NCBI GenBank assembly: GCA_022778785.1
Contig: JALFSO010000073.1
Coordinates: 1-32,190 of the forward strand
Direction of reading: 5' to 3'
Source of the DNA: Dysosmobacter sp.
Lineage (GTDB): Bacteria; Bacillota; Clostridia; Oscillospirales; Oscillospiraceae
Length of the DNA: 32,190 nucleotides
Position 1 is the stretch's first letter. Each line of letters begins with the position of its first letter. Under the pieces are notes generated by a model. That model made no database searches. It was not told where the DNA came from and saw only the letters and a program-made list of their open reading frames with translations. The translations under genes were made by a program, and so were the position numbers. Positions 1 through 32,190 of the stretch are shown one piece after another.

Positions 1-249
1 AGCACGTCGACCACAAAGCGTGGTTCGCCGCATCTTCGGAAAACGCTGTACCAGATCGTCTGCACATATCTCAGAAAAGCGCCGGCAGACGAGCCGGTGT
101 ACCAGTTTCTCGATAAGAAACGCGCTGAGGGCAAGCCATACTTTGTATACATGACCGCCGCACAGAACAAGTTCCTACGGATCTACTACGCCCGTGTGAA
201 GGAATGCCTGGAGGCTTTTGACGCACAGCAGGGCACCTCACAAGGATAA
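1..249 (+). CDS. IS110-family transposase, C-terminal fragment cut by window edge
   Basis: Frame 1 is open from base 1 to a TAA at 247-249, giving 82 residues without a start. The translation contains TTKRGSPHLRKTLYQ and later KKRAEGKPYFVYMTAAQNK, which match the C-terminal (transposase_20, IS116/IS110/IS902) domain of DEDD-type IS110 transposases. The KRGSP.LR motif and the Y..KRAEGK motif are typical of it. The N-terminal RuvC-like catalytic domain would lie upstream of the window, so activity cannot be judged. IS110 elements lack normal terminal inverted repeats and use a bridge RNA encoded in a flanking non-coding end. The element's right end should lie in the following few hundred bases but I cannot place it. 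Confidence 0.8.
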   Translation, partial: STSTTKRGSPHLRKTLYQIVCTYLRKAPADEPVYQFLDKKRAEGKPYFVYMTAAQNKFLRIYYARVKECLEAFDAQQGTSQG

Positions 250-685
250 ATCAGATTGATACTTTATCCCGGCTGGCGAAGCTTTTTCTCCAGTCTGTTT
301 TGTTATGCCCTTTTTCAGTCGCGCAAATTTTGCGGGACTTTTTTCATTTCAGCTATTGACTTTTGTTTGCAGGACTCCTGATTTTGGTTTAGACCCTGGT
401 ATACCCAGGGTCATTCAAGAGGATAATATATCGTCAATTTACCATGAATTTACGAAATTGAGGGCTGTTCCTGATATGATATAAATTTCGGTATTACAAA
501 ACCGCCTTTGGGGAAACGCATCCTGAGCTCTGATTTGTGGTCATTCGCCTGTTTGGATGACTAAAGCGGACGCATCTGCGGGAATACGCTTCCCGACCCT
601 GAGATTCTCAGCCGGAGCATGAAAAAACGGCAATATTATAATATATAACAATACAGCATGACTTCATTGATAGGAGATATTGGAC
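250..685. other. Non-coding stretch between IS110 end and recombinase
   Basis: No convincing gene is seen. Besides the hairpin at 317-344 it holds an 8-bp inverted repeat, GACCCTGG-tatac-CCAGGGTC (392-412). A TATAAT hexamer at 637-642 lies in an AT-rich run 44 bases before the recombinase ATG and is a plausible -10 element, but no good -35 is visible. The stretch 500-610 contains loosely repeated GGAAACGCATCC / GGAATACGCTTCC motifs of unknown meaning. Confidence 0.4.
317..344 (+). terminator. Intrinsic-terminator-like hairpin after the transposase
   Basis: AGTCGCGCA pairs with TGCGGGACT with one internal mismatch and is followed by six T. It lies 67 bases after the transposase stop, so it could end transposase transcription or be part of the non-coding end of the insertion sequence. 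Confidence 0.5.
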
Positions 686-1531
686 ATGGAAGAACACAGA
701 TTGACTTCGGAAAAGATTCTGGCGTATGATCATTGGCTCCGGCATGAGGAACGGGCGCCGGGTACCATCGAGAAGTACCTGCGGGATATCCGGGCTTTTG
801 CCGCCTGCCTGGATGGCAAGGCCGTCACCCGGGAGGCTGTTGCCGAATGGAAGGAGGACCTGCTTTCCCGGCATTACGCACCGTCCTCCATCAACGCGGC
901 CCTGGCCGCGCTGAACGGCTTGTTTCATTTCCAGGGCTGGGATGACTGCCGGACGCGGTTCCTCAAAGTACAGCGGAGGATGTTCCGGGATTCTTCCCGC
1001 GAACTGACACGAAGCGACTATGACGCGTTGATTGCCGCGGCGCGGGGCAGGGAGCAGGAGCGGCTGGCCCTGCTCATGGAGACCATTTGTGCCACCGGTA
1101 TCCGTGTGTCCGAGGTCCGGTATATCACGGTTGAGGCGGCCAGACAGGGCCAGACGGAAATTGCTCTGAAAGGAAAGATCAGGACCATTATTCTGCCATC
1201 GCGGCTATGCCGGAAGCTGCGCAAATATGCCGCAAAACAAAAAATCGTTTCCGGTGAGCTGTTCCTCACCAGAAACGGAAAACCATTGAGCCGCCGCCAG
1301 ATCTGGGCGGAGATGAAGCGGCTCTGCAAATATGCACATGTGGATCCTGCAAAAGTATTTCCCCACAATCTGCGGCATTTATTTGCCACGACTTTTTACC
1401 ATACCTGCAGAGATGTCGTAAAACTGGCAGATGTACTGGGGCATTCTTCCATTGAGACGACCAGAATTTACCTCCTGACCTCCGGAACAGAGCACCGGCG
1501 GCAGCTTGACCGTCTGGGCCTGGTCTCGTAG
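686..1531 (+). CDS. Tyrosine-type site-specific recombinase
   Basis: This 281-residue protein has a SAM-like N-terminal DNA-binding domain (about 10-95, with YAPSSINAALAALNGLF) and a C-terminal catalytic domain. The catalytic set is visible: Arg140 in CATGIRVSEV, probable Lys164 in LKGKIRT, His227 and Arg230 in PHNLRHLF, His253 in LGHSS and the nucleophile Tyr262 in RIYLLT. It should therefore cut and rejoin DNA through a 3'-phosphotyrosine. ATG686 is preferred over TTG680 because AGGAG (672-676) is then 9 bases away. It lies upstream of a paralogue without these residues and then the surface locus, which suggests DNA inversion, excision or integration, but no recombination site is proven. 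It could instead be the integrase of a larger element. Confidence 0.85.
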   Translation: MEEHRLTSEKILAYDHWLRHEERAPGTIEKYLRDIRAFAACLDGKAVTREAVAEWKEDLLSRHYAPSSINAALAALNGLFHFQGWDDCRTRFLKVQRRMFRDSSRELTRSDYDALIAAARGREQERLALLMETICATGIRVSEVRYITVEAARQGQTEIALKGKIRTIILPSRLCRKLRKYAAKQKIVSGELFLTRNGKPLSRRQIWAEMKRLCKYAHVDPAKVFPHNLRHLFATTFYHTCRDVVKLADVLGHSSIETTRIYLLTSGTEHRRQLDRLGLVS

Positions 1532-1552
1532 GACAGAACCGACATTCCGCAT

Positions 1553-1673
1553 ATTTTTAAGGCGCGATTATGTGATGAAACCTTAAAAATGGCAAAAAAT
1601 GAGCAGCTTATCATCCAATGAATGGATAAAAAGCTGCAAAAACCCAGCTGCAAAAATTTCCTTTTTGCGGCTG
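1553..1673. repeat. Cluster of inverted and direct repeats between the two recombinase genes
   Basis: Three structures sit one after another. ATTTTTAAGG (1553-1562) and CCTTAAAAAT (1581-1590) are perfect 10-bp inverted arms 18 bases apart. GCAGCTT (1603-1609) and AAGCTGC (1631-1637) bound a second stem, extended inside by ATCCA/TGGAT. CAGCTGCAAAAA (1645-1656) and TTTTTGCGGCTG (1662-1673) form a third stem with one G-T pair. AGCTGCAAAAA also occurs as a direct repeat at 1632-1642 and 1646-1656. They could be transcription stops or recombinase binding sites. Confidence 0.5.
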
Positions 1674-1902
1674 AAATTATTGCGTTAAAAAACGAAAAGG
1701 GTCTTGAATTCAAATGGAAAATATGGTAATGTTACACATGAACGATGTAGCTATCTCATATAGCTATGTGTGGCCATTGCGACAGAATGTCAATTCCGGG
1801 ATAAAGAGGGCCAGATCTGTGAGGGACTGTGCAGCAGCGGCAAAAGCTCCGGAGGACTTCCGCTGGGCCCGGTAAGACGACAGCGTCCTGCTGACTCCGG
1901 AG

Positions 1903-2658
1903 TTGATCGAGGAGTATCTGGAGACCTTGCAGGAGACCGGCTGCACGCCGAATACGCTGAACACCTACCGGATGAAGCTGACCCAGCTTTATCAATATCT
2001 GCCTGAAGACAAACGCATCCGGCCCGGCACGCTGACCCAGTGGCAGGACGATCTGCTGGATGCGGGCTATGCCCCCAGCTCGGTCAATGTCTCTACCGCT
2101 GCCGCCAATGGATTGATCATTTACTGCGGGCACCGGGAGCTTCAGACGGAAAGACCGCTGAAATGCGACCCCACTATCCAGCCGGAACTGACCCGGAACG
2201 AATATCTGCGCCTGCTGTCCACGGCGAAGCTCCTGGAGAAAGAACAGGTGTACTTGCTGATCAAGGTGCTCGGCTCCATGGGCTTGGCGCTTTGCGATCT
2301 TCCCCAGCTGACCGTACAGGCTGTACAGGATGGAAAAATTCGGATTTCTTCCGCGATTCTGCATATCCCGGGCTGCCTACAGGAGGAACTGCTGGACTAC
2401 ATACACAGGAAAGGGCTTACATCCGGACCTGTATTTGTGACAAAGATGGGGAAGCCCATCAGACGCACCAGCGTCACGGCTATGATCCAGCGGCTGTGCC
2501 GGGACGCACAGGTTCCCTGTGACAAAGCCACGCCCAGGTGTCTCAGAAAGCTGTATCAGACCACACAGGCCAGCATCCAGGAGAATGTTGTCCTGCTGGT
2601 GGAGCAGGCCTATGACCGCCTGCTGGAAAAGGAACAGCTTACCATCGGATGGAAGTAG
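1903..2658 (+). CDS. Degenerate tyrosine-recombinase-like protein, catalytic residues lost
   Basis: A 251-residue open frame parallels the recombinase just upstream. TPNTLNTYRMKLTQLYQYL and YAPSSVNVSTAAANGL match its N-terminal domain, and PRCLRKLYQTTQ matches its HxxR box. Of the catalytic set only the second Arg (R215) is kept: the Arg of TGIR aligns with Ala129 (MGLALCD), the His of HNLR with Arg212, and no LGH or terminal Tyr box is recognisable. It should not be an active strand-transferase; it may be a DNA-binding accessory factor or a decaying gene. The start is uncertain. TTG1903 begins right at the conserved core with a weak Shine-Dalgarno, and in-frame sequence from ATG1714 is interrupted by TAA at 1873-1875, so N-terminal truncation by nonsense mutation is possible. 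Confidence 0.6.
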   Translation: MIEEYLETLQETGCTPNTLNTYRMKLTQLYQYLPEDKRIRPGTLTQWQDDLLDAGYAPSSVNVSTAAANGLIIYCGHRELQTERPLKCDPTIQPELTRNEYLRLLSTAKLLEKEQVYLLIKVLGSMGLALCDLPQLTVQAVQDGKIRISSAILHIPGCLQEELLDYIHRKGLTSGPVFVTKMGKPIRRTSVTAMIQRLCRDAQVPCDKATPRCLRKLYQTTQASIQENVVLLVEQAYDRLLEKEQLTIGWK

Positions 2659-2707
2659 GCGGGGCGTGTATGAAACCATACGCCGATGCACGGTCAGACG
2701 GTGATCG

Positions 2708-2747
2708 GGGACGGCAGCATACAATACCGTCCCGGCTTACATGCCGG
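2708..2747 (+). promoter_or_regulatory. Two adjacent hairpins upstream of the signal peptidase gene
   Basis: GGGACGG (2708-2714) pairs with CCGTCCC (2727-2733), and its 12-base loop contains TACAAT. Overlapping it, CCGGC (2732-2736) pairs with GCCGG (2743-2747). They lie between the degenerate recombinase and sipW. They could be attenuating structures, or TACAAT could be a -10 element, but no convincing -35 is seen 16-18 bases upstream. Confidence 0.35.
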
Positions 2748-2776
2748 ACATACATACTAGGAAGAGGAAACTACCG

Positions 2777-3325
2777 ATGAAAGTATTCGCAAAGCTCTGG
2801 AACATCATCTCCACCTTGATTGTGATCCTCATTGTCATTCTGGCGATCCTGCTGGGCGGCGTCCGGCTGGTGGGCCTGCGGCCCTTCGCCGTGCTCTCCG
2901 GCTCCATGGAGCCGACTTATCATGTGGGCTCGCTCATCTACGTGAAGTCCTGCGACCCGGAGGACGTGGAGGTGGGCGACCCCATCACCTTCGTGCTGGA
3001 TGAAAACCTCACCGTCGCCACCCACCGGGTCATCGACATCGACCCCGACGGCGAACACTTCTACACCAAGGGCGACGCCAACGACGCCGCCGACGGCGCG
3101 CCCGTCTACTACAAGAACCTCATCGGGCGGCCCGTGTTCACCATCCCCTACCTGGGGTACTTCTCCAACTGGATCACCAATCCCCCGGGCATGTACGTGG
3201 CCATCGCCGCGGCGGGGGTGTTCCTGATCCTGCTGTTCCTGCCGGACGTGCTGAAAAAGGCCGACGAGGCGGACCAACGGGCCGCGGAGAAGAAAAAGGA
3301 GAAAGAACAGGCGGAGAGCCGCTGA
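2777..3325 (+). CDS. sipW: SipW-type (ER-type, S26B) signal peptidase I
   Basis: A 182-residue membrane protein that should cleave the special signal peptides of the TasA-like proteins encoded next to it. It has an N-terminal membrane anchor (about 8-29), the catalytic serine box LSGSMEPT with Ser43, and THRV with His83 in place of the lysine of bacterial-type peptidases. The GDAND box follows (Asp100, Asp103, Asp106). A C-terminal membrane helix (about 135-155) is followed by a Lys/Glu-rich cytoplasmic tail. ATG2777 is chosen over ATG2741 because GAAGAGG (2761-2767) is correctly spaced and the anchor then starts naturally. It is the first gene of the TasA-like string, as expected for a dedicated peptidase. 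Confidence 0.88.
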   Translation: MKVFAKLWNIISTLIVILIVILAILLGGVRLVGLRPFAVLSGSMEPTYHVGSLIYVKSCDPEDVEVGDPITFVLDENLTVATHRVIDIDPDGEHFYTKGDANDAADGAPVYYKNLIGRPVFTIPYLGYFSNWITNPPGMYVAIAAAGVFLILLFLPDVLKKADEADQRAAEKKKEKEQAESR

Positions 3326-3402
3326 AGCTGTTTGTGATGCCCGGGAGAGGAACGGGCTTGCAATAAAAACTGTTATCAATTTTTGGAAGGAGACCGAAAA
3401 CT

Positions 3403-4065
3403 ATGAAAGCAAGAAAGATCCTCGCAATGGTCATGGCTTTGGCCTTGACCGCAGCCCTCGCCGTCGGCGGCACGCTGGCGTACCTGACGTCTCAGGACAC
3501 CGTCACCAATACCTTCACCGTCGGTAAGGTCGCCATCACTCTGGATGAGGCCAAAGTGAATACGGCTGGCGAACCTGTGGATGAGAATGGTGCTAAGGTT
3601 GAGCGCCTCAATGCTCCCCGCGTTGCAGAGAACAGCTATCACCTGCTGCCGGGCCACACCTACACCAAGGACCCCACCATCACCGTTAAGGCGAACAGCG
3701 AAGAATCCTATATCCGTGTGTTTGTAAGCATCAATGAGCAGGCTGATCTGGATAAAATCTTTGCTCCCGATGGTATTGATTTGCGCACTGTCCTGACTGG
3801 TAGCAGTGACAATTGGACTTATGCTGGTGACAAGGTGGAAGACGATACTAGAACCTATGAGCTCCGTTATAAGACCACTGTTAGCGCCGGCAATACAGAT
3901 GAAAAGCTGGATCCCGTATTTACTGCTGTTGTGATTCCTGGTGAGATTACCAACGATGATTTGGCCACCATTCAGGATCTGAAGATCACTGTTGTTGCTC
4001 AGGCCATCCAGGCCGACGGCTTCGATACCGCTGACCTTGCTTGGGCTGCTTTCAAGGCTGCCTGA
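3403..4065 (+). CDS. TasA/camelysin-like secreted fibre subunit 1
   Basis: This 220-residue protein has a short basic N-terminus, a hydrophobic stretch (about 5-22) and GGTLAYLTSQD, the processing-site pattern of SipW-dependent signal peptides. It carries the family hallmarks VTNTFTVGKVAITL, LLPGHTYTKDPTITV (the xPGxxxxKDPxVxV box) and SYIRVFV, and a C-terminal AQAIQADGF...AWAAF motif shared with its neighbours. The family forms Ig-like beta-sandwich subunits that assemble into extracellular fibres in Bacillus (TasA). GGAAGGAG precedes the ATG. It follows sipW by 77 bases and is probably co-transcribed. Assembly in this organism is inferred. Confidence 0.8.
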   Translation: MKARKILAMVMALALTAALAVGGTLAYLTSQDTVTNTFTVGKVAITLDEAKVNTAGEPVDENGAKVERLNAPRVAENSYHLLPGHTYTKDPTITVKANSEESYIRVFVSINEQADLDKIFAPDGIDLRTVLTGSSDNWTYAGDKVEDDTRTYELRYKTTVSAGNTDEKLDPVFTAVVIPGEITNDDLATIQDLKITVVAQAIQADGFDTADLAWAAFKAA

Positions 4066-4102
4066 TCCCTCCGCAGCCTGACCACATAGGAAAGGAGGAA
4101 GC

Positions 4103-4729
4103 ATGATGAAGAAGAACAAGATCCTTGCTCTGGTGCTGGCCTGCGTCATCTGCGTGGGCATCGGCATCGGCGGTACGCTGGCCTGGCTGACTGCCACCAC
4201 GGGGGATGTCACGAACACCTTCACCACCAGCGATATCGATATCACGTTGGCTGAAACCAAGACTGACTTCAAGATGGTTCCCGGATGCACCATCGAGAAG
4301 GACCCCAAGGTCACTGTCAAGGCTGGCAGCGAAGCATGTTATCTATTCGTCAAGATTGAAGAATCCGAAGACGCTAAACTGAGTGACTACATAGCTTATG
4401 CGGTTGCCTCTGGTTGGGAGAAGCTGACCGGCGTAGAGGGTGTGAACAACGTCTGGTACAAGACCATAACGACTGCCACCACCTCGGATACAGCATATGA
4501 CATTCTCGGAGCTGGCACCTATACGGAAAATAGCGTGACCTACTCTTGGAACGCCAATCAGGTTCTGGTAAAGCCGAGCGTCACCAAGAAGATGATGAAT
4601 GACCTGACTGATGCGACTCGGCCTACCCTGAAATTCACCGCCTACGCTTCTCAGTATATGAAGAACAACACTGAGCACTTCGAAGCTGCTGATGCTTGGG
4701 CCAACATCTCTACTCTTTCCACCCCCTAA
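4103..4729 (+). CDS. TasA/camelysin-like secreted fibre subunit 2
   Basis: This 208-residue protein starts with MMKKNK, a hydrophobic segment and IGGTLAWLTATTGDVTNTF, a SipW-type signal region. MVPGCTIEKDPKVTV repeats the PGxxxxKDPxVxV box, followed by CYLFVKIEE in the place of the usual AYIRV strand. The C-terminus has FTAYASQY...FEAADAWANI, a divergent form of the shared AxAxQ...AW motif. AAAGGAGG (4091-4098) lies 4 bases from ATG4103 and 7 from ATG4106, so ATG4106 may be the real start. It is shorter than subunits 1 and 3 and is probably a minor or specialised subunit; function is inferred from the family. Confidence 0.78.
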   Translation: MMKKNKILALVLACVICVGIGIGGTLAWLTATTGDVTNTFTTSDIDITLAETKTDFKMVPGCTIEKDPKVTVKAGSEACYLFVKIEESEDAKLSDYIAYAVASGWEKLTGVEGVNNVWYKTITTATTSDTAYDILGAGTYTENSVTYSWNANQVLVKPSVTKKMMNDLTDATRPTLKFTAYASQYMKNNTEHFEAADAWANISTLSTP

Positions 4730-4784
4730 CCCGTTTGCAAAAACCCTTCACATAAACCAAATTTAAAAAAGGAGCGTACACATC

Positions 4785-5609
4785 ATGAGAAAAAAGATCG
4801 TAGCACTGTCCATGGCAGTCCTGATGCTGGCCGTTTGCGTCATCGGCGGCACCCTGGCTTACTTCACGGACACCGATAAGGAAACCAACACCTTCACTGT
4901 CGGCAATGTTAGCATTGACCTGATTGAGTCCCAGTATCATCGTGTCAACGCCGGTAAGGGCGATGTGGGCGATGTCGCAGAGCCTCTGCAGGGCGGCTAC
5001 CTGTGGGCTTCCAATGTGACTCTGGAAGGTACTCCCGAAAATACCAAGAACTTTGTCACCTCTGGAGAGACCTGGAGTGGCAAGTATTTCTCCGATGCTC
5101 AGATCGAGGCCGATGCTGCGACTTACAAGGACGGATATTTTGCTGAGCATAATAATATGATGCCCGGTTCCAATGTCCGCAAGAACCCCTATGTGAAGAA
5201 CACCGGCGCTAATGATGCTTACATCCGTGTCCGCGTTCTGATTCCCGTCTCCCTGTTTGACGTGATCGACAATGGCCCCTCCTATTGGACTACTACTGCC
5301 ATGTATGAAGGCGAAGTCACTTCCAATGCTGTTGACGCCTATCTGGCTGCCGGAAATACCGCAGCTAACGTTCCTGTTGTCGAGCGCAACAGCATCAAGT
5401 ACTACGAGTTTGACTTCACCTATACCGATGCTGTCAAGCCCGGCGAACTGACCTTCTGGAATGTTTGGGGCAACATTGCTATCAACAAGAATGCCACCGC
5501 TGAACAGCTGGCAAATGTTCAGTCTTTCGATGTTATCTTTGAGGCTGATGCTATCCAGGCTGACGGCTTTGCCAATGCCACCGAGGCTTTTGCTGCGTTT
5601 GACGCCTGA
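4785..5609 (+). CDS. TasA/camelysin-like secreted fibre subunit 3
   Basis: At 274 residues this is the longest of the small TasA-like proteins. It has MRKK, a hydrophobic helix and IGGTLAYFTDTDKETNTFTVG at the N-terminus. MMPGSNVRKNPYVKNTG and DAYIRVRVLIP form the core box, and EADAIQADGF...EAFAAF matches the C-terminal motif of subunit 1. About 60 extra residues lie between the signal region and the PG box (roughly 45-125). GGAG lies 10 bases before the ATG. A GC-rich hairpin follows 23 bases after the stop, then a 199-base gap before the next subunit. It is a good candidate for the main structural subunit, by inference only. Confidence 0.8.
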   Translation: MRKKIVALSMAVLMLAVCVIGGTLAYFTDTDKETNTFTVGNVSIDLIESQYHRVNAGKGDVGDVAEPLQGGYLWASNVTLEGTPENTKNFVTSGETWSGKYFSDAQIEADAATYKDGYFAEHNNMMPGSNVRKNPYVKNTGANDAYIRVRVLIPVSLFDVIDNGPSYWTTTAMYEGEVTSNAVDAYLAAGNTAANVPVVERNSIKYYEFDFTYTDAVKPGELTFWNVWGNIAINKNATAEQLANVQSFDVIFEADAIQADGFANATEAFAAFDA

Positions 5610-5632
5610 TCCCGCACCCAACAACTTCACTA

Positions 5633-5658
5633 CCCCGGGGAGGGTTTCCTCCCCGGGG
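5633..5658 (+). terminator. Strong GC hairpin after subunit 3, without a U-tract
   Basis: CCCCGGGGAGG (5633-5643) pairs perfectly with CCTCCCCGGGG (5648-5658) around a GTTT loop. No T-run follows, so it may stabilise the upstream messenger or cause partial termination rather than act as a complete terminator. The following gap (5659-5808) has TATATA at 5746-5751 and may start a second transcript. Confidence 0.5.
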
Positions 5659-5808
5659 CCTAGCCCCATCAAGACCTATCGCATATTTCCCGCGTTTCTG
5701 ATCCCTCGCGTATGAATTCGGAAATTCCTGCCCTGACGGGCAGCCTATATAAATGGAGAGCCTGAACAACAATGTGTTTTCACACAGTAAGGAGAGGTGG
5801 TACCTGAG

Positions 5809-6471
5809 ATGAAGAAGAAACTGGTACTGGGCGGCGCGCTGGTGCTGCTGGCGGCTCTGATGGCATGGGGGACCTGGGCGTACTTCGTCAAGGACGTCCA
5901 TGTGACCAATGTCATCACCACCGGCACCATCAATATCACGCTGAACGACCATATGGAGGGCGCGACCGTCAGTCAGGACGGCTCCGTGGCCACCCTCACC
6001 GGCGTCATGCCCGGCGTCACGGTGGAGAAGACCGTCTCCGTCAGCAACGATGACGCGGAGACCGCCGGGGACGCCTGGATCCGTGTGAAGGTGGATACCA
6101 CCGTCACCGGCGCCGACGGCCAGCCTATGGACGATACATTCACCAGCGGCGACGCCGCTGAGCCTGTGGTGCAGATCTCCTTCGCCGGGGACGGCAAGTG
6201 GATCCAGGAGAAGGACGCCTCCGGCGCCCCCACGGGATACTATTACTACGCCACCCCGCTGACCCGGGGCGAGCAGACGGTGGACCTTTTCAACGCCGTG
6301 ACGCTGAACAAGCTGCTGCCCAACCCCTACCAGGGCTGTCAGGTGGACATCGCCGTCAGCGCCCAGGCGGTGCAGGTGAAGAACAACAACAGGAACAGTG
6401 ACGGCAGCATCATCACCGAACTGACTGCCGGCACGCTGAGCGCGGTCAAGGGCTGGCCCGCCGAGAACTGA
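5809..6471 (+). CDS. TasA/camelysin-like secreted fibre subunit 4
   Basis: This 220-residue protein begins MKKKLVLGGALVLLAALMAW and continues GTWAYFVKDVHVTNVITTG, a SipW-type signal region close to that of TasA itself (GTWAAF). VMPGVTVEKTVSVSND and AWIRVKVD are the core box, followed by a GYYYYATPL strand also seen in the subunit encoded at 10493-11086. AVSAQAVQVKNNN is the C-terminal motif. ATG5809 is chosen over GTG5797 because GAGGTGG lies about 8 bases before it. Its codon use is more GC-rich than that of subunits 1-3. The next gene starts 18 bases on, so it is operonic. Confidence 0.78.
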   Translation: MKKKLVLGGALVLLAALMAWGTWAYFVKDVHVTNVITTGTINITLNDHMEGATVSQDGSVATLTGVMPGVTVEKTVSVSNDDAETAGDAWIRVKVDTTVTGADGQPMDDTFTSGDAAEPVVQISFAGDGKWIQEKDASGAPTGYYYYATPLTRGEQTVDLFNAVTLNKLLPNPYQGCQVDIAVSAQAVQVKNNNRNSDGSIITELTAGTLSAVKGWPAEN

Positions 6472-6489
6472 GAGAGGAGGAACTGAACC

Positions 6490-7395
6490 ATGAAAAGAAG
6501 ATTACTGGCAGTTCTCCTGGCAGCAGTATTGGTATTGATGTTTGTTCCTGCTGCCATGGCGGAGGAGAACGGGAACAGCGACGAGAGCGTTGGAAGCGTG
6601 TCCTCTGTGGAGAGTTCTGAAAATCAGGAGAACACGACAACTGATCCTGAACAGGGCGCTGAGACTCCCTCTGATCCCGAGCAGGGCACTGATACACCCG
6701 CTGATTCCGAGCAGAATCCGGGGGATTCCTCTGATCCTGCTGCGCCTGCTGAGAATCAGCCTGCAGATCCCACGCTCCCCAGCACTCCCGATATCCCGGA
6801 AATCCCTGATTCTCCGAATACCCCGGAGACTCCTGAGATTCCGGAAGATCAGCCCGAGCAGAAGCCTGAGGAGAATCCGGCCAAGGAACTGACGGAAGAA
6901 GAACTGGAGAGCTACTATCAGCAGTGCAAGTCCAATCCGGACACTGGTGTGACCGACGAACTGACGGAAGCACAATGGGAACAGCTGAAAGCGTATATCG
7001 AAAAGCGGGACGCTGAGGAAGCCGCGAAGCAGCAGCCTGTAACCTCGGCGAAGCCTGTGGGCAGAGACGGCCACATCGACGGCTGCCTGGAAGGCTGCAC
7101 CGGCGTAGACTGCGATTGCCCCTGCCATCAGGGTCTCTATGGCCGCATCATGGCCTGTGAGACACTGGAGGAGATTTACGCAATCGCTGACGCAGCCACG
7201 GACGAGGAACTGAATGCCCTCACCGACGAGGAGAACGAGGCTATTGAAGCTTACATTGAGTCTTTAGAGCCGGAGCCCCTGCCCGCAGTGGTGATTGAGA
7301 GCGAGCCCCCGGTTCCCAGTGAGATCGTCTATGGCACGGTGTCCTTCGACAATGTGGCACCCTTTGGCGCTCCGGTCGTGGGCGGAGCTGAGTAA
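6490..7395 (+). CDS. Secreted Pro/Glu-rich repeat protein with Cys cluster
   Basis: A 301-residue protein with a standard Sec signal peptide (MKRRLLAVLLAAVLVLMF, predicted cut after PAAMA), unlike its SipW-type neighbours. Residues 30-135 are a low-complexity spacer of DPEQGxxTP, SDPEQ and IPEIPxxPxTPE units, likely extended and wall-spanning. It is followed by acidic segments beginning ELTEEELESYY and ELTEAQWEQL, a Cys cluster GCLEGCTGVDCDCPCH (about 198-213), and a second acidic helical region. No LPXTG, SLH or membrane anchor is present. It lies 18 bases after subunit 4 and 11 before the VWA gene, so all three are probably translated from one messenger. I do not recognise a family; a linker or scaffold role is an inference. 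Confidence 0.7.
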   Translation: MKRRLLAVLLAAVLVLMFVPAAMAEENGNSDESVGSVSSVESSENQENTTTDPEQGAETPSDPEQGTDTPADSEQNPGDSSDPAAPAENQPADPTLPSTPDIPEIPDSPNTPETPEIPEDQPEQKPEENPAKELTEEELESYYQQCKSNPDTGVTDELTEAQWEQLKAYIEKRDAEEAAKQQPVTSAKPVGRDGHIDGCLEGCTGVDCDCPCHQGLYGRIMACETLEEIYAIADAATDEELNALTDEENEAIEAYIESLEPEPLPAVVIESEPPVPSEIVYGTVSFDNVAPFGAPVVGGAE

Positions 7396-7406
7396 GGAGG
7401 CAGAGG

Positions 7407-10400
7407 ATGAAGAAACAAAGAGTTCTGGCCCTGCTTCTGGGCCTGACCCTGCTCTGCACGGCCGTGATCCCCAGCGTTTTCGCGGCAGACGGCGACAGCT
7501 CCAATAATGGCATGGTGATCAACAAGACCGCCACGGCCAACAATGACGGCAGCTACACCATTCAGCTGGAGGCCTATGCCACCGGCTCCAAGATCATCAG
7601 CGAGGTCACTGAGGATATTCCCACGGACATCGTTCTGGTGCTGGACCAGTCCGGTTCTATGGATGATCCCATTGGTACGGTGAGCTTTGAGCCATATGAG
7701 GATGAATATGCGTATCATACCCGCAACCAGGATTATTATAAAAATCGCCATAACGGCGGCAAAGCAAACCTCTATTACCCACTGGGAAATGATGTGTATG
7801 CTTCTGTTTCTGTGACGGTTGTGAGCGATCCAACTTATGAGAATGCCAGTGGTCATAATAATTCCTATTATTATAGCAATAGAAGTAACCTTTATGAAAA
7901 AGTGGGTGAAGAAGAATATAAAGAGGTATCAGTAACTCGGAATGGTTGGGGTACTTCGTTTAATCCCTATGAATATACTTACACTTTTTATGATGACACA
8001 AGTATAACAAGCACGGGGGCTAATACTTCACCTGATTTGAGCAATCGTGCTCCTCTCTATATAGCTAGCATTGATACGGACCAGAATGTCTACACCTATA
8101 CCTACACGGACGCAGATGGTGAGCATATTATCGGTACTTCCACCGGCGCAACTACACGGCCTACGTTTGGTGAGGGTGAGAATAAAACTGCACTCTATCA
8201 AAAGGTCGTGATCAGAAGTGGAAAATCCAAACTAGATGCATTGCAAGATGCAGTTACTACTTTTGTAAAAAATGTAAGTGAGAAGGCAAAGGGCTCTGAC
8301 AGAAAGGCTGGAACATCGGATGACGTGGACCATCGCATCGCCATTGTCGGCTTTGCAAGTACAGCAAGCTGGGGTACTTATGAAAACACTGAACTGCTTT
8401 CCACCCAGAATGTTGTGAACTATGGTAGCGCAACTAATGCCAACTATCAAGATGCACTTGTCAGTGTCAATACCAATGGTTCACTGAACAGCCGACTGTC
8501 TACTGCAATCAATCGTTTGGATGCCAGTGGAGATACTTACCTGGAATACGGTATGGACATGGCTAATAGGATTTTTGCGCAGTATCCCATTGCATCGGAT
8601 GATACTTCAGGCAGGCAGCGTGTTGTCGTTGTGTTTACGGATGGTTATCCGGCACCGTCTGGAACAAACAATTTCGACTACGGCATGGCAGACAATGCCA
8701 TTAGTAATGCTCATACGACCAAGGACACTTATAAAGCAACCGTCTATACCGTGGGTGTCCTTGACGATGCCGATCCGACAGCAAGCATAACAGATGGGTT
8801 TAACTATGGCGAATCGAGTCCTGCACAGCAGACAGTTGCATCTAATAGATATATGCATTATGTGTCCAGCAACTATCCCGATGCAGCTTCGATGCAGAAT
8901 GGCGGTAATTTGTCTGATAAGGCTGATCCTTTTAACGGAGGAGATAGCTACTACCTGTCTGCCGGTGATGCTGACACGCTGAAGAATATCTTCCAGCAGA
9001 TTTCCAACAAGATCGAATCCGGCGGCTCCTCCACCACCCTGAGCAGCGAGACTGTCATCAAGGACATTGTTGCCCCGGCGTTTAATATGCCCAAGAATGC
9101 GGATGTCAAGCTTTACACGGCTGAGTCCAATGGCAGCACAAGCAATTGGAAAGACAGAGAAGAATTTAATGGAACAGTATCTATTGATGTGGATACAAGT
9201 TCTATTTCCGTTTACGGTTTTTCTTTCAAGGACTACTGGTGCGGCAATGAAACTATTAATGACGCAACGTCTTTCCATGACGGTAAAAAGTTAATTATTG
9301 AGTTCACCGTCACTCCCAAGGATGGATTCCTGGGCGGCAACAATGTGTACACGAACGGCAGTGCCGGCGTTTATGAGAACAGCGACGCTACGGAGCCCGT
9401 GCTGACCTTTGACCGTCCGCAGGTCAACGTTCCCATTGGGGAAGTTGCAGTGACGGCCGCAGAGAAGAACGTCTATCTGTTGGGCAGTGTCACCGCTGAG
9501 CAACTGAAAAAAGGTACTACGGTCAAGGTGGGCGATGTTGAGCTTGACCTCTCCAAGGCCAATGATGCTGAAAAGCCTTTTGGCCTTGAGCCCTGGCAGA
9601 CGGAGTATGTGGATATCAGCGTTAAATATTACGATGCAGACGGCGAGACGGAAATTACCGATTTGAGCAATCTGACCGATGACACCACCTACACCGTTGA
9701 AGTCACGGTCAAGCCGAACTCCAACGGCGAAGGCGCCAGCGGCGATGCGGCCACGACAGAGAGCGGCAGCAAGCAAGCCAAGGTCAACGTCTTCAAGCCG
9801 GAGCTGACTTTCAAGGACAGCGAAGTCTACTATGGCGATAGCGTTCCCACGGACTACACCGGCAATAAGGTCAGAGAGGTCTGGAAGCACGGCAACACTC
9901 TTTCCACAGCTGAAGGCGTGACCATGCTGGGAACCGCACCTGAACTGATCCTGTCCGGCACCCCTGATTCCATAAAGATCGCAGACGGCAAGATCAACAC
10001 CAAGCAGGACGTTCCCGTGGATGTGAACGTGAAGATCGGTAAAACCGATGTGACCGACGAGACCACCTTTGTCCACAATTGCGACGGTAAGACCTGCACG
10101 GTTCCGGACGGTAAGGAATTCCTGCTCCACGTCAAGACCTGCCAGCTGACCGTCACTAAGAAGGACGGCGCGTCCGATGAGCCGTATGTGTTCGACATTT
10201 ATAAGGATAACGATAAGTACACTGAAGTCACGATCAAGGGCAATAGCGGCGAGACGATCTGTGAACTGCCCGTTGGTACTTATACCATCAAGGAGGACAC
10301 CGGCTGGAGCTGGCGCTTTGCACCGAGCTATAGCGACGAGAGCGTCGAATTGAGTAGTACCAATACTTCTGGCACGATCACCTGTACGAATACACAGCAG

Positions 10401-10475
10401 AAGCATTACTGGCTCAATGGCTTCAGTTCGATCTGGAAAAATGCGCACGGTGCAAGTAAAGCTGTTAAAAAGTGA
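7407..10475 (+). CDS. Large secreted von Willebrand A-domain adhesin-like protein
   Basis: This 1022-residue protein has a Sec signal peptide ending near SVFA. The VWA domain starts at about residue 74 (DIVLVLDQSGSM). The MIDAS residues Asp80, Ser82 and Ser84 are present, and VVVFTDGYP at about 405-414 supplies a later MIDAS-side aspartate. Between MIDAS strand and first helix (SKLDALQDAVTTFV) lie about 190 extra residues, rich in Tyr and Asn (about 88-275). C-terminal beta-domains follow, ending in a Cna-B/SpaA-like module (about 912-1005, LTVTKKDG...LPVGTYTIKED). The end (YWLNGFSSIWKN, then a basic tail) has no LPXTG motif or membrane helix. It may be a ligand-binding tip protein held by the TasA-like subunits. 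GC content drops over about 7670-8980. Confidence 0.8.
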   Translation: MKKQRVLALLLGLTLLCTAVIPSVFAADGDSSNNGMVINKTATANNDGSYTIQLEAYATGSKIISEVTEDIPTDIVLVLDQSGSMDDPIGTVSFEPYEDEYAYHTRNQDYYKNRHNGGKANLYYPLGNDVYASVSVTVVSDPTYENASGHNNSYYYSNRSNLYEKVGEEEYKEVSVTRNGWGTSFNPYEYTYTFYDDTSITSTGANTSPDLSNRAPLYIASIDTDQNVYTYTYTDADGEHIIGTSTGATTRPTFGEGENKTALYQKVVIRSGKSKLDALQDAVTTFVKNVSEKAKGSDRKAGTSDDVDHRIAIVGFASTASWGTYENTELLSTQNVVNYGSATNANYQDALVSVNTNGSLNSRLSTAINRLDASGDTYLEYGMDMANRIFAQYPIASDDTSGRQRVVVVFTDGYPAPSGTNNFDYGMADNAISNAHTTKDTYKATVYTVGVLDDADPTASITDGFNYGESSPAQQTVASNRYMHYVSSNYPDAASMQNGGNLSDKADPFNGGDSYYLSAGDADTLKNIFQQISNKIESGGSSTTLSSETVIKDIVAPAFNMPKNADVKLYTAESNGSTSNWKDREEFNGTVSIDVDTSSISVYGFSFKDYWCGNETINDATSFHDGKKLIIEFTVTPKDGFLGGNNVYTNGSAGVYENSDATEPVLTFDRPQVNVPIGEVAVTAAEKNVYLLGSVTAEQLKKGTTVKVGDVELDLSKANDAEKPFGLEPWQTEYVDISVKYYDADGETEITDLSNLTDDTTYTVEVTVKPNSNGEGASGDAATTESGSKQAKVNVFKPELTFKDSEVYYGDSVPTDYTGNKVREVWKHGNTLSTAEGVTMLGTAPELILSGTPDSIKIADGKINTKQDVPVDVNVKIGKTDVTDETTFVHNCDGKTCTVPDGKEFLLHVKTCQLTVTKKDGASDEPYVFDIYKDNDKYTEVTIKGNSGETICELPVGTYTIKEDTGWSWRFAPSYSDESVELSSTNTSGTITCTNTQQKHYWLNGFSSIWKNAHGASKAVKK

Positions 10476-10492
10476 GAAAGGAGGAGACGAAT

Positions 10493-11086
10493 ATGTATCA
10501 CGGTAAACATTTAGCCAAGAAAAGTTCCGGGTGCAAGCTCAAAAGATGCAAAACCGGTGCGCTGATTCTCTCCCTCCTGCTCCTCGTCACTGTAGCTGTT
10601 GGCGGCACTGCGGCCTACCTCCTGACCAAAACGGAGCCGGTGACAAACACATTCACGCCGTCCCATGTGACATGCGAGGTGACCGAAAGCTTTGACGGAA
10701 CAGTCAAGAAGAATGTGAATGTGACGAATACCGGCGACACGGAGGCGTATATCCGGGTGAAGCTGGTAACTTATCGTATCAACGACGCTGGTCAGCATAT
10801 CGGCGGTGCGGCAACGATTCCATCGGGCCTAGAGTTGGGCGAAAACTGGGTCGAGCGTGGCGGATATTATTACTATACGAAGCCGGTTGCTCCTAACGGA
10901 TCGCCTGACAAAAGTTTGATTGGTGAATCTGGCATCAATCTAATTTCTTACACCGATGCCGACGGCGGCAAGCAGGTCATCGAAGTTATGGCGGAGGCCA
11001 TCCAGAGCAGCCCGGCTAAGGCAGTTGGGGAATCCTGGGGAGTCAGCATTTCTGAGGGCAGCATTACTGCCTATGATGCCGGTTAA
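10493..11086 (+). CDS. TasA/camelysin-like secreted fibre subunit 5
   Basis: This 197-residue protein has a long basic N-terminus (KKSSGCKLKRCKTG), a hydrophobic helix (about 23-37) and VGGTAAYLLTKTEPVTNTFTP, a SipW-type signal region. KNVNVTNTGDTEAYIRVKL is the core strand, GGYYYYTKPV matches subunit 4, and VMAEAIQSSPAKAVGESWGV is the C-terminal motif. ATG10493 is preferred over GTG10472, which overlaps the VWA stop, because AAAGGAGGAG lies 7 bases before it. Position between the VWA gene and the SLH-anchored protein, plus the unusual N-terminus with two Cys, suggest an adapter subunit. That role is inferred. Confidence 0.75.
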   Translation: MYHGKHLAKKSSGCKLKRCKTGALILSLLLLVTVAVGGTAAYLLTKTEPVTNTFTPSHVTCEVTESFDGTVKKNVNVTNTGDTEAYIRVKLVTYRINDAGQHIGGAATIPSGLELGENWVERGGYYYYTKPVAPNGSPDKSLIGESGINLISYTDADGGKQVIEVMAEAIQSSPAKAVGESWGVSISEGSITAYDAG

Positions 11087-11100
11087 AGGAGGCGGACAGG

Positions 11101-12510
11101 ATGAAAAAATTGAGCAAGCGGCTGCTGGCTGTCGTCCTGTGCGTGGTCATGCTGCTGGGCGTCGCGGTGTATACCGTGGCGGCCCAGGGCAGGGAGGCCA
11201 CCATTGTCTTCGACGCGGCCACCGGGACCTTTACCATCAACAACGTGGCCATTACCTACGGTGAGGACGGCAAGCAGCAGGGGACCTACCCCGACCTGTT
11301 CCCGGAGATGAAGGGACTGATGCCCGGCGACAGCGTGCAGCAGACCATTAAGGTAAAGGTGAAGAACGCGGGCGCGGACACCGTGAAGCTGATGCTGAAG
11401 GCGGAGGACGTCACGGCGGAGCCGGACCGGAATCCCACCAATGACGACTACGACAAGCTGGTGTCCTACAAGACCGAGAGCGGCGAGGGCGTGACGCTGT
11501 CTGTGAAGTTCGACGGACAGAGCTATTCCGGCGAGCTGACGAAGCTGGTGGCCAATGCCGCCGCGAATCAGACCCAGGGCGTCTATCTGGGCGCGTACAC
11601 CGGCAAGGATTCCGAGAAGGAATTGACCGTGGACCTGTCCATCCCCCTTGCGGCCGGCAATGAGCTCCAGGGCCTCACCGCCCAGCTGGGCTGGGTCATC
11701 ACCGCCGAGGTGATCCCCTACAGCGGCGGCGGAGGAGGCGGTGGCGGCAATAAGCCGGTTCTGGACGTCACCAACCACTTCGCCTATATCATCGGCCGCA
11801 AGGACGGCAACATCCATCCCTGGGCGCAGATCACCCGCGGCGAGGTGGCAACCATCTACTTCCGTATGCTGACCGACGAGGCCCGGAACAAGTACTGGTC
11901 CACCAGCAATCCCTATCCGGACGTGGCGCCCAATACCTGGTGCAACAACGCCATTTCCACCATGACCAACGCCGGTGTGGTGCAGGGCTACAAGGACGGC
12001 CTGTTCCGTCAGAACGCGCCGATTACCCGCGGCGAATTCGCCGCCATGGCCGCCCGCTTCTTCGACGTGGAATACAGCGGCCCGGACAAATTCAGCGACA
12101 TTGACGATCACTGGGCGAAGGACTACATCAACAAGGCGGCGGAGGCTGGCATCATCCTGGGCTACAAGGACGGCACCTTCCAGCCGGAGCGGTATATCAG
12201 CCGCGCGGAGGCCATTCTGATCTTCAACCGCGTCCTGGAGCGCCATCCTGACAAGGACCACCTGCTGGATGATATGATCACCTGGCCGGACAACATGGAT
12301 CCGGATGAGTTCTTCTATGCGGACGTTCAGGAGGCTACCAACTCCCATGACTACGAGATGAAGAAGGATCCCAGGGGCGAGACTTACGAGGTCTGGACAA
12401 AGCTCCAGCCCGTCCGCGACTGGGCCGCCTTCGAGAACGAGTGGGCGACTGCCAATGCGGCTTCCAACCCCGGCAATGTGTATTCCTCCTCCAAGTCCAC
12501 TGTGAACTGA
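11101..12510 (+). CDS. SLH-anchored protein with N-terminal TasA-like domain
   Basis: This 469-residue protein has a signal peptide (about 1-28), then a beta-rich domain (about 32-205) containing GLMPGDSVQQTIKVKVKNAG, the PGxx box typical of TasA/camelysin proteins. An eight-glycine linker (about 209-216) leads to three S-layer-homology modules at about 226-258 (ITRGEVATIYFRML), 271-320 (YPDVAPNTWCNNAI, GYKDGLF, ITRGEFAAMAARFF) and 330-378 (FSDIDDHWAKDYI, GYKDGTF, ISRAEAILIFNRVL). A Trp- and Asp-rich tail follows. SLH triplets bind pyruvylated secondary wall polymers, so this is the likely cell-wall anchor of the assembly. It starts 14 bases after subunit 5 and is followed at once by the terminator. 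Confidence 0.85.
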   Translation: MKKLSKRLLAVVLCVVMLLGVAVYTVAAQGREATIVFDAATGTFTINNVAITYGEDGKQQGTYPDLFPEMKGLMPGDSVQQTIKVKVKNAGADTVKLMLKAEDVTAEPDRNPTNDDYDKLVSYKTESGEGVTLSVKFDGQSYSGELTKLVANAAANQTQGVYLGAYTGKDSEKELTVDLSIPLAAGNELQGLTAQLGWVITAEVIPYSGGGGGGGGNKPVLDVTNHFAYIIGRKDGNIHPWAQITRGEVATIYFRMLTDEARNKYWSTSNPYPDVAPNTWCNNAISTMTNAGVVQGYKDGLFRQNAPITRGEFAAMAARFFDVEYSGPDKFSDIDDHWAKDYINKAAEAGIILGYKDGTFQPERYISRAEAILIFNRVLERHPDKDHLLDDMITWPDNMDPDEFFYADVQEATNSHDYEMKKDPRGETYEVWTKLQPVRDWAAFENEWATANAASNPGNVYSSSKSTVN

Positions 12511-12516
12511 ATCAGG

Positions 12517-12557
12517 AAAACCGACCCTGAGCCACATTCCGGTCCAGGGTCGGTTTT
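12517..12557 (+). terminator. Rho-independent terminator of the surface operon
   Basis: AAAACCGACCCTG (12517-12529) pairs perfectly over 13 bp with CAGGGTCGGTTTT (12545-12557), and the T-run is the end of the 3' arm. It begins 6 bases after the SLH gene stop and marks the end of the fibre operon. Confidence 0.9.
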
Positions 12558-12633
12558 ATATGGCGGCCATCAGCGCCGCGCTCCGGCTGACGGCCGGAGA
12601 GAGCAATGGGAACAGGCCACGGAGGTGCTTCCG

Positions 12634-12867
12634 TTGATATTCAGAAAATTCAGATCCGGCAGATCACAGGCAGACCCTGTGCCGCGCCGGAAAAAAGATG
12701 TATATGAGCGGTGTGTTCTGTGCGGAGCCATGACGGACGTGCCGAAAACGCTGCCCATCGACCAACGTGCAGGCTATGTGCCGGGCGGCGGCCAGCTGTG
12801 CCGCCGCTGCTGCCGGGAACTTATCCGCGAGGCGGAGGCGGACAGAAGAGAACAGATACGCCGCTGA
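12634..12867 (+). CDS. Small Cys-rich (zinc-ribbon-like) protein
   Basis: This 77-residue basic protein starts at TTG12634, chosen because GGAGG (12621-12625) is 8 bases upstream. After a basic N-terminus it has YERCVLCGAMTDVPKTLPIDQR, then GYVPGGGQLCRRCCREL. The CxxC and CxxCC pairs 30-40 residues apart are a typical zinc-binding arrangement. The C-terminus is a charged helix (EAEADRREQIRR). Function is unknown. It heads a run of three Cys-rich proteins on the same strand, which suggests a shared origin or role. Confidence 0.6.
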   Translation: MIFRKFRSGRSQADPVPRRKKDVYERCVLCGAMTDVPKTLPIDQRAGYVPGGGQLCRRCCRELIREAEADRREQIRR

Positions 12868-12924
12868 CTTCCCGCGGACGGCAGCACAAACCGGTGCGGT
12901 CCGCAGCAATCAAAACGAAAAACA

Positions 12925-13740
12925 ATGAAAAACGATTTTACAGGCGCCCGTTTCGGACGGCTGACGGTCATCGCCCCAACGGAGCAGCGGAATCGCGGGA
13001 CCATCGTCTGGCGGTGCCGCTGTGACTGCGGAAAGGAGGTCCTGGTGGACAGCCGGAAGCTGAGCGCGGGAGCCGTCAGAAGCTGCGGCTGTGACGAGCC
13101 GGACTATGCCGCCATCAAGGACCTGACCGGCATGCGCTTCGGCAGGCTGGTGGTCCTGGGAAGATCGGGAAACCGGGCGAAAGACCGGAATCCCCTCTGG
13201 CGGTGCCGCTGTGACTGCGGGAAAGAGATGGAGACCACCAAGCGCAGACTGATCACCGGCGCTGTGTCGAGCTGCGGCTGCGCCAGAACGCCGCCGATGA
13301 AGGATCTGGTGGGAAAGCGGTTCGGCCGGGTAGTCGTGGAGGAATACGCCGGAAAGGCGAACGGCTTCCACATGTGGCGGTGCCGCTGCGACTGCGGCAC
13401 AGAGTTCACCACCAGACAGTCCAATCTGGAGAACGGGCAGACGACAAGCTGCGGCTGCAAGCACCGGGACCGGTCCGGCCTTCACTTTGTGGACGGTACG
13501 TTTGTGGAGGGGATCGACTCCATGACCGTTTCCAAGGCCAACACCAGCGGCGTGCGGGGCGTCTACTTCAACAAAAGGCGTGGCAAATGGATCGCCCAGA
13601 TCGTGTTCAAGGGCAAGTGCTATTACCTGGGCGGCTATGACAAGCTGGAGGACGCGGCCAAGGCCAGAGCGGTGGGCGAGGAGATATACGATCAATTCCT
13701 GGAGTGGTATCACGCATCCCGGGAGCCCGCGATCAAATGA
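12925..13740 (+). CDS. Triple zinc-ribbon plus AP2 DNA-binding-domain protein
   Basis: A 271-residue protein with three copies of a ~50-residue module, DLTGxxFGRLxV...WRCRCDCGxE...LxxGxxxSCGC. They lie at about 4-56, 66-119 and 126-178, each with a CxCxC and a CxC cluster (Cys31/33/35/54/56 in the first). The C-terminal domain (about 205-255) has SGVRGVYFNKRRGKWIAQI and YYLGGYDKLEDAAKA, the three-strand-plus-helix pattern of AP2/ERF-like DNA-binding domains common in phage and homing-nuclease proteins. No nuclease motif is present, so it is probably a DNA-binding protein of a mobile element. ATG12925 has no clear Shine-Dalgarno. The module-encoding DNA is nearly identical around 13007, 13196 and 13374, suggesting recent duplication. 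Confidence 0.75.
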   Translation: MKNDFTGARFGRLTVIAPTEQRNRGTIVWRCRCDCGKEVLVDSRKLSAGAVRSCGCDEPDYAAIKDLTGMRFGRLVVLGRSGNRAKDRNPLWRCRCDCGKEMETTKRRLITGAVSSCGCARTPPMKDLVGKRFGRVVVEEYAGKANGFHMWRCRCDCGTEFTTRQSNLENGQTTSCGCKHRDRSGLHFVDGTFVEGIDSMTVSKANTSGVRGVYFNKRRGKWIAQIVFKGKCYYLGGYDKLEDAAKARAVGEEIYDQFLEWYHASREPAIK

Positions 13741-13779
13741 GGAAAACTTGAAGGCTTGCTGCAAAAGGAGGTGACGGAC

Positions 13780-14868
13780 GTGCGGCAGACGCTGTATGAC
13801 TACTGCGTGGAGAACGGGAAGACGTTTTTGCTGGAGCAATGGCATCCCGAAAAGAACCTGCCTCTGACACCGGAAAATCTGACCTGCGGCAGCAGAAAAA
13901 AGGTGTGGTGGAGATGTCCGGACGGCCACGAGTGGCAGGCGGCTGTCTGCACCCGCACAGGCGGCGGAGCGGGCTGTCCCTGCTGCTCCGGGAAACAGCT
14001 CTGGCCGGACCGGGACGATCTGGCGTCCCGGTATCCCAAACTCGCCGCCCAATGGCACCCCACGATGAACGGCTCCGTCACGCCGGACAGGGTGCTTCCC
14101 GGCAGCCATAAACTGGCCTGGTGGATTTGCGGGAAGGGCCACGTCTGGCGGGCCATGGTGAAAAGCCGGACGGAGGGCAGCGGCTGCCCCTATTGTGCCA
14201 ATCAGGCGCTGCTGCCCGGTGAAAACGATCTAGCTACCACCAATCCGGAGCTTGCCCGGCAGTGGCATCCCACGAAAAACGCACCGCTGACGCCCCGGAA
14301 TGTGGTGGGCGGCAGCAGCCGCAAGGTGTGGTGGCAATGTGAGCGGGGCCATGAGTGGCAGGCGGTGATCTTTTCACGGGTCCAGGGGACGGGCTGTCCG
14401 GTCTGCGCGGGAAGACGCGTTGTCCCCGGCGAAAACGACCTGGCCAGTCAGTTCCCGGACCTTGCGGCTCAGTGGCATCCGGAGAAGAACGGCACGCTGC
14501 GCCCGGACGCCGTCTCCCCCAATTCCAACCGCAAGGTCTGGTGGAAGTGCGGGCTGGGGCACGAATACGCCGCCATCGTGGCGTCCCGCACCATGCACCG
14601 CAGCGGCTGTCCCTACTGCACCGGGAAGAAGGTCCTTCCCGGGTTCAATGACCTTGCCGCGCTGGAGCCGGAGTTGGCGGCCCAGTGGCACCCTGGCTTG
14701 AACGGCGCCCTGACGCCGGAGATGGTGACCGTTGGGAGCCATCGGAAGGTCTGGTGGCAGTGTCCGGAGGGACACGTCTGGAAAGCGGTCATCTGCTCCC
14801 GGGCCAGGGCGCAGAAGTGCGGCTGTCCGGTCTGCGCCGGACGGGTGAGGGCCGGACGCACGGGTTAA
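13780..14868 (+). CDS. Five-repeat zinc-ribbon (DUF4379-like) protein
   Basis: This 362-residue protein is built almost entirely of five copies, spaced about 70 residues (near 21, 92, 162, 232 and 302), of the pattern QWHPxxNxxLTPxxVxxGSxxKVWWxCxxGHEWxA...R..GxGCPxCxGxxxLPGxNDLA. Each unit has a WWxC...GH and a CPxC, consistent with one zinc site. This is the treble-clef-like DUF4379 (PF14311) type. In known proteins such repeats often accompany a nuclease domain; none is seen here. GTG13780 is chosen over TTG13756 because AAGGAGG (13765-13771) lies 8 bases upstream. It follows the AP2 protein by 39 bases and is probably co-transcribed. Nucleic-acid binding is likely; the role is unknown. Confidence 0.72.
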   Translation: MRQTLYDYCVENGKTFLLEQWHPEKNLPLTPENLTCGSRKKVWWRCPDGHEWQAAVCTRTGGGAGCPCCSGKQLWPDRDDLASRYPKLAAQWHPTMNGSVTPDRVLPGSHKLAWWICGKGHVWRAMVKSRTEGSGCPYCANQALLPGENDLATTNPELARQWHPTKNAPLTPRNVVGGSSRKVWWQCERGHEWQAVIFSRVQGTGCPVCAGRRVVPGENDLASQFPDLAAQWHPEKNGTLRPDAVSPNSNRKVWWKCGLGHEYAAIVASRTMHRSGCPYCTGKKVLPGFNDLAALEPELAAQWHPGLNGALTPEMVTVGSHRKVWWQCPEGHVWKAVICSRARAQKCGCPVCAGRVRAGRTG

Positions 14869-15062
14869 TGGCCGGAGCTCCCGGGCGCACATCCAGGCGC
14901 TGTCAGGCGCGTGGGTTGCCTAAGTTTTCCCTTACGTTTTCCCTTTAGACGCCAGCATGGATCCCAACAAACCGATACCATCAGACACGATTCCCACGAA
15001 AATCCGGACAAATCAGGAATGATTGGGACATGATGGGCCCGGCAAAAAGCAAATGTCCAGAA

Positions 15063-15085
15063 TTCAAATCCCTCCTTCCGCGCCA
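15063..15085 (+). other. tRNA 3'-end fragment, possible attachment site
   Basis: The 23 bases can be read as a T-loop (TTCAAAT), 3' T-stem (CCCTC), 3' acceptor strand (CTTCCGC), discriminator G and CCA. The 5' T-stem partner (GAGGG) and acceptor partner (GCGGAAG) are missing upstream, where CCAGAA precedes the loop. A terminator-like hairpin starts directly after CCA, as expected at a native tRNA end. This is what an integration at a tRNA 3' end leaves behind. A chance match or a multi-copy repeat cannot be excluded. Confidence 0.45.
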
Positions 15086-15146
15086 CGTCGGAGCAAGGTC
15101 CGCTTTGCTCCGACGTTCTTTTATTCCTGCGGAACAAAAGAACGTC
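15085..15146 (+). terminator. Two overlapping, mutually exclusive hairpins
   Basis: ACGTCGGAGCAA (15085-15096) pairs with TTGCTCCGACGT (15105-15116), followed by TCTTTT, a terminator form. GACGTTCTTTT (15112-15122) also pairs perfectly with AAAAGAACGTC (15136-15146), extended inside by TTCC/GGAA. They share bases 15112-15116, so only one can form fully. Confidence 0.6.
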
Positions 15147-15257
15147 ATCCGCCCGCTCCCTTGCTCCTCCTTTCCGCCCGCGATTCGCTCCGCTGGATTC
15201 GCGGTCGGTTTTGGAACGAAGGCGAAACGAAAATATCCTAATTGAGTCCACCTGACA

Positions 15258-15302
15258 GATGACCGGAAATGCTTGATTTCAAGCATTTCCGGTCATCTTT
15301 TT
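15258..15302 (+). terminator. Perfect 19-bp terminator hairpin
   Basis: GATGACCGGAAATGCTTGA (15258-15276) pairs with its exact reverse complement at 15279-15297 around a TT gap and is followed by TTTTT. No gene is recognised directly upstream, so the transcript it ends is unknown; it may belong to the tRNA-tail region. Confidence 0.75.
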
Positions 15303-15385
15303 GCTCCGCTTGTGCCCGATTTCACTTAAAATGATTTTCCGCAAAAGGACTGTCTTGCGCCCATAAAATACGCAAAATACGATCC

Positions 15386-15422
15386 TGTAGTGTACACCGT
15401 AGTGTACATCCGTAGCTTACAT
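15386..15422. repeat. Three tandem related 12-mers
   Basis: TGTAGTGTACAC, CGTAGTGTACAT and CGTAGCTTACAT follow each other at a spacing of 12-13 bases. GTGTACAC and TGTACA are palindromic cores. They could be protein-binding sites, but no gene start is near: the downstream gene points the other way. Confidence 0.4.
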
Positions 15423-15503
15423 CAATCGGCACACTCGCTGCGGTCTATGTCCGGCGTATTGCCGGCGGCCATCCCGCCTGCGGCCGCTCCAAAGAACAAC
15501 AGA

Positions 15504-15535
15504 GCAGCCGGCGCCTTGCGGCGCCGGCTGCTTTT
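15504..15535. terminator. GC-rich terminator after the M20 gene
   Basis: GCAGCCGGCGCC (15504-15515) pairs perfectly with GGCGCCGGCTGC (15520-15531) around TTGC. The plus strand continues TTTT and the minus strand TCTGTTGTTCTTT. It lies 42 bases beyond the stop of the minus-strand M20 gene and probably ends that operon, with possible bidirectional function. Confidence 0.75.
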
Positions 15536-15576
15536 CTGCGGGACCAGACTCGATCCCTTTGAAGAGAGAGTAGTGA

Positions 15577-16743
15577 TTACGCGTTTTTCTTGGCTTCCTC
15601 GAAGTCCGCCCAGAGCTGCTGCACCAGACCCTTGCAGGCGATCAGGTCGTAGGACGTGCCCGCCAGGATCTCCGCGGCGGTGAGAATGGCCCGGTGGGCC
15701 GTCTCACTCTTACCGGCGTCCACAAATTCCTGGGAGTGGCTGGAGGTGCCCTTGGGAACGAACTGGATGCGGATACAGCTGCCGGGGATGTGGTTGGTGA
15801 TGTTGCCGAAGTCCGTGCTGCCGGTCTTCTTCCGGGGAGGCGCGATGCCCGGGGCGTTGCAGGCCTCCGCGTTCTTCATGATGACGTCGTTCAGAGTGTA
15901 GCAGGGGACCTTGTTGTCCAGATCCTTGTCCCTGGTGATCTCATAGTCCACGTCCGCCATCAGCGCCGCGCCCTGGATGATCTGCTCAAAGCGGCGGCAG
16001 ACGTCGTTCAGCACCTCCCGGGAGTAGCTCCGCAGGGAGAAGGTGCCCACGGCCCGGTTGGGGACCACGTTGGCGGGGCCGGGCAGCTCCGCCACGGTGT
16101 AGTGCATCCGCGTGTCCTCCCGGACGTGCTCCCGCAGGAACTCCACGGCGTTGAAGCTCAGCAGCAGCGCGTCCAGGGCGCTGCGGCCCTTCTCCGGGGC
16201 CAGGGCCGCGTGGGCGCCCTTGCCGTGGAAGGTGACGGTGTAGTTGGACAGGGCCAGGCTCTTCTCGTCCACGCAGGTGTCGGGGCCGCCGTGCATCATC
16301 AGGGCCACGTCGATGTCCCGGAAGAAGCCGTCCTCCCACAGGGTGATCTTGGAGCCCCGGGTCTCCTCGGCGGGGGTGCCGTAGACCACCAGCTCAAAGG
16401 GCTCCTCGATGCCCGCGTTCTTCAGCGCCACAGCCGTGCCGCAGATGCAGGGGCCCTGCATGTGATGGCCGCAGCCGTGTCCCAGCTGCCGCAGGGCGTC
16501 GTACTCGCACAGCAGGCCGATCCGGGGACCGCCCTGGCCGTGCTTCCACACGGCACGGAAGGCGGTGGGCCAGCTGCCCAGTCCCCGCTCCACCTGAAAG
16601 CCGTTCTCCTCCAGATAGTCCTCCAGCAGACCGGAGGCGAATACCTCCTCGCCGTCGTACTCGGGGCGGTCGAAAATGCTGTCTGCCATGGTGAGCAGCC
16701 GCTCCGACTGGTCCAGGATCAGCTGCTTCAGCTTGTCCTTCAT
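15577..16743 (-). CDS. M20-family amidohydrolase / aminoacyl hydrolase
   Basis: A 388-residue cytoplasmic metallohydrolase of the M20 type (AbgB/M20D-like). Metal and catalytic motifs are visible: CEYDAL with Glu80 and Asp82, GHGCGHHMQG with Cys91 and His93, GTPAEE with Glu126-Glu127, MMHGG with His151 and a late SSHSQEF histidine. A dimerisation lid (about 165-275, starting YTVTFHGKGAHAA) separates the two catalytic halves. It should hydrolyse an amide between an amino acid and an acyl or aryl group; the substrate is not deducible. AAGGAGG precedes the ATG at good spacing. It starts 27 bases after the carrier gene stop in the same operon, so the carrier probably imports its substrate or exports a product. 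Confidence 0.85.
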   Translation of the reverse strand: MKDKLKQLILDQSERLLTMADSIFDRPEYDGEEVFASGLLEDYLEENGFQVERGLGSWPTAFRAVWKHGQGGPRIGLLCEYDALRQLGHGCGHHMQGPCICGTAVALKNAGIEEPFELVVYGTPAEETRGSKITLWEDGFFRDIDVALMMHGGPDTCVDEKSLALSNYTVTFHGKGAHAALAPEKGRSALDALLLSFNAVEFLREHVREDTRMHYTVAELPGPANVVPNRAVGTFSLRSYSREVLNDVCRRFEQIIQGAALMADVDYEITRDKDLDNKVPCYTLNDVIMKNAEACNAPGIAPPRKKTGSTDFGNITNHIPGSCIRIQFVPKGTSSHSQEFVDAGKSETAHRAILTAAEILAGTSYDLIACKGLVQQLWADFEEAKKNA

Positions 16744-16770
16744 ATGATCCTCCTTCTGAAAAAGCGCCTG

Positions 16771-18189
16771 TTACATGGGTCCGTAGTTGATGAGCTGGGC
16801 CACGACCACCAGCACGGCGCCCACGGCCATCCACACGGCGAACAGCTTCCACATGAAGCGCATCCACCGGTCGTAGGGGACGTTGGCGGCGCCCAGAATG
16901 CCCATCAGGGCGGTGGAGGTGGGCAGGATGTAGTTGCAGAAGCCGTCGCCGAAGTTGAAGCTCAGGATGCAGGTCTGACGGGTGACGCCCAGCAGGTCGG
17001 ACAGGGGGATCATGATGGGCATGACGGCGGCGGCCTGGCCGGAGCCGGAGGTCAGAACCACGTTGATCAGGGTGTTGGCCACCAGCATGCCCACGCCCAG
17101 CAGCGCGGAGGGCAGACCGGTCAGCATGACGGCCATGGCGTGGACGATGGTGTCGGTGATGACGCCGGCGCTCAGCACGCTGCCGATGGCCCGGGCGAAC
17201 ATGATGATGAACGCGGCGGTGAGCATCTTCTTGGTGCCGTTCATGAACTCGGTGCAGATCTTGTTGGCGTCAAAGCCGCCCAGGATGCCCACCACGATGC
17301 CCAGCACCAGGAACACGGCGCTCTGCTCGGCGAAATCCCAGTCCAGCTTGATGCAGCCGTAGACGATGGCCACCAGAGCCACCACCAGGGCGACGATGCA
17401 CAGGATCTTGCGGGTGTCCAGGGTGCCGAACTCGTCCAGGTTGGAGTTCTTGAACTCGCTGGTCTTGTCCAGGTCGTACATGGGGCTCAGCTCGGGGTTC
17501 TTCTGGATCTTCTTGGCGTAGCGGACCAGCCACAGGCAGGTGACCACATAGAACACGGCGAAGCAGATCCAGCGGTAGCCGATGCCGGAGTAGTTGGGCA
17601 GCTCAGCGATCTTCTGGGCCACCAGGGTGGTGCTGACGTTCAGGGTGCCGGTGGCGAAGCCGATGGCGCCGCCCAGCAGGATGATGCCCACGCCGACGAT
17701 GGAGTCCAGTCCCAGGCTCATGGCCAGCATGACGGTGATGGGTGCGAAGCCGATGAAGGTGTTGACGCCCTGGGTGGTGCAGATCAGACCGAACACCAGC
17801 ATCAGCAGGGGGATGAAGACCTCCACCCGGTTGCTGAAGCGGCGGACGATGGCCGCCACCAGAGCCTGGAGGGCGCCCACGGCGGTGAGCATGTGGATGG
17901 CGCCGCCGCTGAGCAGGATCAGGGTGATCAGGTCGGCGTTAGCGGAGAACGCGTTGATGATCAGCATGGGCACGGCCAGCAGACTGACGCGGACATTCTC
18001 CACATAGGAGAACGAGGTGGCGTCCACGACTTTCTTACCGGACACCAGATCCTCCACCCGGGCGTATTCGCCGCTGGGGATGATCCAGGTGAGCACAACA
18101 GCGATCAGGATGATGACCACGAGGATGACAAAGGTGTGGGGCATGGTGAAGCCCTTTTTCTTTGTCTGCAGGGGGGATTTCGATGACAT
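16771..18189 (-). CDS. YfcC/DcuC-superfamily membrane carrier
   Basis: This 472-residue protein has about 11-12 hydrophobic segments. PSGEYAR after the first helix, GFAPITVMLAMSLGLDSIVG, a hydrophilic loop around the middle (KKIQKNPELSPMYDLDKTSEF) and LTSGSGQAAAVMPIMIPLSDLLG are typical of PF03606 (YfcC, anaerobic C4-dicarboxylate/DcuC-like) carriers. These transport organic acids, amino acids or small peptides with ions; the substrate is not known. The start is ATG18189, not ATG18207, because the AAGGAG just after the upstream ATG sits 9 bases before it. It is the first gene of a two-gene operon with the M20 hydrolase, driven from the promoter at 18252-18280, and is divergent from a LysR gene. 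Confidence 0.82.
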   Translation of the reverse strand: MSSKSPLQTKKKGFTMPHTFVILVVIILIAVVLTWIIPSGEYARVEDLVSGKKVVDATSFSYVENVRVSLLAVPMLIINAFSANADLITLILLSGGAIHMLTAVGALQALVAAIVRRFSNRVEVFIPLLMLVFGLICTTQGVNTFIGFAPITVMLAMSLGLDSIVGVGIILLGGAIGFATGTLNVSTTLVAQKIAELPNYSGIGYRWICFAVFYVVTCLWLVRYAKKIQKNPELSPMYDLDKTSEFKNSNLDEFGTLDTRKILCIVALVVALVAIVYGCIKLDWDFAEQSAVFLVLGIVVGILGGFDANKICTEFMNGTKKMLTAAFIIMFARAIGSVLSAGVITDTIVHAMAVMLTGLPSALLGVGMLVANTLINVVLTSGSGQAAAVMPIMIPLSDLLGVTRQTCILSFNFGDGFCNYILPTSTALMGILGAANVPYDRWMRFMWKLFAVWMAVGAVLVVVAQLINYGPM

Positions 18190-18251
18190 GATTTCCAGCT
18201 CCTTCATTTTTGTTACACACGCCGTCTTTCCGCCGACCTATGTTTGAGAAA

Positions 18252-18280
18252 ACTATAGAAAATGTTGTCGGGAAAAGCAA
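18252..18280 (-). promoter_or_regulatory. Promoter of the carrier-M20 operon
   Basis: On the minus strand TTGCTT (18275-18280) and TATAGT (18252-18257) are separated by 17 bases. The -10 lies about 60 bases before the carrier start. It is back-to-back with the lysR promoter, the classical layout for LysR control. Confidence 0.65.
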
Positions 18281-18342
18281 TTCACTTTTTCTTACGAAGA
18301 GGATTAAGGAAAACTGACATTGATTTTTTTGAACGTCTGGTA

Positions 18343-18418
18343 TTCATTTCCGACGGGTTTTATGTTATACTCATAAAGTTAGCAATCCGGCAGGAATCCG
18401 GTAACAATCCGGCAGGAA
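18343..18418 (+). promoter_or_regulatory. LysR-gene promoter with 14-bp direct repeats
   Basis: A TATACT -10 (18366-18371) has a weak TTCATT (18343-18348) 17 bases upstream. Just downstream, CAATCCGGCAGGAA occurs twice (18383-18396 and 18405-18418), exactly 22 bases apart, or two helical turns. The second copy ends two bases before the Shine-Dalgarno. The repeats could be an operator or a duplicated leader segment. Confidence 0.55.
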
Positions 18419-18432
18419 ACGGAGGAAACGGC

Positions 18433-19377
18433 ATGAATCTGAAGGAGCAGATCTATGTCTGCACGCTGGCCCGCTGCGGGACCATCACGAAGGCGGCGGA
18501 GGAGCTGTACATGACCTCTCCGGCGCTCAGCATGTTCCTGAGCACGCTGGAAAAGAACCTGGGCGTCCGCCTGTTCTCCCGGACGGGCAAGACCCTCCAG
18601 CCCACGCCCATCGGACGGGAGTACATCCGGTACGCGGAGCAGATGATCCAGCTGAAGGAGCAGTTCGACCAGGTCCTGGCCCGGGAGATCGGCCTGCAGA
18701 AGTGCACGGTCCGCATCGGCATCCAGCAGCGCCGGGCCATTTCCTGCGCGGCGTGGGTCATGTCCCATCTGACGGAGGACATCCCCTCCCTGAACGTGGT
18801 GATCCGGGACGGCGCCTACGCGGAGCTGAACAAAATGCTGGAACAGCATCAGGCGGACTATCTGTTCTACACCATGGAGGACCCCATCCCGGACACGGAG
18901 TACGTGGTGCTGCAGAAGGAGCCCATCCTGGCGGTGCTGCCGGAGGACCACCCCTGCAACGCCCTGGCGAAGCACCGGCCGGACCTGGACTATCCCTACC
19001 TGGACCCGGCGGACCTCAACGGCCAGACCCTGATCCTGCCCCAGGTCCACCAGAGCCTGCGGCTGCGGGTCCAGCGGATGCTGGACGCCAACCACGTCCG
19101 CCCCGCCCGGGTCATGGAGATCGTCAGCCTCAGCGTGATCCAGAGCATGGTGGCCAACGGACTGGGCATCGGCTTCAACCGCCGGGCCTACCTGAGGGAC
19201 ATGCCCCATGCGGAGGGCATCCGCTATTATTACGTGGGGGAGGAGCCCGCCTGTTCCGATTTGGTGCTGCTGTTCCCCACGCGGCAGAAAAAGGCCCCGT
19301 ATCACGACCGGCTCATTGAGATCTTCCGGGAGTATCTGGCGGAGTGTCCGGAAGGGGCACCGTTAAAACTCTCTTAA
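18433..19377 (+). CDS. LysR-family transcriptional regulator (carrier-M20 locus)
   Basis: A 314-residue LysR regulator. The N-terminal winged helix-turn-helix (about 1-60) reads LKEQIYVCTLARCGTITKAAEELYMTSPALSMFLSTLEKNLGVRLF in segments typical of the family, followed by the linker helix. The rest is a two-lobed periplasmic-binding-like effector domain (about 90-300; DYLFYTMED, VLPEDHP, VANGLGIGFNRRAYL). ATG18433 is chosen because GGAGG (18421-18425) is 7 bases away; upstream in-frame sequence is leader. It is divergent from the carrier-M20 operon, so it probably controls that operon in response to its substrate. Confidence 0.88.
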   Translation: MNLKEQIYVCTLARCGTITKAAEELYMTSPALSMFLSTLEKNLGVRLFSRTGKTLQPTPIGREYIRYAEQMIQLKEQFDQVLAREIGLQKCTVRIGIQQRRAISCAAWVMSHLTEDIPSLNVVIRDGAYAELNKMLEQHQADYLFYTMEDPIPDTEYVVLQKEPILAVLPEDHPCNALAKHRPDLDYPYLDPADLNGQTLILPQVHQSLRLRVQRMLDANHVRPARVMEIVSLSVIQSMVANGLGIGFNRRAYLRDMPHAEGIRYYYVGEEPACSDLVLLFPTRQKKAPYHDRLIEIFREYLAECPEGAPLKLS

Positions 19378-19400
19378 ATCCACGCTTCGATTTCTCTGAA

Positions 19401-19428
19401 TTGCTTTCCCGCCGCCGCTGTGTATAAT
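19401..19428 (+). promoter_or_regulatory. Promoter of the yitT-like gene
   Basis: TTGCTT (19401-19406) and TATAAT (19423-19428) are separated by 16 bases, 60 bases upstream of the chosen start codon. It lies in the short gap after the lysR stop, so the gene has its own promoter. Confidence 0.6.
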
Positions 19429-19487
19429 GTTCTGCATATATGAATCTCCGCAGACGCGGAAGAACGACACAATGGGAGGAACCGGAA

Positions 19488-20366
19488 ATGAGATGGATGA
19501 AACGGCACGGCGTGTTGATGGATTGGTCCTGTGACATTCTGGGTGGGCTGCTCCAGGCGGTGGGTGTCTGGTGCTTCGTGGAGCCGTGTAAGATCGCCCC
19601 GGGCGGCGCCTCCGGCATCGCCCTGCTGATCAATCACCTCACCGCTCTGCCGGTGGGCATGCTGACGCTGGTGCTCAACATTCCGCTGCTCATCGCGGCC
19701 TTTTTCCTGCTGGACCGGAAGATGACCCTGCGGACCATCCGGACGGTGGTGATCTCCACCATCTGCCTGGACTACATCATCGCGCCCCTGCTGCCCCAGT
19801 ACATCGGGGACCGGCTCATCAGCTCCGCCGTGGGCGGCATTCTGGTGGGGGCGGGCATGGCGCTGATCTTCACCCGGGGCTCCACCACCGGCGGCGGCGA
19901 CATCCTGGCCAAGCTGCTGCAAAAGGCCTTCCCCTGGATGCAGACCGGCTACGCCATCATGCTGACGGATTTTGTGATCATCGGACTGTCCATTCCCGTG
20001 TTCGGCGGGCTGGAGGACGCCCTGTTCGGCATCTTCTCCATGGTCTGCACCACCCACACCATCGACGCCATCCTCTACGGCATGAACCGGGGCACCATGG
20101 TGCTCATCGCCTCCCGGCACAACCAGCAGATCGCCGGGGACATCATGGACCAGCTGGACCGGGGCACCACCTTCTTCAAGAGCGTGGGCGGCTACAGCGG
20201 CCGGGACAGCGAGATGCTGATGTGCGTGGTGGACCGCAAGCAGTTCTACGCCGTGAAGAACATCGTGGACAAATGGGACCCCCGGGCGTTCGTCATCGCC
20301 TCGGAGACCAAGGAGGTCTTCGGCGAGGGCTTCCTGGACGACCCCAGGGACGCCCAGGGCGCCTGA
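19488..20366 (+). CDS. YitT-family membrane protein (DUF161 + DUF2179)
   Basis: This 292-residue protein has five to six hydrophobic segments in the first 190 residues. GVWCFVEPCKIAPGGASGIALLI, LVGAGMALIFTRGSTTGGGDILAKL and the following helices match the YitT_membrane region. A soluble C-terminal DUF2179 domain (about 200-285, GTTFFKSVGGYSGRDSEMLMCVVDRKQ...RAFVIASETKEVFGEGF) follows. Members are common in Bacillota; the transported substrate, if any, is unknown. ATG19488 is preferred over ATG19440 because GGGAGGA (19474-19480) is 7 bases away. It is probably monocistronic, with its own promoter and terminator. Confidence 0.85.
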   Translation: MRWMKRHGVLMDWSCDILGGLLQAVGVWCFVEPCKIAPGGASGIALLINHLTALPVGMLTLVLNIPLLIAAFFLLDRKMTLRTIRTVVISTICLDYIIAPLLPQYIGDRLISSAVGGILVGAGMALIFTRGSTTGGGDILAKLLQKAFPWMQTGYAIMLTDFVIIGLSIPVFGGLEDALFGIFSMVCTTHTIDAILYGMNRGTMVLIASRHNQQIAGDIMDQLDRGTTFFKSVGGYSGRDSEMLMCVVDRKQFYAVKNIVDKWDPRAFVIASETKEVFGEGFLDDPRDAQGA

Positions 20367-20390
20367 CAACACTCTCAATATCGAACCATC

Positions 20391-20419
20391 GCCCCTGCCG
20401 TCTTACGGCGGGGGCTTTT
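20391..20419 (+). terminator. Terminator of the yitT-like gene
   Basis: GCCCCTGCCGT (20391-20401) pairs with ACGGCGGGGGC (20405-20415) with one T-G pair and is followed by TTTT. It starts 24 bases after the stop codon. Confidence 0.8.
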
Positions 20420-20433
20420 CGCGTGTTCCGGAC

Positions 20434-20469
20434 AGAAAACCGCCCGCCCGTGCCATGCACGGACGGGCG
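20434..20469 (-). terminator. Terminator of the adhE / ADH-paralogue unit
   Basis: Read on the minus strand, CGCCCGTCCGTGC pairs with GCACGGGCGGGCG around an AT-containing loop (20441-20469) and is followed by GTTTTCTG. It lies 17 bases beyond the stop of the minus-strand ADH-like gene and faces the yitT terminator. Confidence 0.65.
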
Positions 20470-20486
20470 TTGCGTCGGATGGATGT

Positions 20487-21392
20487 TCAGCGGAGGGCCT
20501 CACAGGCGGCCCGCAGGGCCGCTGCGTTGGGGAAGCCCAGGTCCCGGGCCAGGACGGCGATGCGCGCACCGTCCGCGTCCGTCTCCGCGGGCCACAGGGG
20601 CGCGGCGGGGTCCAGCGTCTCCAGCACGTTGCCGCAGGCCGCGCCCACCAGGGCGGCGGCGTTGTGGAGGTGCTCCAGAGCGTCGGGCCGTCCGGCCTCG
20701 CCGCCGGGCAGATGCTTCAGGATCAGACCCGCCGCCTCCCGCAGCAGGTGCTCCGTGTACTCGTTGCAGCCCGGGTCCGCGAAGGCCCGGACGGACAGGG
20801 ACAGCGCCGCCAGTCCGCAGGACTTCACCTGGGCCGGGGACAGGGTCTCCGTGAACCGGGCGTCCGTCACGGAGATCTCCGGCAGCAGCTGGAAGCTGCG
20901 CAGCACCCGGAGAGCGCCCGCGTCGTCCCGCAGGACGGCGAAGGGGGAGTTCTGTGCGCCGCCGGCAAAGGACGTGGCCACCAGAGCCAGCTTTGCCTTT
21001 TCGCCGGTGCGGATGCGCTCCGGCTGCTCCGCAGCGGCGGACAGGTCCAGGTCGGGATTTTCGTACAGCGCCCACATGGCCTTGGCGGCGCTCATGGCGG
21101 AGCCGCCGCCGACGCCCACGATGACGTCCGGCTCAAATTCCAGCAGCTTGGGCAGGGCGCTGCGGATGTGGGCGAAGGAGGGCGGCGCGCCGGTGGAGAA
21201 GAACTCCGCCGTGCGGATGCCCCGCTTCCGCAGCCAGTCGTCAATGTCCCGGACGGCGCCGGAGCGGTACAGCACCGGGTCCGATACCAGGAAGGCCCGT
21301 TTCAGATGATAGACCTCGCTCAGCTCCCGCAGGGCCACGTTCATGGAGCCGGGCTTGAAGTAGACTTTCTTGGGAAGATTCAGCATGTTCAT
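20487..21392 (-). CDS. AdhE-related iron-ADH paralogue lacking all metal ligands
   Basis: A 301-residue intact frame aligns with the C-terminal ADH domain of the AdhE just upstream: NLPKKVYFKPG versus QLPKKVYHKTG, LRELSEVYHLKRAFLVSD versus LREMKEVYNFKRAFIITD, IRTAEFF versus IETAEFF, and FEPDVIVGVGGGSAMSAAKAMW versus the NAD-binding GGGS box. The second half has diverged. YDVLTHAVEAY becomes GLAALSLSVRAF, so Asp and His ligands are lost, and the NHSLSHKLGG and HIPHGTANA histidines are absent. It is also about 80 residues shorter than a normal iron-ADH. It cannot be a normal iron-dependent dehydrogenase. The long uninterrupted frame suggests selection, perhaps for a structural or regulatory role with AdhE. 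It lies 204 bases downstream of adhE with no terminator between. Confidence 0.75.
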   Translation of the reverse strand: MNMLNLPKKVYFKPGSMNVALRELSEVYHLKRAFLVSDPVLYRSGAVRDIDDWLRKRGIRTAEFFSTGAPPSFAHIRSALPKLLEFEPDVIVGVGGGSAMSAAKAMWALYENPDLDLSAAAEQPERIRTGEKAKLALVATSFAGGAQNSPFAVLRDDAGALRVLRSFQLLPEISVTDARFTETLSPAQVKSCGLAALSLSVRAFADPGCNEYTEHLLREAAGLILKHLPGGEAGRPDALEHLHNAAALVGAACGNVLETLDPAAPLWPAETDADGARIAVLARDLGFPNAAALRAACEALR

Positions 21393-21440
21393 CGGATATC
21401 CCCCAGTTCTTCATACATGGGCGGAGCGGCCATTTACGGG

Positions 21441-21471
21441 GTCCCCGCCGCAGGGGGACTGCGGCGGGGAT
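21441..21471 (-). other. GC-rich hairpin between adhE and its paralogue
   Basis: GTCCCCGCCGCAG (21441-21453) pairs with CTGCGGCGGGGAT (21459-21471) with one G-T pair around a five-base loop. No T-run follows on the minus strand, so it is more likely a processing or stabilising structure than a terminator between the two genes. Confidence 0.5.
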
Positions 21472-21596
21472 GTGGAGGGCGGCGGGAGCGGCAAGAGGAG
21501 AGCGCGCTTCACGCCGGCTGTTTCCAATACGGTGCGTCCGGCCCCGGAGGGCGGCTCCGCGGAAAGCGTCTGTGCGCGTCAGGCGGGGACGGAGTA

Positions 21597-24368
21597 TCAG
21601 ATGAAGCCGCCCACCTTGTCCAGGCCGATCTCGGCGGACAGGCCCATGGGATACGCGGCGTGGGTCTCGGTGGGCAGGTTGACCTCCACCTCCAGGACGT
21701 CGCCGTACTTCTCGATGAACTTCTCGTTGCCGTAGAAGGACCGCAGGTAGCAGGCCTTCAGCTCGCCGATGGTGGGATACACGGGGTTGCAGCCGGTGCA
21801 GGCGTCGTGGAAGGCCCACTCGGACATCTGATCCACGGCGGCTAGGAAGTCGGCCTCCCACGCCTCGGCGCTCTTCTCGGGATGGGCCTCGCACAGCCAG
21901 TCGCAGACGGTCTCGGGGATGTCCACGTCCTTCTTCAGCTGCTCGGCGGCCTTGATCCAGTTCTCGAAGGTCTCCTCGTCGGTGGCGCCCTTCACGCCGA
22001 TCAGCTCGCCCAGCTGGACGTACCGCTCAAAGGCCTGGGGATACTTGTACTGGGAGAAGGTGCCCATGTGATAGGGATGCTTCTGGGCGTTGAAGCGGCA
22101 GACGTAGGGGAACAGCAGGGCGTTGGCGGTGCCGTGGGGGATGTGGAACCAGCCGCCCAGCTTGTGGGACAGGGAGTGGTTGATGCCCAGGAAGGCGTTG
22201 GCGAAGCCGATACCGGCCAGGGCGGAGGCGTCGGCCATCTTCTCGCGGGCCACGGGATCGGGCTTCGCGCCCCTGAAGGCGGAGCGGTAGGCCTTGGGCA
22301 GCCAGTCGAAGACCATCTTGGTGGCTTCCTTGCAGAAGCAGTCGGTGTACTCGGTGGCGAAGGTGGAGACGTACGCCTCGACCGCGTGGGTCAGCACGTC
22401 GTAGCCGGAGGCCTGGGTGGCTCTGGGCGGCAGCTTCATCATGTTGTCGGCGTCGATGATGGCCATTTCGGGCATCATCTCATAGCCGATCAGCGGCCAC
22501 TTCATGCCGGTATTGGCGTCGGAGATGATGGTGAAGGGGGTGCACTCGGAGCCGGTGCCGGCGGTGGTGGGGATGCAGACCAGCTTGGCCTTCTGGCCCA
22601 TCTGCGGGAAGAAGCGGATACGTTTCCGGATATCCAGGAAGATGGTGGCCATATCCAGGAAGGCCTCCTCCGGATGCTCGTACATGATCCACATGATCTT
22701 GGCGGTGTCGATGGCGGAGCCGCCGCCCACGGCGATGATGACGTCGGGCTCGAACTCGTGCATCTTGGGCAGGCCCTTCATGGCATCCTGGATCTGCGGG
22801 TCCACACGGATGTCGAAGAACTCGGCGGTCTCAATGCCCAGGGAGTGGAGCTGGTTGATGATGGCGTCGCAGGCGCCGATCTGATACAGGTTGGCGTCGG
22901 TGATGATGAAGGCCCGCTTGAAGTTGTAGACCTCCTTCATCTCCCGCAGGGCCACGGGGGTGCAGCCGGTCTTGTGATAGACCTTCTTGGGCAGCTGGAG
23001 CCACAGCATGTTCTCCTTGCGCATGGCCACCACCTTGATGTCCAGCAGCTGCTCGTACTGGGTGTTGCCCATGTAGGCGGAGTGGCCCACGGCGCCGGGG
23101 CCCAGGGTCAGGGAGGGCGCCAGGTCGAAGTTGTACAGGTCGCCGATGCCGCCGAAGGCGGTGGGGGTGTTGATGAGGATACGGCCGGCCTTCATCTTCT
23201 CGGCGAAGCGGTTGATCTTGTCCTCCTCAGTGGGATCCACGTACAGGGCGGCGGAATGACCGGCGCCGGCCTCGAAGACCAGCTTGGCGCAGATGTCATA
23301 GGCTTCGTCCAGAGTGTCGGCCTTGAACATGCCCAGCAGGGTGGTCAGCTTCTCGTTGGCCCAGGGGTTGTCGTGAGAGGTGTCGCCGGTCTCGTAGACC
23401 AGCACCTTGGTGTCGTAGGGCACGGTGATGCCGGCCATCTCGGCCAGGCGGTTGGCGGTCTGACCGACGGCGGGGGGCTTTACGCCGTGGTTCCGGGGAT
23501 TGAAGAACACCTCGGCCACCTTGGCGGCCTCCTCGTCGTTGAGGAAGTAGCAGCGGGCGTCCTGCATCAGGGCCTTGACCTCGTCGTACACGCTGCTGAG
23601 AACGGTGATGTGCTGCTCGGTGGCGCAGATCATGCCGTTGTCGAAGGTCTTGGAGTGGATGATGGACTCCACGGCCATCCGCAGGTCGGCGGTCTCGTCG
23701 ATGACCACGTTGCAGTTGCCGGGGCCCACGCCGATGGCGGGGGTGCCGGAGGAGTAGGCCGCGTGGACCATGCCCGCGCCGCCGGTGGCCATGATCAGGT
23801 CCACCTTCTTCATCAGCACGTCGGAGATCTCCAGGGTGGGGGTCTCGATCCAGCTGATGACATGCTCGGGCAGGCCCGCGGCAATGGCGGCGTCCCGCAT
23901 GATCTTCGCCGCGGCGATGGAGCACTTCACCGCGTGGGGATGGGGAGAGAGGATGATGGCGTTTCTGGTCTTCAGGGCCAGCATGATCTTGTAGATGGTG
24001 GTGGAGGTGGGGTTGGTGGTGGGGGTGATGGCGGCGATGACGCCCTTGGGGGAGGCCACGCGCTTGGTGCCGAAGGCGGGATTCTCCTCGATGATGCCGC
24101 AGGTCTTGGCATGGCGCATGTAGTTCCACATATGCTCGGAGGCGTACTGGTTCTTCGTCACCTTGTCCACCACGATGCCGTAGCCGGTCTCCTCGCAGGC
24201 CATCTTGGCCAGAGGGATCCGCATCTTCGACACCGCCATGGCGGTCTTCTCGCAGATAGCGTCCACCTGCTCCTGAGTAAAGGTGGCGTACTGCTCCTGG
24301 GAGGCCCGGATAATGGGCAGGGCCTGTTCGAAGGATTCCACAGAATTGATGATCAATGCGTTCGCCAT
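21597..24368 (-). CDS. adhE: Bifunctional acetaldehyde-CoA / alcohol dehydrogenase
   Basis: This 923-residue enzyme reduces acetyl-CoA to acetaldehyde and then ethanol, regenerating NAD+ in fermentation. The N-terminal aldehyde dehydrogenase domain (about 1-440) has the catalytic Cys248 in FDNGMICATEQ, ATGGAGMVHAAYSSG and GVGPGN. A linker leads to the iron-ADH domain (from about 455, LQLPKKVYHKTG) with the cofactor box IAVGGGSAIDTAK, PTTAGTGSE, and the iron ligands in YDVLTHAVEAY, NHSLSHKLGG and HIPHGTANA. AdhE proteins polymerise into spirosomes. The C-terminus runs about 40 residues past the usual end (from YGNEKFIEKYGD). A GAGAGG Shine-Dalgarno precedes ATG24368. Upstream are a long leader, a strong promoter and a Rex-like site. 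Confidence 0.95.
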   Translation of the reverse strand: MANALIINSVESFEQALPIIRASQEQYATFTQEQVDAICEKTAMAVSKMRIPLAKMACEETGYGIVVDKVTKNQYASEHMWNYMRHAKTCGIIEENPAFGTKRVASPKGVIAAITPTTNPTSTTIYKIMLALKTRNAIILSPHPHAVKCSIAAAKIMRDAAIAAGLPEHVISWIETPTLEISDVLMKKVDLIMATGGAGMVHAAYSSGTPAIGVGPGNCNVVIDETADLRMAVESIIHSKTFDNGMICATEQHITVLSSVYDEVKALMQDARCYFLNDEEAAKVAEVFFNPRNHGVKPPAVGQTANRLAEMAGITVPYDTKVLVYETGDTSHDNPWANEKLTTLLGMFKADTLDEAYDICAKLVFEAGAGHSAALYVDPTEEDKINRFAEKMKAGRILINTPTAFGGIGDLYNFDLAPSLTLGPGAVGHSAYMGNTQYEQLLDIKVVAMRKENMLWLQLPKKVYHKTGCTPVALREMKEVYNFKRAFIITDANLYQIGACDAIINQLHSLGIETAEFFDIRVDPQIQDAMKGLPKMHEFEPDVIIAVGGGSAIDTAKIMWIMYEHPEEAFLDMATIFLDIRKRIRFFPQMGQKAKLVCIPTTAGTGSECTPFTIISDANTGMKWPLIGYEMMPEMAIIDADNMMKLPPRATQASGYDVLTHAVEAYVSTFATEYTDCFCKEATKMVFDWLPKAYRSAFRGAKPDPVAREKMADASALAGIGFANAFLGINHSLSHKLGGWFHIPHGTANALLFPYVCRFNAQKHPYHMGTFSQYKYPQAFERYVQLGELIGVKGATDEETFENWIKAAEQLKKDVDIPETVCDWLCEAHPEKSAEAWEADFLAAVDQMSEWAFHDACTGCNPVYPTIGELKACYLRSFYGNEKFIEKYGDVLEVEVNLPTETHAAYPMGLSAEIGLDKVGGFI

Positions 24369-24453
24369 AATAATCCTCTCTTTCTAATATATGCTACGTT
24401 CCATGACTGTACTTGCTGTAGTTTTTAAGAGCGGGGCGATGGGACCGGCGGGA

Positions 24454-24469
24454 CCTCCTTTCTCCTTTT
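24454..24469 (-). promoter_or_regulatory. Orphan Shine-Dalgarno (STAB-SD-like) in the adhE leader
   Basis: On the minus strand the leader contains AAAAGGAGAAAGGAGG, two strong anti-16S matches including GAAAGGAGG, about 86 bases before adhE. No start codon follows at usable distance. GAAAGGAGG in untranslated leaders is known from the cry3A STAB-SD element of Bacillus, where ribosome binding protects the messenger from 5' decay. Confidence 0.5.
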
Positions 24470-24486
24470 AAATGGATAAAATCATG

Positions 24487-24554
24487 AATAAAAATAAAAA
24501 CCCGCACAGAGCAGAACATGTGAGTCGAACAATGCCCAAGCCTGCTGTGTGCGG
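24487..24554 (-). terminator. Intrinsic terminator inside the adhE leader
   Basis: On the minus strand CCGCACACAGCAG (24542-24554) pairs with CTGCTCTGTGCGG (24502-24514), one mismatch, and is followed by TTTTTATTTTTAT. It lies roughly 100 bases after the expected start of transcription and 120 before adhE. It would stop transcription unless read through, so the leader may be an attenuator or a small RNA. No known riboswitch or T-box motif is recognised. Confidence 0.6.
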
Positions 24555-24657
24555 CGGATCCCGGTATGAAGCGTTCCACGGCGGGTCTGATGCCTGATGA
24601 GTGTGGAGGGTTCACTAGGTCGATGCGTCGTGTCGGAAGTTGTCTTTTTATGGAAAT

Positions 24658-24686
24658 AGTTTAGCACTTGCAGGAAATGATGTCAA
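24658..24686 (-). promoter_or_regulatory. adhE promoter
   Basis: On the minus strand a consensus TTGACA -35 (24681-24686) and TAAACT -10 (24658-24663) are exactly 17 bases apart. This predicts a start near 24651 and an untranslated leader of about 280 bases. Confidence 0.7.
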
Positions 24687-24689
24687 GAA

Positions 24690-24707
24690 TTGTGTGAAAT
24701 TTAACAA
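24690..24707 (-). promoter_or_regulatory. Candidate Rex (NADH-sensing repressor) operator
   Basis: On the minus strand the site reads TTGTTAAATTTCACACAA: a full TTGTTAA half-site and a weaker second half ending ACAA, in the 18-base frame of the Rex consensus TTGTTAANNNNTTAACAA. It ends 3 bases before the -35. Rex control of adhE by NADH/NAD+ ratio is well established in clostridia; binding here is inferred. Confidence 0.55.
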
Positions 24708-24923
24708 AATATTCTGTCGAAACGCATAGAAACATGTATAAGTTGCATAAGCAACCACTGAGGCTTGCAAATGGTGGGAGAGGGACAGGCCGGAGGTCCG
24801 CCGGACTGTCCCCGACGGGCGGGCGGCCCGCGGCTCCGGCGTTCCGTTCCGGAGGACGCTCTGCCATGACGGACAGAATGCGCATAAAATGAATGCGGAA
24901 AATAGATAATCTTGCATAGAGAA

Positions 24924-24956
24924 ACCGCCGGGGGAGACGGCGTCTCCTCCGGCGGT
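24924..24956 (-). terminator. Terminator of the AGCS symporter gene
   Basis: ACCGCCGGGGGAGAC (24924-24938) pairs with GTCTCCTCCGGCGGT (24942-24956) with one G-T pair. On the minus strand it is followed by TTCTCTAT. It starts 23 bases beyond the symporter stop. Confidence 0.75.
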
Positions 24957-24979
24957 CCGGCGCGATATGGGATGGGACG

Positions 24980-26386
24980 TTACTGCCAGTAGTCCAGACC
25001 GGCGTCCTCCAGGCCGATGTCCCTGGCGTGGAAGACGGGGTTCTTGCCCTCGGACTTCTGCTTCTCGTAGTCCTTGCAGGCGTCGATGGCCACCTTGCTC
25101 AGCACGATGCAGGCGGGCAGGTTGATGAAGCACATGACGGCCATCAGGATGTCGGCGATGGCCCAGGCGGCGGCCATGGACAATCCGGCGCCCACGAAGA
25201 TCACCAGCGCCGCGATGATGCGGAAGCCGGTTATGAACTGCTTGGAGGGGGTCTTCTTCAGAATGAAGGCCAGGCAGTTGTCGCAGTAGTACAGGTTGCC
25301 CAGCAGGGTGGTGAAGGCGAACAGCACCATGGCGATGGTGATGAAGATGGGGCCGAAGCCGCCCAGCACGGAGGACACGGACTGCTGGACGTACTGGGCG
25401 CCGGCGATGTCGGCGGTGGGGGTGACGCCGGAGCACATGCACATCAGGGCGGTGGCGGTGCAGATCAGCAGGGTGTCGATGAACACGGACAGCATCTGCA
25501 CCAGGCCCTGCTTCACGGGGTGGGACACGTCGGCGGCGGCCGCGGCGTTGGGGGCGGAGCCCACACCGGCCTCGTTGGAGTACAGGCCGCGCTTGATGCC
25601 GTACATCATGCAGGAACCGGCCACGCCGCCGAAGATGGCCTGGAAGTCAAAGGCGTTGCGGAAGATCTCGGCGAACACGCCGGGGACCAGGTTGATGTGG
25701 AACAGGATGACCACCAGGGACACGGCCACATACAGGACGCCCATGATGGGAACCAGGGTGCTGGTGGCCTTGACCACCCGCTTGCCGCCGCCCATGATGC
25801 ACCAGCCCACCAGCACGGCCAGAATGGCACCGATGATCCAGGAGGTGACGCCGGGGGTGTAGAAGCTGTAGGCCTTGAAGGTGTCCTGGAGGTTGTAGGA
25901 GGCCAGCATGTTGAAGCCGCCGGCGTAGGTCAGGATCAGGGAGACGGCGAAGGCCACGCCCAGACCCCGGTTGTGAAGGGCGGATTCGATGTAGTAGGCG
26001 GGGCCGCCGTAGCTGTCGCCGTTGGGGTCCTTCCGCTTGTAGACCTGGGCCAGGGTGCTCTCCACGAAGGCGGAGGCGCCGCCGATGAGGGCGATGACCC
26101 ACATCCAGAAGGCCGCGCCGAAGCCGCCCAGGCAGATGGCGGTGGACACGCCGATGATGTTGCCGGTGCCCACCCGGGACGCGGTGGAGACCATCAGCGC
26201 CTGGAAGGAGGACACGGAGCCGTCCTTGGCGGGCTTCTCCGCTACCACGCGGATGGACTCGCCGAACAGGCGGAACTGGACGAAGCCGGTGCGGACGCTG
26301 AAGTACAGGCCCGCCGCCAGCAGGACGATGATGAGGACCGGATAGTACAGAAAGCTGTCCAGCCCGTCTAGAATTGTCATGATCAT
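24980..26386 (-). CDS. AGCS-family amino acid:sodium symporter (alanine/glycine/glutamine type)
   Basis: A 468-residue integral membrane protein with about 10-11 helices. Family signatures include ASRVGTGNIIGVSTAICLGGFGAAFWMW, GGPAYYIE, NEAGVGSAPNAAAAADVSHPVKQGLVQM and LGNLYYCDNC. AGCS carriers import alanine, glycine or glutamine with Na+ or H+. Here the gene follows glutaminase on the same strand, which matches the glsA-glnT (ybgJ-ybgH) pair of Bacillus subtilis, where the AGCS protein brings in glutamine, so glutamine is a reasonable guess. GGGAGAG precedes the first ATG; the third codon ATG is an alternative start. A 254-base gap with its own promoter and palindromes separates it from glutaminase. 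Confidence 0.9.
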   Translation of the reverse strand: MIMTILDGLDSFLYYPVLIIVLLAAGLYFSVRTGFVQFRLFGESIRVVAEKPAKDGSVSSFQALMVSTASRVGTGNIIGVSTAICLGGFGAAFWMWVIALIGGASAFVESTLAQVYKRKDPNGDSYGGPAYYIESALHNRGLGVAFAVSLILTYAGGFNMLASYNLQDTFKAYSFYTPGVTSWIIGAILAVLVGWCIMGGGKRVVKATSTLVPIMGVLYVAVSLVVILFHINLVPGVFAEIFRNAFDFQAIFGGVAGSCMMYGIKRGLYSNEAGVGSAPNAAAAADVSHPVKQGLVQMLSVFIDTLLICTATALMCMCSGVTPTADIAGAQYVQQSVSSVLGGFGPIFITIAMVLFAFTTLLGNLYYCDNCLAFILKKTPSKQFITGFRIIAALVIFVGAGLSMAAAWAIADILMAVMCFINLPACIVLSKVAIDACKDYEKQKSEGKNPVFHARDIGLEDAGLDYWQ

Positions 26387-26552
26387 ACGAAAAATCTCTC
26401 CCTTTTCTTCATAAATGATGCCGGGTCAATGCCGTTTCGCGGGATGTCCCGCCTGGGTCCGCCGCTGTCCGCCCCGCCTCCTTTCCGCTCTGCCGTCCGT
26501 CCCTCCTCTGCCCGGAAGGGGACGGACCGTGCACTGTGGACTGTCATATTCC

Positions 26553-26617
26553 GACAGAAATGTTTCTGTCTCAGAAACTCCCACGGCTATCTTAACAGGT
26601 TCTGAACGATCCCGCAA
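26553..26617 (-). promoter_or_regulatory. Symporter promoter with alternating CAGAAA half-sites
   Basis: On the minus strand TTGCGG (26612-26617) and TAAGAT (26589-26594) are 17 bases apart. Downstream of the expected start, three CAGAAA half-sites alternate in orientation: GACAGAAA-TG-TTTCTGTC is a perfect 18-bp palindrome (26553-26570), and GTTTCTG-TCT-CAGAAAC overlaps it and extends to 26578. The position would suit a repressor operator or an mRNA hairpin. Confidence 0.55.
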
Positions 26618-26640
26618 CAGGGAATCTTCTCTTTTTTCCG

Positions 26641-27573
26641 TCAGATCTTGCAGTCTGTGCCGGAGAAGTAGTGGAGCCCCAGGGAGTGGGACAGGTACTC
26701 CAGCACGTGATAGGCGCCGATGCTGTTGCCCTTGGGGTCCAGGCCGGGGGAGAAGGCCGCCACGCCCATCTTTCGCTCCACGGTGGCCATGATGCCGCCG
26801 CCCACGCCGCTCTTGGCGGGCATCCCCACCCGCATGGCGAACTCGCCGGAGCCGTCGTACAGCCCGCAGGTCACCATCAGGGTCTTGACGATGCGGACGA
26901 TCCAGTCCTCCGCCACCTGCTCCCCGGTGCGGATGTCCACGCCGTTGTTGGCCAGCACCAGGGCGTAGTTGGCCAGGTCCTCGGTGGTGACGCTGACGGA
27001 GCACATCCGGAAGTAGAAGTCCAGGGCGTCCTCCACCTCGCAGTCCAGCACATTGTCGCTCTGCATCAGGTAGGCCATGGACCGGTTGCGGTTCCCGGCG
27101 TGCTTCTCCGACAGGTAGACCGCCTCGTTGAGCCGGATGGAATCCCGGCCGCACAGCCGCCGCACCAGATGGAGGAAGTCGTCGAAGGTCTTTCCCGCCC
27201 CCACGCAGCAGCTGGCCACCACGATGGCCCCGGCGTTGATCATGGGGTTCAGGGGATGGGGGGTCTTGGTCTCCAGCTTCGTCAGGGAGTTGAAGGCGTC
27301 GCCGGTGGGCTCCACGCCCACGCGGCTGAACACGTGCTCAAAGCCCACGGTCTGAAGCGCCATGATGAGGGACATGGTCTTGGAGATACTCTGGACGGTG
27401 AACTCCTGCCGCCAGTCCCCGGCGTGATAGACGCTGCCCCGGGTGGTCATGATGCAGGCCCCCAGCTGGGTGGGGTCCCCCTTGGCCAGCTCCGGGATAT
27501 AGGTGGCCACCTTGCCCTCCCGCATGAAGGGGCGGGCGTAGTCCATGGCCCGGTCCAGTACCTGCTGGATCAT
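26641..27573 (-). CDS. glsA: Glutaminase
   Basis: A 310-residue glutaminase of the serine beta-lactamase-like fold, hydrolysing glutamine to glutamate and ammonia. The catalytic SxxK is VQSISKT with Ser62 and Lys65. Other family blocks are YIPELA, FSRVGVEPTGDAFNS, PLNPMINAGAI, SEKHAGNRNRSMAYLM, MCSVSVTTEDLA and MPAKSGVGGGIMA. Length is normal (about 305-310). AAGGAG lies about 8 bases before ATG27573. It is divergent from a LysR gene and upstream of the AGCS symporter, giving a glutamine uptake and deamidation unit. It may also aid acid tolerance through ammonia, as in enteric bacteria, but that is inference. Confidence 0.95.
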   Translation of the reverse strand: MIQQVLDRAMDYARPFMREGKVATYIPELAKGDPTQLGACIMTTRGSVYHAGDWRQEFTVQSISKTMSLIMALQTVGFEHVFSRVGVEPTGDAFNSLTKLETKTPHPLNPMINAGAIVVASCCVGAGKTFDDFLHLVRRLCGRDSIRLNEAVYLSEKHAGNRNRSMAYLMQSDNVLDCEVEDALDFYFRMCSVSVTTEDLANYALVLANNGVDIRTGEQVAEDWIVRIVKTLMVTCGLYDGSGEFAMRVGMPAKSGVGGGIMATVERKMGVAAFSPGLDPKGNSIGAYHVLEYLSHSLGLHYFSGTDCKI

Positions 27574-27641
27574 TGCGGTTCACTCCTTTTCCGCCCGCGG
27601 CCGGCGGCACGCAGGACGAATCTCACAATTTTGCTGAGGCT

Positions 27642-27697
27642 ATTGTAGCATATCCTTGTACAAAGTGTTCATCCGCATTCCCGATAAGGGATATCGG
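27642..27697 (-). promoter_or_regulatory. glsA promoter and 17-bp inverted repeat
   Basis: On the minus strand TGAACA (27666-27671) and TACAAT (27642-27647) are 18 bases apart. Just upstream, CCGATA-aggga-TATCGG (27681-27697) is a 17-bp inverted repeat with ATA/TAT inner ends. That is the size and position expected for a LysR box between divergent genes. Confidence 0.5.
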
Positions 27698-27803
27698 AGT
27701 TTTCCGTAAAGGATTTCACCAAAAAGAAAACCCGGAATTTGTGCAATCCGTTAAAAATCAGACAATCGGAAGAAAATTTCTGTCGGCCTGCCGGCGGGGA
27801 CGT

Positions 27804-27809
27804 TATAAT
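27804..27809 (+). promoter_or_regulatory. -10 element of the second LysR gene
   Basis: TATAAT sits 36 bases before the LysR start codon. No good -35 hexamer is present at 16-18 bases upstream, which fits a promoter that needs an activator or is autoregulated. Confidence 0.45.
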
Positions 27810-27845
27810 ATAGACCGAATCAAAGAACAGAACAGGGGAGCAGCT

Positions 27846-28781
27846 ATGGATATCAAATACTTTGAATATTTCGACGCCGTGGCCCGCTGCGGCTCCATCA
27901 ACAAGGCGGCCCAGGCGCTGTACATCTCCCAGCCCCATCTGAGCCACATCATCCGGGACATCGAGTCGGAGGTGGGCATGGAGCTGCTGCGCCGGACGAA
28001 GCAGGGCGTCACCCTGACGCCGGAGGGGGAGAAGTTCCTGGAGCACGCCCGGGCCATCCTCCGGGAGATGGAGAGCCTGAAGAACTTCACCCGCCAGTCC
28101 CCGCCGGAGAAGGACCGGCTCAGCGTGTCCATGACCAAGTTCACCCACACCATGGAGGTGTTCAATGAGATCTGCGCCGAGAACCAGCGCCAGGAGCGGT
28201 TCTCCTACCGGCTCAACGAGGGCACGGCGGTGGACGTCATCGAGGACGTGGCCGCCGGTGTGACGGACGTAGGCGTGCTGGACTTCACCTCCAGCGAGCG
28301 GACCCGGTTCCTGGCCCGGCTGGGGGAGAACGGCCTGGAGTTCCGGCACGTGGCCACCCTGATGCCCCACATCGTGGTGTCGAAGAACCACGAGCTGCTG
28401 CGCCAGGGCCGTCCCGTGACGCTGGAGAACCTGCGGGACTACGCCTTCGTCCGGTACAGCGGCCAGTACGAGGACTTCATCTACAGCATCTCCACCGAGG
28501 ACGCCCGCATGGACATGGACAACTCCCCCCGCATCATCTACGTGGACGGCCGCTCCGCCCTGATGAACCTCATCGCCGTCAGCGAATGCTACACCATCGG
28601 CATCCAGGCCTTCTCCGCCCAGGACTCCATGTACCAGTGCGTGTCGGTGCCCATCCCCAACTGCACGGAGCGGCTGGAGTTCGGCATCGTCACCCGCCGG
28701 GACGCGGCGCTGTCCCAGCCGGAGCGGCGGTTCGTGGACCGGGTGGCGGCGTGCTATCAGGCCTTGCAGAGAGTGGAGTGA
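27846..28781 (+). CDS. LysR-family transcriptional regulator (glutaminase locus)
   Basis: A 311-residue LysR regulator. The N-terminal helix-turn-helix (about 1-60) reads IKYFEYFDAVARCGSINKAA and YISQPHLSHIIRDIE, then LLRRTKQGVTLTPEGEKFLEHA. The effector domain (about 90-300) has two lobes (VGVLDFTS, HIVVSKNHELL, YVDGRSALMNLIAVSECYTIGI). ATG27846 follows GGGGAG (27835-27840). It is divergent from glutaminase and probably regulates glsA and the AGCS symporter. The effector, perhaps glutamine or glutamate, is not deducible from sequence. Confidence 0.88.
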   Translation: MDIKYFEYFDAVARCGSINKAAQALYISQPHLSHIIRDIESEVGMELLRRTKQGVTLTPEGEKFLEHARAILREMESLKNFTRQSPPEKDRLSVSMTKFTHTMEVFNEICAENQRQERFSYRLNEGTAVDVIEDVAAGVTDVGVLDFTSSERTRFLARLGENGLEFRHVATLMPHIVVSKNHELLRQGRPVTLENLRDYAFVRYSGQYEDFIYSISTEDARMDMDNSPRIIYVDGRSALMNLIAVSECYTIGIQAFSAQDSMYQCVSVPIPNCTERLEFGIVTRRDAALSQPERRFVDRVAACYQALQRVE

Positions 28782-28789
28782 AGACAAGA

Positions 28790-28844
28790 GATAGGAGATA
28801 GGAGATAGGAGATAGGAGAGATCCTGGCTCCTGTCTCTTTTTTT
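28790..28844 (+). terminator. LysR-gene terminator whose 5' arm is a tandem repeat
   Basis: GATAGGA is repeated four times without a break (28790-28817). The last copy gives GAGATAGGAG (28809-28818), which pairs with CTCCTGTCTC (28828-28837, one T-G pair) and is followed by seven T. Each repeat copy could serve as the 5' arm, so the terminator lies in a short variable-number repeat. Confidence 0.75.
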
Positions 28845-29009
28845 CCGCGGCTCCGGCGGGGCGGGACGGAAATTGTGACGGGGCTGTAAAATTGGGAAAA
28901 ACGCTACCCAAACGGGAAAAAACGTGGTATCATATCAGAGTTGAACACATGGCGCGGAGCCGCTGCGGCCGCCGCGTCTGAGCCGGAGCATCCGGGAGAG
29001 GAGGCGCCC

Positions 29010-30377
29010 ATGAGGGCATTCTGGAAACATATCGCGGCGGCGGGACTGCTGTCCGCCTGTCTGGCGCTGACCGGCTGTTCCTTCAAGCCGGCGGCCTCGC
29101 CGGAGGACCTGTACGCCCTGCCACAGCTGCCGCCGAAGTACACGGACCTGAACCAGTCCATCAGCGAGCTGGTGTCCGGCGGTCTGGAGTACGCGGCGCC
29201 GGTGTCCGGCGCCAACACCCAGTCCGTGCAGATGGTGGATCTGAACGGCGACGGCAGGGAGGAGGCCCTTGCCTTTCTCCGCAGCAGCGCCGCGGAGGAA
29301 AAGCCGCTGAAGATCTACATTTTCTCCCCCACCGGGGACGGATATGAGCAGTCGGCCCTCATCGAGGGCAGCGGCACGGCCATCTACAGTATCTCCTACC
29401 GGGACCTGGACGGCGACGGCGTCATGGAGCTGCTGGTGGGCTGGAAGGCGGGCACGGATCTCCAGGCCCTGACGGTCTACACCCTGCGGGGCGGCGATCC
29501 GGAGGAACTGGCCCGCAGCAACTACGTGAAATACGCCGTCACCGCCCTGGACGACACCCGCCCCGAGTCGGAGGTGGTGGTACTCCGGGCGGACGATGAG
29601 GGCGACGGCGTGGCGGACTTCTACACCTGGGACCGGGACAGCGGACCCGGCACCCTGAGCCGCACCTCCTCCGCCCGGCTGTCCATGACCATGGCGGAGC
29701 TGAATTCCGGCCGGGTGACTTCCGGCACGCTGATGGACGGGACGCCGGCGCTGTTCGTCTCGGGCGTCAGCGACGTGGGCGAGGAGATCACGGACATTCT
29801 GGTGACGGTGGAGGGCGAGCTGACCAACGCGGCGCTGTCCCCGGTGACGGGGGCCACCACGGAGATCTTCCGGTTCCTGAACCTGTATCCCACGGACATC
29901 AACGGCGACGGGTCCACGGAGGTCCCGGAACCCACGGCGCTGCTCTCCTACGGGACGGAGCCGGTGTATCTGGTGAACTGGCGGGGCTACGACCGCACCG
30001 GCCGGGGCAAGACGGTGACCTGGACCTATCACAGCAACGACGACGGCTGGTATCTGGAGCTGCCGGCGGGCTGGGTGGAGGAGATCATCGTCAGCCGCAC
30101 CCAGACGGCGGCGGACGAGATGACGGTGACCTTCTCCCGCCGGGACGGCGGCGAGGAGGACAGCGAGGATCTGCTGCGGATCTACACCATCACCGGCGAC
30201 AGCCGGGACATCAAGGCGTCCCGGGGCGACCGGTTCGTCCTGGGACGCAAGGCGGAGACGATCTACGCGGCGGAGCTGCTGGACGCGGACCGTGAATGGA
30301 GCCGCGGCATCACGGAGGACGACCTCCGGGGCCGCTTCAACCTGATCACCACGGAGTGGCGGGCGAACGACAACTAA
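29010..30377 (+). CDS. Lipoprotein with VCBS/FG-GAP-like Ca-binding loops
   Basis: A 455-residue lipoprotein with lipobox LALTGC (lipidated Cys23), so exported and membrane-anchored on the outside. DLNGDGREE (Asp77 on), DLDGDGVMELL (about 134-144) and DINGDGSTEV (about 298-307) are DxNxDGxxE loops of the calcium-binding type found in FG-GAP/VCBS and dockerin-like proteins, each followed by beta-strands. GGAGG is 5 bases before ATG29010; the upstream frame is not needed. The exact role is unknown. It is followed, after a long repeat island, by a response regulator, and may be a sensory partner of that system, but the link is only positional. Confidence 0.75.
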   Translation: MRAFWKHIAAAGLLSACLALTGCSFKPAASPEDLYALPQLPPKYTDLNQSISELVSGGLEYAAPVSGANTQSVQMVDLNGDGREEALAFLRSSAAEEKPLKIYIFSPTGDGYEQSALIEGSGTAIYSISYRDLDGDGVMELLVGWKAGTDLQALTVYTLRGGDPEELARSNYVKYAVTALDDTRPESEVVVLRADDEGDGVADFYTWDRDSGPGTLSRTSSARLSMTMAELNSGRVTSGTLMDGTPALFVSGVSDVGEEITDILVTVEGELTNAALSPVTGATTEIFRFLNLYPTDINGDGSTEVPEPTALLSYGTEPVYLVNWRGYDRTGRGKTVTWTYHSNDDGWYLELPAGWVEEIIVSRTQTAADEMTVTFSRRDGGEEDSEDLLRIYTITGDSRDIKASRGDRFVLGRKAETIYAAELLDADREWSRGITEDDLRGRFNLITTEWRANDN

Positions 30378-30379
30378 TT

Positions 30380-30560
30380 AAAGAGGGGACTGGCGTCCCC
30401 CCTTTAGATTCCCCCTCACCAGTGACGTCGGTCACTGGTGTGTGCGCCCCCGGGGCGCACAGGTCGGGGTATTTTTCCGACGTACATGCCGCCGGAAAAA
30501 TGATTACGGCAGGTTCTTTTGCCCAGTGGGCAAAAGAACCGTGGGAAACCAAAGGTTTCC
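30380..30560. repeat. String of five hairpins after the lipoprotein
   Basis: AAAGAGGGGAC / GTCCCCCCTTT (30380-30405, one mismatch), CCAGTGAC / GTCACTGG (30419-30438), TGTGCGCC / GGCGCACA (30441-30461), GGTTCTTTTGCCC / GGGCAAAAGAACC (30512-30540) and GGAAACC / GGTTTCC (30544-30560) follow each other. The first may end the lipoprotein transcript, though it has no T-run. Confidence 0.7.
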
Positions 30561-30665
30561 CCCTGGCCCCCTTTCCTTTGCGAAGGCGCGCCGCGCTGCG
30601 GCAGTCGCACGACCCATCCCACGCGACATAGGACAGACGAAAATAGGACGGCGCCAAGCCCCCGC

Positions 30666-30920
30666 AACTGCCAGAGCATCCGGGAGCGTCCCCAGCGCCA
30701 AGCCAGCCCAAACTGCCAAGGTGCGGCAGCAAAAGAGGAGGACGGGGCATCCGGAACCACCCCCACGCCAAGCTCCCGCAACTGCCAAGGTGCGGCAGCA
30801 AAAGAGGAGGGCAGGGCATCCGGAACCACCCCCAGCGCCAAGCCATCCCAAACTGCCAAGGTGCGGCAGCAAAAGAGGAGGACGGGGCATCCGGAATCAC
30901 CCCCAGCTTTCGCAACTGCC
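30666..30920. repeat. Tandem ~70-bp repeat array
   Basis: Three near-identical copies begin with AACTGCCAAGG at 30711, 30780 and 30851 (periods 69 and 71). A shortened copy starts at 30666 and a stub at 30914. Each full copy contains CTGCC-aaggtgc-GGCAG, a small hairpin, then a purine-rich AAAAGAGGAGG. Copies differ by a few bases, with the alternate junction CGCCAAGC(T/C). No gene is credible across it on either strand, and spacing is far too regular and spacers too similar for CRISPR. Confidence 0.75.
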
Positions 30921-31050
30921 ATATGTGGTTGAATGGACAAAGCCACCGACCACTACCAGGCCAAAACCCCCGTACAAGGCGCTGCGAGCGTTCCGGGCGA
31001 AGCCCGGAATGCCGCCGCCGAGCCTTTTTCTCTTACACCATCAAAAGGCG

Positions 31051-31173
31051 CATTCTCTTTTTCCTCGGAAAAAGAGAATGGGGGTTTTGAAGCTGCCGGG
31101 CTTCCCCGGCACCCCGTCCTGACGGGAAAGGTTTTGAAGCTGCCGGGCTTCCCCGGCCCCCGTCCTGACGGGA
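31051..31173. repeat. Perfect 14-bp hairpin and two 45-bp hairpin-bearing repeats
   Basis: CATTCTCTTTTTCC (31051-31064) and its exact reverse complement (31067-31080) form a hairpin. Two direct copies of about 45 bases follow (31083-31127 and 31130-31173), starting GGTTTTGAAGCTGCC. Each contains GCCGGG-cttc-CCCGGC and CCCGTC-ct-GACGGG stems. With the arrays before it, this makes a repeat island just upstream of the response regulator. Confidence 0.7.
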
Positions 31174-31265
31174 GAAAACCCATCCCCCGCGAGGGGGGAA
31201 ACCTCACAAACCATCCTGCCCCTCCGCGGCAGCGGAACCAAAAATAACTCAATGAGGTGAACACC

Positions 31266-31952
31266 ATGAAAAAAGTCCTGGTGCTGGAGGACGAATCCAG
31301 TATCCGCAGCTTCATCGTCATCAATCTCCGCCGGGCGGGGTACGACGTCATCGAGGCCGAGACCGGCGAGGACGCCCTGGAGCGCCTGAAGGAGAACCCG
31401 GACACCAAGGTGGCCCTGCTGGACATCATGCTGCCGGGCATCGACGGCTTCGAGGTCTGCCGCCGCATCCGCGCCACCAACACGAAGATCGGCATCATCA
31501 TGCTCACCGCCCGATCTCAGGAGATGGACAAGGTGACGGGCCTGATGACCGGCGCCGACGACTACGTGACCAAGCCCTTCTCCCCGGCGGAGCTGACCGC
31601 CCGGGTGGACGCCCTGTTCCGCCGGGCCGGCGGAGACGACACCGTCCAGAGCGGGGAGATCCGCCAGCCGCCGTTCCTGCTGAACACCCGGAACCGCACG
31701 CTGGAGAAGAACGGCCAGCGGGTGAAGCTGACCCAGGTGGAGTACTCCATCATGAAGGTGTTCATGGAGAACCCCGGCAAGGCCCTGTCCCGGGAGGAGA
31801 TCCTGGACATGGTGTGGGGCCGGGACTACTTCGGCGAGCTGAAGATCGTGGACGTGAACATCCGCCGCCTGCGGCTGAAGATCGAGGACAATGTGCAGAA
31901 TCCCACCTATATCACCACTGTGTGGGGATATGGATATAAGTGGGGGTTCTGA
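31266..31952 (+). CDS. OmpR/PhoB-family response regulator
   Basis: A 228-residue DNA-binding response regulator. The receiver domain (about 1-118) has the acidic pocket EDE, the phosphoacceptor Asp53 in LLDIMLPG, Thr81 in MLTARS and Lys103 in VTKPF. The C-terminal winged helix (about 130-228) reads LTQVEYSIMKVFMENPGKALSREEILDMVWG in family-typical segments and ends TTVWGYGYKWGF. ATG31266 is preferred over GTG31257, since GAGGTGA (31254-31260) then has normal spacing. The partner kinase is usually encoded next to it, but the 238 bases left in the window show no start of one. The regulon is unknown. Confidence 0.92.
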   Translation: MKKVLVLEDESSIRSFIVINLRRAGYDVIEAETGEDALERLKENPDTKVALLDIMLPGIDGFEVCRRIRATNTKIGIIMLTARSQEMDKVTGLMTGADDYVTKPFSPAELTARVDALFRRAGGDDTVQSGEIRQPPFLLNTRNRTLEKNGQRVKLTQVEYSIMKVFMENPGKALSREEILDMVWGRDYFGELKIVDVNIRRLRLKIEDNVQNPTYITTVWGYGYKWGF

Positions 31953-32190
31953 GAGCTTATTCCGTGGATACGGGAGATCGCCGGTTCCCGGCAGGATGCG
32001 CCCCCCATTCGTCGTCGGGTCAAACTGCGCTATATTCGGGACGCCCTGTGGGGGAGGGCATCCCTCATACCGCTCCGTTGCCCCCTTGCACACCGTCGCG
32101 GCATTGCGATTCCCGGCCCCTTCGGGTCCGCCAATCGCGCCGCTTCCTCGAAACCGGCTCGCTTTTTCCGCCGCTGGCGGCGCTTCGCCG
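31953..32190. other. Window end, no gene recognised
   Basis: This GC-rich stretch after the response regulator has no clear coding frame or Shine-Dalgarno. GGACGCCC-tgtgggg-GAGGGCATCC (about 32038-32063) and CGCCGCTGGCGGCG near the end are potential small stems. A kinase gene could still start beyond the window. Confidence 0.4.

Follow-up and report, generated by a model that had tools for sequence, protein, structure and literature searches.

The locus examined here raises the question of what a co-oriented set of genes for a signal peptidase, five TasA-like subunits, a VWA protein and an SLH protein builds, and how such a product would be capped and held at the cell. The window, that is the whole stretch of DNA that was analysed, comprises 32,190 nucleotides from Dysosmobacter sp. 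(contig JALFSO010000073.1), a bacterium that probably lives in the gut. TasA-type fibres are known as threads of the biofilm matrix, and we consider it likely that the operon in the window is phase-variable and encodes a TasA/camelysin-type fibre of several subunits that is anchored to the wall.

Gene content and conservation of the operon

The genes listed below are all open frames on the + strand in the ORF list of the window, in agreement with the one co-oriented gene set of the initial annotation.

2777..3325, + strand: SipW-type signal peptidase, start ATG 2777 (TIGR02228, 110.4 bits)
3403..4065, + strand: T1, TasA-like subunit with donor motif YLTSQDTVTNTF (TIGR04088, PF12389, motif)
4103..4729, + strand: T2, TasA-like subunit with donor motif WLTATTGDVTNTF (TIGR04088, 19.9 bits with a cut-off of 19; motif)
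4785..5609, + strand: T3, TasA-like subunit with donor motif YFTDTDKETNTF (TIGR04088, PF12389, motif)
5797..6471, + strand: T4, TasA-like subunit, AYFVKDVHVTNVI (PF12389, 22.9 bits; TIGR04090, 46.3 bits, below cut-off; family alignment)
6490..7395, + strand: Pro-rich protein (weak matches to the VWA N-termini of L072 and L028)
7407..10475, + strand: VWA protein with DxSxS motif, C-terminal CnaB-type domain and tail, proposed tip (PF13519; CnaB fold in the model of its L039 relative)
10410..10472, + strand: C-terminal tail of the VWA protein, WLNGFSSIWKNAHG..., proposed donor strand, degenerate here (motif comparison)
10472..11086, + strand: T5, TasA-like subunit with donor motif YLLTKTEPVTNTF (profile matches, motif)
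11101..12510, + strand: likely wall anchor, a TasA-like domain without donor motif and three SLH modules (SLH; TasA fold of its L027 relative; SLH/sortase swap)

The operon is real and conserved. Comparison of loci (L027, L028 and so on) recovered the order SipW, 1–4 shaft-type TasA-like genes, T4, VWA, T5 and terminal anchor gene in further genera and families belonging to the same bacterial order, so the conservation in relatives that had been put forward as a check was borne out. The profile of T5, which was always sought as the TasA-like subunit next to VWA, gave 5 matches in the genome, all on this contig and identical with the T1–T5 genes. It matched 3317 of the 7999 best candidates scored, a number that may include other T subunits, and 2363 matches were obtained with the VWA C-end. 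A scan of contigs from named relatives gave one locus only, on a contig titled Desulfobulbus which is probably misbinned. A stretch at the start of the contig that looked like part of an IS110 element gave no Pfam match, and this reading was dropped.

The single signal peptidase noted previously passes the archaeal-type signal peptidase model TIGR02228 (cut-off 51.85 bits) and stays below the Bacillus SipW equivalog NF046067, with 104.6 bits against a curated cut-off of 190. Five small TasA-like proteins with GGT-type regions had also been described; all five are present, but T4 carries WGTWAY rather than GGT. T1, T2 and T3 scored above the cut-off of the SipW-type signal model TIGR04088, which gave no match for T4 and T5. 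Camelysin PF12389 was passed by T1, T3 and T4, with T2 under the cut-off (16.9 vs 22.5 bits) and no match in T5. The BsaA family TIGR04090 matched T1, T3, T4 and, as well, T5, all under its 60-bit cut-off and T4 best. The sole match to the Bacillus TasA equivalog NF046066 (curated cut-off 450 bits) was T4 with 16 bits, and TasA was not found in a PDB sequence search with profiles of T4, T1–3, T5 and the anchor. T5 has an alternative ATG at 10493.

The terminal gene and its exchangeable wall attachment

Judging from sequence, the terminal gene product is likely a wall anchor. Of 37 copies, 10 end in SLH and 22 in a TGD-type sortase signal, the remaining 5 having a variant form of the latter; the TasA-like N-domain is retained across copies with differing C-ends. 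Four of the 9 tested ORFs downstream of anchor genes are sortases, while the 5 sortase matches in the present genome all lie outside this contig. Assembly without sortase, as first suggested, therefore holds for the operon of the window but not for the family. The three SLH stretches reported earlier were confirmed, and for the TasA-like domain the support comes from the fold of the L027 relative, whose match to TasA has a Z tied with an unrelated beta-sandwich and below the level that the tool calls telling. TasA was not in the top 50 of plain Foldseek with the T5–anchor model, and it was absent from the structure-match list for the VWA–T5 model.

The VWA protein and the donor-strand motif

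As initially described, the VWA protein (PF13519, DxSxS) has no LPXTG. Its length is 1022 aa, and 16 of the 33 frames compared are larger. LPXTG-type ends were found neither in T1–T5 or the VWA protein of the window nor in any of the 120 listed VWA proteins, of which that of the window is one. Weak similarity links the Pro-rich ORF to the N-terminal regions of undivided VWA proteins in L072 and L028, and a similar separate ORF precedes the VWA gene of L104, so that the Pro-rich ORF is best read as a piece split off the VWA protein; an independent spacer subunit, as it was first taken to be, is less likely given these N-terminal matches.

In most T subunits a donor-strand motif lies behind the signal peptide, with 39 of 137 lacking it, truncated frames included. 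Among VWA proteins adjoining T5, 24 of 33 have a tail that copies this N-terminal motif at equal spacing, compared with 0.87 for shuffled tails; the strict motif was defined after viewing the sequences, and the VWA control L031 is probably frameshifted. The strict motif is absent from 9 of the 33 tails, L075 and L120 being without any such tail, and it was found in none of the 37 anchors. The tail in the window is degenerate, ending in N-A-H and ranking 26 of 1941 with the donor matrix, a permissive matrix with which the C-ends of the SLH-ended control VWA proteins L036 and L038 reach ranks 4 and 10. One alignment (A6) was discarded because the aligner had put the ends of VWA-only rows onto the T5 donor strand, which would have biased the model.

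We infer that donor-strand exchange may be the assembly mechanism. AlphaFold was run on 2 artificial single-chain read-through fusions, and single-chain predictions cannot exclude such exchange. In the L027 T5–anchor fusion (pTM 0.47) exchange was not seen and the T5 donor segment was helix or coil; nor was it seen in the L039 VWA tail–T5 fusion (pTM 0.47), in which the tail was coil with a pLDDT of about 45–55. The layered arrangement proposed at the outset (SLH base, TasA-like shaft, VWA tip) is supported, because the gene order is conserved and the anchor alternates between SLH and a sortase signal.

The intercistronic hairpin and the end of the operon

Two stems were examined at the borders of the gene groups.

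5633..5658, + strand: 11-bp hairpin without U tract between the shaft genes and the rest (-25.9 kcal/mol, z -6.0, 12 shuffles)
12539..12553, + strand: weak terminator-like stem (6 bp, near chance)

A strong hairpin was detected between the shaft genes and the T4–VWA–T5–anchor genes in 16 of 24 gaps, one of which is a shaft–VWA gap (L110). The scan covered the first 110 nt of each gap with 12 shuffles per z-score, gaps above 300 nt (L074) were left out, and the control gaps were shorter, one of them (T4–T4 of L071) being probably the same boundary mislabelled. A canonical terminator between the shaft genes and T4 was rejected, as most such hairpins had no U tract. The one terminator at which the operon was said to end corresponds to the stem at 12539–12553, which is too weak to stand out from chance; terminator-like sites in the scan numbered 19, with 13.0 ± 3.6 expected.

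A probable invertible promoter upstream of SipW

680..1531, + strand: XER1, tyrosine site-specific recombinase with catalytic motifs (NCBIfam XerA/XerD-type matches; GIRVSE, HNLRH and LGHSSIETTRIY boxes)
1534..1549, + strand: left recombination site CAGAACCGACATTCCG (matrix rank 2 of 64,350 windows)
1704..1750, + strand: promoter-like element of the putative invertible segment, directed at the operon (pattern in all 6 segments compared)
1783..1798, - strand: right recombination site, inverted, 233 nt from the left site (matrix rank 1 of 64,350)
1903..2658, + strand: XER2, catalytically dead recombinase paralogue (54% identical to L038 XER2)

The segment is probably an invertible promoter, and close to it lie an intact recombinase and a dead paralogue: inverted repeats flank a promoter-like element beside a recombinase, as in the structure of a phase switch. 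The two sites are identical at 12 of 16 bases, and their matrix rests on eight sites taken from four loci outside the window, though the window's sites had already been seen by eye. The promoter pattern, defined after viewing the sequences, occurs once in each of the 6 segments and has its sole match in the whole window here; a consensus promoter scan of the segment gave a different, outward promoter at chance level. Homologous segments occur in opposite orientations across loci. In the alignment, the catalytic Arg, His-x-x-Arg, His and Tyr of XER1 are missing from XER2 and from its L038 counterpart.

Among the annotated T-operon loci, many of which end near SipW, a recombinase near SipW was found only in the window and in L116, and a switch of this kind was rejected as a core element of the operon type as a whole. 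Site pairs were found, besides the window, only in L038 and L121–L124. This promoter segment, the hairpin and the donor-like VWA tail had gone unmentioned in the initial annotation.

Proposed fibre and alternative readings

At a shade under an even chance, we propose a capped donor-strand polymer with a donor-only tip, in which a C-terminal donor strand replaces the sortase signal, a donor-and-acceptor shaft and an acceptor-only base with a swappable SLH or sortase plug, served here by an invertible promoter. In the reading that we consider likely, SipW would free the N-terminal strands of T1–T5, each of which would fill the groove of the next subunit, so that T1–T5 act as donor and acceptor, with T5 as the presumed adaptor. 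The VWA protein, having no donor N-terminus, would insert its C-terminal tail into the last free groove and thereby occupy the distal end, much as adhesins do in sortase pili. At the wall, the final strand would go to the anchor, which has a TasA-like groove and no donor and would be attached there by SLH in this operon and by sortase in others. The hairpin may leave shaft mRNA in excess of tip and anchor mRNA. XER1 would flip the promoter, and fibres would therefore be made by only part of the population, yielding mixed populations.

It is possible, though unlikely, that VWA, T5 and anchor together make up a short adhesin complex on the surface, with the tail as a docking peptide for T5, T1–T4 making a separate released matrix fibre. 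The three genes are tightly packed, with T1–T3 beyond the hairpin; VWA and T5 occur without a detected anchor in six loci (L037, L073, L101, L107, L111, L116), L080–L085 have T genes and anchor with no VWA match in the stretch examined, and BsaA polymers of C. perfringens are mainly released according to the available part of the report (PMC7395162). Evidence against this reading is the donor motif with equal spacing in the tail, together with L118, where the VWA gene has moved away from T5 and its product keeps the tail.

Less probable still is a TasA-like matrix system whose VWA protein is a chaperone or initiator. A donor-only protein suits initiation as well as a tip, TapA gives the first strand to TasA in Bacillus subtilis (PMC10151520) and CapP of B. 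cereus resembles a chaperone (PMC13082335), as far as the accessible text of both goes, but the DxSxS motif and CnaB stalk resemble pilus adhesins, and the size of the VWA proteins also argues against this role. That the products are independent SipW-exported surface proteins of one operon with no fibre, as the missing exchange in the predictions might suggest, is very improbable in view of the donor motif, the conserved order, the TasA-like fold of the anchor domain and SipW in the operon.

If the capped donor-strand polymer is true, this bacterial order would have in it a general type of Gram-positive pilus, with a sortase-pilus tip on a TasA-fibre shaft. Within large protein families, the exchange of anchors and the donor-like tail of VWA proteins offer an answer that is concrete and open to test.

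Comparison with known systems

The gene set looks like an extension of the known Bacillus biofilm-fibre design into a thin, adhesive-tipped fibre fixed to the cell wall; our literature search found no account of a TasA-type fibre with its own wall-anchor subunit and a VWA tip. In sortase-assembled pili, adhesins such as RrgA and GBS104 are placed at the pilus tip and carry a sorting signal. Here a donor-like tail stands in place of the tip sorting signal and the shaft is not sortase-linked: sorting signals were not found on the shaft and tip subunits of the window, nor a pilin sortase in the cluster. The tip–shaft–base plan and a VWA domain on Cna-type stalk domains are shared with these pili, whose adhesins are named in the accessible text of PMC7835359. 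The same text describes the P. gingivalis Mfa1 type V fimbria, also VWA-tipped (Mfa5) and with presumed donor-strand exchange, which differs in being Gram-negative, with another fold and export, Mfa5 requiring type IX secretion.

The tapA-sipW-tasA operon of B. subtilis, in the parts of the reports at hand (PMC9674648, PMC10151520), is alike in its dedicated SipW, cleavage-exposed N-terminal donor strand (putative here) and TasA-like fold (here that of the anchor domain), whereas our operon, in which no TapA was recognised, has subunits of five types, a likely wall anchor, a probable phase switch and a VWA protein whose C-tail is donor-like. The TasA/CalY/CapP system of B. cereus is comparable to the proposed fibre in being a sortase-independent heterofilament, there of two camelysins; an SLH or sortase anchor subunit and a VWA protein do not appear in the available part of that report (PMC13082335). 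The C. perfringens sipW-bsaABCRSD operon, by the accessible text (PMC7395162), likewise has SipW and BsaA-type subunits (here below the family cut-off); comparable too are its bicistronic and read-through mRNA, at the place of our hairpin, and its bimodal expression. It differs in its two-component system and mainly released polymers, as opposed to the anchor, VWA protein and probable invertible promoter found here, in a comparison that leaves out BsaB–BsaD. The invertible switches of C. difficile, as far as the available text shows (PMC9286219), resemble ours in that a promoter segment lies between inverted repeats that are short and imperfect (for pdcB, 174 bp and 19-bp repeats). The sites are different, and in our case the recombinase gene lies next to the segment, its dead paralogue being downstream.

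Gene content of the operon

The nine genes of the operon, encoding SipW, the TasA-like subunits T1 to T4, the Pro-rich ORF, the VWA protein (the proposed tip), the fifth subunit T5 and the SLH protein, all lie on the + strand in the ORF listing. Family models supported SipW (TIGR02228), the VWA domain and the three SLH modules; model support for a SipW-type signal was found in T1–T3, and that for camelysin in T1, T3 and T4. T5 of the window shared 82% identity with its counterpart (P0102) in an NCBI MAG listed as Dysosmobacter sp. The host is therefore probably a relative of that lineage, a gut bacterium of the Oscillospiraceae type. None of the subunits was placed in the curated TasA or BsaA families, and the wider camelysin/SipW models matched some subunits and missed others. 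The predicted system would work like a TasA-type fibre to which a tip and a base are added in the style of a pilus. A literature search in a library with few subscription papers and no bioRxiv preprints listed no published account of an anchored, VWA-tipped TasA-type fibre.

Gene order across loci

We annotated 52 loci, namely the window and 13, 18 and 20 loci from three collections, using profiles derived from seven of the 52. As loci were chosen through VWA or T5-profile matches, the set is biased towards VWA and T genes; SipW and the anchor (the terminal gene with SLH modules or a sortase signal) played no part in the choice. Among these loci, SipW was followed by a shaft gene (T1–T3 in the window) in 28 cases, a shaft gene by T4 in 24, T4 by VWA in 21, VWA by T5 in 31 and T5 by the anchor in 29 (19 + 10). 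The anchor directly followed T5 in 29 of the 37 loci with a strong T5 match, 33 of which had a large upstream ORF and 4 of which had none. Within the annotated set, no anchor was detected in L037, L073, L101, L107, L111 and L116, no VWA match was found in L080–L085, the gene order deviated in L117 and L118, and L036 and L038 carried VWA-SLH proteins with no T genes.

Some of the loci showed peculiarities of their own. The L116 operon (1843–4901) encodes two SipW-type peptidases, and an unlabelled ORF at 3607–4368, with a PETGD sorting signal, is perhaps its anchor. A 553-aa ORF in L117 (12422–14083) contains a T5-like domain and is possibly a natural fusion. L088, whose contig bears the title of a Desulfobulbus MAG, has a gene for a 57% relative of the VWA C-terminal end, probably owing to a binning error or to transfer.

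The gap between the shaft genes and T4

The gap between the last shaft gene and T4 had a median of 155.5 nt (range 62–373, n = 24); the medians of the T4-VWA, VWA-T5 and T5-anchor gaps were only 12–17 nt. A hairpin of -15 kcal/mol or lower was present in 16 of 24 such gaps, one of which is a shaft-VWA gap (L110), versus 3 of 34 other gaps of at least 55 nt, these control gaps being shorter. The comparison covered the first 110 nt of gaps up to 300 nt, which excludes L074, and one control, the T4-T4 gap of L071, is probably a mislabelled boundary of the shaft-T4 kind; z-scores were based on 12 shuffles each. In Clostridium perfringens, according to excerpts of PMC7395162, one promoter gives rise to two mRNAs, the first covering sipW-bsaA and the second, longer one reading through, with a predicted terminator in between. 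We infer that the shaft protein would be made in excess of the tip and anchor proteins.

Strand exchange in structure models

Two in-frame read-through pairs, a T5-anchor fusion from L027 and a VWA tail-T5 fusion from L039, were modelled with AlphaFold on 30 and 22 aligned rows (pTM 0.47). The domains were confident and the exchanged strand was absent; each linker includes a signal peptide helix. Given the linkers, the few aligned rows and the low pTM, the read-through models at most lean towards a negative answer on donor-strand exchange.

A recombinase-linked segment upstream of surface protein genes

A segment linked to a recombinase precedes the fibre operon in the window and in L116. In the XER1 recombinase homologues of three genomes (G064, G074 and G291), one of two inverted 16-bp sites lies a few bases past the stop codon. 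With a matrix of eight sites from L121, L123, L124 and L038, built without the window but after its sites had been viewed, the two sites of the window ranked first and second of 64,350. They are convergent, 233 nt apart and identical at 12 of 16 bases; the site pair of L122, a locus identified afterwards, is identical at 16 of 16. L116 has a perfect 23-bp pair past its recombinase, which differs from the 16-bp sites and whose right arm lies where the called SipW frame begins, the SipW family match beginning only at residue 64–66.

A promoter-like element, TTG-N3, 16–18 nt, TA-N3-T, 5–14 nt, ATGTA(A/G), whose pattern was composed post hoc, occurred exactly once in each of six segments; of 1800 shuffled segments, 4 held at least one copy. 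In the window and L038 the element points to the target gene, in L121–L124 to the recombinase. Promoter inversion via imperfect repeats is already known from Clostridioides difficile, according to an excerpt of PMC9286219.

The target is a VWA-SLH protein in L038 and a large SLH protein in L121, L123 and L124; no SLH or VWA match was found beside the recombinase in L122, L125 and L126. The recombinase with its inverted-repeat-flanked segment (window 680–1798; L038, L116, L121, L123 and L124) recurs upstream of unrelated large SLH/VWA surface proteins, as if it were a plug-in switch. Because its catalytic residues are lost in both the window and L038, the sequence of the paralogue XER2 suggests a role as a regulator.

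Spread among genomes and neighbouring genes

The T5 profile, which also picks up other T subunits, matched 34 of 300 genomes and 22 of 106 genera in the family sample (E <= 1e-3), 47 of 295 genomes and 36 of 149 genera in the order sample (E <= 1e-12) and 21 of 291 genomes in the class sample (E <= 1e-12), the three samples overlapping one another. As none of five further genomes of the same genus as the window matched this profile, the operon is patchy in its distribution.

Close to the anchor gene, an AP2-domain gene was observed at four loci from three genera.

AP2-domain genes near the anchor gene (sub-threshold PF00847 matches)
Window, 12925–13740, AP2-domain gene
L102, 3201–3896, AP2-domain gene
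L105, 12609–13274, AP2-domain gene
L112, 3243–3908, AP2-domain gene

Directly 3′ of this gene, the window carries another (13756–14868), whose product has five DUF4379 treble-clef zinc fingers.
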